The notes beneath the pieces were generated by a model. The model made no database searches and was not told the origin of the DNA. It saw only the letters and a list, made by a program, of their open reading frames with translations. DNA of 64,000 nucleotides, taken from the NCBI RefSeq assembly GCF_011927825.1, contig NZ_JAATJI010000001.1, forward strand, positions 1,426,001 through 1,490,000, read 5' to 3'. The position numbers were made by a program, and so were the translations under genes. Below are positions 1 through 64,000 of this stretch, one piece after another. How positions within the stretch are numbered: position 1 is the stretch's first letter; each line of letters starts with the position of its first letter. This DNA is from Polymorphobacter fuscus (lineage in GTDB: Bacteria; Pseudomonadota; Alphaproteobacteria; Sphingomonadales; Sphingomonadaceae).

Positions 1-25
1 AGGGAAATGTGCAAGATATGTCAAC

Positions 26-553
26 ATGACTGTCCCAAATCGCGCCTCCGATCGCCTGATCGCGCCGCTGCCGATGGCGCCGGCCTCGCCGCTCTACCTG
101 CGCGAAGATGAAATCCGCCGCGGTATCGAGCTTCTCTATTTCGGCTATCAGGCGATGGTGCGCGGCGCCGACACCATCCTGGCGGCCGAAGGCTTCGGGC
201 GTGCCCATCACCGGGCGCTGTATTTCATTGCGCGCAGCCCGGGGCTTGCCGTCGGCGACCTGCTGCGGCTGCTTGCCATCACCAAACAGTCGCTGGGCCG
301 CGTTCTCAACGAGTTGCAGGCAAGGGGGCTGGTCGAACTGACGGTCGGCACCCAGGACCGCCGGCAGCGGTTGCTGCGGCTGACCGCTGCCGGCGCCGAG
401 CTGGAGGCGGCGCTGTTCGCCGAACTGGAGCAGGGCATGGCGCGCGCCTATGGCGAGGCCGGACAAACCGCCGTCACCGGCTTCTGGTCGGTGCTGATCG
501 GCCTGATCGCGCCCGAAGACCGGGCCCTGGTGGAAAGCCTGCGCAAACCTTGA
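26..553 (+). CDS. MarR-family transcriptional regulator
   Basis: A 175-residue winged-helix DNA-binding regulator. The helix-turn-helix lies at about residues 65-105 (VGDLLRLLAITKQSLGRVL). It is followed by the wing with the family DRR signature (GTQDRRQRLLRLTAAG). A C-terminal helix would complete the dimer interface. MarR proteins usually repress neighbouring genes and release DNA on binding a small ligand. The ligand cannot be inferred here, and the upstream neighbour lies outside the window. The ATG is only 25 bases from the window edge, so an upstream in-frame start cannot be excluded. Confidence 0.9.
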   Translation: MTVPNRASDRLIAPLPMAPASPLYLREDEIRRGIELLYFGYQAMVRGADTILAAEGFGRAHHRALYFIARSPGLAVGDLLRLLAITKQSLGRVLNELQARGLVELTVGTQDRRQRLLRLTAAGAELEAALFAELEQGMARAYGEAGQTAVTGFWSVLIGLIAPEDRALVESLRKP

Positions 554-565
554 CGCCATGAAAAA

Positions 566-591
566 GGGAGCCGGCCTTCCGGCCGGCTCCC
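566..591 (-). terminator. Rho-independent terminator of the PEP-CTERM gene
   Basis: An 11-bp perfect stem (GGGAGCCGGCC / GGCCGGCTCCC) with a 4-base loop lies between two convergent stop codons. Read on the minus strand it is followed at once by TTTTTC, so it fits a factor-independent terminator for the gene at 612-1211. On the plus strand no U-tract follows, so it may serve the MarR gene only weakly. Confidence 0.8.
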
Positions 592-611
592 CATCTCGCA
601 ACGCAATCGTC

Positions 612-1211
612 TCAGGCGGAGACGGCGGCGCCGCGGGCCTTGCGGCCGCGCATCTGCAGGCCGACCATGCCGAAGCCGACGATCATCATGCCCCACATCG
701 CCGGTTCCGGCACGGCGCCGGGAACGGTGACGGCGTTGGTGCCGATGGTGGCGACCAGCGAACCGCGCGTCGGGCCGGCGTTGCGCATGGCTTCCGAGGT
801 GAAGTCATCGAAACGCGTGCCGAGCTGGGTCGAGAAGATCTCGAAATTGCCGAGATCCCGCTCCGACGTCGGGCCATCGAAGTTGAACGTCGGGCCGCTG
901 TAGATGAAGCTGACGTTCAGCATCGAAGCGCTGTCGTTCGGGATGGTGTTGCCGGGCGTCAGGCCGAGCAGCTGCGTCGTGCCGCTGAAGCCGGTGCCGA
1001 GGTTGCCGAAGCCGACGAAGCCGCCGACGTCATAAAGGGTGAAGTAGCTGCCGGTTTCCAGAGCCTGGTCAGAGGCCAGAAGGGCGTTGTAGGTGTAACG
1101 ATAGGTGCCGTTGCCGACATCGACCGGGCCGCCGACGAGCGTCGGCGTGATGCTGGCGTGCGCCGTCGTCGCTGCCAAAAGTGCTGCAATGCTAACCAGT
1201 ACGCGCTTCAT
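612..1211 (-). CDS. PEP-CTERM sorting domain protein
   Basis: A 199-residue exported protein. The N-terminus is a signal peptide (MKRVLVSIAALLAATTAHA). The C-terminus carries the PEP-CTERM sorting signal: a PEP motif (VPEPAMWG), a hydrophobic helix and a basic tail (RGRK). Such proteins are processed by an exosortase and are often linked to extracellular polysaccharide. The body is Gly/Thr/Phe-rich beta-type sequence with no recognised enzyme domain. I chose the ATG at 1211 over one 11 codons upstream because it begins the signal peptide. The 265 bases upstream are relatively AT-rich and probably hold its promoter. No exosortase gene is in the window. Confidence 0.88.
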   Translation of the reverse strand: MKRVLVSIAALLAATTAHASITPTLVGGPVDVGNGTYRYTYNALLASDQALETGSYFTLYDVGGFVGFGNLGTGFSGTTQLLGLTPGNTIPNDSASMLNVSFIYSGPTFNFDGPTSERDLGNFEIFSTQLGTRFDDFTSEAMRNAGPTRGSLVATIGTNAVTVPGAVPEPAMWGMMIVGFGMVGLQMRGRKARGAAVSA

Positions 1212-1476
1212 GTGATCTCCGATTGTTGCGAATGTCCCCCGCATTCATATCTATGCAAGCAATATGCCAGCTTGGTTACGTATCGGTAATGGTCGATGCA
1301 AACCTATGAAAGTATGGTGAAATTATCCTTTCCTTCATGGTCGTAAAGATCGTTACGGGTTAGGACAGTGTAAACCCTGCCGACAATCGTCCCACATCCG
1401 TAACATATTGGGAAAATTGCAAATTTCACAGGCGGGTCTGCCAACGCGACCCCGTGGCGCCATTACCGCCGACCGA

Positions 1477-3120
1477 TCAGCCCTTGAAACGGACCTCGAT
1501 CAGGTCAAGCTCGCGGATCAGCTTGTGTCCGGCGGCGCTGCCGATCCGGCGTTCGCGCAGGTGCTCGGCGATCACCCCGCGCTCGGCGGCAACGGCGGCC
1601 AGCAGCAGCTCGCGCTCGATGCGCTCCTGCTGGGCGGCGTCGCGGCCGGCCTGGCCCTGCCGGCTGCGGCTTTCGATCCGCTGGCGGTAAATGCCCATGA
1701 TCCGCGCGCCGGCCGCCGCGAAGATGTCGGCGTCGCTCCGCCCTTCGGCCAGCCGGTGCTGGGTGCTTTCGATGGCGCGGATCGCCGCTTCCGCCGCCAG
1801 CACCCGGGCCCGGTCCTCCTCGGCCTGTTTCGACGGCTCGGCGGGCATCGTCAGCCCGCGCAGCAGCAGTGGCAGCACCACGCTGGCCAGCACCAGCGAC
1901 ACGATGATGACGCCCGTTGCCAGGAAGATCGCCAGGTCGCGCGCCGGAAAGGCGGCGCCATCGGCCATGGCCAGCGGCAGCGTCAGCACGCCGGCGAGCG
2001 TGATCGCGCCGCGCACCCCGGCCGCCGACATCGCCGCGAACAGCCGCCAGTCCGGGCTGTGCGGCACGTCCGCCGTGCCGTCACGCCGGCGCCGCAGCAG
2101 CGTCAGCCGGAACGACACCCACACCCAGGCAAAGCGCAACACGACCAGCCCCGCGACAATGGCCAGGACATAGACGCTCAACCACCAGGGCTCGACATGG
2201 TCGGTCAACTGCACCGTGGCCCGCGCGCTCGCCAGGATCCGCGGCAACTGCTCGCCCAGCAACACGAAGATGATGCCGTTGAGGGTGAACTGGATCATGT
2301 CCCACACCGAATTGCGCCGCATCCGGGTGGCCGCCATCGCCTCGCTCGCCACATCGGCAAAGGACATCGTCACCCCCGCCGCGACCGCTGCCAGGATGCC
2401 CGATGCATGGACTTCCTCGGCAAGCAGATAGGCGGCAAAGGGAATCAGCAGGCTGACAAGCACCTGCGACCCGGTGTCCTCGCCATAAATCCGCGACACC
2501 CAGGCCTTGGTCTGCGTCACCGCCAGCGTCACGAACACGCCGACCGCCAGTCCGGCGCCCGCTGTCCACAGAAAACTGGCCGCCGCCGCGGACGGTGAAA
2601 AACTGCCGGTCAGCGCCGCCGCCACGGCAAAGCGCAGGCAGACCAGCCCCGACGCATCGTTGAGCAGCGATTCGCCTTCCAATATGTGCATCATCCGCTT
2701 CGGGATCGGCACCCGCGCCGCGATGGCGGACACCGCGATCGGATCGGTGGGGGACACCACCGCCGCCAGCGCGAATGCCACCGCCAGCGGCATCGCCGGG
2801 ATCATCCAGTTGATGAAAAAGCCCATGCCGATGACGGTCAGCAGCACCAGCCCCAGCGCCAGCCCGGTGACCGCGGCAAGGTCCTGGAACAATTCGTCCT
2901 TGGGAATCCGCCAGCCATCGAGGAACAGCAACGGCGGCAGGAACAGCAGCAGAAAGAGTTCGGGGTTCAGTTCCACCCGCACATCGGCGACCAGCCCGAC
3001 CATCGCCCCCAGCGCGATCTGCACCAGCGGCGCCGGCGCCGAAAACGGCAGCATCCGCGAAATCGCCCCGCTGACAACGACCGCAACCAGCAGGATCAGG
3101 ACGATCGAAACGATTTCCAA
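1477..3120 (-). CDS. CPA1-family Na+/H+ antiporter
   Basis: A 547-residue inner-membrane cation/proton exchanger. About twelve hydrophobic segments fill residues 1-410. The CPA1 core motifs VVSPTDPIAVSAI and LEGESLLNDASGLV, with the transport Asp residues, are present. The last ~135 residues form a charged cytoplasmic tail rich in Arg/Glu and Ala, as in NhaP/YjcE-type exchangers. It would exchange Na+ (or K+) for H+ in pH and salt homeostasis. It starts 6 bases after proC on the same strand, so the two are probably co-transcribed. Ion specificity is not deducible. Confidence 0.93.
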   Translation of the reverse strand: MEIVSIVLILLVAVVVSGAISRMLPFSAPAPLVQIALGAMVGLVADVRVELNPELFLLLFLPPLLFLDGWRIPKDELFQDLAAVTGLALGLVLLTVIGMGFFINWMIPAMPLAVAFALAAVVSPTDPIAVSAIAARVPIPKRMMHILEGESLLNDASGLVCLRFAVAAALTGSFSPSAAAASFLWTAGAGLAVGVFVTLAVTQTKAWVSRIYGEDTGSQVLVSLLIPFAAYLLAEEVHASGILAAVAAGVTMSFADVASEAMAATRMRRNSVWDMIQFTLNGIIFVLLGEQLPRILASARATVQLTDHVEPWWLSVYVLAIVAGLVVLRFAWVWVSFRLTLLRRRRDGTADVPHSPDWRLFAAMSAAGVRGAITLAGVLTLPLAMADGAAFPARDLAIFLATGVIIVSLVLASVVLPLLLRGLTMPAEPSKQAEEDRARVLAAEAAIRAIESTQHRLAEGRSDADIFAAAGARIMGIYRQRIESRSRQGQAGRDAAQQERIERELLLAAVAAERGVIAEHLRERRIGSAAGHKLIRELDLIEVRFKG

Positions 3121-3126
3121 AGCCGG

Positions 3127-3894
3127 CTACCCGAGCGCCCGGGATCGCGCCGCCGCTGCCGATACCGTTGCCGCGACCAGCGGCGCGAGGCCCGGCTGCA
3201 ACACCGCCAGCCCCGCCGCCGTCGTGCCGCCGGGCGATGTCACCCGCGTCCGCAATTCCGCCGCCGGCACCGCCGCCTCGGCCGCCGCCAGCGCCGCCGC
3301 CCCGGTCACCGTCGCGCGCGCCAGCCGGTCCGCGAGAACCGGCGCCAGCCCGGCCGCAACCCCTGCTGCCGCCAACGCCTCGATGAAGGCAAAGACATAG
3401 GCCGGGCCCGACCCGGACACCGCCGTCACCGCATCGAAATCCCCTTCGTCGGCCAGCCAGACCGTCGCGCCCGCCGCGCTGAACAACGCCTCGCCGGCGC
3501 CTTCCGCCAGGTCGCCGGCCGTGGTGAACAGCGCCGTCACCCCCTGGCCGATCGCCGATGGCGTGTTGGGCATGGCACGGATGATCGCGGCACCCGGAAA
3601 GGCCGCCGCAAGATCGGCCGTCGTGACCCCGGCCATCACCGACACGACCAGCGTCATCGGACCGATCTGCGCCAGCAGCGGCGCCGCCGCCGCGCGCCAG
3701 ACCTGCGGCTTGACCGCCAGCACCAGCACATCGGGACGGCCGTCCGGCGGCACCGCGCTCGCCTCGACGCCATCGGGCAGCAACCGCGGGTTCGGGTCGA
3801 TCACCGCCACTGGCCCCATGTCCTCGGCCAGCCAGCGCGCCAGCAGTGCGCCGCCCATATGGCCACAACCGAGCAGCCAGATCGGCGCCGTCAT
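3127..3894 (-). CDS. proC: pyrroline-5-carboxylate reductase
   Basis: A 255-residue cytosolic enzyme that reduces 1-pyrroline-5-carboxylate to L-proline with NAD(P)H, the last step of proline synthesis. The N-terminal Rossmann motif (LLGCGHMGGALLARWL) binds the cofactor. The middle carries VSVMAGVT and RAMPNTPSAIGQGVT. The C-terminal helical dimerisation part has the family signature TSPGGTTAAGLAVL. The length is close to the usual ~270. Its ATG overlaps the stop of the YbjN gene by four bases (ATGA), which suggests translational coupling. Confidence 0.95.
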   Translation of the reverse strand: MTAPIWLLGCGHMGGALLARWLAEDMGPVAVIDPNPRLLPDGVEASAVPPDGRPDVLVLAVKPQVWRAAAAPLLAQIGPMTLVVSVMAGVTTADLAAAFPGAAIIRAMPNTPSAIGQGVTALFTTAGDLAEGAGEALFSAAGATVWLADEGDFDAVTAVSGSGPAYVFAFIEALAAAGVAAGLAPVLADRLARATVTGAAALAAAEAAVPAAELRTRVTSPGGTTAAGLAVLQPGLAPLVAATVSAAAARSRALG

Positions 3895-4409
3895 GCCTCT
3901 CCGACGGTTTCCAGCAGCGCCGCCGCCAGCGCATCGACGGGGCTGTGGTCGGCGAACATCACCAGCTGGAACACCGGGTAAAAACGCTCGAACTCGTCGA
4001 CCGCGGCTTCGACGAGCACTTCGGCCTGGCCGATCGTCAGGTCGGGCGCATGTTCGTCGTCGTCATTGTCGAGCAGCGTCGCATGACGGAAGATCACCGT
4101 GCCATCGGCCGACCACAGCTCGAAATGGCCCATCCACAGCTGTTCGTTGATCCGGCCCAGCGCCTCATAGACCGCCGGGCGCCGTTCGTCGGGCGCCACC
4201 AGGTCGGCGCGGGCAATGATCTGCAGCACGCGCTCGTCGTCGCGCCACAGGGCCCGCAGCTCATAGGTCGCCCAGCCGGCCTTGATCGAGGTGCTGATCT
4301 CCTCATCGCCCGACCGTTCGAACGCCCAGCCATTGGCGTCGAACACATGTTCGAGCATGTCGATCGGCGCTGCCGGCGCCGGCGTGTAATCGATGTCAAC
4401 GAGGGCCAT
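3891..4409 (-). CDS. YbjN domain-containing protein
   Basis: A 172-residue soluble protein of the YbjN family, whose members have a type III secretion chaperone-like fold and no settled function in alphaproteobacteria. The sequence is acidic, with alternating strands and helices (MLEHVFDANGWAFERSGDE; WATYELRALWRDDERVLQI). I chose the ATG at 4409 because AGGAGACCGC precedes it; an upstream ATG at 4448 would add 13 atypical residues. It heads a tight operon with proC and the antiporter, an arrangement I recall as common in sphingomonads. Confidence 0.85.
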   Translation of the reverse strand: MALVDIDYTPAPAAPIDMLEHVFDANGWAFERSGDEEISTSIKAGWATYELRALWRDDERVLQIIARADLVAPDERRPAVYEALGRINEQLWMGHFELWSADGTVIFRHATLLDNDDDEHAPDLTIGQAEVLVEAAVDEFERFYPVFQLVMFADHSPVDALAAALLETVGEA

Positions 4410-4496
4410 GCGGTCTCCTGTCCACGGCGCTTGCCCGAACGCTCGCAACCCCCCGATGATTCGGCAAGCCGCCGATTCGTTTCGCAGCGAACAAGC

Positions 4497-4505
4497 TGTG
4501 GATAA
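4497..4505 (-). other. isolated DnaA-box-like 9-mer
   Basis: TTATCCACA read on the minus strand matches the DnaA-box consensus exactly and lies just before the ubiK stop codon. It is alone: no cluster, AT-rich unwinding region or dnaA gene is nearby. It is therefore more likely a chance match than an origin. Confidence 0.2.
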
Positions 4506-4823
4506 TCATGCGGCCGGCGGGCTGTCGACGGCCGGCGCGGCGATCTCGACGCGCGCCGACCGGATCTCGGCCTTCAGCGACGCGATTTCGGTGCGCAGCG
4601 ATGCGATCTCGGTCCGCAGCGTTTCCACGGCTTCGCGCGCCGCGACGGCATTGGCCTTCGCCGCTTCGAATTCATCGCGGTCCACGGCGTCGGCGGTGCC
4701 GACGAAATCGCGCGCCCGGCGGCGGGCGTCCTCGCTGACTTCGCGGGTCACCCCGGCGAGCGTGCCCATGGCGGCGGTGGCAACCTTGGAAAAATCCTCG
4801 AACAGCTTGTTTTCGGTCTGCAT
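4506..4823 (-). CDS. ubiK: accessory factor UbiK-family protein
   Basis: A 105-residue protein of the BMFP/UbiK (YqiC-like) family. UbiK assists the soluble Ubi complex in ubiquinone synthesis and binds membranes. Residues 1-45 match the family (MQTENKLFEDFSKVATAAMG, then basic ARRRARDF). The second half is a coiled coil with the repeated unit LRTEIASLRTEIASLKAEI. The ATG at 4823 opens the family start; a larger open frame extends upstream but overlaps tspO. It follows tspO by two bases, so the two are probably one transcript. Confidence 0.85.
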   Translation of the reverse strand: MQTENKLFEDFSKVATAAMGTLAGVTREVSEDARRRARDFVGTADAVDRDEFEAAKANAVAAREAVETLRTEIASLRTEIASLKAEIRSARVEIAAPAVDSPPAA

Positions 4824-4825
4824 GG

Positions 4826-5374
4826 TCAAATCCCGAGTTGTGTGGCGTCGGCGGCCTGGTTGAGCCGCCAGATACTGGCATTGAGCGACAGCGCAAAGCC
4901 CAGCCACACAAGATAGGGCAGCATCAGCCACGCCGCCACCCGGCTGACCCGCGCAAAGGCGGAGGTCGTCGCCACCGCGACAATCAGCATCACCGCGATG
5001 ATGACCATTGCCGGCAGGATCAGGTGCATCCGGAAGAACACCGGCGACCACGCCAGGTTGATGACAAAGCCCAGTGCGAACAGCCCGAGCGCCAATCCGC
5101 GCCCCTCGGCACGCTTGTGCCCCCAGACGATCGCCGCGGCGATGGCGATGGTCGTGTACAGGATCGACCAGGCGATGCCGAACACCGGCCCCGGCGGCTG
5201 CAACGCCGGCAGCACCAGCGTCTGGTACCAGCCATTGTCCTCCGTCGACCCGGCGATCCGCGCCGACAGGCCGCCGAGCAGCAACAGCAGCGGCGCCAGC
5301 ACGATGCCGGCCCGCCACATCGACCCACGCTGGCCGGTAAGGGGAAGGGCGGCAGCTACCATCGGTGCGAGCAT
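4826..5374 (-). CDS. tspO: TspO/MBR-family tryptophan-rich sensory protein
   Basis: A 182-residue membrane protein with five predicted helices. Family hallmarks are NGWYQTLVLPALQPPGPVFG, WSILYTTIAIA, INLAWSPVFF and LWLNxS-like LGFALSLNASIWRLNQ. TspO/translocator proteins bind porphyrins and influence tetrapyrrole levels and oxygen- or light-dependent regulation in alphaproteobacteria. An ATG at 5362 is an alternative start that would drop four residues. It is followed immediately by ubiK; hemF elsewhere in the window is also a tetrapyrrole gene but is not linked. Confidence 0.93.
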   Translation of the reverse strand: MLAPMVAAALPLTGQRGSMWRAGIVLAPLLLLLGGLSARIAGSTEDNGWYQTLVLPALQPPGPVFGIAWSILYTTIAIAAAIVWGHKRAEGRGLALGLFALGFVINLAWSPVFFRMHLILPAMVIIAVMLIVAVATTSAFARVSRVAAWLMLPYLVWLGFALSLNASIWRLNQAADATQLGI

Positions 5375-5405
5375 AGCCGATATTGCGCCGCCGCAAAACC
5401 CTTCG

Positions 5406-6140
5406 CTAGCCGCGTTCGCCCGCGATCAGGAACTCGACATTGCCCTCGGGCCCGGTGATCGGGCTGCGTTCCACCCCCAGCACCCGCCAGCCGTCCTGCG
5501 CGCCCAGCCATGCCGCCACCTCGGCGCAGACGCGGTCATGCACCGCCGGGTCGCGCACCACCCCGCCCTTGCCGACCTCGGCCTTGCCGGCCTCGAACTG
5601 CGGCTTGATCAGCGCCAGCAGCCGCGCCCCGGGTCTGGCGAACCCCATCGGCACCGCCAGCACCTTGGCCAGCCCGATGAAACTGGCATCGCAGACGATC
5701 AGGTCGACCGGCTCGGGGATATGCTCGGGCGTCAGCAGCCGCGCGCTCAATTGCTCCAGCACGACCACCCGCGGATCGCTGCGCAGCTTCCACGCCAGCT
5801 GGTTGGTCCCCGAATCGACCGCAAAGACCCGCGCCGCGCCGCGCGACAGCAGCACATCCGTAAACCCCCCCGTGGACGACCCCACGTCGATCGCCACCGC
5901 GCCCGCCACCTCCCAGCCGAAATGGTCAAGCCCATGCGCCAGCTTGACCCCGCCGCGCGACACCCAGGGGTGGTCCCGCCCCTTCACCGTCACTTCGGCG
6001 TCCGCAGCGACCATCTCGCCGGCCTTGGCCACCTTACGCGTGCCGACGTACACCAGCCCAGCCAGGATCAGCGCCTGTGCCCGCGTCCGGCTCTCCGCCA
6101 GCCCGCGCTCCGCCAGCAGTTGATCGATCCGGGTCTTCAT
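5406..6140 (-). CDS. tlyA: TlyA-family rRNA 2'-O-methyltransferase
   Basis: A 244-residue protein with an N-terminal S4 RNA-binding domain (MKTRIDQLLAERGLAESRTR, residues 1-60). An FtsJ/RrmJ-type methyltransferase domain follows. The AdoMet motif is AIDVGSSTGGFTDVLLSRGA, and the catalytic-type segments DLIVCDASFIGL and LIKPQFEAGK give a K-D-K-E-like set. Characterised TlyA proteins methylate 16S/23S rRNA cytidines; hemolysin is only a historical name. It is divergent from tgt across an 89-bp gap holding a hairpin. Confidence 0.93.
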   Translation of the reverse strand: MKTRIDQLLAERGLAESRTRAQALILAGLVYVGTRKVAKAGEMVAADAEVTVKGRDHPWVSRGGVKLAHGLDHFGWEVAGAVAIDVGSSTGGFTDVLLSRGAARVFAVDSGTNQLAWKLRSDPRVVVLEQLSARLLTPEHIPEPVDLIVCDASFIGLAKVLAVPMGFARPGARLLALIKPQFEAGKAEVGKGGVVRDPAVHDRVCAEVAAWLGAQDGWRVLGVERSPITGPEGNVEFLIAGERG

Positions 6141-6158
6141 CCCCTTCCCTTATCCTCT

Positions 6159-6181
6159 CCCCGCCTTTCTTCAAGGCGGGG
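6159..6181. repeat. 9-bp stem hairpin between tlyA and tgt
   Basis: CCCCGCCTT and AAGGCGGGG form a perfect stem around a 5-base loop. The flanks (CTCTCC, GGGGGTGG) resemble the ends of the dispersed palindromic repeat at 22552-22653, so this may be a degenerate copy. It lies in a divergent promoter region, so it is not a terminator. Confidence 0.5.
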
Positions 6182-6229
6182 CCGGGGGTGGTTCTTCCTT
6201 TCCCCCCCGCCCCCCGCTAGACGCGCCCC

Positions 6230-7363
6230 ATGCCCCGTTTCGCCTTCCACATCGCCGCTACCGACGGCGCCGCCCGCACCGGCACCATCACCATGGCGCG
6301 CGGGACCATCCGCACCCCCGCCTTCATGCCGGTCGGCACCGCCGCCACCGTCAAAGGCCTGCGCCCCGCCGAAGTCCGCGCCGCCGGCGCCGACATCATC
6401 CTCGGCAACACCTACCACCTGATGCTGCGCCCCGGCGCCGAGCGCATCGCGCGACTGGGCGGCCTCCACGCCTTCATGGGCTGGGACCGGCCGATCCTCA
6501 CCGACAGCGGCGGTTACCAGGTGATGAGCCTGTCGGCGCTGACCAAGCGCAGTGAGGACGGCGTCGCCTTCGCCAGCCATCTCGACGGCACCCGCCACAT
6601 GATGAGCCCCGAACGCTCGATCGAGATCCAGCGGCTGCTCGGCTCCGACATCGTCATGGCGTTCGACGAGCTCGTCGCCCTGCCGGCGCCGCGCGACGTG
6701 GTCGAAGCCGCCATGGCGCGATCGATGCGCTGGGCCGCCCGCAGCCGCGCCGCCTTCGATTCCGCCCCGGACCACGCGACGCGCGCCGCGCTGTTCGGCA
6801 TTCAGCAGGGCGGGCTCGACGAACGCCTGCGCGCCGAATCCGCCGGCGCGCTGCAGGCGATCGGCTTCGACGGCTATGCCATCGGCGGGCTCGCGGTCGG
6901 CGAAGGCCAGCCCGCCATGTTCGGCGTCCTCGACTACGCCACCGCACAACTGCCCGAAGCTGCGCCGCGCTACCTGATGGGCGTCGGCAAGCCCGACGAT
7001 ATCGTCGGCGCCGTGCTGCGTGGTGTCGACATGTTCGATTGCGTGCTGCCCACGCGGTCGGGTCGCAACGGCCAGGCCTTCACCCATGACGGCCCGATCA
7101 ACCTGCGCAACGCCCGCCATGCCGAGGATCTGGCGCCGCTCGACGCGGATTGCCCCTGCCCGGTCTGCACCGGGCCGGCCGCGGTCAGCCGCGCCTATCT
7201 CCACCATCTCGTCAAATCGGGGGAAATGCTCGGCGCCATGCTGATGACCGAGCATAATATCGGCTTCTACCAGGCGCTCATGGCCGGGTTGCGGGCGGCG
7301 ATCGCCGAGCGCAGCTTGGCCCGGTTCGCCGCCGATTTCCTGGCGCGTTACGCCGCGCGATAG
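6230..7363 (+). CDS. tgt: queuine/7-aminomethyl-7-deazaguanine tRNA-ribosyltransferase
   Basis: A 377-residue TIM-barrel enzyme that exchanges the wobble guanine of GUN-anticodon tRNAs for the queuosine precursor preQ1. The catalytic Asp lies in [13 protein letters not shown], and the second Asp (nucleophile) in [16 protein letters not shown]. The zinc site is CPCPVCTG plus the downstream His ([10 protein letters not shown]). The length matches the family (~375). No other queuosine gene is next to it. Its 3' end overlaps the convergent PEP-CTERM gene by 16 bases. Confidence 0.96.
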
Positions 7364-7914
7364 GAACGGCGGCGCAGCACCGCGCCGGTCAACCCGAAGC
7401 CGGCGATCAACATCAGCCAGGTCGACGGCTCGGGCACATTGGCCACTGCCCCGCACAACTGGATATCGCCGCAAGCCTGGAACATGCCGGCACCGGTCAA
7501 ATAGCGCTGGTTGCGCTTGCCAGCGGCAATCCCGCCGATCGGCGCCCCGTCGAAAGCGCCGTCGAACGACTGGCCCTCAAAGCCGCCAAAACCATCGAGG
7601 CGATAGTCGAGGCCGAACAGGTCATTGAACCCCAGCGTGAACGCCTTGGCATTGTCATTGCCGGTAAAGCGCATCGAAAAGTCGAGAATTTCCCAGTCGG
7701 AATAGCGCAACAGCCCGTCGCCATTGGCATCCTCGCCATAAAATGTGCCGGAAACGACCGCGTTCTGAAACCAGCCGCCCTGCCGAAAGCCATAAAGGCC
7801 CCCGCCGAGGTCGGTGACGACCATCGCCGTGTCGGTGAAATCCTGTTTGGCCGCAGCCGGGGCTGCCAACAGCATGGCAAGGCACATCAGAGCCGGTCGG
7901 AGGACAGCCACCAT
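7348..7914 (-). CDS. PEP-CTERM sorting domain protein
   Basis: A 188-residue exported protein. The signal peptide ends near residue 22 ([13 protein letters not shown]). The C-terminal sorting signal is [16 protein letters not shown] followed by RRRS. Between them is a beta-rich, Gly/Asp/Phe-rich body of unknown function with two Cys ([10 protein letters not shown]) that could form a disulfide. It is the second of three PEP-CTERM proteins in the window and shares little with the first outside the sorting tail. It converges on tgt with a 16-base overlap. Confidence 0.88.
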
Positions 7915-7971
7915 CGTTCTTCCAATCTTAGCAGGTTGTCCGTACCCGTAACGGATTCGGCCGAAAAGGCA

Positions 7972-7991
7972 ACCGGCAAAACCTTGCCGGT
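7972..7991 (-). terminator. probable terminator of the MFS/hydrolase/oxidoreductase operon
   Basis: ACCGGCAA and TTGCCGGT form a perfect 8-bp stem with a 4-base loop, 28 bases past the stop of the oxidoreductase gene. On the minus strand the stem is followed by TGCCTTTTC, a weak U-tract. It is also upstream of the PEP-CTERM gene at 7348-7914, so it separates two units. Confidence 0.6.
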
Positions 7992-8018
7992 GGCAAAAAA
8001 CCTTTTGAACCGAAATGC

Positions 8019-9134
8019 TTAATCAATTCTTTCGAAGCGTGTCGCCCGGTAGGGCGCGGGATCGACCGCCGGCGCTTCCCCCAGCAGCAACGCCGCGCAC
8101 AGCTGCCCCGCCGCCGGCGCTGTCTGGATGCCGAAGCCGCCCTGCCCGGCGCACCAGAACAGCCCCGCGACCGCGCCGTCCCAGCCGAACACCGGCAGAC
8201 GGTCGGGGGCAAAGGTGCGCAGCCCCGCCCAGCTCGAATCGAGCCGCACCACCCGCGCCGTGCTCGCCTGTTCGAACTGGTCGATGACGACGGCAAGGTC
8301 CATCTCGTCGGGGCGCACGTCGTGCGGCACATCGGGGGTTTCGTCGTGCGGGCTCAACCACAGCCGGCCGCCATCGGGCTTGCAGTAGAACCGTCCCCGG
8401 GCGTCGAACACCACCGGCAGGTCGGCGGGCGGCGGCGGGTCGATCGCCAGCACCGCCATCGTCCGCCGCAGCGGCTGCAGCCCGAGCGGCCGCGCCCCCG
8501 CCAGCGCCGCCACGCCATCGGCCCAAGCGCCGGCGGCGTTGACCACAATTGTCGCGGTGATCGGCCCGGCCCTGGTCGCCAGCGTCCAGCCATCGCCATC
8601 CCGCGCGATTGCCGACACCGCGGCATCGGTAATCACCGCCGGTTTCCACCCGTCCACGCCGCGCAGATAGCCCTGGTGCAGCGCCGCCACGTCGATATCG
8701 TAGCTGTCGGGCTCGAACAGCCCGCGCGTCCGCCATTCGGGCTTCAGGATCGGCCAGGCCGTGAGCGCTTCGGCATCGAGCCGGCGATATACCGTGCCGC
8801 CGGCGTCGAACGCGGCCGCCAGCGTATCGAGGTCACCGGCATCATCGGGCGGCGCCACCGTCAGCCCCGGGCGCGGGGACAGCAGCGGCGCTGCGGCGAA
8901 TCCCGGCGGCGGCTCCATGAAAAACGCCCGCGACGCCCGGCTGAGCGGCACCACCCCCGGCCCGCCATAGCTCTCCACCCAGAACGCCGCCGACCGCCCG
9001 GTGGTGTGGTAACCCGGCGCCGATTCCATCTCGATCAACGCGACGCGCAGCCGGCCGCCCGATTGCCGGCCCAGCGACCAGGCCAGGCTTGCCCCGGCGA
9101 TGCCGGCACCGATGATGGCGATATCGAAGGTCAT
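8019..9134 (-). CDS. FAD-dependent oxidoreductase (D-amino acid oxidase/DauA-like)
   Basis: A 371-residue flavoprotein of the DAO superfamily. The N-terminal dinucleotide motif is DIAIIGAGIAGASLAWSLG. The flavin contact GYHTTGRSAAFW follows near residue 45, and a C-terminal DAO segment has GLFWCAGQGGFGIQTAPA. This pattern resembles D-arginine dehydrogenase and related amine or amino-acid oxidases. The substrate is not deducible. Its ATG overlaps the stop of the upstream hydrolase gene (ATGA), so it is the last gene of a three-gene operon. Confidence 0.88.
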   Translation of the reverse strand: MTFDIAIIGAGIAGASLAWSLGRQSGGRLRVALIEMESAPGYHTTGRSAAFWVESYGGPGVVPLSRASRAFFMEPPPGFAAAPLLSPRPGLTVAPPDDAGDLDTLAAAFDAGGTVYRRLDAEALTAWPILKPEWRTRGLFEPDSYDIDVAALHQGYLRGVDGWKPAVITDAAVSAIARDGDGWTLATRAGPITATIVVNAAGAWADGVAALAGARPLGLQPLRRTMAVLAIDPPPPADLPVVFDARGRFYCKPDGGRLWLSPHDETPDVPHDVRPDEMDLAVVIDQFEQASTARVVRLDSSWAGLRTFAPDRLPVFGWDGAVAGLFWCAGQGGFGIQTAPAAGQLCAALLLGEAPAVDPAPYRATRFERID

Positions 9135-10120
9135 GCCGCACCCTGCAGAAATTGCGTCGCCCGCGCCAGCACCCGCGCCCGGATGTCGCTGGCTTCGCGC
9201 AGCAACTCATGCCCCGTGGCCGCCACCACCTCCAGCTGCCCGGTCGCCATCCGCGCCACCGCGGTGCGGGTGATGTCGCCATCGACCAGCCCGTCGCTTT
9301 CCGGCACCAGCACCAGCACCGGCGTCGTGATGCGCTGCAACGCCGGCACCGACCGCGCCCCCTCGCCGGTGCCGCGCAGCCCCGGCGGCGGCACCAGCAG
9401 TGCATCGAGCGACGCGAACGCCGCATCCAGCCAGCCCCAGGTCGCGCTGCCCAGCGCCAGCGCCGGGTTCTGCGCAATCCACCACGCCTCGTCGAGGTAG
9501 CGATCGGCATCGCTGGTCAGCAGCCGCTGGCGCACCGACCCTGCGGTGCCCGGCACATAATCCCCGCCGCGCCAGACATAGTCGCCGCCGCGCCCCAGCA
9601 TCGTCATCAGCCGCGCCAGCCGCCGCGCCAAAGGCGCCCCCAGCGGCCGCGCCGAAACGCCCATCATCGGCGCCGTCAGCACCGCCGCCGCGAACTCGGC
9701 ATTCTCACCCGCCAGATGCCGCAACAGCAGATGCCCGCCCATCGAATGGCCGATCGCGCTCCAAGGCGGCGGCAGGACGCTGCGGAACCAGCCGACCATG
9801 GCATCGAGATCGGCGAGCCAGGTGCCGAACCCGCCCGCCGGCGCCGCGCCCTTCATCGCCGTGTCGCCGACCCGGCCGGACAGGCCCTGGCCGCGCCAGT
9901 CGAAACTCGCCACGCCCCAGCCGGCATCGACCAGGTCATGGAGGGTCTCGGCATATTTTTCGATGAAATCGGCACGCCCGGTCAGGACCAGCAGCGACCC
10001 CGGCCCGCCGGCGCGCCCCGGCCAGACCATCGTCCGCAACCGCGCGCCATCGGCCATCACCTGAAGCCCGGTGGCGCCGCCGGCCGGCAACGTCCGCCGG
10101 CGGGTGGCACTATCGGTCAC
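9131..10120 (-). CDS. alpha/beta hydrolase, lysophospholipase-like
   Basis: A 329-residue serine hydrolase of the monoglyceride lipase type. The nucleophile elbow is IGHSMGGHLLLRHLA at about residue 125. The oxyanion-side strand is LLVLTGRADFIEKYAETL, and a late Asp/His pair is suggested by VLVPESDGLVDGD and AATGHELLREA. I chose the GTG at 10120, whose bases overlap the TGA of the MFS gene (GTGA), over a frame that runs on for another kilobase inside the MFS gene. It lies between an exporter and a flavin oxidase in one operon. Confidence 0.88.
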   Translation of the reverse strand: MTDSATRRRTLPAGGATGLQVMADGARLRTMVWPGRAGGPGSLLVLTGRADFIEKYAETLHDLVDAGWGVASFDWRGQGLSGRVGDTAMKGAAPAGGFGTWLADLDAMVGWFRSVLPPPWSAIGHSMGGHLLLRHLAGENAEFAAAVLTAPMMGVSARPLGAPLARRLARLMTMLGRGGDYVWRGGDYVPGTAGSVRQRLLTSDADRYLDEAWWIAQNPALALGSATWGWLDAAFASLDALLVPPPGLRGTGEGARSVPALQRITTPVLVLVPESDGLVDGDITRTAVARMATGQLEVVAATGHELLREASDIRARVLARATQFLQGAA

Positions 10121-11772
10121 GCTGCCGCCGGCGTGCCGTCCGCCGGCTCGGCTTCGACCCGGCCGCGCAGTTCGCGCGCCGGGATCGCCAGGGTGAAGCC
10201 GAACGCCGCCAGCATCAGCACCAGGCTGACCGGGAACAGCGCCTCGATCGCCCCGGCAAAGCTGGTCTGCAGCCCGGCCGCCACCCGCGCCGCCGCCGCC
10301 GGGTCGGCGATGCCCCGCCGCGCCAGCGTGGCATCGAGCGCGGCGCCGTCCATCGCCAGCGTCTGCGCCTGCGACAGCGACACCGATTGTCCGGCGACCG
10401 CCAGTTCGGGCACGCGCACGTCCAGCTCCCCGGCCAGATGATGCGTCAGCAACGCGCCGAACATGGCGACGCCGATGGTGGCGCCGATCTGCCGGCAGAA
10501 TTGTGCCGATGCCGTCGCCACGCCGACGCGGGCATGGTCGACGGCGCTCTGGATCGCCAGGGTGAACATCCCCTGCGCCGGTCCCAGCCCCAGCCCCAGC
10601 GCCGCCAGCGTCAGGCTCAGCATCCAGCGCGGGGTCGCAGCGGTCAGCTGCGTCATCGCCGCGCACGCCAGCAGCGCGGTGATGCCGCCGGCGATCAGCA
10701 CCGGCTTGTACAATTTCGTCTTGCGCGCCGTGCGCCCGGCGATGACCGACCCGGTCAGGATGCCGCCGAGCAGCGGCAGCATGGCAAATCCGCTCTGGCT
10801 CGCCGACAGCCCGCGCACGACCTGCAGGTATAGCGGCAGAAATATCGGCACGCCGATATAGCCCAGGTTGACAAGGAACAGCGCGATGTTGGCGCGCGCG
10901 ACCACGGCATCGTCGAACAGGTCGAGCGGCACCACCGCCCAGCTCTTGCCGCGCGACACCATGAGGAAGGCGACCAGCGCCACGACAGACACGCCCAGCC
11001 CGCCGAGCACCTGCGGCGACGTCCACGCCGCCAGCCCGGCGCCCTGCCCGCCCCAGGTCAAGGCGAGCAGCAGCGGCACCGTTGCCGCCACGATCAACCC
11101 GCTGCCCGCCCAGTCGATCCGCGCATCGGCGCCGCGCGATCCGGCCGGCAGGCGGGTCAGCAATATGTACAGCGCCACCAGCCCCAGCGGCAGATTGACA
11201 TAGAAGATGAAGCGCCAGCCGCTGACGACATGGCCGAGCACGTTCGTCGTCGCATGGTCGGTCAGAAAACCGCCGACGACCGGCCCCAGCAGCCCGGCAA
11301 AGCCGAACATGGCGCCGAAATAGCCGGTGTATTTGCCGCGTTCGGCCGGCGGAGCGATGTCGGCGACGACGGCAAAGGCGCCGGTGGTCAAGGCACCTGC
11401 CCCCAGCCCCTGCAGCGCCCGACAGGCAATCAGCTGGTTCATGCCGTCCCCGATGACACCCAGATCGCCGAACTCCCCGGCCAGCCCGCACAGCATCGAT
11501 CCGGCGAGGAACATGATGACGCCGAACACCAGCACCGGCCGTCGGCCATAGATGTCGCCCAGCTTGCCATAGATCGGCACGGTGACGGTGGAGGTCAGCA
11601 GATACGCCGTCCCCACCCAGGCAATGCGATCGAGCCCCGACAGTTCCTTGATGATGCGCGGCATCGCCGTGGCGACGATGGTCTGGTCGAGCGCCGACAG
11701 GAACAGCACGATCAGCACTGCGCCCAGCGCCATGCGCCTTTCCGGCGCCGTATAGACATGGGGGACCGACAT
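10117..11772 (-). CDS. DHA2-family MFS transporter (EmrB/QacA type)
   Basis: A 551-residue inner-membrane protein with about 14 hydrophobic segments, as expected for drug:H+ antiporters of the DHA2 group. Motif A-like GKLGDIYGRRPVL and motif C-like GPVVGGFLTD are present, and the N-terminus has LDQTIVATAMPRI. Members export drugs or dyes, often with a periplasmic adaptor, but no adaptor or outer-membrane channel is adjacent. The start is the ATG at 11772 (MSVPHVYTAPERRM); the longer frame upstream is shadow sequence. It is the first gene of an overlapping three-gene operon. Confidence 0.92.
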   Translation of the reverse strand: MSVPHVYTAPERRMALGAVLIVLFLSALDQTIVATAMPRIIKELSGLDRIAWVGTAYLLTSTVTVPIYGKLGDIYGRRPVLVFGVIMFLAGSMLCGLAGEFGDLGVIGDGMNQLIACRALQGLGAGALTTGAFAVVADIAPPAERGKYTGYFGAMFGFAGLLGPVVGGFLTDHATTNVLGHVVSGWRFIFYVNLPLGLVALYILLTRLPAGSRGADARIDWAGSGLIVAATVPLLLALTWGGQGAGLAAWTSPQVLGGLGVSVVALVAFLMVSRGKSWAVVPLDLFDDAVVARANIALFLVNLGYIGVPIFLPLYLQVVRGLSASQSGFAMLPLLGGILTGSVIAGRTARKTKLYKPVLIAGGITALLACAAMTQLTAATPRWMLSLTLAALGLGLGPAQGMFTLAIQSAVDHARVGVATASAQFCRQIGATIGVAMFGALLTHHLAGELDVRVPELAVAGQSVSLSQAQTLAMDGAALDATLARRGIADPAAAARVAAGLQTSFAGAIEALFPVSLVLMLAAFGFTLAIPARELRGRVEAEPADGTPAAA

Positions 11773-11895
11773 TGTCGCCGCCGCGATAGCGTGCAGCAGG
11801 GCTCCGGTCGAGACGTCTTGGACACTGCGGCTTGCAACAGGCGGCCCGGACGGGGCATGGAAACGCAACGACTGTTTCCAGCGGAGTTCTGCGTC

Positions 11896-12453
11896 ATGAC
11901 CTACACCATCGATCCGCTGTTGCTCACCATTGCCATCGTGGCGCTGGTGCTCGGCCTGTTCATCGGCCTGGCCGTGCGCGCACCGCTGAAGCGCAAGGTC
12001 GCCGTCCTGCAGGAACGCGGCGACGGGCTGACGCGCGAACGCGACGCCGCCCACGCCGAACGCGATCGGCTGGCCGTCGAACTGAAGGCGCGCGAGGCGC
12101 AGATTCGCCCGCTCGCCGACGAAGTCGACAAGCTGCGCCGCGATTTCGCCCGCGCCCGCGCCGGCAGCGAAGCCGCCGCGACGCCGATCGAAAACCGCAA
12201 CATCGACCCGCTCGACCTGCACCAGTTGAAGGGCGTCGGCCCCAAGTTCGCCGACCGGCTGCGCGCCGCCGGCATCACCCGCATCGACCAGATCGCCGGC
12301 TGGAGCGCCGCCGATGTGGCGGTCATGGACGCCCAGATGGGGGATTTCCGTGGCCGCATCGCCGGCGACCGGCTGGTCGAACAGGCCGTGCTGCTGAGCA
12401 GCGGCCGCTACACCGAATATGAAACCCTGTTCGGCAAACTCGGCCCGGCATGA
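11896..12453 (+). CDS. membrane-anchored helix-hairpin-helix protein
   Basis: A 185-residue protein with one N-terminal transmembrane segment (LLTIAIVALVLGLFIGLAV). A charged coiled coil follows at residues 35-95. At the C-terminus is a flap-endonuclease-like H3TH/HhH domain (LHQLKGVGPKFADRLRAAGI, then WSAADVAVMDAQMG). This type is often annotated as a predicted 5' DNA nuclease, but I see no acidic nuclease site. A binding or scaffold role is equally possible. It is the first gene of a cassette with an OmpA-like gene and a second HhH gene, and is divergent from the MFS operon. Confidence 0.85.
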   Translation: MTYTIDPLLLTIAIVALVLGLFIGLAVRAPLKRKVAVLQERGDGLTRERDAAHAERDRLAVELKAREAQIRPLADEVDKLRRDFARARAGSEAAATPIENRNIDPLDLHQLKGVGPKFADRLRAAGITRIDQIAGWSAADVAVMDAQMGDFRGRIAGDRLVEQAVLLSSGRYTEYETLFGKLGPA

Positions 12454-12478
12454 CGCACCGATTGCGAAAACCGGCCGC

Positions 12479-13180
12479 ATGGCGCCGCTAGTCAAGCTCG
12501 TCGTCGGAGTCGCCGGCACGGCGCTGCTGGCGTCGGCCGCCTATCGGCTGGTGCGGTCGCCGCTGCTGTCCGATCTCGGCAGCCGCACGGCCGCGGTCAT
12601 GGCCGCCAACGGCATCACCGATGGCCGCGCCGCCTGGGTGACCGATGACGGCTGGACGTGGCGCATCGCGCGCCTGTCGGGCACCGCCGACGCCGCCACC
12701 CGGGCCCGCACCCTTGCCGCCGTCGCCGACCTGCCCGGTGTCGGCCGGGCCGTGTGGGAGGACGCGCCCGCCGCCGCCCCCCGCGCGCCGGTGCGCACCA
12801 CCATCGACACCTGCCAGGCGCAGGTATCGGCCCTGCTCGCCGCCCAGCCGATCGCCTTTGCCGCCGGCGACCCCCGCCCCGCGGCCGCCGCCGACGCCAC
12901 CCTTGCCGCTGTCGCCCGCATCCTTTCGACCTGCGCCGGCAACCGCGTCACCGTGACCGGCGCTACCCCGGTCACCGGCACCGCCGCCAGCAACCTGGCG
13001 CTGTCGCAGGCGCGCGCCGAAGCTGTCGCGGTGGCGCTCGCCGATCGCGGCATCGACCGCCGCCGGATCGAGGCCATCGGCCGCGGCGAAACCGGCGTCG
13101 GCGACACCGCCATGCCCCCTGCCATCGACATCCGCATCAGCAAGGGCCCTGCCGGGCTGCGCGCCGAGGAGACGACATGA
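12479..13180 (+). CDS. OmpA-like domain protein
   Basis: A 233-residue protein with an N-terminal hydrophobic anchor (LVKLVVGVAGTALLASAAY). A small domain (residues 40-95, resembling a BON/secretin-type repeat: IARLSGTADAATRARTLAAV) follows. The C-terminal ~110 residues are OmpA/MotB-like, with LSQARAEAVAVALADRGI and IEAIGRGET in the place of the peptidoglycan-binding signature. It is probably a periplasmic envelope protein. The ATG at 12479 begins the anchor. Its stop overlaps the next start (ATGA), so the flanking HhH proteins are probably made with it. Confidence 0.82.
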   Translation: MAPLVKLVVGVAGTALLASAAYRLVRSPLLSDLGSRTAAVMAANGITDGRAAWVTDDGWTWRIARLSGTADAATRARTLAAVADLPGVGRAVWEDAPAAAPRAPVRTTIDTCQAQVSALLAAQPIAFAAGDPRPAAAADATLAAVARILSTCAGNRVTVTGATPVTGTAASNLALSQARAEAVAVALADRGIDRRRIEAIGRGETGVGDTAMPPAIDIRISKGPAGLRAEETT

Positions 13181-13653
13181 TCTGGCTGTTCGGTGAAATC
13201 TGGGCGTGGATCTTCGCCGGCTTCCTGCTCGGCGTCCTTGTCGGCTGGTGGGCCTGGGCGCGCACCCCGGCGCCGGTCGCGGTCGATGGCAGCACCGTCG
13301 CCCGCCTGCGCAGCGAACTCGATTCCTGCGCCGGCGCGCTCGCCCGCGCCGAAAGCGACATCGCCGCCGCCGGCAACCGCATCAAGGCCCTGGAGGCCAG
13401 CCTCGCCGCCGCCGGCCGCCCGGTGCCGCAACTGTTCCTGGCGGAGCCCGACGGCGAACCCGACGACCTGACCGTCATCAGCGGCATCGGCCCGCGGCTG
13501 GCGACCTTGCTCAACGATATCGGCATCTTCCACGTCCGCCAGATCGCCGCCTGGTCAGAGGAGGACGTCGCCGAAGTCGATGCCCGCCTCGGCGCCTTCA
13601 AGGGCCGCATCGCCCGCGACAACTGGGTCGAACAGGCCAACGCGATCGGGTGA
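13177..13653 (+). CDS. second membrane-anchored helix-hairpin-helix protein
   Basis: A 158-residue protein with an N-terminal transmembrane helix (WIFAGFLLGVLVGWWAW). A short coiled coil follows at residues 40-75. The C-terminal HhH/H3TH domain reads LTVISGIGPRLATLLNDIGI then WSEEDVAEVDARLGAFKGRI. It has the same architecture as the protein at 11896-12453 (TM, coiled coil, HhH with a matching GRIA tail), so the two look like paralogues flanking the OmpA-like gene. Function is not known to me. Confidence 0.83.
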   Translation: MIWLFGEIWAWIFAGFLLGVLVGWWAWARTPAPVAVDGSTVARLRSELDSCAGALARAESDIAAAGNRIKALEASLAAAGRPVPQLFLAEPDGEPDDLTVISGIGPRLATLLNDIGIFHVRQIAAWSEEDVAEVDARLGAFKGRIARDNWVEQANAIG

Positions 13654-13691
13654 AGCGGGTCGGGCTGCCCGGTCAGCCGATCATCCCCCCG

Positions 13692-13706
13692 CTCATCCCG
13701 AGCGGA
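13692..13706. repeat. short dispersed repeat CTCATCCCGAGCGGA
   Basis: This 15-mer recurs exactly at 40459-40473, and its core CATCCCGAGCG occurs again at 24654-24664. All three are intergenic. It resembles the widespread intergenic repeat of sphingomonads built on 'catcccgagcgaagtcg'. Here it lies between the convergent HhH gene and ppdK. Confidence 0.55.
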
Positions 13707-13732
13707 GGTTCATAGCCTTCCCCGGGGGTCGT

Positions 13733-16399
13733 TCACCCCTTCGCGCGCAACGCCGCCTGCGCCGCCGCCAGCCGCGCGATCGGCACGCGATACGGCGAGC
13801 AGCTGACATAATCGAGGCCCAGCCGCTCGCAAAAGGCGATGCTCGCCGGGTCGCCGCCATGTTCGCCGCAGATGCCCAGCTTCAACCCCGGACGCGCCGC
13901 GCGGCCGCGATCGGTGGCGATCTGCACCAGTTCGCCGACGCCTTCCTCGTCGATGCCGACGAACGGGTCGCGCGGGTAAATGCCCTGTTCGACATAGACG
14001 CCGAGGAAGCGCGATGCGTCATCGCGGCTGATGCCGAGCGCGGTCTGCGTCAGGTCGTTGGTGCCGAAGCTGAAGAACTCCGCGAATTCGGCGATTTCCG
14101 CCGCCCGCAGCGCCGCGCGCGGCAATTCGATCATCGTGCCGACCATGTAATCGAGCGTGCGGCCGGTTTCGGCAAACACCGCACGCGCTTCGGCATCGAT
14201 CGCCGCCTTGGTGATTTCCAGCTCGCGCGCCGTCGCCACCAGCGGCACCATCACTTCGGGCACCACGGCTTCGCCGGTGTCCTTCGCCACCGCCACCGCG
14301 GCCTCGAAGATCGCCCGCGCCTGCATCGCATAGATTTCGGGATAGGTGATGCCCAGCCGGCAACCGCGATGCCCCAGCATCGGGTTGAACTCGTGCAGCT
14401 CGGCGATCCGCCGCCGCACCGTGCCGACGCTCAGCCCGGTCGCTTCCGCCACATCGGCAAAGCCCGCCTCGTCGTGCGGCAGGAACTCGTGCAGCGGCGG
14501 GTCGAGCAGGCGGATCGTCACCGGCAACCCGGCCATCTCACGGAAAATACGGGCAAAGTCAGCGCGCTGCTCGGGCAGCAGTTCGGCCAGCGCCGATGCC
14601 CGCCCGGCGCCGTCTTCCGCCAGGATCATCCGGCGCACGCTGGTGATGCGGCTCGGCTCGAAGAACATATGCTCGGTGCGGCACAGGCCGATGCCTTCGG
14701 CGCCGAAGCCGCGCGCCGTGCGGCAGTCCGCCGGCGTTTCGGCATTGGTGCGCACCTTCAGCCGGCGATGCTTGTCGGCCCATTCCATCAGCAGGCCGAA
14801 ATCGCCCGCCAGTTCGGGCTCCACCGTCGCCACTTCGCCGACCATCACCTCGCCGGTGGTGCCGTCCAAAGTGATGCGGTCGCCTTCGCCGATCATGCGG
14901 TTGCCGACGCGCATGGTGCGCGCCGTCAGGTCGATGCTGATGCTGCCGGCGCCCGAAACGCACGGCCGCCCCATGCCGCGCGCCACCACCGCCGCATGGC
15001 TGGTCATGCCGCCGCGCGCCGTCAGGATGCCACGCGCCGCGTGCATGCCGTGAATGTCCTCGGGCGAGGTTTCGGTGCGGACCAGGATGACGGCATCGCC
15101 CATCTTGGCGCGCGCCTCCGCCGTGTCGCTGTCGAACACCACCGCCCCCGACGCGGCGCCGGGCGACGCCGGCAGCCCGCGGGTGATGACGTCGCGCGGT
15201 GCATGGGGGTCGAGCGTCGGGTGCAGCAGCTGGTCGAGCGCGCCGGCCTCCACCCGCAGCACTGCCTCGGCCTCGGTGATCAGCCCTTCGCTCGCCATGT
15301 CGACGGCGATCTTCAACGCCGCCTTGGCGGTGCGCTTGCCGCTGCGCGTCTGCAGCATCCACAACCGCCCGTCCTCGACGGTGAATTCGATGTCCTGCAT
15401 GTCGCGGTAGTGGGTTTCGAGCAACGCGAAGACCTTGGCGAGTTCGGCGAACACCACCGGCATCGCCTCTTCCATCGACGCCGCCCGCGCGCCGGCCCGT
15501 TCACGGGCGGCCTTGGTCAGATATTGCGGCGTGCGGATGCCGGCGACGACATCCTCGCCCTGGGCGTTGATCAGATATTCGCCATAGGTGACGCGCTCGC
15601 CATTGGCCGGATCGCGGGTGAACGCGACACCGGTCGCCGAAGTGTCGCCGCGGTTGCCGAATACCATCGCCTGCACGGTGACGGCGGTGCCCCAGCTTTC
15701 GGGAATGTCGTTGAGCCGGCGATAGGTCCGCGCCCGGTCCGACCGCCACGATCCGAACACCGCGCCGATGGCGCCCCACAATTGCTCGTGCGGGTCCTGC
15801 GGAAAGGCATCGCCCCAGTTTTCGGCAACGATCGCCTTGTAGCGCGCCACCAGCCCCTGCAGATCCTCGGCCGTCAATTCGGTGTCGAGCGTGACGCCGC
15901 GGTCCTCCTTGGCGATTTCCAGCGCATCTTCGAACAGATAATGATCGAGCTCGAGAACGACATCGCCGTACATCTGGATGAAGCGGCGATAGCTGTCCCA
16001 GGCAAAGCGCGGATTTCCCGACGCCCTGGCCAGCCCTTCGACGGTGACATCGTTGAGCCCCAGGTTGAGGACGGTGTCCATCATCCCCGGCATGGAAACG
16101 CGCGCACCCGAGCGGACCGAGACCAGCAGCGGGTCGGCGGCATCGCCGAAGGTCTTGCCGGTGACCTGCTCGACATGCGCCAGTGCCGCCAGCGTATCGG
16201 CCTTCACATCATCGGGCAGCTTGCCGCCGGCATCGTAAAAGGCAGCGCAGACCGACGTCGCGATCGTGAGGCCGGGCGGGACGGGCAGCCCGATCCCCGC
16301 CATTTCGGCAAGATTGGCCCCCTTGCCGCCGAGCAGGTCACGCTGCGACGCATCGCCATCCGCGCTGCCACCACCGAAACGAAACACCGACTTGGTCAT
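13733..16399 (-). CDS. ppdK: pyruvate, phosphate dikinase
   Basis: An 888-residue cytosolic enzyme that interconverts pyruvate + ATP + Pi and phosphoenolpyruvate + AMP + PPi. The N-terminal ATP-grasp part starts with FGGGSADG and LGGKGANLAEM. The central phosphohistidine domain contains GGMTSHAAVVARGMGRPCV with the catalytic His. The C-terminal PEP/pyruvate barrel includes GLCRTEHMFFE, FFSFGTNDLTQTALG and the catalytic Cys in LGICGEHGGDP. The start at 16399 has GGAG six bases upstream; an ATG at 16411 would add MEQQ. It is flanked upstream by a large inverted repeat. Confidence 0.95.
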   Translation of the reverse strand: MTKSVFRFGGGSADGDASQRDLLGGKGANLAEMAGIGLPVPPGLTIATSVCAAFYDAGGKLPDDVKADTLAALAHVEQVTGKTFGDAADPLLVSVRSGARVSMPGMMDTVLNLGLNDVTVEGLARASGNPRFAWDSYRRFIQMYGDVVLELDHYLFEDALEIAKEDRGVTLDTELTAEDLQGLVARYKAIVAENWGDAFPQDPHEQLWGAIGAVFGSWRSDRARTYRRLNDIPESWGTAVTVQAMVFGNRGDTSATGVAFTRDPANGERVTYGEYLINAQGEDVVAGIRTPQYLTKAARERAGARAASMEEAMPVVFAELAKVFALLETHYRDMQDIEFTVEDGRLWMLQTRSGKRTAKAALKIAVDMASEGLITEAEAVLRVEAGALDQLLHPTLDPHAPRDVITRGLPASPGAASGAVVFDSDTAEARAKMGDAVILVRTETSPEDIHGMHAARGILTARGGMTSHAAVVARGMGRPCVSGAGSISIDLTARTMRVGNRMIGEGDRITLDGTTGEVMVGEVATVEPELAGDFGLLMEWADKHRRLKVRTNAETPADCRTARGFGAEGIGLCRTEHMFFEPSRITSVRRMILAEDGAGRASALAELLPEQRADFARIFREMAGLPVTIRLLDPPLHEFLPHDEAGFADVAEATGLSVGTVRRRIAELHEFNPMLGHRGCRLGITYPEIYAMQARAIFEAAVAVAKDTGEAVVPEVMVPLVATARELEITKAAIDAEARAVFAETGRTLDYMVGTMIELPRAALRAAEIAEFAEFFSFGTNDLTQTALGISRDDASRFLGVYVEQGIYPRDPFVGIDEEGVGELVQIATDRGRAARPGLKLGICGEHGGDPASIAFCERLGLDYVSCSPYRVPIARLAAAQAALRAKG

Positions 16400-16414
16400 C
16401 TGTTGCTCCATATT

Positions 16415-16552
16415 CCCTCTCCCGCTTGCGGGAGAGGCGAGACGCGCGCCAGCGCGCCGGGTGAGGGTGTACCCACGCGCCGAAGACGAGGAAACACCCT
16501 CACCCGGGCCGCGCTTCGCGCGTCTCTCGCCTCTCCCGCAAGCGGGAGAGGG
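16415..16552. repeat. 138-bp inverted-repeat element between ppdK and glyS
   Basis: Two arms of about 56-59 bp (16415-16470 and 16494-16552) are near-identical reverse complements around a ~23-bp core. Each arm begins with the self-complementary unit CCTCTCCCGCTTGCGGGAGA, so the element could fold as one long hairpin or as two small ones. It encodes no protein. Related copies lie in glyS, before ychF and after purC. The copy provides GAGAGGG just upstream of the alternative ppdK ATG. Confidence 0.85.
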
Positions 16553-16577
16553 ATACTGATGCCATAACGGCGTCTAT

Positions 16578-18845
16578 TCACCCTTCGACCTTCGAAAAGT
16601 CCGCCACACTGTTCGCCGCCGCGCGCAACCGCGCGAGCAATCCCAACCGATTGGCCCGGATAGCAGGATCGGGTGCATTGACGATGACAGAATCGAAAAA
16701 CGCATCGACGGCCGGACGCAAGCCGGCGAGCGCCGCCATGGCAGCGGTGAAGTCCTCGCGGGCTACGGCGTCAGCGATGGCCGGGACGGCGGTGTCGAGC
16801 GCCGTGGCGAGGGCGGTTTCGGCGGGTTCGGCGAACAGCGCAGCGTCGGACTGCGGTGCGAACGCCTCCTCCTTGCCTTCCTCGATACGCAAAATGTTCG
16901 CCGCGCGCTTCACCCCGGCGAGCAGATTGGCCCCATCCTCGGTCGCCAACACCAACTGCAGCGCCCGCACCCGTGCGAGCGCAAGAACCAAATCGTCGAT
17001 GCCATTTGCGAGTACCGCATCAATCAAATCGTGCCGTACGCCCGCGTCACGCTGTTGAACTTTTAGTCGGTCGGCAAAGAAGGACAACAGACGTCCGTTT
17101 CTGACTGCTTTAGTGGCCACCAGTGCGACCGCTGGGGAAACCTCATCCGCTGGAGCACTGCCTACTTCCACCTTCGACAGGGTAACCAAGTCTGCGTGAA
17201 CCGCGCCGAAGCGTTCAAGCACAACATCCCAAAGCGGCAATCGAAGTTCATTCTTCACAACGATGGCGATGACACCAAGCGCTGCCCTGCGCAGCGCAAA
17301 AGGATCTCTAGATCCAGTCGGAAACTCGCCAACCTCGAAAAACTCGACCAACGTATCAAGCTTGTCCGCCAACGCCACCGCCACACTCACCGGTGCCGTC
17401 GGAACATCATCCCCCTGCCCGACCGGCTTGTAATGATCGCGGATGGCGTCGGCGACGCGCGCGTCCAGCCCCTGCGCCCGCGCCAGATAGGCCCCGGCGA
17501 TGCCCTGGACTTCGGGAAATTCCCCAACCGTCGCCGAGACGAGGTCGGCCTTGCACAGCCGTGCTGCCTGTTCGGCAAGGTCGGCCAGTTCCTCCCTCTC
17601 CCCTTGCGGGAGAGGGCGACTCGCCGAAGGCGAGCGGGGTGAGGGGTCGTCGCCCGCACCCCCCTCACCCGGCTCGGCTGCGCCGAGTCCGACCTCTCCC
17701 GCAAGGGGAGAGGTGATCGCGCCACTTTCCACCAGCCAGCGCGCCAGCTTCGCCACCCGCGCGACCTTGTCGGCCACCGTCCCCAGTTTCTCGTGAAAGA
17801 CGATGTCGCCCAGCCGGGGCAGGAAGGATTCCAGCTCCGCCTTCAAATCCTGGTCCCAGAAGAATTTCGCATCGGCCAGCCGCGCGCTCAGCACCCGCTC
17901 GTTGCCCGCCACGATCGCCGTGCCGCCGTCGGTCGCTTCCAGATTGGCAACGCAGACGAATGCCGGCGCCAGCACGCCGCCGGCATCCTCGCAGGCGAAA
18001 TATTTCTGGTTGGTCCGCATCGTCAGCTGGATGACTTCGGGCGGCACGGCGAGGAACGCCGCGTCGAACGCCCCCAGCATCGGCACCGGCCATTCGGTCA
18101 GCCCGGCATTTTCCGCCACCAGCCCGGCATCGGCGCGCACCACCAGCCCGCGCGCTGCCGCCACGGCCGCCGCGCCCGCCTCGATCACCGCCCGCCGCTC
18201 CGCCGATGCGACGATCACCTTGCCGTCGCGCAGCTGCGCCGCATAGCTGTCGGCACCCGCAATTTCGATCGGTTCCGGCGCATGGATCCGGTGGCCGCGC
18301 GTCACCCGCCCGCTGGTGACGCCATGGACCGCGCACGGCACCACTTCACCATCGAGCAGCGCCACGATCCCGGTCAAGGGCCGCACCCAGCGCGGGCTGC
18401 CCGCCACTGCCGATGCGGCCCCCCAGCGCATCGACTTCGGCCAGGCGAAATCGCGCACGATGGCCGGCACCAGTTCGGCCAGAATCGCCGCCGCCGGGCG
18501 GCCCTCGGTGCGGATATGCGCGAACAGCACCACGCCCTTGGGCGTCTGCCGCTCCTCGAGCTGGTCGCGGGTCAACCCGGTGGAGCGCAAGAACCCCGCG
18601 ATCGCCGCCTCGGGCGCACTCGCCGACGGCCCCTTGCGCTCCTCGCTCGCCGCCGCGCTGGCGTCGGCCACATCGCGCGCGATCAGCCACAGCCGCCGCG
18701 GCGTCACATCGGCAATAACGTCGCCGTGCGGAAGGCCTGCCGCCTTCAACCCGTCGACAAGGCGCGTGCGCAGCTGCTCGGCAGCGGCCGCCTGCATCCG
18801 CGCCGGGATTTCCTCGCTGGCGAGTTCGAGCAGGAAATCGCTCAT
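16578..18845 (-). CDS. glyS: glycyl-tRNA synthetase beta subunit with an inserted palindromic repeat
   Basis: A 755-residue subunit of the alpha2beta2 glycyl-tRNA synthetase, which recognises tRNA-Gly. The family N-terminus is [17 protein letters not shown], the core has YFACEDAGG and [20 protein letters not shown], and the C-terminal DALR-like anticodon domain has [15 protein letters not shown]. It is longer than the usual ~690-700 residues because about 40 low-complexity Gly/Pro/Ser/Glu residues (from about residue 378) are encoded by a palindromic repeat at 17594-17713. The ATG overlaps the glyQ stop (ATGA). The frame stays open through the insert, so the gene looks functional. Confidence 0.94.
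17594..17713. repeat. palindromic element inserted in frame inside glyS
   Basis: The arms 17594-17647 and about 17657-17713 are imperfect inverted copies. Each starts with a CTCTCCCCTTGCGGGAGAG-type palindrome, as in the intergenic element at 16415-16552. The length is 120 bp, an exact multiple of three. It encodes about 40 residues ([18 protein letters not shown]...PLPQGER) between two segments that look contiguous in other GlyS proteins (WLVESGA and [11 protein letters not shown]). This resembles Rickettsia palindromic elements in concept only. Confidence 0.85.
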
Positions 18846-19717
18846 GCCTGCGCCACCCACACGTCCGCGACGGCCTTCACCAGATCGCGCACCCGCCCGA
18901 TATAGGCCTGGCGCTCGGCGACCGAAATCACCCCGCGCGCGCCGAGCAAGTTGAAGATATGGCTCGCCTTGATCGCCTGGTCATAAGCCGGCAGCGGCAG
19001 CCCCGCCTCCACCAGCGCCCGGCATTCGTCCGACACATCCTTGAAATGCTGGAACAGCCGCTCGGTATTGGCATGCTCGAAATTATACGCCGAAAACTGC
19101 TGCTCCTGTTTCAGGAACACATCGCCATAGCTGACGCCGGCATCGTTGTACCTGAGGTCATAGACGCTCTCGACGCCCTGCACATACATCGCCAGCCGTT
19201 CGAGCCCATAGGTCAGCTCGCCCGCCACCGGCGCACATTCATGGCCGCCGACCTGCTGGAAATAGGTGAACTGCGTCACCTCCATGCCGTCGCACCAGAC
19301 TTCCCAGCCCAGCCCCCAGGCGCCAAGCGTCGGCGATTCCCAGTCGTCCTCGACAAAGCGGATATCGTGCACCCGCCGGTCGATGCCGATGGCGTCGAGC
19401 GACCCCAGATACAGGTCGATCAGGTCGTCCGGCGACGGCTTCAGGATCACCTGGAACTGGTAATAATGCTGCAGCCGGTTGGGGTTTTCGCCATAGCGCC
19501 CGTCGCTCGGCCGCCGGCACGGCTGCACAAAGGCGGCGTTCCAGCTGTCCGGCCCCAGCGCGCGCAGCGTCGTCGCCGGGTGGAAGGTGCCGGCGCCCAT
19601 TTCCAGGTCATAGGGTTGCAGGATGACGCAGCCGTTCGCGCCCCAATAATTCTGGAGCGTCAGGATGATGTTCTGGAACGACAGCGGCTTCAGCGGAACG
19701 GCCCTTCGCAGGTGCAA
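18842..19717 (-). CDS. glyQ: glycyl-tRNA synthetase alpha subunit
   Basis: The 291-residue catalytic class II subunit that forms glycyl-adenylate and charges tRNA-Gly with GlyS. Motifs include [56 protein letters not shown] and [17 protein letters not shown]. Family members usually begin a few residues before PLSFQ. No ATG or GTG fits there, so I placed the start at a TTG (19717) preceded by GCGGGG. An ATG at 19822 would add 35 atypical residues overlapping the cytochrome gene. It overlaps glyS by four bases. Confidence 0.9.
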
Positions 19718-19754
19718 AATATGCCCCGCGTGTAGCGGCGCGAAGCCGAACGGG

Positions 19755-20072
19755 TCAACCGCCAGAGTCTGTCCGGTTATCACGCGCCTGCATCGCCACC
19801 AGCCAGGCGAGGATCGCGGCATCGTCGCCGGGATCGACCGGCGCCTTGTAGGCGGCCCGCATCTTGTCGATCTCGCCCTGCCAGGCGATCGGCGACAGCC
19901 GGGGCTGGGTCAGCACCATCTCGGCCGAATGACAGCCGAGGCAATTGGCGTTGACTGCATCGGCGGCCGGCCCGCCGGGAATGTCGACGAAGGGCACAAA
20001 GGCATCGGGCAGGTCGATCCGCACCGGCGCCGCCGCGCCGAGCAGCACGAACAGGGCGATCGCCCGCATCAT
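19755..20072 (-). CDS. sorB: sulfite dehydrogenase cytochrome c subunit (SorB-like)
   Basis: A 105-residue periplasmic monoheme c-type cytochrome. A short signal peptide ([16 protein letters not shown]) precedes the heme site CLGCH near residue 45, and an axial Met is probably supplied by the helix with EIDKMRAAY or LVAMQ. Its position directly after a SorA-like molybdoenzyme, with an ATGA overlap, makes it the likely electron acceptor that passes electrons to cytochrome c/oxidase. The assignment rests mainly on context, since small cytochromes c diverge quickly. Confidence 0.82.
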
Positions 20073-21250
20073 GCGAACCCCACCCGCACCGTCTCCACCA
20101 CATTGCGGGCATAGCCGCCGGGGTTCCAGTTCGCCGTCATCGGCTGCACCCGCCCGGCGTCACTGGTCGCGCGCGCCATCAGCACGGCGCCGGCCCGCGC
20201 CACCGCGACCTCGGCATCGAAGCGCCGGAAGCTGTAGCGCCCCGCGTCCACGCCCAGCCGCGCCGGCACCCAATTCGCCCCGCCATCGCCCGAAACCTCC
20301 ACCCCGCGCACCCCCGAATCGCCCCCGAAGGCGACCCCGCCGACCGCCAGCCGCGGTGTCCACGCCCGCACCGCGCCGTCGGCGATGCTGGTGATGAAGG
20401 ATCGCGGCGGCATCCGGCCGATCGGCTCGGCGGGGAAATCCTTCGTCCCCGGCGCCACATCGGCGGCGGGGTTGGCCGGCACCTTGTACGCCTTGGCCAT
20501 CCAGTAAGTGTCGTCGGGCCGGTCGAGCACCTCGATCCGGTCGAGCGCCTTGACCCAATAGGTCGCGAACCACCCCGGCACCACCAGCCGCAGCGGAAAG
20601 CCGTTGACGATCGGCAGCGGCGCGCCGTTCATCGCCCAGGCGATCATCACCTCGCCATCCTGCGCATGGTCGATGGCGAGCGATTTGAGGAACTGCGGGG
20701 CGCCCGCGACCGGCGGCACATCCAGCCCGCCGAACCGCACCACCACCGCCCCCGGCCGCACCCCGGCGCGCGCCAGCACATCGCGCAGCCGCACCCCCGT
20801 CCAGCGCGCATTGGCCATCGCGCCATGCCCCCATTGCGCACCGGCAACACGCGGCGTCACCAGCCCGCGCGAATTGCCCGAACATTGGTTGACCGCGGTG
20901 ATCTCGCCCTGCGGCAGCCGCTGCAATTCGGCGAGCGACAACGACAGCGGCCGCGCTACCCGGCCACCCACGGTCAGCCGAAACGCCACCGGGTCGACCT
21001 CGGTCGGGAACGGCCAGTGCCAGCGCACATAATGCCGGTCATTGGGGGTCAGGATATCGCCATCGAACACCGCCATCGGCGTTTCGAGCAGCGGCGCCAT
21101 CGTCCGCTGCACGATCATCGGTCCCTTGCCGGGAAAATCGGTCGTCAGCGGCCGCAAGCTCGGCCCGCCGGGCAGGTGGAGGTCGACCGACTGCGCAAAT
21201 GCCGGCCCGGCCATAGCGGACAGCGCGAGAAAGCGACGACGGGCGATCAT
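20069..21250 (-). CDS. sorA: sulfite:cytochrome c oxidoreductase molybdopterin subunit (SorA-like)
   Basis: A 393-residue member of the sulfite oxidase family. The N-terminus has a twin-arginine-type signal (MIARRRFLALSAMAGPAFA). The molybdenum-ligating Cys lies in ITAVNQCSGNSRG, and other conserved parts are WTGVRLRDVLARAG, NGFPLRLVVPGWFATYWVK and the C-terminal Mo-co dimerisation domain with GDGGANWVPARL and WNPGG. It would oxidise sulfite to sulfate in the periplasm and hand electrons to the downstream cytochrome. SorA-like enzymes with other sulfur substrates exist, so sulfite is the likely but not proven substrate. Confidence 0.87.
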   Translation of the reverse strand: MIARRRFLALSAMAGPAFAQSVDLHLPGGPSLRPLTTDFPGKGPMIVQRTMAPLLETPMAVFDGDILTPNDRHYVRWHWPFPTEVDPVAFRLTVGGRVARPLSLSLAELQRLPQGEITAVNQCSGNSRGLVTPRVAGAQWGHGAMANARWTGVRLRDVLARAGVRPGAVVVRFGGLDVPPVAGAPQFLKSLAIDHAQDGEVMIAWAMNGAPLPIVNGFPLRLVVPGWFATYWVKALDRIEVLDRPDDTYWMAKAYKVPANPAADVAPGTKDFPAEPIGRMPPRSFITSIADGAVRAWTPRLAVGGVAFGGDSGVRGVEVSGDGGANWVPARLGVDAGRYSFRRFDAEVAVARAGAVLMARATSDAGRVQPMTANWNPGGYARNVVETVRVGFA

Positions 21251-21283
21251 GGGCGGGGTGTAGCCCGCCTGCCCAACGCCGTC

Positions 21284-21303
21284 ACCCCCGCGCAGGCGGG
21301 GGT
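21284..21303. repeat. REP-like hairpin upstream of sorA
   Basis: ACCCCCGC and GCGGGGGT form a perfect 8-bp stem with loop GCAG. The sequence around it (CGTCACCCCCGCGCAGGCGG) is a type of intergenic repeat I associate with sphingomonad genomes. The rest of the 190-bp gap between sorA and ychF is very GC-rich with no gene visible. Confidence 0.55.
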
Positions 21304-21440
21304 CCGGAACCGCGCCAGTTGCGTGGAAAAGGCAGCGTCACGGCAAAGCCGCGCCGTCGGACGGGTTCGGCGCGCGAAGGCCGCGCCGCCCCGCCGGCCG
21401 CGCTTGCGCCTGTCGGCGCGCAGCACGCGCGCTCGCGGCG

Positions 21441-22541
21441 CTACACGTTGAACCGGAACAACATCACATCGCCATCGTGCACGACATAATCCTTGCCCTC
21501 CGACCGATATTTCCCCGCCTCGCGCGCGCCGGCCTCGCCGTTGAACTTCACATAATCCGCAAACGCCATCGTTTCGGCGCGGATGAAGCCCTTTTCGAAA
21601 TCGCCATGGATCGCACCCGCCGCCTGGGGCGCCCTCGATCCGCGCGTCACCGTCCACGCCCGGGCTTCCTTCGGCCCGACGGTGAAGAAGGTGATCAGCC
21701 CGAGCAGTTCGTACGCCGCGCGCACCACCCGCGTCAGCCCGGTTTCGGTCAGCCCAAGCGCTTCCAGATAGTCGGGCCGGTCGGCCGGTTCCATCATCGC
21801 CACTTCGGCTTCGATCGCGGCGGAAATGATCACCGCGCCGGCACCCACCTTGGCCGCCATCGCCTGCACTGCCGCGCTATGGGCATTGCCGCTGGCGGCC
21901 GAGGCTTCCTCGACATTGCAGACGTAGAGGACGGGCTTGGTCGTCAGCAGCTGCGCCTGGTGCAGCGCGCGGGCTTCCTCCTCGTCCTTGGGGACCACCA
22001 GCCGCGCCGGCTTGCCATCGCGCAACAGATCGAGCGCCTCGCCGAGCACGCGGCCCTGGACCTTGGCGTCCTTGTCGCCCTGCGTCGCCTTTTTCAGCAA
22101 CGCCGGCACGCGCTTTTCCAGGCTCTCGAGGTCGGCGAGCATCAGCTCGGTTTCCACCGTCTCGGCATCCGACACCGGGTCGACGCGGCCTTCGACATGG
22201 GTGACATCGTCGTCCTCGAAGCAGCGCAGGACATGGACGATGGCGTCGGTTTCGCGGATATTGGCGAGGAACTGGTTGCCCAGCCCTTCGCCCTTCGACG
22301 CGCCGCGCACCAGCCCGGCGATATCGGTGAACCCCAGCTGCGCCTCGATGATCTTCGCCGACCCGCCGATCCGCGCCAGATCGTCCAGCCGGCTGTCGGG
22401 CACCGGCACATTGCCGACATTGGGCTCGATCGTGCAAAAGGGGTAATTCGCCGCCGCCGCGCTGGCGGTTTCCGTCAGCGCGTTGAACAGCGTCGACTTG
22501 CCGACATTGGGCAGCCCGACAATCCCGCAGCGAATGGCCAT
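21441..22541 (-). CDS. ychF: redox-regulated ATPase/GTPase YchF
   Basis: A 366-residue OBG-family P-loop protein that hydrolyses ATP in preference to GTP and associates with ribosomes. The Walker A is GLPNVGKSTLFNALT. The switch region has NYPFCTIEPNVGNVPVPD, G3 is DIAGLVRGASKGEGLGNQFL, and the C-terminal TGS domain includes LLGLITFFTVGPKEARAWT and IHGDFEKGFIRAE. Length fits the family (363). The ATG at 22541 (MAIRCGIVGLP) is preferred to a longer frame whose start lies in the adjacent repeat. It is downstream of pth and rplY, a common grouping. Confidence 0.96.
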   Translation of the reverse strand: MAIRCGIVGLPNVGKSTLFNALTETASAAAANYPFCTIEPNVGNVPVPDSRLDDLARIGGSAKIIEAQLGFTDIAGLVRGASKGEGLGNQFLANIRETDAIVHVLRCFEDDDVTHVEGRVDPVSDAETVETELMLADLESLEKRVPALLKKATQGDKDAKVQGRVLGEALDLLRDGKPARLVVPKDEEEARALHQAQLLTTKPVLYVCNVEEASAASGNAHSAAVQAMAAKVGAGAVIISAAIEAEVAMMEPADRPDYLEALGLTETGLTRVVRAAYELLGLITFFTVGPKEARAWTVTRGSRAPQAAGAIHGDFEKGFIRAETMAFADYVKFNGEAGAREAGKYRSEGKDYVVHDGDVMLFRFNV

Positions 22542-22551
22542 AAACGTCTTT

Positions 22552-22653
22552 CTTCTCCCCTCCCGGCACGGGAGGGGTCGGGGGTGGGTTTTCGGGGCGA
22601 ACGAAGCTGCCACTACCCACCCCCGACCCCTCCCGCAAGCGGGAGGGGAGAAG
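22552..22653. repeat. 102-bp inverted repeat between ychF and pth
   Basis: The arms 22552-22589 and 22615-22653 are nearly perfect reverse complements (CTTCTCCCCTCCCG... / ...CGGGAGGGGAGAAG). Each contains its own small CCCTCCCG...CGGGAGGG palindrome. A 25-bp AT-richer core separates them. It is related in design to the elements at 16415 and 17594. It lies within the likely pth-ychF transcript, so it may fold in mRNA. Confidence 0.82.
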
Positions 22654-22662
22654 GCGAAGGCG

Positions 22663-23226
22663 TCAGCGCCGCGCGACCTCGCTCATGAACCGCGCCTCGT
22701 CGCCAGCGAGCAGCCACGGCACCTCCGCCGCCACCGCCCCCAGCACATCGGCAAGCGGGTCCATCTCTGCCCTGGCGAAATTGCCGAGCACATATGGCGA
22801 CACCCGGTCCTTGTGCCCCGGATGGCCGATGCCCATCCGCACCCGGCGGTAATCCGGCCCCAGATGCGCGTCGATCGATCGGATGCCATTGTGCCCGGCG
22901 GCGCCGCCGCCATGCTTGACCTTGATGCGGAACGGTTCGAGGTCGAGCTCGTCGTAGAACACCGTCAGCGCCTCGGCGGCGTCGAGTTTGAAAAAGCGCA
23001 CTGCCTCGCCAACCGAACGGCCGCTGTCGTTCATGAAGGTCGCCGGCTTGAGCAACGTCACCTTGTCGGCGCCGATCCGCCCGTCGCTGGCCAGCCCGAG
23101 GAAGCGGGACTTCCAGGGGCCGAAGCCATGCGCCGCGGCAATGGCGTCGACCGCCATGAAGCCGATATTGTGCCGGTTGAGCGCATACGCCGCGCCCGGG
23201 TTGCCCAGCCCGGCAAAAATCTTCAT
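22663..23226 (-). CDS. pth: peptidyl-tRNA hydrolase
   Basis: A 187-residue cytosolic enzyme that releases tRNA from prematurely dissociated peptidyl-tRNA. Conserved residues are all present: GLGNPGAAYALNRHNIGFM with the Asn and catalytic His, KPATFMNDSGRSV, VFYDELDLE, and the GGGAAGHNGIRSI loop. Length is normal. The start at 23226 opens directly with the strand KIFAGLGNPG. It follows rplY by 59 bases containing a hairpin; the rplY-pth-ychF order is common in proteobacteria. Confidence 0.96.
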   Translation of the reverse strand: MKIFAGLGNPGAAYALNRHNIGFMAVDAIAAAHGFGPWKSRFLGLASDGRIGADKVTLLKPATFMNDSGRSVGEAVRFFKLDAAEALTVFYDELDLEPFRIKVKHGGGAAGHNGIRSIDAHLGPDYRRVRMGIGHPGHKDRVSPYVLGNFARAEMDPLADVLGAVAAEVPWLLAGDEARFMSEVARR

Positions 23227-23250
23227 CTTGCCGGCCCAACCAGACGAGGC

Positions 23251-23275
23251 CCGGCGAAGATTTTCACTTCGCCGG
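23251..23275. other. hairpin between rplY and pth
   Basis: CCGGCGAAG and CTTCGCCGG form a perfect 9-bp stem with a 7-base loop, 11 bases past the rplY stop. No U-tract follows on the minus strand, so it is a weak terminator, an mRNA-stability hairpin or a processing site. It would lower pth expression relative to L25 if it terminates partly. Confidence 0.5.
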
Positions 23276-23285
23276 TCTCAGGACA

Positions 23286-23912
23286 TCAGGCCGCGGCGGT
23301 TTCGGCGGCCGCAGCTTCGGCGGCATCGTCTTCGCTCTTCAGCGCCGACGGTGCGACCAGCGTCGCGATGGTGAAATCGCGGTCGGTGATGTGCGACGTC
23401 ACGCCCTTGGGCAGGGTGACGGCGCTGATGTGGATCGAATCACCGATATCGAGACCGGACAGGCTGATCGCGATCTGGTCGGGAATGGCGTTCGACGGGC
23501 AATCGAGCTGCAGCTCGTGACGGACGATGTTGAGCACCGCGCCGCGCTTCATGCCGGGCGATTCCTCTTCGCCGCTGAAATGCACCGGCACTTCGACGGT
23601 GATCGACGCATTGCCCTGCAGGCGGAAGAAGTCGACATGGATCGGCCGGTCGGTGACCGGGTGGAACTGCACGTCGCGCGGCAACGTGCGGATCGCCTTG
23701 CCGTCACCGACGGCGATCTCGACGACCGAGTTCATGAAATGCCCGGACGACAGCTGGCGGACCAGCAGCTTTTCCTCGACATGGATGGGGGTAGCAGCTT
23801 CGCCGGCGCCATAGATGACAGCCGGAACGCGGCCCGTACGACGCATTGCCCGAGAGGCTCCCTTGCCTGCCCGTTCACGCATCTCGGCCGCGAGCTTCAG
23901 TGTTTCGCTCAT
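23286..23912 (-). CDS. rplY: 50S ribosomal protein L25/general stress protein Ctc
   Basis: A 208-residue protein of the long L25/CTC form that binds 5S rRNA. The N-terminal L25 domain (residues 1-95) shows [20 protein letters not shown] and [18 protein letters not shown]. The C-terminal TL5-type beta domain follows ([25 protein letters not shown]). The last ~20 residues are an Ala/Glu-rich tail common in alphaproteobacterial versions. It begins the rplY-pth-ychF group. Confidence 0.96.
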
Positions 23913-24029
23913 TTGCTCGCATCTCCAGATAATGGCTCGCGCCCCCCAGGCCTCCAGGGATGCAGAATCGGGGACGACGCGAAGCGGTGGCGCATAGGCG
24001 AAGCGTCCCCGAAATGCAAGGCAAAGCCC

Positions 24030-24521
24030 TTAGCCGGCGGAAAATCCGTCCGCCGCCGGCGCCGCGATGATGCCTTCCTTGACCAGGAACTTGGGGTTGC
24101 GGATGCCCCAGCGCCCGGTGACGATGTTGCGGTGGAGGATCCGCGCCGGATTGCCCACCGCCACGCAATTGTCGGGAATGTCGCTCGTCACCACCGATCC
24201 CGACCCGATGATGCAATGGTTGCCGATCCGCACGCCGGGCATGATCAGCGACCGCGCGCCGATGAAGCAGTTGCTGCCGACGAAGGTATCGACATGCCGG
24301 CCCCCGACGAAATCATGCGTCAGGATCGCCGCGTCGAAGGAGATCAGCGTATGGTCGCCGATATGGACGCCGCGCGGGTTGGTGCGATCGAGCTTGGCCG
24401 ATCGCGAGATCCGGCAATCGACGCCGATCGTCATGCCCAGCACGCTGACATACCAGGTCCGCAACATCCAGCTCGACGCATTGTAAAGCTTGGTGCGGAG
24501 GCGATAGCGCAAGGGCAGCAT
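24030..24521 (-). CDS. hexapeptide-repeat (left-handed beta-helix) acyltransferase, WcaF-like
   Basis: A 163-residue LbH-fold transferase. Hexapeptide repeats run from about residue 45 to 130 (CRISRSAKLDRTNPRGVHIG, NCFIGARSLIMPGVRIGNHC, IIGSGSVVTSDIP). The family-typical end CVAVGNPARI follows. The catalytic His is probably in LTHDFVGG. Relatives acetylate sugars in exopolysaccharide or lipopolysaccharide synthesis. No glycosyltransferase or capsule gene is next to it, so the acceptor is unknown. Confidence 0.82.
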   Translation of the reverse strand: MLPLRYRLRTKLYNASSWMLRTWYVSVLGMTIGVDCRISRSAKLDRTNPRGVHIGDHTLISFDAAILTHDFVGGRHVDTFVGSNCFIGARSLIMPGVRIGNHCIIGSGSVVTSDIPDNCVAVGNPARILHRNIVTGRWGIRNPKFLVKEGIIAAPAADGFSAG

Positions 24522-24651
24522 GGCATCTCACATGGCGTCGACGCTGGCTCTATGCCCGCCGCGCCACGGCCATGCAACCGCGCGTCCCGGGCGACATGAT
24601 CCCGTGCGTCGCGCCCGGCACAATGGCGCTCACCCGCGCCCATAATTCCTG

Positions 24652-24676
24652 CGCATCCCGAGCGAAGTCGCGGGAC
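24652..24676. repeat. sphingomonad-type intergenic repeat (CATCCCGAGCGAAGTCG core)
   Basis: The core CATCCCGAGCGAAGTCGCGG sits in the 194-bp gap between the acyltransferase and the TraB-family gene. Its ends (GCATCCCG / CGGGACGC) are partly complementary, so it can form a small hairpin. It shares its core with the repeats at 13692 and 40459. Confidence 0.55.
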
Positions 24677-24715
24677 GCCCGGGAAGCGCAAAAAAGCGTC
24701 AGCAAGCCCCGCGCA

Positions 24716-25585
24716 TCAGCCGACCGCCTCTACCGCCAACCCGCGCGCGCGCAGCAGTGCCAGCAAGCCATCGGGCCCGCCCAGATGCCCGGCCCCCACG
24801 GCAATGAAGGTCTTGCCCGGCTGTCGCATCAGGCCGACGATCCAGTCCGCCCAGCGCGTGTTGCGCCCGACCAGCAGCCGCTGGCGCAGCAGCGGCGACC
24901 CCCGCGTCTCGGTGTCGAAATCGCGGGCGATGGCATCGACGTCACCCGCCTGCCACAGGCCGGTGACGCTCGCCATGTTGGCCTTCGCCGTCGCCACCTC
25001 GTCGATCGTCGACAGCAGCATCGCGGTCTGGTCGGCCTGCGACAGGCCATCGAAGAAATGCAGCTGCTCCTCGACCGTTTCCAGCCCGATCACCGGCCGG
25101 CCGCGCTTCTTCACCCGCGCTGTCAGCACCGGCTCCACCCCGCTGTCCGACGACACGCCGATTCCGGCCAACGCCGCATCGCCCAGCGTGACCGCTGCCA
25201 GCCAGCTTTCCATCCGGTCGAGCGTTGCCATCGGCACCCCGGCCGCGACCGCTGCCGCGGTGAGCTTGGGCAGCGCATCGGCCGGCACCCGCTGTGCCAG
25301 CGGCTTCAGCCCGGGCCGCATGCCGACGCGCGCGATCAGCGGCATCAACGCCTGCGGGTCGTCGGGCAGCACCGCCTCCAGCACCAGCGTGTCGGCGGTA
25401 TCCAGCCGCTGCGCCACCGCGGGGCTGAGCCATTCGGTGCCCTTGGGCAGCGCATGGATTGTGCCGAACAGGGTGATTTCGGTATCGCCGTCGCGCACCA
25501 CCCAGGCCTTGGGCGCGGCCGTCGCAGGGACGGCGAGCAACAGCCACGCAAGGACGGCGGCGAGGAAAAAGGCAGGGATTCGCAT
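24716..25585 (-). CDS. TraB/GumN-family protein
   Basis: A 289-residue exported protein. A signal peptide is present (MRIPAFFLAAVLAWLLLAVPATA). The family hallmark GTIHALPKGTEWLSP lies near residue 50, a second conserved region is RGRPVIGLETVEEQLHFFDG, and the C-terminal VGAGHLGGPDGLLALLRARG is typical. TraB/GumN proteins share a fold with Tiki-type metalloproteases; the GxxH and ExxE-like residues fit a metal site, but bacterial function is not established. I chose the ATG at 25585 rather than an upstream GTG (25606). Confidence 0.88.
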   Translation of the reverse strand: MRIPAFFLAAVLAWLLLAVPATAAPKAWVVRDGDTEITLFGTIHALPKGTEWLSPAVAQRLDTADTLVLEAVLPDDPQALMPLIARVGMRPGLKPLAQRVPADALPKLTAAAVAAGVPMATLDRMESWLAAVTLGDAALAGIGVSSDSGVEPVLTARVKKRGRPVIGLETVEEQLHFFDGLSQADQTAMLLSTIDEVATAKANMASVTGLWQAGDVDAIARDFDTETRGSPLLRQRLLVGRNTRWADWIVGLMRQPGKTFIAVGAGHLGGPDGLLALLRARGLAVEAVG

Positions 25586-25636
25586 GGCCGCGGGTATAAT
25601 CGTCACCCGCTGAATGTCACCTGTCCACCCGCGCCC

Positions 25637-27160
25637 TCAGGCCGCCGCCTCCGCCCAATACCGGTCCTTCAACAGGCGCTTGTACAATTTGCCGGTGTCG
25701 TGACGCGGCAGCTCGGGCAGGAAATCGATGCTCTTGGGGCATTTGACATGGCTCAATCGCGACCGGACGAAGGCGATCAGTTCTGCCTCCAGCTCCGGCC
25801 CGGCGCGGGCCATGTCACGCGGTTGCACCACCGCCTTCACCGCCTCCCCCATTTCGGCATCGGGCACCCCGAACACTGCGACATCGGCGACTTCAGGATG
25901 CAGCGTCAGCGCATTTTCCGCCTCCTGCGGATAGACGTTGACGCCGCCCGAAATGATCATGAACGCGGCGCGGTCGGTCAGGAACAGATAGCCATCCTCG
26001 TCGACATGGCCGATATCGCCGAAGGTGGCGCCGTGCGTCCCCATCACGCTCGCGGTCTTTTCCGCGTCGTTGTGATAAGAAAATCCCGGCCCGCCGGCGA
26101 AATAGATGCGCCCCGTCTGCCCCGGCGGCAGCAATTCGTCATCGTCGCCGAGCACGCGGATTTCGCCCAGGATCGCCTTGCCGACCGACCCCGGCCGCGC
26201 CAGCCACTCCTGCGGGCTGATGGTGGTGAAGCCGGCGCCTTCGGTCGCCGAATAATATTCGTAGATGACCGGGCCCCACCAGGCGAGCATGGCGTGCTTG
26301 ACATCGACCGGGCACGGCGCCGCGGCATGGATGGCGGCCTTCAAACTCGACAGGTCGTGGCGTGTGCGCACGTCCTCGTCCAGCTTCAGCATCCGCACGA
26401 ACATCGTCGGCACCAGCTGGCTGTGGGTGATGCGGTATGTCTCGACCAGCGCCAGATAGGTTTCGGGATCGAACCGTTCCATCACCACCACGGTGCCGCC
26501 GAAGCGCTGTACCGCCATGCAATAGCGCAAGGGTGCCGCGTGATAGAGCGGCGCCGGCGACAGATAGACCATGTCCGGCCCGAACTGGTACAGCATCGCC
26601 ACCAGCCCGGTCAGCGCGTCGCCGGCATCGAGCGCGCCTTCGGGCAACGGCCCGCGCACGCCCTTGGGCCGCCCGGTGGTGCCGCTCGAATAGAGCATGT
26701 CGCGGCCGCAGCTTTCATCGGCGATCGGCGTCGCCGGCTGGGCCGCCAGCGCCGTGTCGAGATCGTCGAAGCCGTCGATCGCGCCGCCGCTGGCATAGCG
26801 CGCCGTCAGCCCCGCCGCCGCACCCGCGGCAACCGCGCCGAGCGAGGCCGAAGCGACGATCAGCTTGGCGCCCGAATCGGCGAGGATATAGCCCGCTTCC
26901 TCGGCGGTCAGCTTGGTGGACATCGCCACATAGACCAGCCCCGATCGCTGCGCCCCCCAGCACACGGCGAGGTAATCGGCGCAATTGGTCATCAGCACGG
27001 CGATCGTGTCGCCGCGCACCAGTCCCTGCGCCCGCATCAGCTGCGCCACCCGGTTCGATCGCGCCTCGAGCGCGCCATAGGTCATGGTCTCGCCGGTCCC
27101 AGCCATGATGATGGCCGGCTTGTCGGGCGTGGCGGCGGCGTGGACGAACGGATGCATCAT
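25637..27160 (-). CDS. AMP-dependent acyl-CoA synthetase/ligase
   Basis: A 507-residue member of the ANL superfamily that activates a carboxylic acid as acyl-AMP and then as acyl-CoA. The P-loop-like motif is MLYSSGTTGRPKGVRG. The A5 motif YEYYSATEGAG, the hinge (GDIGHVDEDGYLFLTDR) and the C-terminal catalytic Lys region (PRHDTGKLYKRLLKDRY) are intact. ATG 27160 has GGGGAG just upstream. The pattern fits medium- or long-chain fatty or aromatic acid CoA ligases. The acid is not deducible and no beta-oxidation genes are adjacent. Confidence 0.9.
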   Translation of the reverse strand: MMHPFVHAAATPDKPAIIMAGTGETMTYGALEARSNRVAQLMRAQGLVRGDTIAVLMTNCADYLAVCWGAQRSGLVYVAMSTKLTAEEAGYILADSGAKLIVASASLGAVAAGAAAGLTARYASGGAIDGFDDLDTALAAQPATPIADESCGRDMLYSSGTTGRPKGVRGPLPEGALDAGDALTGLVAMLYQFGPDMVYLSPAPLYHAAPLRYCMAVQRFGGTVVVMERFDPETYLALVETYRITHSQLVPTMFVRMLKLDEDVRTRHDLSSLKAAIHAAAPCPVDVKHAMLAWWGPVIYEYYSATEGAGFTTISPQEWLARPGSVGKAILGEIRVLGDDDELLPPGQTGRIYFAGGPGFSYHNDAEKTASVMGTHGATFGDIGHVDEDGYLFLTDRAAFMIISGGVNVYPQEAENALTLHPEVADVAVFGVPDAEMGEAVKAVVQPRDMARAGPELEAELIAFVRSRLSHVKCPKSIDFLPELPRHDTGKLYKRLLKDRYWAEAAA

Positions 27161-27302
27161 GTCTCCCCGGCGATCGGGCATTCGCTGGCCATGCCCCGCG
27201 CGGTTGCCCCCGCGGCCCGCCGGTCGAACGCACCGTGCCGGATTAGGCACTGCGATCCCCGCCGCCTACCCCGCACTATTGATCAGCACGGGGCCGATTG
27301 CG

Positions 27303-27479
27303 TCACCACTGGCTCTGGATGCGCTCGTCCTCGCTCATCGGCTTGCGGATGCTGCGCCGGTACCAGCGCCACCCCAGGCGCAACCGGTACCAGAGTGTTC
27401 GGCGGCGGCCCGACGCGCCGGTGTCCGACGCCGCGGCGTGTCCACCGAGACAGATTTCCGACGCGCGTATGTTCTGCAT
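27303..27479 (-). CDS. hypothetical small basic protein
   Basis: A 58-residue candidate in the otherwise gene-free gap between the CoA ligase and the next hydrolase. The second half is Trp/Arg-rich (LWYRLRLGWRWYRRSIRKPM) and ends EDERIQSQW. Its last ~30 codons end almost only in G or C, as in real genes here, and GGGGG lies six bases before the ATG. The first half has less biased codons. I recognise no family. The rest of the gap (27161-27302 and 27480-27692) shows no feature I can support. Confidence 0.45.
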   Translation of the reverse strand: MQNIRASEICLGGHAAASDTGASGRRRTLWYRLRLGWRWYRRSIRKPMSEDERIQSQW

Positions 27480-27692
27480 GGACGACCCCCAACCGCGCGG
27501 CTGCGCGCTGCTGTTGTGGATGGCCGCATCCGGAATGCCCGTCCGTAGCGCGTCCTCCACCCCTTCGAGATCGACCTGTCAAAAGCCGCAAGCAAGACGA
27601 ACCGGAACCGTAATGGCCCTGATCTGCGTTCGAAACGGTGGTGTCGGTCCGGCGATGTTGCCGCCGGCGCCGGCATCGCGCATCATCGCATC

Positions 27693-28391
27693 ATGGCGTC
27701 CACTCCCGATCCAGCGGCCGATAGCAACGGCACCGACAGGTTCCAGGGCAGCGGCGGCGTCGTTCTCCTCCACGGCATGGGCCGCACCGGGTTTTCGCTG
27801 CGCAGCATCGCCGCCGCCCTGCGCCGCGGCGGCACCCCGACATTGTCGCCCTCCTATGGCCTGCGCCGGTCGATGGCGGAGATCATCGCCTTCCTCCACC
27901 CGCGCATCACCGCCTTTGCCGCGGCCAACCCCGGTCCCCTCCACTTCGTCACCCATTCGCTCGGCGGGCTGGTGGCGCGCGCCTATATCACCGCGCATCG
28001 CCCGCCGGCGCTGGGCCGGGTGGTCATGCTGGCGCCGCCCAACGCCGGCAGCGAGCTTGCCGATTTCGTCTTCGACCTCGGCCTCGACACGTTGATCTTC
28101 GGCCCGGTCGGCCCGCACCTGCGCACCCTGCGCCCCGACGATCACCAGGCCCAATTGGGTGCCGTCGATTTCGACCTCGGCATCATCGCCGGCGACCGGC
28201 CGTTCGACCCGATCATCGCGCCGCGGCTGCTGCCCGGCGCCAATGACGGCAAGGTCTCGGTCGCCGCCACCCGCATCGACGGCATGCGCGACCATATCGT
28301 GCTGCCGGTCCAGCACACCTTCATGGTCCATGACGCCGCCGTCATCGACCAGGTCCGCGCCTATCTGGCGACCGGCGCCTTTGCCCGCTGA
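27693..28391 (+). CDS. alpha/beta hydrolase (lipase/esterase-like)
   Basis: A 232-residue serine hydrolase without an obvious signal peptide. It starts with the oxyanion strand GGVVLLHGMGRTGFSLRSIA. The nucleophile elbow is FVTHSLGGLVARAYI at about residue 90, followed by LAPPNAGSELADF, typical of small lipase/PGAP1-like enzymes. A plausible catalytic His lies in PVQHTFMVHD, with an Asp in GANDGKVSV. Substrate unknown. It overlaps tail to tail by 31 bases with the convergent hydrolase at 28361-29656. Confidence 0.85.
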   Translation: MASTPDPAADSNGTDRFQGSGGVVLLHGMGRTGFSLRSIAAALRRGGTPTLSPSYGLRRSMAEIIAFLHPRITAFAAANPGPLHFVTHSLGGLVARAYITAHRPPALGRVVMLAPPNAGSELADFVFDLGLDTLIFGPVGPHLRTLRPDDHQAQLGAVDFDLGIIAGDRPFDPIIAPRLLPGANDGKVSVAATRIDGMRDHIVLPVQHTFMVHDAAVIDQVRAYLATGAFAR

Positions 28392-29656
28392 TCGGCGACC
28401 GTCGCGCGCAACCCGGCCAGCACGCCCGGCAGCCGCGCCGGATAATCGGGCGGAAAGCCCCAGTAAACCGCGCCGCCGGCGTCGCCCGCCACCAGCCCGC
28501 GTTCGCCCGGCGGCAGGTGGAACAGGAAGGTGATCAGCACGTCGCTGCTGACCCAGGGGTCGTTGTACCAGAAACTGTGCGACCGGTCCGACAGGTCGGG
28601 AATGTCCTCGGGCCGTACCCGCAGCAGCTCAACCCCCTTGGCCTGCGTCGCATCGAGCAGGAAGCGCGTCTGGTTGGCGCTCAGCTCGGCGATGTCGGGC
28701 CGCCCGGCGCGCGAGCCGCGATTGGCCGCCTGCGACAGCCGCAGCGTCACATCGCCCATGTTGGCCGCGACCGTCACCCGCCGCGCCACCCCGGCATAAT
28801 CGCGAAGGTCGTCGACAAACCCGCGCGTGTCGGCATCGGGCGCGGCGTGATAGACTTCGCCCAGCCGCGGGTCGGCGGCGCCCGCCAGCCGCGCCTGCCG
28901 CCCGACCAGCGCCAGCCCCTCGCTGCCCACCGTGCCGCCGGCGCTGTAGGTCAGCACGTCGATGTTCCGCGCGCGCGTCTGCCGCGCCAGCAGGCCGACC
29001 AGCCGTGCCAGCTGCGGCGCCGCGCCGAACGCCGTCACCATGTCGCGCGGGTAGCGCAGGAAGTTTTCCGCCGTCGGCCAGGCGAACAGCAGCACCACCG
29101 AATTCTGCCCGGTGAAGTGCCGCAACTGCGCCGCCTGCCCCGCCGCCCGCTCCACCGTCGAATTGGCGCCATGGACATAGATGATGATGTCCTTGTCCGG
29201 CGACCGGTCGATGGCGGCGTTGACCAACGCCAGCCAGGCGCGGGTGCCGGGCGACAGCCGCCGGTCATCCTCGTCGACGGACGCCATCTCCGCCAGCGTC
29301 TGCAGGTTCAGCCGCGGCCGCTGGTCATCGACGACATTGGTCGACATGGCATAGATCGTCTCCCAGCTGGTTTCCGGCCCGCCGATGCGAATCGTCGCCA
29401 CCCCCAGTTTCAGCTCGCGCCCGGGCACCACCGCATAGGTGCGGCTGGTCCGCGGCCCGACCGGCAACCGGTTGGTGGCATAGAAGATCTCGATACCATT
29501 GGTCTTCGCCAGCGCCGGGTTGGCGGCAAAGGCATCGGGCGCGCCATCCAGAAACAGCTTCGGCGTCGGCATCAACCGCATCGGCGGCTGGTAGAAGGAC
29601 AGCGCGACCGTCACGGCGACCACGACCAGCAGCAGGATGATGAGGATACGGCGCAT
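28361..29656 (-). CDS. DUF900-type alpha/beta hydrolase with N-terminal anchor
   Basis: A 431-residue protein. An N-terminal hydrophobic segment (ILIILLLVVVAVTVALSFY) may be an uncleaved anchor or signal. The body matches DUF900-type hydrolases: IEIFYATNR, DIIIYVHGANSTVERAAGQA, VLLFAWPTAENFLRYPRD, and the nucleophile elbow VLTYSAGGTVGSEGL. A late HSFWYNDPWVSSDVL may supply the His. It is likely membrane-bound and facing the periplasm. Substrate unknown. It converges on a second hydrolase gene. Confidence 0.83.
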   Translation of the reverse strand: MRRILIILLLVVVAVTVALSFYQPPMRLMPTPKLFLDGAPDAFAANPALAKTNGIEIFYATNRLPVGPRTSRTYAVVPGRELKLGVATIRIGGPETSWETIYAMSTNVVDDQRPRLNLQTLAEMASVDEDDRRLSPGTRAWLALVNAAIDRSPDKDIIIYVHGANSTVERAAGQAAQLRHFTGQNSVVLLFAWPTAENFLRYPRDMVTAFGAAPQLARLVGLLARQTRARNIDVLTYSAGGTVGSEGLALVGRQARLAGAADPRLGEVYHAAPDADTRGFVDDLRDYAGVARRVTVAANMGDVTLRLSQAANRGSRAGRPDIAELSANQTRFLLDATQAKGVELLRVRPEDIPDLSDRSHSFWYNDPWVSSDVLITFLFHLPPGERGLVAGDAGGAVYWGFPPDYPARLPGVLAGLRATVADQRAKAPVAR

Positions 29657-29772
29657 GGATGGTGCTTAGTCGTTGCGACGCCGACTCTCAATCACCCCGC
29701 CACAACGCAAAACCACCAGCTTCCCCCCGACCGCGCACCCGGGTAATCTGATCCACAATCAGGGGACGCCCC

Positions 29773-31872
29773 ATGCCCACCACGCACCTGCGCACCTGCC
29801 ACCTGTGCGAAGCCAATTGCGGCATCATCGTCACCGTCGATGGCCGCAGCGTCCTGTCGATCAGGGGCGACTCCGACGACCCGCTCAGCCGCGGCCATAT
29901 CTGCCCCAAGGCGACCGCCATCGCCGACCTGGAAAGCGACCCCGACCGGCTGCGCACCCCGGTCAAGCGCGTCGGCGGCGCCTGGCACCCGATCGCCTGG
30001 GACACGGCCTTCGCCGAAATCGCCGCCCGCGTCGCCGCCATCCGCGCCGCCGGCGGCGAAACGGCGATCTACGCCGGCAACCCCAACGCACACAATTACA
30101 GCATCGCCCCGCAACTGCCGCTGCTGCGCAAGGCGCTGGGCGCCAAGGCGATGTTCTCCGCCTCCAGCGTCGATCAGGTGCCCCACCAGCTCGTCCAGCT
30201 GTGGATGTACGGCCACAACGCGCTGTTCCCCATTCCCGATATCGACCGCACCCGGCACATGGTCATCATCGGCGGCAACCCGCTGGCGTCGAACGGCAGC
30301 GTCTGGACCGTTCCCGATGTGCGCACACGCATCGCCGCGCTGCAGGCGCGCGGCGGCCGCCTGACCGTCATCGACCCGCGCCGCACCGAAACCGCCGCCG
30401 TCGCCGACGCCCACCACTTCATCCGGCCCGGCAGCGACCCCGCCCTGCTCATCGCGCTGCTGCTGGCGCTCGACGAGGCCGGGCTGGTCGCCCCCGGCCG
30501 CCTTGCCGCCATGCTCGCCGGCTGGGATGCCGCCTGGGCAGCGCTGCGCCGCTTCGACATCACCCGCCTCGCCGCCGCCTGCGGTATCGACGCCGCCGTC
30601 ATCCGCGACCTCGCGGCGCAGCTCGGCGATGGCAGCCCCGCCATCGTCTATGGCCGCATCGGCGTGTCCACCGCCGCCTTCGGCACGCTCAACCACTGGC
30701 TGATCAACCTGCTCAACATCGCCACCGGCAACCTCGATCGCATCGGCGGCGCGATGTTCTCCACCCCCGCCGTCGATATCGTCGGGCAGACCGGGTCGGG
30801 GTCGCGCGGCCGCTTCCACAGCCGCGTCTCGGGCCACCCGGAAGTGCTCGGCGAATTTCCCGCCGTTGCCATGGCGGAGGAAATTGCCACCCCCGGCGCC
30901 GGCCAGATCAAGGCGTTCTTCACCATCGCCGGCAATCCGGTGCTGTCGGTGCCCGATGGCAATGCGCTCGATGCGGCACTCGCCACGCTCGACCTGATGG
31001 TCAGCATCGACATGTACGTGACCGCGACCAGCGCCCATGCCGATTACATCCTGCCGCCGTGCGGACCGCTGGAAAAGGACCATTACCCGCTTTTCCTGGC
31101 GCCGATCGCGGTGCGCAATTTTGCCAAATATTCGCCGCCCACCTTCCCGCCGACGCCGGGCAGCAAGAGCGACTGGGAAATCGTTGCCGAACTCGCCCGC
31201 GCCATCGCCGGCGCGCAGGGCCAGCCGCTGCCCAACATCGTCCCCCCGCGCGACAGCCTCGATCGGATGCTGCGCAACGCCCCGCGCGGCCTCACCCTCG
31301 CCGACGTCGAGGCGCACCCCCATGGCCTCGACCTCGGCGCGCTCGAACCGCGCCTGCCCGACCGGCTGCGCACGCCGGACAAGACCATCGCCTGCGCGCC
31401 GGCCGAGCTCATCGCCGACCTAGCCGCGCGATTCGCGGACTGGCTGTCGGCGCCACCCGCCGATGGCCTGGTGCTCATCGGCCGCCGCCATGTCCGCAAC
31501 AACAACAGCTGGCTGGGCAATTCGCACCGGCTCGCCAAGGGCCCGCCGCGCTGCACGCTGATGATCCACCCGGGCGACGCCGCGCCGCGCGACATTGCCG
31601 ACGGCGATCGCGTCGTCGTCCGCAGCGGCGCCGGCACGGTCGAAGTTGCCGCCGAAATCACCGATTCGGTCATGCCGGGGGTCGTGTCGATGCCGCACGG
31701 CTTTGGCCACCACCGCCCCGGCGTCCGCCTTGCCGTGGCGCAGGCGCACCCCGGCGCCTCGGTCAACGACCTGACCGAACGCCACCGCATCGACCCCCTG
31801 TCGGGCAATGCGGCGCTGGTCGGCACGCCCGTCGATGTCGCGCCGGTGCGCAGCGCTGTTGCAGCCGAATGA
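29773..31872 (+). CDS. molybdopterin-dependent oxidoreductase (formate dehydrogenase/BisC-like)
   Basis: A 699-residue DMSO-reductase-family enzyme. The N-terminal [4Fe-4S] ligands are CHLCEANC at residues 9-16 plus the Cys of HICPK. Molybdopterin guanine dinucleotide contacts are suggested by HMVIIGGNPLASNGS, VIDPRRTETA and a C-terminal dinucleotide-binding part (RRHVRNNNSWLGN, VVSMPHGFGHH). No Tat signal is visible, so it is probably cytoplasmic. Where formate dehydrogenases carry Cys or Sec, this sequence has SASSVDQVPHQ, so formate is uncertain. No electron-transfer subunit is adjacent. Confidence 0.85.
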   Translation: MPTTHLRTCHLCEANCGIIVTVDGRSVLSIRGDSDDPLSRGHICPKATAIADLESDPDRLRTPVKRVGGAWHPIAWDTAFAEIAARVAAIRAAGGETAIYAGNPNAHNYSIAPQLPLLRKALGAKAMFSASSVDQVPHQLVQLWMYGHNALFPIPDIDRTRHMVIIGGNPLASNGSVWTVPDVRTRIAALQARGGRLTVIDPRRTETAAVADAHHFIRPGSDPALLIALLLALDEAGLVAPGRLAAMLAGWDAAWAALRRFDITRLAAACGIDAAVIRDLAAQLGDGSPAIVYGRIGVSTAAFGTLNHWLINLLNIATGNLDRIGGAMFSTPAVDIVGQTGSGSRGRFHSRVSGHPEVLGEFPAVAMAEEIATPGAGQIKAFFTIAGNPVLSVPDGNALDAALATLDLMVSIDMYVTATSAHADYILPPCGPLEKDHYPLFLAPIAVRNFAKYSPPTFPPTPGSKSDWEIVAELARAIAGAQGQPLPNIVPPRDSLDRMLRNAPRGLTLADVEAHPHGLDLGALEPRLPDRLRTPDKTIACAPAELIADLAARFADWLSAPPADGLVLIGRRHVRNNNSWLGNSHRLAKGPPRCTLMIHPGDAAPRDIADGDRVVVRSGAGTVEVAAEITDSVMPGVVSMPHGFGHHRPGVRLAVAQAHPGASVNDLTERHRIDPLSGNAALVGTPVDVAPVRSAVAAE

Positions 31873-31896
31873 AGTCGCGGCTACAGAGCGCGCCAT

Positions 31897-32226
31897 ATGG
31901 CATTCAAACTCCCCGACCACACCGACCGCGCCAAGGCCGCGGCTGAAGCCCGCAAGGCCGCCCTCGACAAGTTCAAGAGCGCGCCGCCGCCGAACGAAGA
32001 GGCACTGGCCGCCCGCGCTCGCGCCGCCGAAAAGCGTGCCGAACGTGAAGAACAGCGCAAGCGTGAACGCGCCGAAGCCGCCGTGCGCGCCGAGGAAGCC
32101 CGGCTGGCCAAGGAAGCCGAAGCGATCGTCAAGGCCGAACAGGCCCGGCTTGAAGCCATTGCGCGCGAAGCCGCCCAGAAGGCCGCGCGCGACGCCCGCT
32201 ACGCCGCCCGCAAGAAGGGCCGCTGA
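31897..32226 (+). CDS. DUF6481-like, highly charged helical protein
   Basis: A 109-residue protein made almost entirely of Ala, Glu, Lys and Arg (KRAEREEQRKRERAEAAVRA), so it should form one long charged helix or coiled coil. The start MAFKLPDHTDRAKAAAEARK agrees with small sphingomonad proteins I recall as DUF6481. Function unknown; nucleic-acid or ribosome association is only a guess from the charge. It follows the molybdoenzyme gene by 24 bases, possibly in one transcript. Confidence 0.75.
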   Translation: MAFKLPDHTDRAKAAAEARKAALDKFKSAPPPNEEALAARARAAEKRAEREEQRKRERAEAAVRAEEARLAKEAEAIVKAEQARLEAIAREAAQKAARDARYAARKKGR

Positions 32227-32238
32227 CGCCGTCAGGCA

Positions 32239-32357
32239 AGAGCCTCCGGCGGGCAGGGCCGGCGGCCCTGCACCCGTCGATGGTGCCTCGATTTTCAGGA
32301 TTATGCGCTACCCGATGATCGGGTGCAGGGCGTAACGCCCTGCCCGCCGGAGGCTCT
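32239..32357. repeat. inverted repeat between the DUF6481-like gene and apt
   Basis: The outer arms AGAGCCTCCGGCGGGCAGGG(C) at 32239-32259 and their exact complement at 32337-32357 form a 21-bp perfect stem. Inside, GCCCTGCACCCG and CGGGTGCAGGGC form a second complementary pair around an AT-richer centre. The genes on both sides converge, so the folded RNA could serve as a bidirectional terminator. The nested design also resembles a small non-coding repeat element. The right end touches the apt stop codon. Confidence 0.75.
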
Positions 32358-32890
32358 CAGTCCCCCGCATATTCCAGCAGCGCCGACACAGCCACGCCCG
32401 CACGGCGCAGCCGTTCCGCCCCGCCCAAGTCCGGCAGGTCGATCACGAACGACGCGCCGCTGACCACCGCGCCGGCCCCGCGCAGCAGGTCGACGCCCGC
32501 CAACGCCGTGCCGCCGGTGGCGATCAGATCATCGACAAGCAGCACGCGCTGTTCCGGTGTCACCGCGTCGCTGTGCATTTCCAGCCGGTCCTGGCCATAT
32601 TCAAGGGCGTAGTTGATCCCGGTGACGCGCCCCGGCAGCTTGTTCGACTTGCGCAGCAGGACCATGCCGCAGCCGAGCCGGTGCGCCAGCGCGGCGCCGA
32701 AGATGAACCCGCGCGCCTCCACGCCGGCCACGAGATCGGGCGCCGGCCCGACCGCAGCAGCCATCCGCTCGATCGCCAGGCCGAAGCCGCGGCCGTCGAG
32801 CAGCAGGGTGGTGATGTCGCGGAACTGGATCCCGGGCTTGGGATAATCGGCGATGGTGCGGACGAGTGCGTACAGATCCTCGTTCGCCAT
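32357..32890 (-). CDS. apt: adenine phosphoribosyltransferase
   Basis: A 177-residue cytosolic enzyme that converts adenine and PRPP to AMP for purine salvage. It begins with the family N-terminus (LYALVRTIADYPKPGIQFRD). It has the hood segment VAGVEARGFIFGAALAHRLG and the PRPP-binding loop VLLVDDLIATGGTALAGVDL. ATG 32890 has AGGACGG upstream; a TTG one codon earlier is not needed. It lies nine bases downstream of a small exported protein gene. Confidence 0.95.
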   Translation of the reverse strand: MANEDLYALVRTIADYPKPGIQFRDITTLLLDGRGFGLAIERMAAAVGPAPDLVAGVEARGFIFGAALAHRLGCGMVLLRKSNKLPGRVTGINYALEYGQDRLEMHSDAVTPEQRVLLVDDLIATGGTALAGVDLLRGAGAVVSGASFVIDLPDLGGAERLRRAGVAVSALLEYAGD

Positions 32891-32899
32891 CAACCCGTC

Positions 32900-33097
32900 C
32901 TATTTGATCGGCACCGCACCCGGTGCGCTGCACTTGGTGAACTTGCCCTTGGCGTCCTTGCATCGGACCGGGGTGGTGACGGGCGGGCATTTGACGAATT
33001 TGCCCTTGGCATCCTTGCACGGCGCCGCCGCCAAGGGCGCCGAAAGCCCGCCGATTGCGACGGCCAGCGCCGCCACCATGCTCATTTTCCCGATCAT
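32900..33097 (-). CDS. small exported protein with duplicated CKDAKGKF motif
   Basis: A 65-residue protein with a signal peptide ending near ALAAAP (residues 1-25). The mature part holds two copies of the same unit, CKDAKGKFVKC and CKDAKGKFTKC, separated by a Pro/Thr/Val linker. Each unit has Cys ten residues apart, suggesting two disulfide loops or a metal/heme-like site. GGGGAG precedes the ATG at 33097. I recall similar small proteins in sphingomonads but know no function. It lies between cytochrome c1 and apt on the same strand. Confidence 0.75.
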   Translation of the reverse strand: MIGKMSMVAALAVAIGGLSAPLAAAPCKDAKGKFVKCPPVTTPVRCKDAKGKFTKCSAPGAVPIK

Positions 33098-33217
33098 CAC
33101 CCGCTCCCCGATGTCGCGTCGGAGGCTAACCTCGGGTGACCGCCATTGCCAGGGGGAAATGCCGTGCCGCGCGTCCCGCCGATGCCGCAGGGCACCGGCA
33201 GGATGCGCGTCGGCAGG

Positions 33218-34078
33218 TCAGACCTTGTCGACGACGTTGCTGTGCGCGCCCTTGCGACGGGCGTCGCCCTTCACATCGGCCCAGACCTTCTTGTAGCTGA
33301 GATAACCCAGCGCGGTCAGGATGAGCAGGTAAATGACCGCTGCAACACCCGTCGACTTGCGGGCTTCCAGCTTGGGCTCGGCGGTCCAGGTCAGGAAGGT
33401 CGACACATCGGCGGCATATTGCGCGCGGGTGCCCTTGGTGCCGTCGGCATAGGTCACCTGTTCGTCGGCGGCGAGCGGCGGCGGCATGGCGATGAAGGCC
33501 GAATGGAACCAGGGGTTGTAATACAGCCCTTCCGGCGCCGTCAGCGTCTTCGGCACTTCGTCACGATAGCCGAGCAGCAGCGAATGGACATAGTTGGTGC
33601 CATCCTCGCGTGCCTTGGTCATCAGCGACAGGTCGGGCGGGTAGGCGCCGTTCTGTGCCGCGCGCGCCGCAGCTTCGTTCGGATAGACCAGCGGGAACTT
33701 GTCCGCCGGCGTCCCCTTGCGCGTCGTCGGCTCACCGGCATCGTCGATGCTCGGAATGTCGTAGCTGACGGCGATCGCCTTGATCTCCGCTTCCGAAAAG
33801 CCGAGCGCGGCGAGATCGCGGAACGCGACGCGGTTGATCGAATGGCAGGCCGAGCAGACTTCGCGATAGACCTGGAAGCCGCGCTGCAGCTGCTTGCGGT
33901 CAAAGGTGCCGGTGATGCCCAGATTGCCGATACCGTTGTGTGCCCACACCATCTTTTCCGGGTGCTGGACAACCTCCTTCACCGGATCGGGCGCGACGGC
34001 CTCGCGCGGCTGCACAGCGCCCCACAGGACGGCGATGCAGAAGAACAGGCCAACGACCAGAGCGCCAAGACGAACCAT
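33218..34078 (-). CDS. petC: cytochrome c1 of the bc1 complex
   Basis: A 286-residue membrane-anchored c-type cytochrome, the electron exit site of ubiquinol:cytochrome c reductase. The N-terminal signal/anchor is GALVVGLFFCIAVLWGAV. The heme motif CSACH lies in YREVCSACHSINRVAF, and the axial Met region is probably in FIAMPPPLAADEQV. The C-terminal anchor AVIYLLILTALGYLSYKKVW is typical. It is the last gene of the petABC operon, 11 bases after petB. Confidence 0.95.
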   Translation of the reverse strand: MVRLGALVVGLFFCIAVLWGAVQPREAVAPDPVKEVVQHPEKMVWAHNGIGNLGITGTFDRKQLQRGFQVYREVCSACHSINRVAFRDLAALGFSEAEIKAIAVSYDIPSIDDAGEPTTRKGTPADKFPLVYPNEAAARAAQNGAYPPDLSLMTKAREDGTNYVHSLLLGYRDEVPKTLTAPEGLYYNPWFHSAFIAMPPPLAADEQVTYADGTKGTRAQYAADVSTFLTWTAEPKLEARKSTGVAAVIYLLILTALGYLSYKKVWADVKGDARRKGAHSNVVDKV

Positions 34079-34089
34079 GTGATTGACCC

Positions 34090-35403
34090 TTATTCAGCCG
34101 GCTGCGCGACGGCGGCCGGGCCAGCGCCCGGCGTGCCGCTCGGGCCGCTGCCGTACTTCGCCAGCACGGCCTCCGAAATCGACCGGGGCAGCGGCAGCGT
34201 CTTTTCAAAGCGCGCGACCAGCGGCGTGATGATGAGGAAATGCGCGAAATAATAGGCCGTCAGCACCTGGCTCAGCCGCACCCAGGGTTCTTCGGCCGGC
34301 TTGCCGCCCGCGACCCCGAGGACAAGGCAGACCGCCACGAACACCCAGAACAGGATCCGGTTGAGCGGACGATAGCTGTTCGAGCGCACCGGCGACGTGT
34401 CGAGCCAGGGCAGGAAGAACAGCAGCAGGATCGCCGCGAACATCGCCAGCACGCCCATCAGCTTGGCCGGGATGAACAGGAAGTCGACGGTGAAGGCACG
34501 CAGGATCGCGTAGAAGGGCCAGAAATACCATTCGGGGACAATGTGTGCCGGCGTCGACAGCGCATTGGCCGGGATATAGTTGTCGGGCTCGCCCAGCGCG
34601 TTCGGCGCGAAGAACACCACGGCGGCAAACAGCGTCAGGTAAACGCCGAGGCCGAAGAAATCCTTGGCGGTGTAATAGGGGTGGAACGGCACCGTGTCGG
34701 CTTCGGTCTTCACCGCGACGCCGGTCGGGTTGTTCGACCCCGGGATGTGCAGCGCCCAGACGTGCAGGATGATGACCCCGAAGATCACGAACGGCAGCAG
34801 GTAATGGAGCGAGAAGAAGCGGTTGAGCGTCGCATTGTCGGGGGCGAAGCCGCCGAGCAGCAGCGTCTGGATATAGTCGCCGACGATCGGAATGGCCGAG
34901 AACAGCCCGGTGATGACCGTCGCACCCCAGAAGCTCATCTGCCCCCAGACCAGCACATAGCCCATGAACGCTGTCGCCATCATCAGCAGGAAGATGACGA
35001 GCCCGAGCATCCACAGCACTTCGCGCGGCGGCTTGTACGATCCGTAATACAAACCGCGGAACATGTGGATATAGACGACGGCAAAGAAGAAGCTCGCGCC
35101 GACGGCGTGCATGTAACGGAACATCCAGCCGCCGTTGACGTCGCGCATGATGTGCTCGACGCTGTCGAAGGCGACCGTCACATTGGCGGCATAGTGCATC
35201 GCCAGGATGACGCCGGTGATGATCTGGATGACCAGCGCAACTCCGGCCAGAACGCCGAAGTTATAGAAATAATTGAGGTTTTTCGGCGTCGGATAGCCGG
35301 CGCCCAGGGCACCATAGACAAACCGCGGCAGCGGCAGCTGCTGGTCGAAAAATTTGCCGATGCCGGTCGTCGGCTCGTACTGCTTGGCCCAGGGAAAGCT
35401 CAT
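34090..35403 (-). CDS. petB: cytochrome b of the bc1 complex
   Basis: A 437-residue inner-membrane protein with eight predicted helices that carries the bL and bH hemes and the Qo/Qi quinone sites. Landmarks are the N-terminal helix [55 protein letters not shown], the Qo motif PEWYF ([16 protein letters not shown]), and the late helices. Length suits alphaproteobacterial forms (~430). It follows petA by ten bases and precedes petC. Confidence 0.97.
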
Positions 35404-35413
35404 CTGATCCTCC

Positions 35414-35980
35414 TCAGCCGATCGTCACGGCGGTGTCTGACCGGAACGTATAGTCCGGCACGACCAGGTTCGTCGGCGCCGGGCCGGACCGGATGCGTGC
35501 CGCCGTGTCATACTGCGACCCGTGGCAGGGGCAGAAATAGCCGCCATAATCGCCGCGGTTCTCACCGGTGCCGGCGCCCAGCGGCACGCAGCCGAGGTGG
35601 GTGCAGACGCCCAGGGTGATCAGCCATTCCTGCTTGCCGGGCTTGGTGCGCTCGGCCAGCGTCTGCGGGTCGCGCAGCGTCGACACATCAACCTTGTTGG
35701 CGGCGTCGATCTCGGCCGGCGTCAGCCGGCGTGCGAACACCGGCTTGCCGCGCCAGCTGACCTTAATCGCCTGGCCCGGCTGCACCGCCGCCAGGTCGAC
35801 ATCGATCGATGCCAGCGCCAGCACGTCGGCCGACGGGTTCATCTGGTTGATCATCGGCCACACGACCGCGGCGCCGCCGACAGCGGCAAAGGCACCGGTG
35901 GCGATGTAGAGGAAATCGCGGCGGCGCTCACCCTCCGGGGGGAGCGCGGCAGCGGCAGGACGCTGCGTCTGGCTAGCCAT
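35414..35980 (-). CDS. petA: Rieske iron-sulfur subunit of the bc1 complex
   Basis: A 188-residue protein with a Tat-type N-terminus ([20 protein letters not shown]) that also acts as the membrane anchor. The [2Fe-2S] ligands are in [10 protein letters not shown] and CPCHGSQYD. The end [16 protein letters not shown] is usual. It heads the petABC operon. Its promoter must lie in the 220-bp gap shared with the divergent hemF gene. Confidence 0.96.
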
Positions 35981-36200
35981 CAGAAACCTTCCGAAAACAT
36001 GTCACGTCGATCTGGCGCCGGCGTGCCCCTTCGCAGTACCGACAATTGTGCCGCAATAGACGCGTCGCGCCCGCCAACGCAACGATGTTTTTGGCGGACA
36101 AATTGGCGCGGCGGTGCCGACACGCCAATTTCACCGTCTCCACGACCCCTTTGCAATATCAGGGTTCCGCTGCCGGCGGCGATGCGGTTAAACACCGCGC

Positions 36201-37052
36201 ATGTACACACTCGATGACCAGCAGACCGCCGCCCAGACCTGGTTCCGCACCCTGCGCGACACCATCTGCTCCGCCCTCGAGACGCTGGAGGACGAAGGCA
36301 CCGGCCCCGGCCCCGCCGGCCGCTTCCAGCGCACCGCCTGGGACCGGCCCGATGCCAGCGGCGGCCATGGCGGCGGTGGCGTCATGTCGGTGCTGAAGGG
36401 CCGGGTGTTCGAAAAGGCCGGGGTCAACATTTCCACCGTCCATGGCGAATTCTCGCCCGATTTCGCCAAGCAGATCAATGGCGCCGGCGAAGATCCGCGC
36501 TTCTTCGCCACCGGCATCAGCCTCGTCATCCACCCCTGCAACCCGCTCGTTCCCGCTATCCACATGAACACGCGGTTCCTGGTGACCACCAAGCGCTGGT
36601 TCGGCGGCGGGGTCGATCTCAACCCGGCGCTCCCCGACGACGCGCAGACCGCCGCCTTCCACGCCGCCGTCAAGGCGATGTGCGACAGCCACGACCCGGC
36701 GCATTACCCCGCCTTCAAGAAATGGGCGGAGGAATATTTCTGGGTGCCCCACCGCAACCGGCATCGCGGCGTCGGCGGCATTTTCTACGACCATCTCAGC
36801 AGCGACTGGGACAAGGATTTCGCCTTCACCCGCGATGTCGGCAACACCTTCGTCGATATCTACCCGCGGCTGGTCCGCGAGCGGATGCACACGCCGTTCA
36901 CCGCCGAACAGCGGCTGGCGCAACTGCGCTATCGCGGCGTCTATGCCGAATTCAACCTCGTCTACGACCGCGGCACCACCTTCGGCCTGAAGACCGGCGG
37001 CAATGTCGACGCCATCCTGATGAGCCTGCCGCCCGAAGCACGCTGGGACTGA
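36201..37052 (+). CDS. hemF: oxygen-dependent coproporphyrinogen III oxidase
   Basis: A 283-residue cytosolic enzyme that decarboxylates coproporphyrinogen III to protoporphyrinogen IX with O2 in heme synthesis. Signature segments are [57 protein letters not shown] and [20 protein letters not shown]. It is slightly short for the family (~300) but complete. It is divergent from the bc1 operon, which needs heme. A GNAT gene follows three bases after the stop. Confidence 0.95.
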
Positions 37053-37054
37053 GC

Positions 37055-37696
37055 TTGATCGTCCCGCCACCCGTGCCCGGAGGGCACAGACAAGATATCG
37101 TGCCCGCAGGGCACAGCTTCACGCCCGTGCCCACCGGGCATATCGCCACCATCGTCACCAGCCTCGAGATGCTGGCGCCGCTGCCCATCGGCGAACCGCG
37201 CAAATCGGCGTTGCGTCTCGAACACTGGCCGGCGCCGGTCGACCGCACCCGCTACCTCTGGCTGTTCCGCCAGATCGGCGCTCCCTGGCTGTGGCGTGGC
37301 CGGCTGGTCATGGACGCCGATGCGCTGGCCGCCGTGCTCGATTCCCGCACCACCACCGTCCATGTCGCCACCCGCCGCGACGGCACGCCCGTCGGCCTGC
37401 TGGAACTCGATTTCTCCGTCGCCCACACCTGCGAGATCGCCTATTTCGGCCTCGTCCCGGGAATGACCGGCAACGGCCATGGCGCCTGGCTGATGGCGCA
37501 TGCATTGCGCATGGCCTGGGTGCCGGCGGTCAAGCGCGTCTGGGTCCACACCTGCGACCTCGATCACCCGGCAGCGCTCGGCTTCTACCAGCGCCACGGT
37601 TTCGTGCCTTTCGAACGCGCCGTGGAAATCTACCCCGATCCGCGCGCCACCGGCCTTTACGCCCGCGACGTCGCGCCCGGAATTCCGCTGCTCTGA
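37055..37696 (+). CDS. GNAT-family N-acetyltransferase
   Basis: About 213 residues. The GNAT core is at residues ~100-190: VGLLELDFSVAHTCEIAYFG, then the acetyl-CoA loop VPGMTGNGHGAWLM, then HTCDLDHPAALGFYQRHGF. It should transfer an acetyl group to an amine; the acceptor is unknown. The start is uncertain. A TTG at 37055, right after the hemF stop with GGGA upstream, gives the longest form. GTG codons at 37073, 37100 and 37127 lie in a threefold repeat (VPGGH, VPAGH, VPTGH), and an ATG at 37169 is also possible. It is probably co-transcribed with hemF. Confidence 0.8.
   Translation: MIVPPPVPGGHRQDIVPAGHSFTPVPTGHIATIVTSLEMLAPLPIGEPRKSALRLEHWPAPVDRTRYLWLFRQIGAPWLWRGRLVMDADALAAVLDSRTTTVHVATRRDGTPVGLLELDFSVAHTCEIAYFGLVPGMTGNGHGAWLMAHALRMAWVPAVKRVWVHTCDLDHPAALGFYQRHGFVPFERAVEIYPDPRATGLYARDVAPGIPLL
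37073..37141 (+). repeat. threefold 27-bp-spaced palindromes at the GNAT start
   Basis: GTGCCCGGAGGGCAC (37073), GTGCCCGCAGGGCAC (37100) and GTGCCCACCGGGCAT (37127) repeat at exactly 27-base spacing. Each is a 6-bp-stem palindrome; the third is imperfect. In frame they encode VPxGH three times, nine residues apart. They may be a duplicated N-terminal segment or hairpins in the leader that affect initiation. Confidence 0.75.
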
Positions 37697-37728
37697 CGCC
37701 TGCATCGCGGGCAAAGCGGACGCGCGCG

Positions 37729-38433
37729 CTATCGCAACCGCTGGAACACCACCGCGCCGGCCGCCGCGCTGCCCATGGCGAACAGCGTCGACACGACCGC
37801 GCCGATCAGCGCGCCGACAAAGCCGCCGACCGATTTCAACCCCAGCGTCGTCAGCAACAGCCCCAGCGCGGCGCCGACCCCGCTCGACAGCACGGCGGCG
37901 CCGAACATGAACAACAGCCCGACGATGATGAACGCCAGGATCGTCCAGGCGCTGGTCGCCGTCATCGCCCAGCTGCGCCGCAGCGCCGCGACCGGGCCGA
38001 GCCCTTCGATCACCGCCGCCGGGCCGATCAGGAAGACCCGCGCAAAGATGTACAGCCCCGGCAGGATGAGCGCGATCAGCCCCAGCGACGTCGCCGGCGT
38101 GGCCAGCAGCAGCGCGCCGAGATAGGCCGGCAAGACGCGGGCCGCCACCGCAAGCGCCTGCCGCGGCGTGCCGCCCGGATTGGCCACCAGCCAGGTCACC
38201 GCCAGCTGGCCGATGGCGCCGACGATGCTCGGCAGGACCAGCAGCAGGATCACGACACGCGGCGTCAACGCCGCCATCGTTGTCGGCGGCGCCGGGCCGA
38301 ACAGCGCCAGCGCCATCGAAACCAGCAGTGTGAACGGCGCCGCGACCGCGAACAACACGCCGAAATCCGGGCGCAGGGCGTCGATCATGCCCTGCCAGAT
38401 GGCACCGACCGTCAGTGGCCCCGCCCTGGACAC
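37729..38433 (-). CDS. multi-pass membrane protein of unknown function
   Basis: A 234-residue, very hydrophobic protein with about six transmembrane segments and no obvious catalytic motif. Features include IALILPGLYIFARVFLIGPA with the following ALRRSWAMT segment. This pattern occurs in the membrane domain that accompanies some glycerophosphodiester phosphodiesterases and in related YciC-like proteins. That resemblance is general, so I do not assign a function. It follows the glutaredoxin gene by four bases on the same strand. Confidence 0.75.
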   Translation of the reverse strand: MSRAGPLTVGAIWQGMIDALRPDFGVLFAVAAPFTLLVSMALALFGPAPPTTMAALTPRVVILLLVLPSIVGAIGQLAVTWLVANPGGTPRQALAVAARVLPAYLGALLLATPATSLGLIALILPGLYIFARVFLIGPAAVIEGLGPVAALRRSWAMTATSAWTILAFIIVGLLFMFGAAVLSSGVGAALGLLLTTLGLKSVGGFVGALIGAVVSTLFAMGSAAAGAVVFQRLR

Positions 38434-38437
38434 CGGA

Positions 38438-38776
38438 TCAGGACGGCTGGCGCGAAATTCCGGCCGCCTCGATCATCGCCGTCAGTTCGCCGGCCTGGTA
38501 CATCTCCATCATGATGTCCGACCCGCCGACGAATTCGCCCTTCACGTAAAGCTGCGGCACCGTCGGCCATTCCGAATATTCCTTCACCCCGGCGCGGATT
38601 TCCGGGTCGGCGAGGACGTCGACGCTCTCGAAGCCGACTCCCAGCCGCTCCAGGATCGCCACCGCCTGGCTGGAAAAGCCGCATTGCGGGAACATCGGCG
38701 TGCCCTTCATGAACAGCACGATGTCGTTGTTCGACACCAGGGTTTCGATACGATCGTGCACGGTCGTTGTGGTCAT
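38438..38776 (-). CDS. grxD: monothiol glutaredoxin, Grx4 (CGFS) type
   Basis: A 112-residue thioredoxin-fold protein. It has the monothiol active site QCGFSSQAV and the family start DRIETLVSNNDIVLFMKGTP. Other conserved parts are EWPTVPQLYVKGEFVGGSDI and the glutathione-binding GGSD. CGFS glutaredoxins bind a [2Fe-2S] cluster with glutathione and act in Fe-S delivery, often together with BolA. The next gene upstream on the strand is BolA, ten bases away, which strongly supports that partnership. Confidence 0.95.
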   Translation of the reverse strand: MTTTTVHDRIETLVSNNDIVLFMKGTPMFPQCGFSSQAVAILERLGVGFESVDVLADPEIRAGVKEYSEWPTVPQLYVKGEFVGGSDIMMEMYQAGELTAMIEAAGISRQPS

Positions 38777-38786
38777 CTATGCCTCC

Positions 38787-39017
38787 TCAGGCCGAAATCG
38801 TCGTCAATTGCAGGGCGTGCAGCGCGCCGCCCATGCGCCCGCCGAGCGCGTTGTACACCAGCTGGTGCTGCTTGACCCGCGACAGGCCGGCAAACTGCGC
38901 CGCCGTCACCCGCGCCGCATAATGGTCGCCGTCGCCGGCAAGGTCGGTGATTTCCACCACCGCGCCGGGCAACGCCGCGACGATGGCCGTTTCGATCTCG
39001 CTCGCCGCCATCGCCAT
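38787..39017 (-). CDS. bolA: BolA-family protein
   Basis: A 76-residue class II KH-like protein. It has VVEITDLAGDGDHYAARVTA and the BolA signature FAGLSRVKQHQLVYNAL. Members of the H-type/A-type BolA group pair with CGFS glutaredoxins through a shared Fe-S cluster. ATG 39017 immediately follows the stop of the ATPase-inhibitor gene; the longer frame upstream is shadow. The gene order inhibitor-bolA-grxD fits alphaproteobacterial organisation as I recall it. Confidence 0.92.
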   Translation of the reverse strand: MAMAASEIETAIVAALPGAVVEITDLAGDGDHYAARVTAAQFAGLSRVKQHQLVYNALGGRMGGALHALQLTTISA

Positions 39018-39018
39018 G

Positions 39019-39336
39019 TTACATCGAATCCATGATCTGGCGCCGCGCCTCGGTCGCCGCCAGCGCCAGCTGGGCGCGAATCGCCGCCTCGTCGATGCCG
39101 GCGCCGGCCAGGTCGGCGACCAGCTTGCGCACCACATCCTCGTCACCGGCCTCTTCCAGGTCGGCAATGACGATGCTGCGGGCATAGGCGTCCGCCGCCT
39201 CGCCGTCATGGCCCAGCTGCGTCGCCGCCCACAGGCCGACCAGCTTGTCGCGGCGCGCCGCCACCTTGAACTGCAGGTCGGCATCATGCGCGAACTTGTT
39301 CTCGAAGGCGGTCTGGCGGTCGTCGAACGTCGTCAT
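39019..39336 (-). CDS. DUF1476 protein, F1-ATPase inhibitor zeta-subunit-like
   Basis: A 105-residue helical protein. The N-terminus FDDRQTAFENKFAHDADLQF and the segment RRDKLVGLWAATQLG match DUF1476, the alphaproteobacterial zeta subunit. In Paracoccus that protein inhibits reverse rotation of F1-ATPase in the way mitochondrial IF1 does. Whether inhibition is strong in this organism cannot be read from sequence, because some alphaproteobacterial zeta proteins inhibit only weakly. It is first in a three-gene run with bolA and grxD. Confidence 0.88.
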   Translation of the reverse strand: MTTFDDRQTAFENKFAHDADLQFKVAARRDKLVGLWAATQLGHDGEAADAYARSIVIADLEEAGDEDVVRKLVADLAGAGIDEAAIRAQLALAATEARRQIMDSM

Positions 39337-39564
39337 GCAGCGGGCTTTCTCGCAAGGTGTCGTTGCCCCAGATAGAGCCGCGCGCCCGCCGGTTCAATCG
39401 CCAACACTGTTTTGACCCGCCATCGTCAGCATTGCAGCATCGCCGCCCCCGCGCTATGGACGCCCTTCGCCCCGGGCGCGGCTGTCGACCAGCTGTTTTC
39501 CGGGGCATTTGCTTTCCATCGGTCCCGCGCAGCCCTGGCGCTGGACCCGCCGAGGAGGACAGGC

Positions 39565-40341
39565 ATGTCGCGCCGCCGCCAGATCTACGAGGGCAAGGCC
39601 AAGATCCTCTACGAGGGGCCCGAACCCGGCACGATCATTCAGTATTTCAAGGATGACGCCACCGCTTTCAATGCCCAGAAAAAGGGCACGATCAGCGGCA
39701 AGGGCGTGCTCAACAACCGCATCTCCGAGCATCTGTTCACCATGCTCGCGACGATCGGCATCCCGACGCATTTCATCCGCCGCCTCAACATGCGCGAGCA
39801 GCTGGTGCGCCAGGTCGAGATCGTGCCGATCGAGGTCGTCGTCCGCAACGTCGTCGCCGGTTCGCTGGCCAAGCGCTTCGGGCTGGAGGAAGGCACCACC
39901 CTGCCGCGCACCATCCTCGAATATTATTACAAGGACGATGCCCTCAATGATCCGCTGATCACCGAGGAGCATATCGCCGCCTTCGGCTGGGCCACTCAGG
40001 AAGAAATGCACGACATCGCCGACATGGCGATCCGCGTGAACGACTTCATGGCCGGGCTGTTCGCCGGCGTCGGCATCCGCCTCGTCGACTTCAAGCTCGA
40101 ATTCGGTCGCCTGTTCGATGGCGATTTCAGCCGCATCATCCTCGCCGACGAAATCAGCCCCGATGGCTGCCGCCTGTGGGACATGAAGACCAACGAAAAG
40201 CTCGACAAGGACCGCTTCCGCCGCGACCTCGGCGGCGAGGCCGAAGCCTATCAGGAAGTCGCCCGCCGCCTCGGCCTGACGCCGGAAGACGAACCCGAAG
40301 TCCTCAACCTCGCGGAGCACCGCAAGACGCGGGGGCGCTGA
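39565..40341 (+). CDS. purC: phosphoribosylaminoimidazole-succinocarboxamide synthase
   Basis: A 258-residue enzyme of purine synthesis that joins CAIR and aspartate with ATP to give SAICAR. Motifs include [64 protein letters not shown] and [17 protein letters not shown] strong GAGGAGG sits before the ATG at 39565; the longer frame upstream is not coding-like. A palindromic repeat begins five bases after the stop. Confidence 0.96.
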
Positions 40342-40345
40342 CTCC

Positions 40346-40367
40346 CCTCTCCCGCTTGCGGGAGAGG
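40346..40367. repeat. palindromic repeat copy after purC
   Basis: CCTCTCCCGC and GCGGGAGAGG form a perfect 10-bp stem with a 2-base loop. It is the same unit that ends the element at 16415-16552, and the following GGGTGAGGGTGTGCGG also matches that arm. Only one arm is evident, so this looks like a half or decayed copy. Lying just past purC, it may slow or end transcription, but no U-tract follows. Confidence 0.7.
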
Positions 40368-40458
40368 TCGAGAGACGGCGAAGCCGGCCACGGGTGAGGG
40401 TGTGCGGCGCGTCGTGCGGGGCAAACCTCACCCGCAAACGCCCCTTCCCGAGTTCTCG

Positions 40459-40473
40459 CTCATCCCGAGCGGA
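40459..40473. repeat. second copy of CTCATCCCGAGCGGA
   Basis: Identical to 13692-13706. It lies between purC and the convergent MFS gene, one base before the MFS stop codon. Confidence 0.55.
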
Positions 40474-40474
40474 T

Positions 40475-41704
40475 TCAGGTCGCTCGCCCCCAGTCCACCG
40501 CCACGACCCGCGGCACCCCGACCGCAAACACGATCGCCCCCAGCACCACGATCACCGCCGTCACCACGAACGCCGGCCCATAGCCCGCGGCATCGACGAT
40601 CGCGCCGGTGATGACCGGACCCACCACCCCCGACAGATTGCCGAAGCCGGTCTGCGTCCCCACCCAGCGCCCTGCCGATTCCGGCCCGGCCAGCGTCTGG
40701 CCGACGACGAACAGGATGCCGGTGATCGTCCCGATGGCGATGCTCGTCGGCACCAGCCACACCATCAGCGCCAATGTCGTCTCGGTCTGCGCGATCGCCA
40801 GGATGCCCACCGCCGACACGCCCGAGGCCAGCAGCCCGATGCCGCGCCGCACCTGGCACGGCGTGCGCCCGGCCGCGATCAGCCGGTCGCCGATGCCGCC
40901 CGAAAAGGCTGCGCCCGCCGCCTGGCCGAGGTAAAAGAACGCCGTCAGCAGCGCCATGTCGCCGATGTCATAGCCGCGCGCCTTGACGAGATAGAGCGGC
41001 AGCCAGGCGATGACGAAGTACAGCACATAGGTGCCCGAAAAATGGTAGAGCGACAGCGCCCACAGCGCCGGCGTCCGCAATAGCCGGCCATAGCCCACCG
41101 CCCCTGCCGCATCATCGGCCAGCGGCGCATCGACCTCGCGCCGCCGCCACAGCCACGGCACCAGCCACGCCAGCGTCATCACCCCGAACACCACGAACAT
41201 CGGCCGCCAGCCATAATGTTCGAGGATCAGCCCGCCCATCAGCGTGCCGACCAGCGGGCCGATGGCGAGCCCTGCCGACAGCGAGATGTTCGCCACCCCG
41301 CGCCGTGCCTCCGGCGCGCGCGCCATCAGCTTCGACGCGCAGGGAAAGGCGACGCCTTCGCCCACACCCATCAGCAGCCGCAGCACCACCAGCGTCGCCA
41401 GCCCGCCGGCAAACCCCATCAAGAGCGTCGCCAACGCCCAGATCGCGACGCCGCCAGTCATCAGCCACCACACCGACATCCGGTCCGCCAGCCACCCCGC
41501 CAGCACCAGGATCGGCACATAGGTCCAGAAAAAGGCCGAAACGACAAGGCCATAGCCCGTCGCCGACAGTCCCATCTCGTCCTTGATCAGCGGTGCCGCG
41601 ATGCTCACCGCGCCGCGATCGATATAGTTGAGCATGATCACCAGCCCGACCATGACGATCAGCGCCAGTGACGGACCGGGGGCGGAATGCGATCGGGATG
41701 CCAT
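40475..41704 (-). CDS. MFS transporter, anion:cation symporter (ACS)-like
   Basis: A 409-residue inner-membrane carrier with 12 predicted helices. The N-terminus LNYIDRGAVSIAAPLIKDEM and the loop GWLADRMSVWWLMTGG match the ACS group, which imports organic anions such as hexuronates, tartrate or phthalate by H+ symport. The substrate is unknown. Galacturonate or glucuronate would suit the pectin/xylan locus 1-2 kb away, but that is speculation, since no uronate catabolic gene is in the window. The ATG at 41704 is preferred over one six codons upstream. Confidence 0.87.
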   Translation of the reverse strand: MASRSHSAPGPSLALIVMVGLVIMLNYIDRGAVSIAAPLIKDEMGLSATGYGLVVSAFFWTYVPILVLAGWLADRMSVWWLMTGGVAIWALATLLMGFAGGLATLVVLRLLMGVGEGVAFPCASKLMARAPEARRGVANISLSAGLAIGPLVGTLMGGLILEHYGWRPMFVVFGVMTLAWLVPWLWRRREVDAPLADDAAGAVGYGRLLRTPALWALSLYHFSGTYVLYFVIAWLPLYLVKARGYDIGDMALLTAFFYLGQAAGAAFSGGIGDRLIAAGRTPCQVRRGIGLLASGVSAVGILAIAQTETTLALMVWLVPTSIAIGTITGILFVVGQTLAGPESAGRWVGTQTGFGNLSGVVGPVITGAIVDAAGYGPAFVVTAVIVVLGAIVFAVGVPRVVAVDWGRAT

Positions 41705-41765
41705 CAGCGAAAGCTGGCACAAGCCGTGGCAATGTCAACGCGCCGCCTGCATCCGCGCGCGCGTC

Positions 41766-41807
41766 GCAGCGCGACCCGCCTGGCCGGGGGCCAGGCGGCC
41801 GCGCTGC
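41766..41807 (-). terminator. strong hairpin after the third PEP-CTERM gene
   Basis: An inner stem CCGCCTGGCC / GGCCAGGCGG (10 bp, 3-base loop) is extended by an outer stem GCAGCGCG / CGCGCTGC. It begins seven bases past the stop of the gene at 41814-42593. No long U-run follows, so this is a hairpin terminator in the broad sense, plausible in a GC-rich genome. Confidence 0.6.
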
Positions 41808-41813
41808 AAAGGC

Positions 41814-42593
41814 TCAGGCGACGACCGACGCCGCCGTGCGCCGGCGTGCCGCCGCGCCGACCAGGCCGAAGCCCGCGATCATCATCGCCCATGAACCCGG
41901 CTCCGGAACCGCCGACGCGGGGGGCGGCAGGATTTCGTCGGTGATGCCGGCATAGGTCACATTGGACTGGCTGTAGTTGTAGAAGCCGAAGCTGCCGTTG
42001 GCGAAAGTCCCGTTGACGTCGAACTGCAGGACGTCGTCGACCAGCACCCGGACATTGTTCGCCGTGAACGCAATGTCGAAGGTATAGGTCTGGAAGTCGG
42101 CCCAGCCTGTCGCCCCCAGCGTGTTGGCGCGTGCCAGCTCGGTCACGCCCAGTGCGGGATTGTGCGCCCAGGCCCCCGCATTGTCGCGCAGGCCCCCGGT
42201 CACCCGCGACAGCGCAAGCCCGGCGGGCGCGAAGCCGTTGTAATTCTGCGACGTCTGCTTCCAGTCGATCAACAGGAAATCGGTGGCCGTGCTGGCCAGG
42301 TCGCCGCCGTTGAAGCCCAGCACGAAGCCGATGAAATCATCGTCGCCGGATGTATTGACCCTGATCGTGCCCGACAGCCGCACGCCCTGCCCGTCGAAGT
42401 CGCTGTAGAACACCGTCGGCGTGCCGTTGATCGTCTGGGTAACCGAATTGTTGTCGGCGGCCCTGACCCAATTGCCCCCCGACCCTTCCGCGGTCCAGGT
42501 CGAAAGATTGGTCGGCGCCGCCTGCGCCGCACCTGCCGCCCCCAGACACACACCCGCCACCAACAAGAGATTGCCCACCGGTCCACGCTGCAT
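41814..42593 (-). CDS. PEP-CTERM sorting domain protein, lectin-like body
   Basis: A 259-residue exported protein. A signal peptide (NLLLVAGVCLGAAGAAQA) precedes a body resembling concanavalin-like/laminin-G folds (FDGQGVRLSGTIRVN, FIGFVLGFNGGDLA, FNVDGTF-type WADFQTYTFDIAFTANNVRV). The sorting tail is VPEPGSWAMMIAGFGL then AARRR. Similar thrombospondin-domain-like bodies bind carbohydrate or Ca2+, so a role at the cell surface next to the xylan locus is plausible. GAGGAGG precedes the ATG at 42593. Confidence 0.85.
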   Translation of the reverse strand: MQRGPVGNLLLVAGVCLGAAGAAQAAPTNLSTWTAEGSGGNWVRAADNNSVTQTINGTPTVFYSDFDGQGVRLSGTIRVNTSGDDDFIGFVLGFNGGDLASTATDFLLIDWKQTSQNYNGFAPAGLALSRVTGGLRDNAGAWAHNPALGVTELARANTLGATGWADFQTYTFDIAFTANNVRVLVDDVLQFDVNGTFANGSFGFYNYSQSNVTYAGITDEILPPPASAVPEPGSWAMMIAGFGLVGAAARRRTAASVVA

Positions 42594-42936
42594 CACATGC
42601 CCTCCTCTTTGTCCGGTCCGCACGACGCCGACCGGGTTCAGAAGCTAAGGCGCGGTTTCCGGTCGAAACGGGTCAACACTGGTGAACATTTTTTCACAAA
42701 GCAGGCGTCTTCAAGGCGCAGGTTTGGCACGCTGAACGCCCCGCGTTGCAGGTCAAGATGGCGAACAGCCGATAGGCCTGTCCTACACGATCCAGATAGG
42801 TTACACTGCGCCGCGCGTGCCGATTCTGCCTTGCCGGCCGAACAGCCCGCATGTGCAAGGCCACCCAAGCGATTCACTGTGACTTTCGAGACTTTCTGAA
42901 GATCCGTTAACCAACACAGTCGCTGTTTTCCCGTCG
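42594..42936. other. 343-bp gene-free region between PEP-CTERM gene and xylanase
   Basis: No open frame with coding bias is visible. The part next to 42593 should hold the PEP-CTERM gene promoter and contains a less GC-rich stretch (ACATTTTTTCACAAAGC near 42683). The part next to 42937 is the 3' flank of the xylanase operon and shows no clear terminator. I found no copy of the operator motif seen at 50361 and 56141. Confidence 0.5.
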
Positions 42937-44046
42937 TCAGCGCGGTGCCGCCGCCTTGATCGCCGCCGCGATCGCATCGCGCATCGGCTTGGGCGCAAAA
43001 TCGGCGTCGAACGGCAGCGGCCGTTTCGGCAGGCCGTCGGGGCGTGGGCGCAAGCCCTGCAGCCAGCTGTATTTGTCGCTCAACCCCCAGCACATGATCG
43101 TCTTCAATTGCGGGTAGGACAGCATCAGGTCGAGATAGGCGCGTGTGTGATCGGCAACGAGCTTGTCGCGCACGGCAAAGTCCGCCGGCAGCGGATTGTC
43201 ATGGACATCGAGTTCGGTGACCAGCAGGTCGAGCCCCATGCCGGTCGCATCGTCGAGAAAGCGCCGCCAGGCGCGCACGTCGAGCGACCCCAGCCCCGTT
43301 GGCGTGTCGCTGTACTTGCTGCCGAGATGGCCCTGCACCCCCAGCGCATCGACTGGAGTACCGCGCTTCTTCAATGCCTCGAGCAGCCGCAGGACGCCGT
43401 CGCGATGCTTGCCGCCATCGTCCTGCCAGCTCATGTAATCATTATAGACCAGCTGCGCGCCGGGCGCCGCCTGCCGGGCGGTGCGGAACGCCAGGTCGAT
43501 GGCGTTTTCGGCACCCATCGCCTTCGACAGCGCGGTTTCGCGAAGCCCGCCGGTGTCCGAATCGACTGCCTCGTTGACGACGTCGAAACTGTCGATCACC
43601 CCGGCATAGCGCGCGGCGACGGTGCCGACATGATCGGCGAGCAGCCGCGCCGCCTCGCGCGCCGGCTGGGCGCCGTAGTCATGGCGCGTCACCCAGTCGG
43701 GCATCCACTGCGGCGAATGCCACAGCAGCGTATGCCCGCGCACGCCCATGCGATTGTCGACCGCCCATCTGACGATCGCGTCCGCCGCGCGGAAATCGAA
43801 GCTTTTGGCGTCGGGGCGCAGCGCCACCCATTTCATCGCATTTTCGGGAACGATCAGCCCGCATTGCGCGACATTGAGCGCGCGATAGGCCGGGTCCTCG
43901 AAATTCTTGCCGCCGACGGTGCTGCCGAAGCGCAGGCCCTTCGATGCCGCCACCGCCGCCAGCGAGTCCGCCGCCGTCGCCGCCCCCAGCAGCGGCAGCG
44001 CGGCCGCCGCCGCTGCACCCTTCAAGACGCCTCGCCGATCGATCAT
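42937..44046 (-). CDS. GH10 endo-1,4-beta-xylanase
   Basis: A 369-residue secreted glycoside hydrolase. The N-terminus has a Tat-like signal (DRRGVLKGAAAAAALPLLG). The (beta/alpha)8 fold shows VPENAMKWVALRP, RGHTLLWHSPQW, the acid/base Glu in DVVNEAVD, and the nucleophile Glu in LLVTELDVHD. It would cut the beta-1,4-xylan backbone internally. No carbohydrate-binding module is present. Its ATG overlaps the stop of the deacetylase gene (ATGA), so it is the last gene of a four-gene operon. Confidence 0.95.
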   Translation of the reverse strand: MIDRRGVLKGAAAAAALPLLGAATAADSLAAVAASKGLRFGSTVGGKNFEDPAYRALNVAQCGLIVPENAMKWVALRPDAKSFDFRAADAIVRWAVDNRMGVRGHTLLWHSPQWMPDWVTRHDYGAQPAREAARLLADHVGTVAARYAGVIDSFDVVNEAVDSDTGGLRETALSKAMGAENAIDLAFRTARQAAPGAQLVYNDYMSWQDDGGKHRDGVLRLLEALKKRGTPVDALGVQGHLGSKYSDTPTGLGSLDVRAWRRFLDDATGMGLDLLVTELDVHDNPLPADFAVRDKLVADHTRAYLDLMLSYPQLKTIMCWGLSDKYSWLQGLRPRPDGLPKRPLPFDADFAPKPMRDAIAAAIKAAAPR

Positions 44047-44891
44047 CGCGCACTCTCCTCAGGGCGGCACAGGGCCGCCAGCATCGGGCCATAATTATGC
44101 ACCTGCGGCAAGGGCAACGCCGGCACCGGCGGCCGCGCCGGATCGGTGTCGCTGGCATAGGCCGGGTCGCGCTGCGCCCTGGCCAGCGTCGTGAAGCCAA
44201 AGCCTTCGCGGCGATATTGCGCCAGCAGCCGCGGCAGCAGCCGCGCATCGAAGGCGCCGACATGCAGCAGCAGCACATAGGGAATATCGCGGCCATGGCG
44301 CTGGCGCGCCGCCGCCCGCGACGCCGCCGCCGCTTCCGACGCGGCAGCAAGATAGCTGCGTTCCAGGACCGCGACCGCCGCCGGGTCGCCGGCGCACCGC
44401 GCATAGGCATCGTTCCACAGGAAGTCGCCGAAACTCATCGTCACCGCAGCGATCCTGTAGCCGCGCTCGGCCAGCGCCGTCCGCACCGCCTGCCGCACCT
44501 TGGGGTCCTTGCCCTCGGCGAGGAACGGAAAGCGGAACCAGCGCCCGTCACCCGGCACCGCGTTGCGATCGATGTCGGCGACATAATCGGCAACCGGCGT
44601 CACATCGAGATTGGCATGCGACCAGCCATGGTTGCCGATCGGGAACCCCGCCGCCCGCCACATCGCCAGCGGCGCCGGATCGGCCCCGACCAGCGCGCCA
44701 TTAACGAAGCCATGCGGCCCGGGCACCCGCGCCTGCTTCAGCGCCGCGATGATCGCGCCCGCCACCCCGGCGCGGGTTTCGCCCGGCGGCAGCGCCCCGT
44801 GCGCCGGGAGATCATCGAAGGTGGGCGCGATCACCGGCCGCGCCCCGGCTGCCGTCGCCAGCATCGCGCACAGGATGGCTGCCGTCCTCAT
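44043..44891 (-). CDS. polysaccharide deacetylase (NodB domain)
   Basis: A 282-residue exported enzyme. A short signal peptide (MRTAAILCAMLATAAGA) precedes the NodB fold. Motif 1 is APTFDDLPAHG with the catalytic and metal Asp, and motif 2 is NHGWSHANLDV with the HxxxH zinc ligands. Next to a GH10 xylanase in one operon, it may remove acetyl groups from xylan (CE4-type), though peptidoglycan or chitin acting enzymes share the fold. Both ends overlap neighbours by four bases. Confidence 0.88.
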   Translation of the reverse strand: MRTAAILCAMLATAAGARPVIAPTFDDLPAHGALPPGETRAGVAGAIIAALKQARVPGPHGFVNGALVGADPAPLAMWRAAGFPIGNHGWSHANLDVTPVADYVADIDRNAVPGDGRWFRFPFLAEGKDPKVRQAVRTALAERGYRIAAVTMSFGDFLWNDAYARCAGDPAAVAVLERSYLAAASEAAAASRAAARQRHGRDIPYVLLLHVGAFDARLLPRLLAQYRREGFGFTTLARAQRDPAYASDTDPARPPVPALPLPQVHNYGPMLAALCRPEESAR

Positions 44892-47119
44892 GGCAACGGT
44901 CGGATGTTTTCGCTGCGCACCTGCCACCCCGCACGCGGAAATCCGGGTGCCGGCCCCTCGGCGCCATCCCAGCCCGCCGCCATCATGCCGACGGCGAGCA
45001 GCAACGCGCCGTTTGATGGGAAATAGGTGTCGGCAACGCGCACGAACCCCGGCCCGTCGGGGCCGCCCCGCGCTGCGGGGTCGAGCGCGACACGCGGCGT
45101 CATCCCTGTCGGCCCCCATTGGTTGTTGACCTCGGCCCGCAGCAGCCAGTCGATCGCCGCCTCCGGATCGCCGAGCCGCGCCGCCGTCATCGCAATCATC
45201 GGAAAATCCCAGCCCCAGGTCTGGCGCAGGTCCCAATCGGCATCGGTCGCCGCCAGCGTCGCGCGCATGGCAGCGGCGTCCACACCCGCCCCCGCGATCA
45301 GCCCATGCGCCATCAGAAACGACGGATGATCGCGGTTGAGGCATTGCGGCAGCACCGCGTTGCGTCGGCAGGCGGCGCTGGCCGAAACCCGCCAGAAATC
45401 CGGCGCCGTCGCCACCGGCAGATACAGGCCGTCGCGCACGGGCAGCGGCGCCAGCCCGGCGATTACCCGGTCCCAGCCGGCGTCGCGCGCCAGCCCGCGC
45501 CGCACGCGCCATGCCTGCGCCGTTTCCAGCCCCCAGCGAAAATAGGCCAGCTCGAACGCCGGATCGACCGTCGTCATCGGATCATGGTTTTCCTGCACCG
45601 GGATGATCGGCGGGCCCAGCGAATAGCGGCCGGTTGCCGGGTCCAGCCGCGGCCAGCTGGCCAGCAACCGCGCCGTCTGCTCGACGATTTCGGCATGGCG
45701 TGCCAGCGTCGCCTTGTCCGGCTGCGCCCGCCAAGCCAGTTCGGCCAGATAGATCGGGTGCGGCTGCTGCCACATGATGAACGGGTTGATCGGGCTGGGG
45801 CTGCTGCGGCCTTCGGGGCCCGACATCTTGGGCCACCAGGCGCCATCGACCCGGTGGCGCCGCGCGTCCGCCATCGCGCCGGGCAGTGCAGCGCGATACC
45901 AGCCAAGGCTGCGCTCCAGCAGCTCCGGCCGGCCCCAGATGGCGAAATGCGCCGCGTGCCAGGGGTGCATCTCCAGATGGAACTTGCCGTTCCAGCTGTT
46001 CGAAAACAGCCCCTCCTCCTGCGGCGGCACGGCGCCGGCCTGGTTGATCGCCGCCAGATATTGCGACAGCACGATGCGCCGTTCCAGTTCGGGCGCGCGG
46101 CGGTCGGTGCTGCCCGACAGGTCGATCATGCCGCCCTTTGTCCAGTAATCGCGCCAATGTTCGGTCGTGGCGGCAGCACGCGCGGCTTCGTCGAACCGCG
46201 CCGGCAACGCCGTCTGTTCAAAGCTGATCGACGCCACCAGCCGGTCGCCCGACCGCGCCAGGATGCGGAACCCGTGCGGTCCGGCCGGCCGGATCACCGC
46301 GCCCGCCGCGGCCAGCGCCGAATAATAGGTCGTGCCGTCGATCTGGCGGCGGACGGTCAGCCCCCCCGGCACCCGCCCGGTGACGATGGTGCGGTGGGCA
46401 TCGGGGTGGTTCCAGTCCGAAGGGTCGGGGTTCAGGCCGGCGGCGACTCCGGGGTAGCGGACATCGATGCCGACTTGGCCGGTGGCGACCAGCGGCGACC
46501 GGATCTCCACCAGCACGGCATCGCGCCCGGCATCGACGCGGGTCACGACCGACACCGGCGCCCCGGCAAAACGGAAGTCGCTGTGCAGCGTCCCGGTCCA
46601 CAGGTCGAGCCGCTGGCGCGTGTCCGAAATCGCCGCAAAGGTCGCCGGCGTGCCGTCCGGCAGCGTCAGCGCCAGCGCGACGCGGCCCAGCGAGATGCGG
46701 TGCGGATTCTCGCGCAGCCACGCCAGCGCCGGCCGCTGCGCCGCCTCGGCAAAATCGCGCATATAGGCATAGGGTTGGCGGCCGCGCCCGGGCACCGGCA
46801 CGAGAACCTCGCCATCGGCGGCGGTATAGCCCCTGGGGTTGGGAAAGCTGTGCCACGCCCATTGCGCCATCGTCAGCAATGGCGACGTCGGCGCATATTG
46901 CTCCGGAAACGTCTGCAGCCCGGTGATGTCGGCGGTAAAGCCCAGCGCGCCATTGCCCAGCATCACCGGCGCATGGCGGTCGATGGCCGTGAACACCGGG
47001 TCGTGCCGCGCCACCAGCGCCGGACGATCGATCGGCGCCGCCGCAACCGTCGCGCTCGCCAGGCCCAGCACGGCGGCAATCGCGGCTGTGATGGCTTTCC
47101 GGAACACGCGGCACCTCAT
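44888..47119 (-). CDS. six-hairpin (alpha/alpha)6 glycosidase-like protein
   Basis: A 743-residue exported protein with a signal peptide (ITAAIAAVLGLASATVAAA). The N-terminal ~300 residues are beta-sandwich-like. The C-terminal ~400 are helical, with WNGKFHLEMHPWHAAHFAIW, PFIMWQQPHPIYLAEL, IIPVQENHDPMTTVDP and DLRQTWGWDFPMIAMTAARL. This layout resembles GH65/GH95-type inverting enzymes; Glu in HLEMH and QENHD are catalytic candidates. I cannot assign a family number or substrate. It is second in the operon between the TonB receptor and the deacetylase. Confidence 0.78.
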   Translation of the reverse strand: MRCRVFRKAITAAIAAVLGLASATVAAAPIDRPALVARHDPVFTAIDRHAPVMLGNGALGFTADITGLQTFPEQYAPTSPLLTMAQWAWHSFPNPRGYTAADGEVLVPVPGRGRQPYAYMRDFAEAAQRPALAWLRENPHRISLGRVALALTLPDGTPATFAAISDTRQRLDLWTGTLHSDFRFAGAPVSVVTRVDAGRDAVLVEIRSPLVATGQVGIDVRYPGVAAGLNPDPSDWNHPDAHRTIVTGRVPGGLTVRRQIDGTTYYSALAAAGAVIRPAGPHGFRILARSGDRLVASISFEQTALPARFDEAARAAATTEHWRDYWTKGGMIDLSGSTDRRAPELERRIVLSQYLAAINQAGAVPPQEEGLFSNSWNGKFHLEMHPWHAAHFAIWGRPELLERSLGWYRAALPGAMADARRHRVDGAWWPKMSGPEGRSSPSPINPFIMWQQPHPIYLAELAWRAQPDKATLARHAEIVEQTARLLASWPRLDPATGRYSLGPPIIPVQENHDPMTTVDPAFELAYFRWGLETAQAWRVRRGLARDAGWDRVIAGLAPLPVRDGLYLPVATAPDFWRVSASAACRRNAVLPQCLNRDHPSFLMAHGLIAGAGVDAAAMRATLAATDADWDLRQTWGWDFPMIAMTAARLGDPEAAIDWLLRAEVNNQWGPTGMTPRVALDPAARGGPDGPGFVRVADTYFPSNGALLLAVGMMAAGWDGAEGPAPGFPRAGWQVRSENIRPLP

Positions 47120-47167
47120 GGCGCACCCGGCCGGGCGAACGACACGGCCGTGTGGTTGCAATGGCCT

Positions 47168-50100
47168 TTAGAAGCGGGCCGTCAGGCTGGCATAGAACAC
47201 CCGGCCTTCGATGTCATAGGTCGCGGCATAGGTGTTGTTGGCCGGCGCCGAGGATCCGAGGATCGGCGGATCGCGGTCGAACAGGTTGCGGATGCCGGCG
47301 GTCAGGATGAGCTTGCGCGAGAAGTCGTACGAGCCCGACAGATCGAAATAATGCTGGGTGCCGATCCGCGGCGTCGTCAGCGAATCGAGCGCGGGTGCGG
47401 TCGTCCCGGCGCGGGTCGGCAGGACATAGGTGTCGACGGTCACGGCGCCGATGAAGCGGTGGCGCAGGCTGAGCGCCAGCGGCCCGGTCTTCCAGGTGAC
47501 GCGGGTGATGCCCTTCCATTCGGGGATCGGCTGGCCGCAGGTCGGCCCGAACGACCCGACGCAATTGTTCTTGATCGTCGGGATCGCCTGCACCGGCGTC
47601 GCGGTGAATTCGTTGGTCCAGTTGAGATTGGTGCCGAAATCGAGCGTGCTGCCTTCGTCACCCAGCAGCGTCCAGTCGAAATTGACCCGGTAGCCGGCTT
47701 CGAAATCGATGCCCGAAGTCTTCAGCCCGCCGGTGTTGCCGTTGGTGGTGGTGACAAAGCCCGGCGCCGCGATCTGGCCGGTCAACGGGTCACGGGTGAT
47801 CGCCTGGCAGAACTCGCTCGTCGCGCTCTGGATGACGTTGTAGCAAAGGTTGAGCGTGTTGGAGATGCCGCCGCCCAGCGGGGCGATCGCGCCGTCGAGG
47901 TTGATGTTGTAATAATCGATGCTGGCGGTCAGGCCGGGGATGAAACGCGGCGCCAGCACCACGCCGACCGTCTTGGTGTTGGAGGTTTCGGGGCCGACAT
48001 TGGGGTTGCCGCCGGACACCTGGCTGATGAAGACGTTGGGCTGGACATTCTGGGTGAACACCGCGGCGGCCGGAACCCCGGTGGCGACGCAGACGGCGCG
48101 CACGGCGGCGGTCTGCTGCGCCAGCGGCTGGCGGCTGGAGCAGGGATCGGTCGCCGACGGGCCGCTGACGGTGTTGCCGCCGAACAATTCGCCGACGTTC
48201 GGCGCGCGGATGGCGCGCTGGAACTGGCCGCGGATGGTGATGTCCGAAATCGGCGCATATTCGGCGCCGACCGAATAGGTCCAGACGCTGCCGACGCCCT
48301 TCAGATTATAGTCGGAATAGCGCACCGCGCCGTTGATTCCGAACCTTTTGCCGAACGCCGAATCGCGCAGGATCGGCGCCCGCAGCTCGGCATACAGCTC
48401 CTTCACCGCCGACGATCCGCTGGTCGGCAGCGCGGCGTTGAACCCCGACACATCGCCCGACGCCAGAAAGCTGTCGGGAACGAAGTTCGCCGAAGCCCGG
48501 CGATATTCGGCGCCGGTGTTGAAGTCGACGGGGCCGGCCGGCAGGTCGAACAATTCGCCGCGCAGGTTGGCGGCGATCACATATTGGTCGGCCTCGGTAT
48601 AGTTGGTCGATGCCACCGCGATCGATTGCGCACCGGCCGCCGACAGATTTTGCCCGAAGATGTTGAGCAGTGGCGCTGCGCCGTTGACCGACAGCAGCCC
48701 GGCCTGGAACTTGCTGAGCGACGCCGCGCCGGTGGAGATGCTGGTGTCGGTGGTCCGCGTGTAGGTGCCGTACACATCATAGGCGAGGTTGCGCATGAAG
48801 CCTTCGGACACGCTGCCGATGTCGCCGCGGAAACCGAGCGCGGCGCGATAGGCGGTGCGGTCGCTGCGGTTGGTGCGCAGGCCGACATCGGGCAGGCGGC
48901 GGTTGACGTTGAGGACGGCAAGCCCATCCCCCGGCGTCGTGCTGAGCCGCGAGGTGCCGTTGGTCACCGTCGTCGTGCCGGTTTCGCGCAGGTCGAGCTG
49001 GCGCATCACCTCGCGGAGCTGCGGGGTCAGATAGGGATTGTTGGTGTTGACGAGGAAGTTGCCGCCGATGCCGCTGGGGGCGAGCTGGACATCGACGATG
49101 TTGTTGCTGAAATTGCCCTCGGCATAGGCAGTCAGCGCCGGCGAAAAGTCGTAATGCGCCATCAGGTTGAGCGCAACGCGGCGCTGCGGGATGACCAGAT
49201 AGCCGGCCGGCCCCAGGTCGTAATCGTCCTGCGGCGTCAACGCCGGGCGCGCCACGGTGCCGGCATCGTTGAAGGTGAACCCGCGGCCACCGATGCCGCC
49301 GAGACCGGCGGCGACCAGCGCGGCATCGAGCCCGGGATTCGACTGGGCCGAGCCGACCGACGGGATATTGGCGAAGCGGCCGTTGGGGATGGTGCCGCTG
49401 CCACCGAAGATCAGCCCGGGGCGACCGCCCGCCGTCAGGCAGGTCTGGCCGGCCGGCACCGCCAGCGGCGTGCCGGGGCGCGTCTCGCTGAAGCTGGCCG
49501 AGGTCACGCAGCCATCGGCCATGTTCGGCGTCGCCCAGCCGCCGCGGTCGCCGCGCGAAAAGCCGCCGCGGTTGAGGTAGTCGAACGACGCGACGATGTT
49601 GCCGCGGTCGCCGGAAAAATTGGTGCCGAAGGTCAGCGAGGCATTGTAGGTCGGCGTGCCGGTATGCTGGTCGGCGCGAATGCCGCCCGTCAGCTCGATG
49701 CCGTCGAAATTGTTCTTCAGGATGAAGTTGACGACGCCGGTGATGGCGTCGGATCCATAGACCGCCGACGAGCCGCCGGTGACGGTCTCCACCCGTTCGA
49801 TCAGCGCCGCCGGCACCGTGTTGATATCGGTCGTCTGGTCAGGCCCGGTGATGGTGAAGCGCCGGCCGTTGACCAGGACCAAATTGCGCTGCGCGCCGAA
49901 GCCGCGAAGGTTGAGCGTCGCGGTGCCGCCGGGAACGGTGTTGGCGGTCGGACCATTGTTCTGCGAGCCGAGGAACTGCGGCGTATCGTTGAGCAGGGTT
50001 TCGACATTGGCCGTACCCGAAAGCCGGAATTCCTGCGCACCGATCACCGTCACCGGCGTCGGCGCCTCGAAACCGCGCGCCGCGAGACGCGAGCCGGTGA

Positions 50101-50260
50101 CGACGATTTCGCCGGCGCCGTCATCGGCAGCCGCAGGCGCTTCGGCAGCCGGCGTTGCCGGTGCGACCTGCGCGAGCGCGATCGCCGGGCAGACGAAAAG
50201 GCTGAGGGCGAGCGCGGTACCGGCCTTGGCGCGGCTCGCAAGAAGATGCTGGCGTATCAT
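47168..50260 (-). CDS. TonB-dependent outer-membrane receptor
   Basis: A 1030-residue receptor. A signal peptide (ALALSLFVCPAIALA) is followed by an Ala/Pro-rich linker and a TonB-box-like GEIVVTGSRL. The plug runs to about residue 170, with LRGFGAQRNLVLVNGRR and SSAVYGSDAITGVVNFIL. A 22-strand barrel should follow, ending in an aromatic Phe (FYASLTARF). Its position at the head of a xylan-active operon suggests it imports xylo- or arabinoxylo-oligosaccharides. No SusD-like partner is present, as is usual in proteobacteria. Confidence 0.94.
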   Translation of the reverse strand: MIRQHLLASRAKAGTALALSLFVCPAIALAQVAPATPAAEAPAAADDGAGEIVVTGSRLAARGFEAPTPVTVIGAQEFRLSGTANVETLLNDTPQFLGSQNNGPTANTVPGGTATLNLRGFGAQRNLVLVNGRRFTITGPDQTTDINTVPAALIERVETVTGGSSAVYGSDAITGVVNFILKNNFDGIELTGGIRADQHTGTPTYNASLTFGTNFSGDRGNIVASFDYLNRGGFSRGDRGGWATPNMADGCVTSASFSETRPGTPLAVPAGQTCLTAGGRPGLIFGGSGTIPNGRFANIPSVGSAQSNPGLDAALVAAGLGGIGGRGFTFNDAGTVARPALTPQDDYDLGPAGYLVIPQRRVALNLMAHYDFSPALTAYAEGNFSNNIVDVQLAPSGIGGNFLVNTNNPYLTPQLREVMRQLDLRETGTTTVTNGTSRLSTTPGDGLAVLNVNRRLPDVGLRTNRSDRTAYRAALGFRGDIGSVSEGFMRNLAYDVYGTYTRTTDTSISTGAASLSKFQAGLLSVNGAAPLLNIFGQNLSAAGAQSIAVASTNYTEADQYVIAANLRGELFDLPAGPVDFNTGAEYRRASANFVPDSFLASGDVSGFNAALPTSGSSAVKELYAELRAPILRDSAFGKRFGINGAVRYSDYNLKGVGSVWTYSVGAEYAPISDITIRGQFQRAIRAPNVGELFGGNTVSGPSATDPCSSRQPLAQQTAAVRAVCVATGVPAAAVFTQNVQPNVFISQVSGGNPNVGPETSNTKTVGVVLAPRFIPGLTASIDYYNINLDGAIAPLGGGISNTLNLCYNVIQSATSEFCQAITRDPLTGQIAAPGFVTTTNGNTGGLKTSGIDFEAGYRVNFDWTLLGDEGSTLDFGTNLNWTNEFTATPVQAIPTIKNNCVGSFGPTCGQPIPEWKGITRVTWKTGPLALSLRHRFIGAVTVDTYVLPTRAGTTAPALDSLTTPRIGTQHYFDLSGSYDFSRKLILTAGIRNLFDRDPPILGSSAPANNTYAATYDIEGRVFYASLTARF

Positions 50261-50360
50261 GATCGTCCCCCTCGAAAAGCCGGATCTCTGTCCGGTTCGC
50301 CGCTTCTCTGCGGCGTCGTCTCATCATATACAACGCCGCAGCATATTGTGAAACCAAAAA

Positions 50361-50374
50361 TGTTAGCGCTATCC
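50361..50374. promoter_or_regulatory. LacI-type operator candidate in the TonB/GH28 divergent region
   Basis: TGTTAGCGCTATCC has the symmetric core TAGCGCTA. It lies about 100 bases before the TonB receptor ATG and about 80 before the GH28 ATG, between the two divergent genes. A nearly identical site, TGTTAGCGCTACCT, precedes the GH43-xylB-xylA operon at 56141. LacI-family repressors, including the xylose repressor of Caulobacter, bind sites of this form as I recall. No lacI-type gene is in the window. Confidence 0.7.
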
Positions 50375-50450
50375 CTACTTGGGCCGACGTATATGTTTCA
50401 ATAGGTTGCGCCCGGTGGCCGTGCGCTTGCGGGACAGTAGAAGGGGCAAA

Positions 50451-51860
50451 ATGGCGATGCAGCGCGGCAGAAAAGTCACACTGACGACAATCGACCGGCG
50501 CACCATGCTCGGCGCCGCCGCGCTTTGGCCCGTGGCCACGGCGGCCGCGCCCGCGTCACCTTGGCAGGCCGCGCGCCGCATCGCCGACACCATCCCCGCC
50601 CCGGCCATTCCCCGGCGCGACGTCCCGATCACCCGTCATGGCGCGGTCGCGGGCGGCCCGCCGGCGACCGCCGCGATCGCCGCCGCCATCGCTGCCTGCG
50701 CCGCGGCGGGCGGGGGCCGCGTCGTCGTCCCGCCGGGCAGGTTCCACACCGGCGCCATCCGGCTGGGGTCAAACATGGCGCTGCACCTGTCCGCCGGCGC
50801 CACCCTGGTGTTCAGCACCGATCCTGCCGATTATCCGATGGTGGCGACCCGCTGGGAAGGTGTCGAATGCGTCAACTATGCGCCACTGGTCTTTGCCGAC
50901 GGCGAAACCGATGTCGCCATCACCGGCACCGGCACGCTCGACGGCCAGGGGGCGGCCTGGTGGCCGTGGAGCAGCGGGCCGCAATTCGGCTGGAAACCCG
51001 GCATGCCCGACCAGCGCGCCGCCCGCACCCGGCTGTTCGCCATGGCCGAAGCCGGCGTGCCCGTCGCCGAGCGGCGCTTCGGTGCGGGCGGCTACCTGCG
51101 CCCGCCGCTGGTGCAGTTCCAGAACTGCGCGCGCGTGCTGGTCGAAGGCGTCACGCTGCGCGATTCGCCGCTTTGGAACTGCCATGCCGTGCTCTGCCGC
51201 GATGTCGTCATGCGCGGCGTCGCCGTGCGCGGCCATGGCCCCAACAATGATGGCTGCAACCCCGAATCGGTCGATCGCATGTTGATCGAGCGTTGCACCT
51301 TCGACACCGGCGATGATTGCATCGCCATCAAATCGGGGCGCAACGCCAATGGCCGGCGCGTCGCGCGGCCGGCGCAGGACATTGTCATCCGCGACTGCCG
51401 GATGCGCGCCGGCCATGGCGGGCTGGTCATCGGCAGCGAAATCTCGGGCGATGTCCGCCGCGTCTTCATGGAACGCTGCACGATGGACAGCCCCGACCTC
51501 TGGTATGCCGTGCGCATCAAGAACAACGCCATGCGCGGCGGTGCGGTCGACCAGGTCCATTGCCGCGACATCCGCGTCGGCCAGGTGGCGCGCGCCGCGA
51601 TCACCTGCGACTTTAACTATGAGGAAGGCGCCAACGGCGGCTTTCGACCGTCGCTGTCCAACCTGCTGATCGAGCGGATGGACGTGGCCAGGGCACCGCA
51701 GGTCGCCGACATCCAGGGCCTGCCCGGCGCGCCCGTGTCCGACATCACCCTGCGCGACTGTCGCTTTGCGGGGGTGACCCGGCCGAGCGTCGTCGCGCAT
51801 ATCGACCGGCTCGGGCTGAACAATGTCCGCGTCAATGGCAGGCCCGTCAGCCGGATCTGA
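50451..51860 (+). CDS. GH28 polygalacturonase-like glycoside hydrolase
   Basis: A 469-residue secreted enzyme with a Tat-like signal (TIDRRTMLGAAALWPVATAA). The right-handed beta-helix carries the GH28 catalytic set: HGPNNDGCNPES, DTGDDCIAIKSGRN, the GHG motif in RAGHGGLVIGSE, and VRIKNN. It would cleave alpha-1,4-galacturonide or related pectic linkages. AAGGGGC precedes the ATG at 50451. It is divergent from the TonB receptor and shares its operator-bearing promoter region. Confidence 0.92.
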   Translation: MAMQRGRKVTLTTIDRRTMLGAAALWPVATAAAPASPWQAARRIADTIPAPAIPRRDVPITRHGAVAGGPPATAAIAAAIAACAAAGGGRVVVPPGRFHTGAIRLGSNMALHLSAGATLVFSTDPADYPMVATRWEGVECVNYAPLVFADGETDVAITGTGTLDGQGAAWWPWSSGPQFGWKPGMPDQRAARTRLFAMAEAGVPVAERRFGAGGYLRPPLVQFQNCARVLVEGVTLRDSPLWNCHAVLCRDVVMRGVAVRGHGPNNDGCNPESVDRMLIERCTFDTGDDCIAIKSGRNANGRRVARPAQDIVIRDCRMRAGHGGLVIGSEISGDVRRVFMERCTMDSPDLWYAVRIKNNAMRGGAVDQVHCRDIRVGQVARAAITCDFNYEEGANGGFRPSLSNLLIERMDVARAPQVADIQGLPGAPVSDITLRDCRFAGVTRPSVVAHIDRLGLNNVRVNGRPVSRI

Positions 51861-51875
51861 CGCGGCAAGCAGGGC

Positions 51876-52679
51876 TCATCGCTTGCGGCCGGTCCAGCCC
51901 AGATCGGCACTGATCGCCGCCGCCACGCCGCGCACATCGTCCGACAGCGCCGCCATCCGGCCATCGGCCATATATTGCGCTGCGCTCGACACGCTGATGG
52001 CGGCGACGATGCGGCCCTTCACATCGCGCACCGGCGCCGCGACGCAGCGAATCTGGTCCTCGTTCTCCTCAAGGTCATAGGCGCGCCCGGCGGCGACATA
52101 GGCTTCCATGCGCTGCAGCCAGATATCGTAATCGGCCGCCGGCGCGCCATTGGCGCGGTCAGCATCGAACAGCGTCCGCCAGCGCGCCGGCACATCGTCG
52201 AGCAGCAGCGCCTTGCCAAGGCCAGTCGCCGTCAACGGCTGGCGATCGCCGACGCGGCTGCTGATCTCCACCCGCCGGCGTCCCGGAATCTTGTCGAGAT
52301 ACAGGGCGCGGTCGCCATCGGAGATGCCGAAATGCACCGTGTCCTCGGTATCGGCAGCAAGCGCTTCCAGATGCGGCCGCGCCACCTGAATGATGTCGGT
52401 CTGCCGCTGCGCCGCAAAGCCCAGCTCGAGCAGCTTCGGCCCGAACTGGTAACCGGTGCGCGGCGTGAAGACGAGGTAGCGCCGGTCGATCAGCGCCGCC
52501 GCGAGGCGATGGGTCGTCGATCGCGTCAGCTGCAGCTTGGCCGCCAGCGCCGCCAGCGTCAGCGGCCCGTCGACGACAGCATCGATCACGTCGAGCCCGC
52601 GCAACAGCGTCTGGCTGACCGCCTTCGGCTTGCCATCCGCGCCGCCATCGGCGTCCTTGTCCAAGCTGGCTTTTCCCAT
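51876..52679 (-). CDS. IclR-family transcriptional regulator
   Basis: A 267-residue regulator. An N-terminal winged helix-turn-helix (residues ~20-80: SQTLLRGLDVIDAVVDGPLT, LAAKLQLTRSTTHRLAAALI) is followed by the effector domain with GYQFGPKLLELGF, PRREVEISS-like GRRRVEISSRVG and LTATGLGKALLLDD. The C-terminal IRCVAAPVRDVKGRIVAAIS is usual. Sugar-acid or aromatic ligands are common in this family. An operator-like palindrome lies 14 bases before its ATG (autoregulation likely). It converges with GH28 and is divergent from GH43. Confidence 0.92.
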   Translation of the reverse strand: MGKASLDKDADGGADGKPKAVSQTLLRGLDVIDAVVDGPLTLAALAAKLQLTRSTTHRLAAALIDRRYLVFTPRTGYQFGPKLLELGFAAQRQTDIIQVARPHLEALAADTEDTVHFGISDGDRALYLDKIPGRRRVEISSRVGDRQPLTATGLGKALLLDDVPARWRTLFDADRANGAPAADYDIWLQRMEAYVAAGRAYDLEENEDQIRCVAAPVRDVKGRIVAAISVSSAAQYMADGRMAALSDDVRGVAAAISADLGWTGRKR

Positions 52680-52692
52680 TGCGTAGTATGCC

Positions 52693-52709
52693 TTCCCATA
52701 GTATGGAAC
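52693..52709. promoter_or_regulatory. IclR-type operator candidate
   Basis: TTCCCATAGTATGGAAC is a near-palindrome with outer halves TTCC and GGAA, the usual form of IclR-family operators. It begins 14 bases upstream of the IclR ATG. A partial repeat of its centre (GTAGTATG against ATAGTATG) lies 17 bases closer to the gene. Binding would give autoregulation and possibly control of GH43. Confidence 0.6.
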
Positions 52710-52769
52710 AAACAAGCAAACAAGAGCCCCGGGGAGGCGCGACGGTTGCCCGCAGCGACAACGACCAGC

Positions 52770-52788
52770 CGTACCAACATCTGGTACG
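52770..52788. promoter_or_regulatory. perfect 7-bp inverted repeat CGTACCA-N5-TGGTACG
   Basis: The arms are exact complements with a 5-base spacer, about 200 bases before the GH43 start. The form suggests a dimeric regulator site, for example GntR-type. It is distinct from the IclR-like and LacI-like motifs, and no other copy was found. Confidence 0.45.
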
Positions 52789-52981
52789 AAGCGATTATCG
52801 CATTGCGGTGCCTGTGCTCAAGTCCCGCGCGTTCGGGGAAGCGCCGCAGGAAACGCCCTGAAAATTCGGCGCCTTCGCCGGCGGGGGCGCGGCGCGGACG
52901 GCGCTTGGCGCGGCGCGGGCTCGGTCCGTGCGTGACAGCGACGATCGTCACCGGTCGTGGCAATGCGATGGCGGTCTGACC

Positions 52982-54562
52982 ATGCGACGCTTCCTGCCCC
53001 TGCTGGCGCTGTTGCTGGCTGCCGCTGCACCCGCAACCTATACCAACCCGATCCTCCACGCCGACTATTCGGACCCCGACATCACCCGCGTCGGACGCGA
53101 TTACTACCTGATCGCCTCCAGCTTTCACTTTTCGCCCGGCATCCCGGTCCTGCGCTCGCGCGACCTGGTGCACTGGAAGATCATCGGCCATGTGCTTCCG
53201 AAACTGCCCTTCGCGCCGCAATATGACATGCCCGGCCCGCACAGCCTGACCGATAGAGTCTCCAAACCCGTCGGCGGCACCCGCTACGCCGGCGGCGTCT
53301 GGGCACCGTCGATCCGCCACCACAAGGGCAAGTTCTACGTTTACTGGGCAACGCCCGACGAAGGCGTCTTCATGGCCACCGCCAGGCACGCCGAAGGACC
53401 GTGGAGCGCGCCGGTCAAGGTCATCGACCAGCCGATGCTCGAAGACCCGGCGCCATTCTGGGACGACGACGGCCGCGCCTGGCTTGTCCATTCGCGCCAC
53501 GGCGCCGGACCGCTGATCCTCCACCGCATGAGCGCCGACGGCACCCGCGTTCTCGACGCCGGCAAGGTCATCGTCGAAGACAAGGCCAGGCTGCCCATCC
53601 TTGAAGGCCCCAAGCTCTACAAGCGCAACGGCTATTATTACATCTTCGCTCCCATCGGCGGTGTCGAAAAAGGTGCGCAAGTCGCCTTGCGCGCCCGCAA
53701 CATCGAAGGGCCGTACGAACACCGCGTCGTGCTGCAACAGGGCAGCACGGCATTGGAAGGCCCGCACCAGGGCGGCTGGGTCGAAACGCCGTCCGGCGAG
53801 GGCTGGTTCGCGCATTTCAATTCCACCGGCGCCTTCGGCCGCATCGTCCATCTGCAACCAGTCAAATGGGTCGATGACTGGCCGGTGATCGGCACGCCCA
53901 TCCCGGGCACCAGCGCAGGCCAGCCGGTGGCGACCCACGCCATGCCCGATACCGGCAGCCCACCGACGCGCGACCGTCTCCAGGCATCAGACAGTTTCGC
54001 CGGCCGTACGCTCGGGCTGCAATGGGAATGGAACCACAACCCCGATGACAGTGGCTGGAGCCTGACCGAACGCCCTGGTTTCCTGCGGCTGCGCGCCCTT
54101 CCCGCCGAGCATCTCGTCACCGCGCGCAACACGCTGACCCAGATCCTGCAAGGCCCCGCCAGCCGCATCACGACTCGCATCGACGCGTCGCGCATGGCGG
54201 ACGGCCAGCGTGCCGGGCTGGCGCTGTTCGGCGTGCGCCCGAGCTGGATCGGGCTGGTGCGCGAAAACGGCCAGACCCGCGTGACGCTGGGAATCGAAGG
54301 CGCGGAAACCCCAGGGCCGGTGCTGGCCGGGACCAGCATCGACCTGCGCGCCGAGGTCGGCAGCGACCAGACGGTGCAATATGCCTATAGCACCGATGGC
54401 GGCGCCAGCTTCCAGCGCCTTGGCGACCCCATTGCGCTGGCCAAATTCTCGTGGTGGAAGGGCGCGCGCCCGGCGCTGTTCAGCTTCACCCGCGGCACCG
54501 CCGGCGGCAGCATCGACGTCGACATGTTCGACGTGCAAACCCTTGGAGCTTCCAATGCTTGA
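52982..54562 (+). CDS. GH43 beta-xylosidase/arabinofuranosidase with C-terminal beta-sandwich
   Basis: A 526-residue exported enzyme with a short signal peptide (MRRFLPLLALLLAAAAPA). The five-bladed propeller (residues ~20-320) has the base Asp in NPILHADYSDPDITRVG, the pKa-modulating Asp in LEDPAPFWDDDG, and the acid Glu in ILEGPKLYKRNGYY. The last ~200 residues are the concanavalin-like domain common in xylan-acting GH43. It would release xylose or arabinose from oligosaccharides. It overlaps the following GH28 gene by eight bases. Confidence 0.93.
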   Translation: MRRFLPLLALLLAAAAPATYTNPILHADYSDPDITRVGRDYYLIASSFHFSPGIPVLRSRDLVHWKIIGHVLPKLPFAPQYDMPGPHSLTDRVSKPVGGTRYAGGVWAPSIRHHKGKFYVYWATPDEGVFMATARHAEGPWSAPVKVIDQPMLEDPAPFWDDDGRAWLVHSRHGAGPLILHRMSADGTRVLDAGKVIVEDKARLPILEGPKLYKRNGYYYIFAPIGGVEKGAQVALRARNIEGPYEHRVVLQQGSTALEGPHQGGWVETPSGEGWFAHFNSTGAFGRIVHLQPVKWVDDWPVIGTPIPGTSAGQPVATHAMPDTGSPPTRDRLQASDSFAGRTLGLQWEWNHNPDDSGWSLTERPGFLRLRALPAEHLVTARNTLTQILQGPASRITTRIDASRMADGQRAGLALFGVRPSWIGLVRENGQTRVTLGIEGAETPGPVLAGTSIDLRAEVGSDQTVQYAYSTDGGASFQRLGDPIALAKFSWWKGARPALFSFTRGTAGGSIDVDMFDVQTLGASNA

Positions 54563-56123
54563 TCGCCGCTCGCTCCTCGTCGGTGCCGGCTTCGCCGCCG
54601 CATCGATCGGCCGCCCGGCGTTTGCCGTCACCCCTGGCGGCGCCGGCTGGCTCAATGTCCGCGACTTCGGCGCCAAGGGCGACGGCCACACCCTCGACAC
54701 CCCGGCCGTCAACCGCGCGATCGAACATGCCGCCGCGCGCGGCGGCGGCACCATCCATTTCCCCCCCGGCACCTATGCCTGTCATTCCATCCACCTGCGC
54801 AGCAAGATCGAACTTCACCTCGATATCGCCGCCACCATCCTCGCCGCGCCCGCGCCCGCCGATGGCAGGGGCGGCTATGACCTTGCCGAACCGCAGGACC
54901 CGGCGATCGAACCCTTTCAGGATTTCGGCCACAACCACTGGCAGAACAGCCTGATCTGGGGCGACGGCCTCCACGACATCGCCATCACCGGCTCTGGCCT
55001 CATCTGGGGCAAGGGGCTTGGTCGCGGCGACGGTAAGGACGCCTGGTTGAAGGACCCCAACGGCCCCGGCACCGGCAACAAGGCGATCGCACTGAAGAAT
55101 TGCCGCAACGTCCTGCTGCGCGATTTCAAGGTGCTGGAAGGCGGCTGGTTCGCACTGCTCGCCACCGGCACCGACAACATCACCATCGACAATCTGCTCG
55201 TCGACACCAACCGCGACGGCTTTGACTTCGATTGCTGCCGCAACGTCCGCATCACCAACTGCGCCGTCAATTCGCCCTGGGACGACGCCATCTGCCCGAA
55301 AAGCAGCTATGCCCTCGGTTACCCCCGGGCGACCGAAAATCTGATGATTTCCAACTGCTTCGTCACCGGCAATTATCAGCTTGGCACCTTGCTCGACGGC
55401 ACCCGCAAGAAAATGCCCGACAGTTTCGCGCCCTCTGTCCACGGCCGCATCAAGTTCGGCACCGAATCCAACGGCGGCTTCAAGAACATCACCATCACCA
55501 ATTGCGTGTTCGAAGACAGCCAGGGACTGGCGCTGGAAACCGTCGATGGCGCCGATTTCGAGGACATCACCATCAGCAATATCGCCATGCGCGGCAACTT
55601 CAGCTCACCCTTCTTCCTGCGCCTCGGTCGCCGCATGCGCGGGCCCGCCGGTGCCCGCATCGGCACGATGAAGCGTGTCCTCATCACCAACGTTACCAGT
55701 TCGGACGCCGCGCAATTGCCGTCGATCATCGCCGGCCTGCCGGGCCACCCGGTCGAGGACGTCAACATCAGCGACGTCTTCCTGCACCAGCGCGGCGGCG
55801 CCCCCGCCGCCTGGGCCTCGCTGCAGCCGCCGCTCAACGAGCTCGCCTATCCCGAACCGTCGATGTTCGGCGACCTGCCGGCCACGGGCTTTTTCATCCG
55901 CGACGCGCGCGGGGTCAGCATCAGCAATGTCGAGATCGCCGTCGCCAGGACCGATCCGCGCCCGGCACTGTATCTGAAGGACGTCGCCGCCATCGATATC
56001 GCCCGCCTGCGCACGCCCCCGGGAACGGTCTTCGCGCTGGAAAATGTCCGCGACCTTCGCAGCAGCGGGCACCGGACGATCAAGGATCTCGATCTCGCCA
56101 TGGTCGGATCGCAACGGCTTTAG
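54555..56123 (+). CDS. GH28-type beta-helix glycoside hydrolase
   Basis: A 522-residue exported enzyme with a Tat-like N-terminus (LDRRSLLVGAGFAAASIG). The beta-helix opens with LNVRDFGAKGDGHTLDTPAV, the pectin-lyase-like start. GH28 catalytic segments are DTNRDGFDFDCCRNV, SPWDDAICPKSS and GRIKFGTES; the classical GHG is not evident. It may act on rhamnogalacturonan or unsaturated/xylogalacturonan ends rather than plain polygalacturonate. GGAG precedes the ATG, which lies inside the end of the GH43 gene, indicating coupling. Confidence 0.88.
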   Translation: MLDRRSLLVGAGFAAASIGRPAFAVTPGGAGWLNVRDFGAKGDGHTLDTPAVNRAIEHAAARGGGTIHFPPGTYACHSIHLRSKIELHLDIAATILAAPAPADGRGGYDLAEPQDPAIEPFQDFGHNHWQNSLIWGDGLHDIAITGSGLIWGKGLGRGDGKDAWLKDPNGPGTGNKAIALKNCRNVLLRDFKVLEGGWFALLATGTDNITIDNLLVDTNRDGFDFDCCRNVRITNCAVNSPWDDAICPKSSYALGYPRATENLMISNCFVTGNYQLGTLLDGTRKKMPDSFAPSVHGRIKFGTESNGGFKNITITNCVFEDSQGLALETVDGADFEDITISNIAMRGNFSSPFFLRLGRRMRGPAGARIGTMKRVLITNVTSSDAAQLPSIIAGLPGHPVEDVNISDVFLHQRGGAPAAWASLQPPLNELAYPEPSMFGDLPATGFFIRDARGVSISNVEIAVARTDPRPALYLKDVAAIDIARLRTPPGTVFALENVRDLRSSGHRTIKDLDLAMVGSQRL

Positions 56124-56140
56124 CGCTTGTGGAACATTGT

Positions 56141-56154
56141 TGTTAGCGCTACCT
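56141..56154. promoter_or_regulatory. LacI-type operator candidate before the GH43-xylB-xylA operon
   Basis: TGTTAGCGCTACCT matches the site at 50361 in 12 of 14 bases, including the TAGCGCTA core. It lies 48 bases before the GH43 ATG, where a repressor would block transcription. A further partial copy, TAGCGCT, overlaps the preceding GH28 stop codon at 56121-56127, exactly 23 bases upstream of the same element. Confidence 0.72.
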
Positions 56155-56201
56155 TTCACCCCAAGCGACCAGGAGATCGCGGATTGGCTTGGGAGAGACG
56201 A

Positions 56202-57260
56202 ATGAAGATCAGCGCCATCGCTGCGGCCGCCTTAGTGTCGGTGTCGACCGGGGCGCTCGCCCAGCCGACGTCACCGCCGAAGACATATCTGTCGCAGCCG
56301 CTGGTCAGCGAAATCTACACTGCCGACCCGTCGGGCCATGTCTTCGACGGCAAGCTCTATATCTATCCGAGCCACGATATCGACGGTCCGACAGCCGAGG
56401 ACGATCTGGGCGCGCACTTCGAAATGCGTGACTATCGCGTGCTGCGCGTGGACACGCCGGGCGGCAAGACCGTCATCGGCCCGGTGGCACTCGATGTGAA
56501 GGACGTGCCCTGGGCCGACCGGCAGATGTGGGCCCCCGACGCCGCCTTCAAGGACGGCACCTATTACCTGTATTTCCCGGCCAAGGACAAAGCCGGCGCC
56601 TTCCGCATCGGTATCGCCACGTCGAAGGACCCGATGGGCCCTTTCAAGGCCAATCCGCAGCCGATCAAGGGCAGTTTTTCGATCGACCCCGCCGTGTTCA
56701 CCGACACCGACGGCAAGAGCTACATGTATTTCGGCGGCATCTGGGGCGGCCAGTTGCAGCGCAACACCAGCGGCACCTATGACCCCAACGGTTCCAAGAC
56801 CGACCTTGGCGCCGACGACAAGCCGGCGCTGACCGCCAAGGTCGCCGCCATGGCGCCGGGCATGACCGAATTCGCCGAAACGCCGCGCGACGTCGTCATC
56901 CTCGACGAAAACGGCAAGCCGCTGACCGGCGGCGACCATGACCGGCGCTTCTTCGAAGCGTCATGGATGCACAAGCACGACGGCAAATATTATTTCAGCT
57001 ATTCGACCGGCGACACGCATTTCCTCAACTATGCCGTCGGCGACAATCCCTATGGCCCCTTTACCTACAAGGGCCATTTCCTGCTGCCGGTCGATGGCTG
57101 GACGACGCACCATTCGATCGTCGACTGGCAGGGCAAGACCTGGCTGCTGTATGCCGATACGCAATTGTCGGGCCAGACGCGGCTGCGCAATGTCAAGATG
57201 ACCGAGCTGTCCTATAACGCCGACGGCACGATCAAGCTTATCGATCCGTTCGTCAAATAG
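56202..57260 (+). CDS. GH43 arabinosidase/xylosidase
   Basis: A 352-residue exported enzyme. A signal peptide (ISAIAAAALVSVSTGALAQ) precedes a single five-bladed propeller. Catalytic candidates are the Asp in YTADPSGHVFDGKLYIYPSHD-type SEIYTADPSGH, the Asp in GSFSIDPAVF, and the Glu in FFEASWMHKHDGKYYF. Related GH43 enzymes remove arabinose or xylose from arabinoxylan. GGGAGAG precedes the ATG. It starts an operon with xylB (3-base gap) and xylA, so xylose release and its catabolism are co-expressed. Confidence 0.92.
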   Translation: MKISAIAAAALVSVSTGALAQPTSPPKTYLSQPLVSEIYTADPSGHVFDGKLYIYPSHDIDGPTAEDDLGAHFEMRDYRVLRVDTPGGKTVIGPVALDVKDVPWADRQMWAPDAAFKDGTYYLYFPAKDKAGAFRIGIATSKDPMGPFKANPQPIKGSFSIDPAVFTDTDGKSYMYFGGIWGGQLQRNTSGTYDPNGSKTDLGADDKPALTAKVAAMAPGMTEFAETPRDVVILDENGKPLTGGDHDRRFFEASWMHKHDGKYYFSYSTGDTHFLNYAVGDNPYGPFTYKGHFLLPVDGWTTHHSIVDWQGKTWLLYADTQLSGQTRLRNVKMTELSYNADGTIKLIDPFVK

Positions 57261-57263
57261 GCC

Positions 57264-58712
57264 ATGTTCCTCGGCATCGATATCGGCACGTCGGGCGTCA
57301 AGGCGATCGTCCTCGACAGCCACGGCGCCATCGTCGGCCAGGGCACGGCGGCGCTGACCGTCCAGCGGCCGCAGCCCTCATGGTCGGAACAGGACCCCGA
57401 CGACTGGTGGGCGGCGACCAATGCCGCCATCGGCTCGATCGATCCTGCCATGCGCCGCGCCGTGCGCGCTGTTGGCCTGGCCGGCCAGATGCACGGCGCC
57501 ACGCTGCTCGGTGACGACGACCGCCCGCTCGGGCCGGCCATCCTGTGGAACGACGGCCGCTCCTTCGCCGAATGTGCCGCGATGGAGGCCGAACTTCCCA
57601 AACTGCGCGCCATTTCGGGCAATATCGCCATGCCGGGCTTCACCGCGCCCAAGCTGCGCTGGGTCCGCGACCATGCGCCCGCGACCTTTGCCAAAATCCG
57701 CACCGTGCTGTTGCCCAAGGACTATGTGCGGCTGTGCATGACCGGCGAAAAAGCGTCGGACATGTCCGATTCCGCCGGCACCCTGTGGCTCGACGTCGCC
57801 GCGCGGCGGTGGAGCGACGCGCTGCTGGCGACCTGCTCGCTAACCACGGCGCATATGCCGCGCCTGCTCGAAGGGAGTGACATCAGCGGCACGCTGCGCG
57901 CCGACGTCGCCGAACGCTGGGGCATGGCGCAGGTGCCGGTTGCTGCGGGTGGTGGCGACAATGCCGCCGGCGCCGCCGGGGTGGGTGTCGTGCGCGACGG
58001 CAAGGCGCTGCTGTCGCTCGGCACGTCTGGCGTCATCTTCGTCGCCAACGACCGGTTCACGCCCAATCCGGCGCGCGCCGTCCATGCCTTTTGCCACTGC
58101 CTGCCCGATCTGTGGCACCAAATGTCGGTGCACCTCAGCGCCGCTGCCTGCATCGACTGGGTGGCCCGGCTGACGGGGGCCAGCGGTGCCGCCGAACTCT
58201 TCGCCCGCGCCGAACTTGCTGGCCCCGCCAGCGGCCCCGAACTGTTCCTGCCCTATCTGTCGGGCGAACGCACCCCGCACAACGACCCCCAGGTCCGCGG
58301 TGCCTTCCTGCAACTCGACAACGACACCAACCCCAACCGCCTTGCCCAGGCCGTTCTCGAAGGCGTTGCCTTTGCGCTCGCGGACGGCCTCGACGTGCTG
58401 CGCGAAGCCGGCACGACGGTCAGCGAGCTCGCCGTCATCGGCGGCGGCGCGCGGTCGCGCTATTGGGGGGAAACCATCGCCGCCGCCATGGACACGCCGC
58501 TGGTTTACCTGCGCGGCGGGGAGGCCGGCCCGGCCCTTGGCGCGGCACGGCTGGCGCAGCTGGCGGTCGACGGCGGCAGCGCCGCCGATATCTGCACGCC
58601 GCCGCCGACCGCGCACGTCATCGACCCCGATCCCGACCTCGCCGCCCGCCTCGCCCCCAAGCGCCAGGCGTTCCGCGCCGCCTACCCCCGCATTGCCCCG
58701 CATCACCCGTAA
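57264..58712 (+). CDS. xylB: xylulokinase
   Basis: A 482-residue FGGY-family kinase that phosphorylates D-xylulose to D-xylulose 5-phosphate. The N-terminal ATPase part is [19 protein letters not shown]. The substrate region has [13 protein letters not shown] and WNDGRS, and the FGGY signatures are [20 protein letters not shown] and [18 protein letters not shown]-terminal ATP-binding motif is [15 protein letters not shown]. Length suits XylB (~484). It lies between GH43 and xylA in the same operon. Confidence 0.95.
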
Positions 58713-58723
58713 GGAGCCCTTCG

Positions 58724-60034
58724 ATGGCCACCGATTACTTCGCCAATATCCCGCCGATCGCCTTCGAAGGCCCGGACAGCACCAACGAACTCGCCTATCG
58801 CTTCTACGACAAGGACCGCGTTGTCCTCGGCAAGCGCATGGAGGATCATCTGCGTTTCGCCGCCTGTTTCTGGCACACATTCTGCTGGCCGGGTTCGGAC
58901 GTGTTCGGCGCCGGCACCTTCAACCGCCCCTGGCATCGCGGCGCCAATGATGCCGCCGCCGCTGCCGACAAGCGCGCCGTCGCCTTCGACTTCTTCACCC
59001 GGCTCGACATCCCCTTCTATGCCTTTCACGACGTCGATGTGATGGCAGAGGCGCACAATGTCGCCGAGCATCGCCGCAACTTCGCCGAAGCCGTCGACGA
59101 CCTCGAACGCCTCCAGGCCGCATCGGGCCGCAAGCTGCTGTGGGGCACCGCCAACATGTTCGGCCACCCGCGCTTCGCCGCCGGCGCCGCGACCAACCCC
59201 GACCCCGAAGTCTTCGCCTTCGCCGCCATGCAGGTGCGCGACGCCATCGAAGCCACGCATCGCCTCGGCGGCGCCAATTATGTGCTGTGGGGCGGCCGCG
59301 AAGGCTATGAGACGTTGCTCAACACCAACCTCGGCCGCGAGCTCGACAATTTCGGCCGCTTCCTGTCGCTCGTCGTCGCGCACAAGCACAAGATCGGCTT
59401 CACCGGCGCCATCCTGATCGAGCCCAAGCCGCACGAACCGACCAAGCACCAATATGATTTCGACACGGCGACGGTTTATGGCTTCCTCAAGCGCTATGGC
59501 CTTGAAAACGAAGTCAAGGTCAACATCGAGGCCAACCACGCCACATTGTCCGGCCACACCTTCGAGCATGAGATCGCCACCGCGGCGGCGCTGGGCATCT
59601 TCGGGTCGATCGACGCCAATCGCGGCGACCCGCAAAATGGCTGGGACACCGACCAGTTCCCCAATTCGGTCCCCGAACTGACGCTGGCGATGGTGGAAAT
59701 CCTGCGCGCGGGCGGCTTCACCACCGGCGGCTTCAACTTCGACGCCAAGGTCCGCCGCCAGTCGATGGCACCCGTCGACCTGTTCCACGGCCATATCGGC
59801 GGCATCGACACCGTCGCGCGCGGCCTGCTCAACGCCGCCGCGCTGATCGAGGACGGCCGCATCGATGCCGCCCGCGCCGAACGCTATGCCGGGTGGGACG
59901 GCGCCTTCGGCCAGCAGGTCGCCGGGCTCGACCTGGCGGGCATTGCCGATCTCGCCGTCAGCAGCGCCATCGATCCGCAGCCGCGGTCGGGCCAGCAGGA
60001 GCGGCTGGAAAATCTGGTCAACCGCTTCGTCTAG
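58724..60034 (+). CDS. xylA: xylose isomerase
   Basis: A 436-residue class II xylose isomerase converting D-xylose to D-xylulose. Conserved segments are [30 protein letters not shown] with the catalytic His, [36 protein letters not shown] with metal-binding Glu, and [15 protein letters not shown] precedes the ATG at 58724. With xylB it gives the isomerase route of xylose use, unlike the oxidative xylXABCD route of Caulobacter. Confidence 0.97.
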
Positions 60035-60044
60035 CCGATGGCAG

Positions 60045-60067
60045 CGGCGCCGGCCTCACCGGCGCCG
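60045..60067. terminator. hairpin between xylA and the convergent gene
   Basis: CGGCGCCGG and CCGGCGCCG form a perfect 9-bp stem with a 5-base loop. It starts 11 bases after the xylA stop and overlaps the last codons of the convergent gene. No U-tract is present on either strand, so termination is inferred only from position. Confidence 0.5.
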
Positions 60068-61291
60068 GGCGGTCACCAGGACGGACAATTCGTCGGTGCG
60101 CGGGTTGATGAAGTCGAGCCGCACCCGCCCGTCGGCGGACCGGCTGATCGTCGCCGGCACCGAACTGTTGGTCAGCGTCCAGCCGGCCGGCAGCACGATG
60201 GCGTTAAGCGGCCGCCCGAAGGCGCGTTCCCACACCAGCGTGTCGCCGACCAGCTTGTAGCGATCGGGATCGGTATAGGTCTCGGCAATGCGGAGGCGAC
60301 GGCTCTCGCCCGGCGCGGGCGCCGGGAAGCGGAACAGCACGGCCTCGGTATCGGCCGTGGCGCCGGGCGCGTCACCGCCGGCCGCAGCGATCGCCGCGCC
60401 GCGCAAGGTTTCGGTCGGCAGGGCCGCGCCGGTGTCGAGATCGCGCGCCGACGGGTTGGACACCCGGCTGCCGGCCCGCACGACGTTCGTATAGACACCG
60501 ACGCCGGGGCGCGTTTCGGTATAGTCATGCGTCAGGTCGAAACTGTGCGTTTCGGGGTCACGCAGATAATAGACGATCTCGCGCGACTGGCTGCTGCGCT
60601 CCTGCAGCCGGCCGGCCAGCGCCGCTGGGGTCGCGCCCGATGCGGGCGTGCGGCGCGCCTTGACCACCAGCGGGGCCGCCGCCGGGCCGATGTTCCAGAA
60701 GCTCAGCTTGATCCGCCCGTCGGCCTCTTGCAGCACCTGCGAGGGGTAGTTGACCGAAACCGGCTCATAGCCCGGCGGCAACACGATCGCATTGCGCTTG
60801 ATGCCGAGCGGACGGTCGAAGGTGATGGTGTCACCGTCGACGAAATAGCTTTTGGGGTCGGTATAGGTCTTGTCGATCCGGATACGCGCCTCGCCATCGG
60901 GGGGCACCGGGCGCGCCAGCGCGACGCGGATATACGCGCTGCCCGCCTCGGCACGCGGCAGGCCGCCGGCGCGGGCGATGTCGGCGCCGACCACCGCGAA
61001 GCGCAGCGGCTTTCCGGTCGCGCTGTCGGTGACATGTTCGTCGGTGGCGATGCTGCCCTTGCGGATCGGGTTGAAGTAGAAGCGCGCACCCGGTGTCGTG
61101 GCGGTCACATCGTACAGGATGCGAAAACGCCCCGACCCCGGCGCCAGCAGTTCGTAGCGGGTGTAGGCGTCGCTTTCGGTCTGTTCGGGCACCAATGCGA
61201 CCGGGGCGGCCGCCGCCGGAACCGCGCCTGCGAAGGCAAGGATGACGAGGCACTGCAACGGAGTCGTTCGGGTCATCGCGGTCTGGATCAT
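60056..61291 (-). CDS. exported protein with tandem-duplicated domain, unknown function
   Basis: A 411-residue protein with a signal peptide (LQCLVILAFAGAVPAAAA). The mature part is two copies of a ~190-residue unit. Paired segments are IRIDKTYTDPKSYFVDGDTI with LRIAETYTDPDRYKLVGDTL, then RNAIVLPPGYEPVSVNYPSQ with LNAIVLPAGWTLTNSSVPAT, then EADGRIKLSFWN with SADGRVRLDFIN. The composition suggests beta-sandwich domains. I know no function. ATG 61276 is an alternative start. It converges on xylA, so it is not in the xylose operon. Confidence 0.78.
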   Translation of the reverse strand: MIQTAMTRTTPLQCLVILAFAGAVPAAAAPVALVPEQTESDAYTRYELLAPGSGRFRILYDVTATTPGARFYFNPIRKGSIATDEHVTDSATGKPLRFAVVGADIARAGGLPRAEAGSAYIRVALARPVPPDGEARIRIDKTYTDPKSYFVDGDTITFDRPLGIKRNAIVLPPGYEPVSVNYPSQVLQEADGRIKLSFWNIGPAAAPLVVKARRTPASGATPAALAGRLQERSSQSREIVYYLRDPETHSFDLTHDYTETRPGVGVYTNVVRAGSRVSNPSARDLDTGAALPTETLRGAAIAAAGGDAPGATADTEAVLFRFPAPAPGESRRLRIAETYTDPDRYKLVGDTLVWERAFGRPLNAIVLPAGWTLTNSSVPATISRSADGRVRLDFINPRTDELSVLVTARRR

Positions 61292-61433
61292 CGCGCCATC
61301 ATCCGCGCCGGCGGCGCGAAGTCCATGGTAAATTTCCGCGCCGCTGCCGGTCGCTGCGGAAAGCCATAGCGGAGCGCCGACGCCGCGCGGAACGTTGTCG
61401 GAATCGCGAACCCTGGAAAAGCGAATAACGACC

Positions 61434-62258
61434 GTGCGCATCGCCACATTCAACATCAACGGCATCAACGGCCGCATCGAAATCCTGCTTCGCTGGCTGG
61501 CCGCGACCACGCCCGACGTCGTCTGCCTGCAGGAGCTGAAAGCGCCGCAGGAGCGCTTTCCCGAAGCCGCGATCAGCGACGCCGGCTATGGCGCCGTCTG
61601 GCTGGGGCAGAAAAGCTGGAACGGTGTCGCCCTGCTGGCACGCGGCTGCGACCCGATCGAGACCCGCCGCGGACTCCCCGGCGATGCGAGCGACGTCCAG
61701 AGCCGCTATATCGAAGCCGCCGTCAACGGTGTCCTGGTGGCAGGGCTGTATCTCCCCAACGGCAATCCGCGCCCCGGCCCCAAGTTCGACTACAAGATGG
61801 CCTGGCTGGCACGGCTGCGCGATCATGCGACAATGCTGATGGACAGCGGCGCACCTGTGGTGATCGCCGGCGATTTCAATGTCATGCCGACCGAGGCGGA
61901 TGTCTACAAGCCCGAGCGTTGGCACGACGACGCGCTGTTCGCGCCCGAGGTGCGGGCGGCCTTTGCCGCGCTGCTTGCCCAGGGGTGGACCGATGCGATC
62001 CGGCATCTGCACCCGGGCGAGACGATCTACACATTCTGGGATTATTTCCGCAACGCCTATGCCCGTGATGCGGGCCTGCGGCTCGACCATCTGCTGCTCA
62101 GCCCCGCGCTGGTCCCCCGTCTGACCGGCGCCGGCGTCGACCGCGATGTCCGCGGCTGGGACCATCCCAGCGACCACGCGCCCGCCTGGATCGAGCTGAA
62201 CGCGGATGGCGCAGCTGCATCACCGCGGCGCAAGGCGCGCCGCGCCAAAACCGGTTGA
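61434..62258 (+). CDS. xth: exodeoxyribonuclease III (AP endonuclease)
   Basis: A 274-residue DNA-repair enzyme of the exonuclease-endonuclease-phosphatase fold that cleaves at abasic sites and digests 3' ends. Motifs are IATFNINGINGR, CLQELKAPQERFP with the metal Glu, YLPNGN, IAGDFNVMPTEADVY, LRLDHLLLSP and the catalytic His in WDHPSDHAPAW. I chose the GTG at 61434 because it places the strand RIATFNING at the start; the frame upstream is not family-like. The C-terminus is a short basic tail. dinB follows. Confidence 0.93.
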   Translation: MRIATFNINGINGRIEILLRWLAATTPDVVCLQELKAPQERFPEAAISDAGYGAVWLGQKSWNGVALLARGCDPIETRRGLPGDASDVQSRYIEAAVNGVLVAGLYLPNGNPRPGPKFDYKMAWLARLRDHATMLMDSGAPVVIAGDFNVMPTEADVYKPERWHDDALFAPEVRAAFAALLAQGWTDAIRHLHPGETIYTFWDYFRNAYARDAGLRLDHLLLSPALVPRLTGAGVDRDVRGWDHPSDHAPAWIELNADGAAASPRRKARRAKTG

Positions 62259-62347
62259 CGTTGCTGCGGCAGTCGATCAGAACATGTCGTGAACGTCGGT
62301 CCCGGCACCGCTTCCGATCGGCGCATTAATCTGGCCCGCCCCACCTC

Positions 62348-63445
62348 ATGTCGCTGCGCAAGATCGTTCATATCGACATGGATGCGTTCTACGCATCGGT
62401 CGAGCAGCGCGACGATCCGGCCCTGCGCCGGCAGCCGGTGGCCGTCGGCAGCGCCCGGGCCCGCGGCGTGGTCGCGGCCGCCAGTTACGAGGCGCGCGTG
62501 TTCGGGGTCCGATCGGCGATGGCGTCGGTCACGGCGCTGCGCCGCTGCCCAGCACTGGTGTTCGTGCCGCCGCGCTTCGATGTCTATCGCGCCGTATCGC
62601 AGCAGATCCGCGCCATATTCGCGGACTATACCGACCTCATCGAGCCGCTGTCGCTCGACGAGGCCTATCTCGATGTGACGGAGGATCGTCGCGGCATCGG
62701 CTCGGCGACCGCGATCGCCGCCGAAATCCGCGCCCGGATCAAGGCCGACACCGGGCTCACCGCCTCCGCTGGCGTTTCCTACAACAAGTTCATCGCCAAG
62801 CTCGCGTCCGACCAGAACAAGCCCGATGGCCTTTGCGTCATCAAGCCGGCGCAGGGGCCCGCCTTCGTTGCCGCGTTGCCGGTGAAGCGATTCCACGGGG
62901 TCGGCCCGGTCACGGCGGCGAAGATGGAACGCCTCGGCATCCACACCGGCGCCGACCTGCGCGATCGCAGCATCGCCGAGCTGGCCCGGCACTTCGGCAG
63001 CAGCGCCGGCTATTTCCACCGCGCCGCCCATGGCGAGGACGATCGCCCGGTCCGGCCCGACCGGCCATCGAAATCGATCGGCGCCGAGCGGACGTTCGGC
63101 ACCGACCTCGCCGGTCGTGCCGATCTGGAACGGGCGCTCGAACCGGTGATCGACGCCGCCTGGGCCCGCATCGCCCGGGCCGGCGCGTCGGGGCGCACGC
63201 TGACGCTCAAGGCCAAGTTCGCCGATTTCCGGCTGGTGGCGCGGTCACGGACAACGGTGCTGCCGATGGCCGACCGCGACGCCATCGCGGTCGCGGCGCA
63301 CGCCCTGTTGCGATCGCTGCTGCCGGTCGATCAGGGCATCCGCCTGCTCGGCGTCACCCTGTCCGGCCTCGACGATGGCACGCGGGCGCGCGCGCAGCCG
63401 CCGCTCGATCTCGGCGACATGTTCGGGCAGCCCGTCGCCCGCTGA
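62348..63445 (+). CDS. dinB: DNA polymerase IV
   Basis: A 365-residue Y-family translesion polymerase. Active-site motifs are KIVHIDMDAFYASVEQRDDP and PLSLDEAYLDVTED with the catalytic Asp-Glu pair. The thumb region has GVSYNKFIAKLASDQNKPDG and the HhH VKRFHGVGPVTAAKMERLGI. The little-finger domain fills residues ~240-350. The extreme C-terminus (LGDMFGQPVAR) lacks a clear QL[SD]LF-type clamp-binding motif. It follows xth by 89 bases on the same strand, making a small DNA-repair pair inside the sugar locus. Confidence 0.95.
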   Translation: MSLRKIVHIDMDAFYASVEQRDDPALRRQPVAVGSARARGVVAAASYEARVFGVRSAMASVTALRRCPALVFVPPRFDVYRAVSQQIRAIFADYTDLIEPLSLDEAYLDVTEDRRGIGSATAIAAEIRARIKADTGLTASAGVSYNKFIAKLASDQNKPDGLCVIKPAQGPAFVAALPVKRFHGVGPVTAAKMERLGIHTGADLRDRSIAELARHFGSSAGYFHRAAHGEDDRPVRPDRPSKSIGAERTFGTDLAGRADLERALEPVIDAAWARIARAGASGRTLTLKAKFADFRLVARSRTTVLPMADRDAIAVAAHALLRSLLPVDQGIRLLGVTLSGLDDGTRARAQPPLDLGDMFGQPVAR

Positions 63446-63452
63446 GCGATCG

Positions 63453-64000
63453 TCAGCGTCCGACCGCGAACGGGCCGATCATCGTGCCGACAAAGCCGCC
63501 TGCCCTGGCGGTGCTGAGGTTGGTGGCATCGACGTCGCGGGCGACATCAACCCAGTCCTTGCCGCTGCGATAGGCAAAGTCATAGCGGCCGCCGCGCGCC
63601 GTGATGCGCAGTTGGACGGGGCCGGCCGCCGCCAGCGGCACCGCGCCGATGGTGACACCGTCGCGCGGATCGGACGCGCCGGCGCGCCGCGCCACCCGCA
63701 CCAGTGGCCGGCCACCCTGACGGGTCACCGCGACGGTCAGGAAGAATTCGTCGTTCTGCAGGGCCGCCAGACCCGCCGCTTGCCCTTCGCCCGGCGTGAA
63801 GCGGATTTCGGTCGTGGCGACGGCGTTGCTGTGCTGCTGGCGCCGCGCGACGAACGCCGGCCGCCCGAAGTCGCCGATGCCGGTGCTGGTTGGTTCGAGG
63901 AGCAAGTCGCCGCCGCCCAGCCGATGGTTCGGCGCGCGCATCGACATCCATTCGCGGCCGAGACCGGGGCCGTCGAAATCGTCCCGCGCGGTGAACGTAC
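63453..64000 (-). CDS. GH43-type glycoside hydrolase, C-terminal part (runs off the window)
   Basis: Only the last 182 residues are visible; the frame is open to the window edge, so the true start lies beyond 64000. The visible part begins with ARDDFDGPGLGREWMSMRAP, the usual entry to the C-terminal concanavalin-like domain of xylan-acting GH43 enzymes. It continues with FVARRQQHSNAVATTEI and RYDFAYRSGKDWVDVARDVD, also typical. The catalytic propeller should lie upstream. It converges on dinB with a seven-base gap. Confidence 0.82.
   Translation of the reverse strand, partial: TFTARDDFDGPGLGREWMSMRAPNHRLGGGDLLLEPTSTGIGDFGRPAFVARRQQHSNAVATTEIRFTPGEGQAAGLAALQNDEFFLTVAVTRQGGRPLVRVARRAGASDPRDGVTIGAVPLAAAGPVQLRITARGGRYDFAYRSGKDWVDVARDVDATNLSTARAGGFVGTMIGPFAVGR

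Follow-up and report, generated by a model that had tools for sequence, protein, structure and literature searches.

The window, by which we mean the whole 64,000-nucleotide stretch of the Polymorphobacter fuscus genome analysed here, contains on its minus strand a glyS gene, whose product PF02092, TIGR00211 and PDB matches identify as the GlyRS beta subunit. Its closest counterparts, among the best 80 of 533 loci listed, are GlyS proteins of Polymorphobacter, Sandarakinorhabdus and MAGs. The genome comprises 3.36 Mb in 3 contigs and has a completeness score of 100%. Within glyS lies a palindromic element at a position that we call site 1, and this element, a second position (site 2) and two related elements in the window have the following coordinates.

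16578..18845, minus strand: glyS, GlyRS beta subunit, 755 aa with the ATG at 18845; the longest ORF starts from a GTG at 18860
17594..17713, minus strand: class A palindromic insert at site 1, 120 bp, in frame (aa 378-418); a nested inverted repeat, disordered in the model
17690..17713, minus strand: outer arm, 5' in the glyS mRNA (inverted-repeat search)
17595..17618, minus strand: outer arm, 3' in the glyS mRNA (inverted-repeat search)
17661..17689, minus strand: inner arm with GAGTC, a GANTC site (inverted-repeat search and sequence)
17618..17646, minus strand: inner arm with GACTC, a GANTC site (inverted-repeat search and sequence)
16833..16889, minus strand: site 2, the loop after KRAANIL, without a palindrome in the window; palindromes here in 24 of 80 relatives
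16414..16553, no strand assigned: related full element between glyS and ppdK, 72% identical (sequence match)
40343..40407, no strand assigned: related half unit, 83% identical (sequence match)

The palindromic element of the window

The initial annotation had described a 120-bp inverted repeat lying in frame within glyS at 17594..17713. The arms, codon shuffles and the open frame confirm this, and the coordinates were correct within one base. The outer arms are 24 nt long and 96% complementary, with a perfect part of 21 nt, and the inner arms are 29 nt long and 86% complementary. When the codons of the window glyS were shuffled 300 times, an arm of at least 15 nt arose in 7 shuffles and one of at least 18 nt in none, and the 21-nt perfect outer arms are therefore not a product of chance. 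The RNA fold of the insert has an energy of -99.7 kcal/mol (z -8.7). A comparison with Rfam gave no match at the gathering threshold anywhere in the window, and this rules out an Rfam RNA identity for the element. The GlyS frame (minus strand, 18845..16578) is free of stops across codons 378-418, which suggests that the insert is translated in vivo; the element is open in several frames.

The element is a member of a dispersed set. At E ≤0.001 there are at least 21 related places elsewhere in the 3.36-Mb genome, comprising full elements and half units, and this number is a lower bound, as 40 of the 60 first-look candidates were scored. They include the two listed above, whose kinship with the insert had been noticed near 16415 and 40346 and is borne out by their identities, a near-twin at C1:1121204 (85% identical) and 18 more. 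A search for other in-frame copies had also been suggested. There are 19 copies within long ORFs besides the glyS insert, and in none of the 10 that were checked with Pfam was there a clear in-frame insert inside a domain; 7 of these ORFs belong to no family and 3 have a domain downstream of the copy. A protein search with the insert peptide, with 102 candidates of similar length, returned GlyS only, in the form of 8 proteins that all carry the GlyRS beta domain. Mobilisation by a resident Y1_Tnp was rejected, since PF01797 (Y1_Tnp, RAYT) had no match in this genome, as compared with matches in 5 of 14 control genomes. Two more long inverted repeats, of other sequence, are present in the window at 22569-22635 and 32239-32357.

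A structural model of GlyS (mean pLDDT 87, from 57 sequences) matches solved GlyRS beta subunits, including E. coli 7yse. The insert is placed between helices 357-373 and 414-430, with pLDDT below 50 at aa 381-404. The E. coli residues that flank the corresponding gap, 378 and 386, fall inside the HD domain, which PMC8464048 gives as 341-540. As modelled, the insert is a disordered loop of the HD domain that lies between two helices.

Recurrent insertion in GlyS loops

To place the element in an evolutionary setting, we compared sphingomonad glyS loci, taking the best-scoring 80 of the 533 that were recovered with six peptide patterns; this is a non-random sample. A locus was scored as carrying an insert at site 1 if the loop between GIV and LADLAEQ exceeded 25 aa. 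By this measure an in-frame insert is present in 57 of the 80 loci and absent from 23. In insert-free relatives, among them the close relatives L031 and P0006, the loop has 15 residues, VESGAVKGDADLAEQ, and in the window it has 55, so that the net gain is 40 aa, as had been estimated. The size difference thus equals the element, the element is multicopy and close relatives lack it, and together these facts support the proposal that a repeat which can be read through was inserted here. Nor did taxa without such repeats carry an alignable insert of the same length: a flank search in other alphaproteobacteria gave a match in 115 of 142 genomes, and all 45 with both flanks among the matches listed are shorter here than the window by 111-126 nt. 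In a second sample of 30 glyS loci from one order, a palindrome occurs in glyS of 7 of the 8 genomes of the window's family and in none of the 22 genomes of other families, where the loops of L221 and L223 are without one. The insert-free species are scattered on the tree, and several (L065, L077, L088, L102) have in common the loop AEWLASEGIVPNCDPALARQ or close variants of it. Between L093 and L060, S. paucimobilis has no insert and its near sister has one, with no long recombination tract visible.

The inserts are not of one kind. Clustering of 58 of them (the 57 and the window's own) gave a class A of 20, to which the window element belongs, a class B of 19 and a class C of 13, followed by groups of 2, 1, 1, 1 and 1. 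By eye, L103 and L044 were assigned to class B, which brings it to 21; class D has 2 members, and L100 and L075 are unplaced, the insert of L075 fitting no class and showing no palindrome. Site 1 therefore holds at least four unrelated palindrome classes. Arms of at least 12 nt are present in 51 of the 58 inserts and absent from 7, as against 1 of 56 control pieces taken from the same genes. For 50 of 57 inserts the core has a match outside glyS in the 520 kb of sequence that these loci comprise (no match for 7), as against 0 of 56 controls. Genome-wide, a class C insert has 25-63 matches in carriers (five genomes) and a class B insert 8-70 (four genomes), a place matched on both strands being counted twice in these figures. 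Class B carries, by eye, the CGTC tag of published REPs before the stem. The inserts begin at an almost identical base across loci, and class C is read in all three forward frames, as SSPERGGGP, ILPGTGRG or PPRNGEGD. These results show that site 1 is a recurrent hotspot for several unrelated palindrome families across the Sphingomonadaceae, which goes beyond the single insertion envisaged in the initial annotation.

The same data bear on whether the segment could be an assembly artefact or could be removed from the mRNA or the protein. We found nothing in favour of this and consider it hardly credible, given the in-frame inserts in 57 separate genome records and a host genome that is complete by its score and assembled in so few contigs. 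All 58 inserts are open in the used frame, against 43 and 18 in the other two forward frames, which argues in the same direction, although weakly, because the used frame defined the gene.

In six species (L050, L063, L072, L074, L080 and L103) a piece resembling the 3' end of tRNA-Met, including its CCA, lies in frame just ahead of the palindrome, at nearly the same base. The palindrome that follows is of class B in five of these species and of class D in L080. Over 31 nt the pieces of L072 and L074 agree at every base with the tRNA-Met genes of three genomes, including that of L072 itself, and the tRNA-Met gene of the L074 genome differs from the L074 piece by one base. Those of L080 and L103 are diverged, and no tRNA match for the L063 piece was found in the L063 genome; judging from their resemblance, these three pieces may also derive from tRNA-Met.

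Insertion is not restricted to site 1, as the distribution of repeat matches across the loci makes clear: 56 are at this site, 28 elsewhere in GlyS and 72 outside GlyS, GlyQ and PpdK. Of the 28, 25 (in 24 loci) are at site 2, after KRAANIL and near the C-terminus. Of the other three, L079 has one in the NQKYF loop, L103 has one near the N-terminus, and the one in L083 is a misassigned site-1 insert. The NQKYF loop is a rarer third position for palindromes, seen in two species, L079 and L215. In Erythrobacter-type GlyS (L049, L059, L069, L090, L106 and others), site 2 is taken up by about 35 aa that are conserved and not palindromic, GEI.RTGEEDPL..VDDPD.

Five genes in all were compared for in-frame palindromes. 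Two methods found no repeats in 79 GlyQ genes (68 kb) or in 79 PpdK genes (205 kb), and pheT has none in the 7 readable genomes of the eight in the window's family. In valS, 4 of 7 readable genomes, again out of those eight (L208, L240, L241 and L242) carry in-frame palindromes of different families, and in the last three the palindrome is at one loop, PFATLGWP..HYPN. Outside the family, ordinary sequence in pheT of L162 contains an imperfect inverted repeat of 19 nt, which we attribute to chance.

A rival possibility is that site 1 is a sequence-specific DNA target, with the ATCGTC codons or some local structure being recognised by a transposase or integrase and survival within the protein being secondary. 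The nearly constant starting base of the inserts is in keeping with this, as is the nearly constant position of the tRNA-Met-like 3' end in six species, and tRNA 3'-end-like sequence is often used by integrases. Moreover, 15 of the 21 class B inserts come after host codons that end in CGTC, which is also the tag of the CGTC REPs. In the same count, which leaves out L083, CGTC nevertheless stands before just 5 of the 19 class A inserts and 1 of the 13 of class C, and 10 of the 23 insert-free loci have it as well; in the window itself the codon ahead of the insert is ATC, without CGTC. At site 2 CGTC is absent from all 24 loci, and no 6-mer, and hence no shared DNA motif, is common to the sequences upstream of the two sites. 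This uneven distribution among classes, the lack of CGTC at site 2 and the lack of a common 6-mer make a single DNA target unlikely, and the occupation of one site by at least four unrelated classes also speaks against it.

Turnover, rates of change and a hypervariable stretch

Class changes were counted on an 81-tip tree of GlyS from which the hotspot columns had been removed, with class, including "none", treated as a state. The tree requires 43 changes, compared with a mean of 46.2 when the classes were shuffled, and a value as low was reached in 23 of 200 shuffles. Presence or absence alone requires 17 changes. Within a well-supported group of five relatives, L054 has a class A insert and L043, L071, L092 and L096 have class C, and yet windows over the 300 codons ahead of the insert give 89-100% identity between L054 and L071. 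No recombination tract was seen around the insert when one was sought. Inspection by eye revealed composite inserts in L053 and L082, in which a class A-like left end of 9-12 nt stands before a palindrome of class B or D, and remnants consisting of a single hairpin or half an element in L047, L101, P0030 and P0034, of which the last two retain one hairpin. The palindromes appear to replace each other in place, and the remnants point to nested insertion followed by deletion as the probable route.

The alternative that one insert entered the sphingomonad ancestor and diverged past recognition, so that the classes would not represent separate events, seems to us very unlikely. The 17 changes would allow an early insertion followed by losses, and an old insert is also suggested by the tRNA-Met-like piece, whose position is nearly constant among scattered species. 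However, in other parts of the genomes the classes have their counterparts in separate repeat families, and relatives as close as L054 and L071 differ in class.

Synonymous change was slower in the insert than in its flanks in three sets of relatives that share an insert, with P values by pair from 4e-5 to 0.09. For L043 and L092 there were 0 changes in 36.7 sites in the insert and 45 in 204 in the flanks (P = 0.0004); the other pairs gave P = 4e-5 (L096 and L092), 0.03 (L081 and L110) and 0.09 (L090 and L094), the pairs within the class C set being non-independent. Class C elements from other places in these genomes provide a comparison, in the form of 9 orthologous pairs from 4 sets, irrespective of their location relative to genes. 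Six of the 9 pairs show 0-4.8% difference in the element and 3-15% in the 100 bp next to it, with one side nearly equal in one of them. With copies outside glyS slow as well in these pairs, the comparison suggests that the low rate is a property of the element rather than of the GlyS peptide. The other 3 pairs show 18-39% difference in the element, which exceeds that of the flanks; the non-glyS palindrome has diverged by 39% between L274 and L276, and by 18% between L264 and L265 on the one hand and L268 on the other, in each case far above the flanks. Because palindromes outside glyS can thus be more diverged than their own flanks, swapping is not confined to glyS, and replacement in place may be a general habit of such repeats.

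These rates are relevant to the idea that the insert is kept for a function, with an mRNA hairpin slowing or regulating the translation of glyS or a peptide tuning GlyRS. Slow synonymous change, the strong fold described above and the retention of some insert in most loci are all consistent with this idea, and the first also speaks against the insert being neutral for GlyRS activity, as we infer it to be. We nevertheless find a selected function rather improbable, because the insert is absent from 23 of the 80 loci, neither its peptide nor its frame is conserved, single-hairpin remnants persist and orthologous copies outside glyS are just as well conserved in the 6 pairs.

A different part of the protein, GlyS aa 527-588 (window 17082-17267), between RRAALGVI and FFADRLKV, is non-palindromic and is swapped wholesale between close relatives. 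In 49 parsed loci (of 81) it is 20-106 residues long, and in 48 of these it is poorer in GC than the gene. Among the 25 closest pairs of 50 parsed proteins (of 120), 21 pairs are 7-40% identical in this stretch with N-terminal parts at least 88% identical, and the other 4 are 70-99% identical in the stretch. A search with the window's version, among 153 candidates, matched only itself at E 0.001, and direct comparison revealed a similar version in L039. Some distant species (L092, L076 and L073; L061 and L085; L072 and L080) have similar versions, as if modules were exchanged. It is conceivable, and in our judgement doubtful, that the sphingomonad GlyS surface is under diversifying pressure and that the palindromes are surface variation co-opted in an arms race with a phage, toxin or inhibitor. 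The hypervariable stretch may matter more than the palindromes themselves.

Probably tolerant loops and known palindromic repeats

As a whole, we put at about 75% the probability that disordered loops of GlyS serve as tolerant landing pads for REP/RPE-like repeats, which are translated and whose peptide is not selected for. On this reading the window element would be a copy of a dispersed, non-autonomous, REP/MITE-like palindromic repeat that settled in a disordered surface loop of the HD domain and would be translated with GlyS, being neither removed nor needed. Two GlyS loops of the Sphingomonadaceae would tolerate about 10-60 extra residues, which would allow in-frame insertions to survive, and a loop that already holds a palindrome would offer a harmless target for the next. 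Unrelated families would then displace one another by insertion and partial deletion, with the older ones shrinking. Tolerance alone does not explain the concentration of palindromes in GlyS as against GlyQ, PpdK and PheT. The loci constitute a dense natural series in which one essential enzyme exists with and without some 10-60 residues from unrelated mobile palindromes at one position. With this series one can test whether new protein segments can arise from palindromic repeats, and by what means repeats that have no known transposase move and oust one another. For annotators it carries a warning that such low-complexity segments represent mobile DNA rather than protein families.

Several known systems resemble what we describe. 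Like the in-frame intragenic palindromic repeats of the RPE and REP kinds, the element is a dispersed multicopy inverted repeat, and an open frame runs through it in a conserved gene from whose orthologues it is absent. RPEs were described from Rickettsia and are spread over many genes. The comparison with Rickettsia palindromic elements that had been drawn for this insert holds as an analogy, a likeness of kind: both are palindromes in frame in a conserved gene. Here, unlike the RPEs, in-frame insertion is concentrated, among the genes examined, in a small number of glyS and valS loops. PMC2229807 and PMC10969869 give RPEs as palindromes of about 150 bp that lie in frame in conserved genes and are translated.

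The Caulobacter CIRs are likewise alphaproteobacterial repeats of about 110 bp with GANTC, which the window element has as GACTC and GAGTC. According to PMC2229807, however, CIRs are not found inside genes and have stops in all six frames, and membership was rejected, since the window element is intragenic and open in several frames. REPINs, the doublets of RAYT-associated REPs, also consist of two hairpin units in inverted order, and here too half units occur alone; the window element differs from them in that its genome has no Y1_Tnp (PF01797) and no GTAG tag was seen by eye.

The nearest precedent is the CGTC/GTAG REPs of Di Nocera, De Gregorio and Rocco (2013; PMC3733652), which are similarly short dispersed palindromes, often head-to-head dimers, found in frame in conserved genes. 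In that paper, the hosts include tRNA synthetases of E. litoralis and S. alaskensis, the CGTC families occur in alphaproteobacteria and lack a dedicated transposase, and the CGTC REPs are characterised by the CGTC tag, a stem of 8-9 bp, a loop of 4-5 nt and a CCA tail. Class B inserts fit this type by eye. Classes A (that of the window) and C do not, having no CGTC tag and longer arms, and by eye the window element does not show this set of features, so that its membership of the CGTC-tagged REPs was rejected. The paper also reports a shared insertion site for recB in two Xanthomonas species and different sites for other genes of that functional category. In contrast to the REPs described there, the inserts reported here involve one glyS codon position, several families and most of the loci examined, with replacement. 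Palindromes in glyS are not named in the titles and abstract openings that searches of open-licence literature returned, and Additional file 3 of PMC3733652, a list of host genes, may include glyS. In-frame REPs, including those in sphingomonad tRNA synthetases, were thus reported in 2013, and what is new here is a glyS hotspot that is occupied by multiple families and undergoes turnover.
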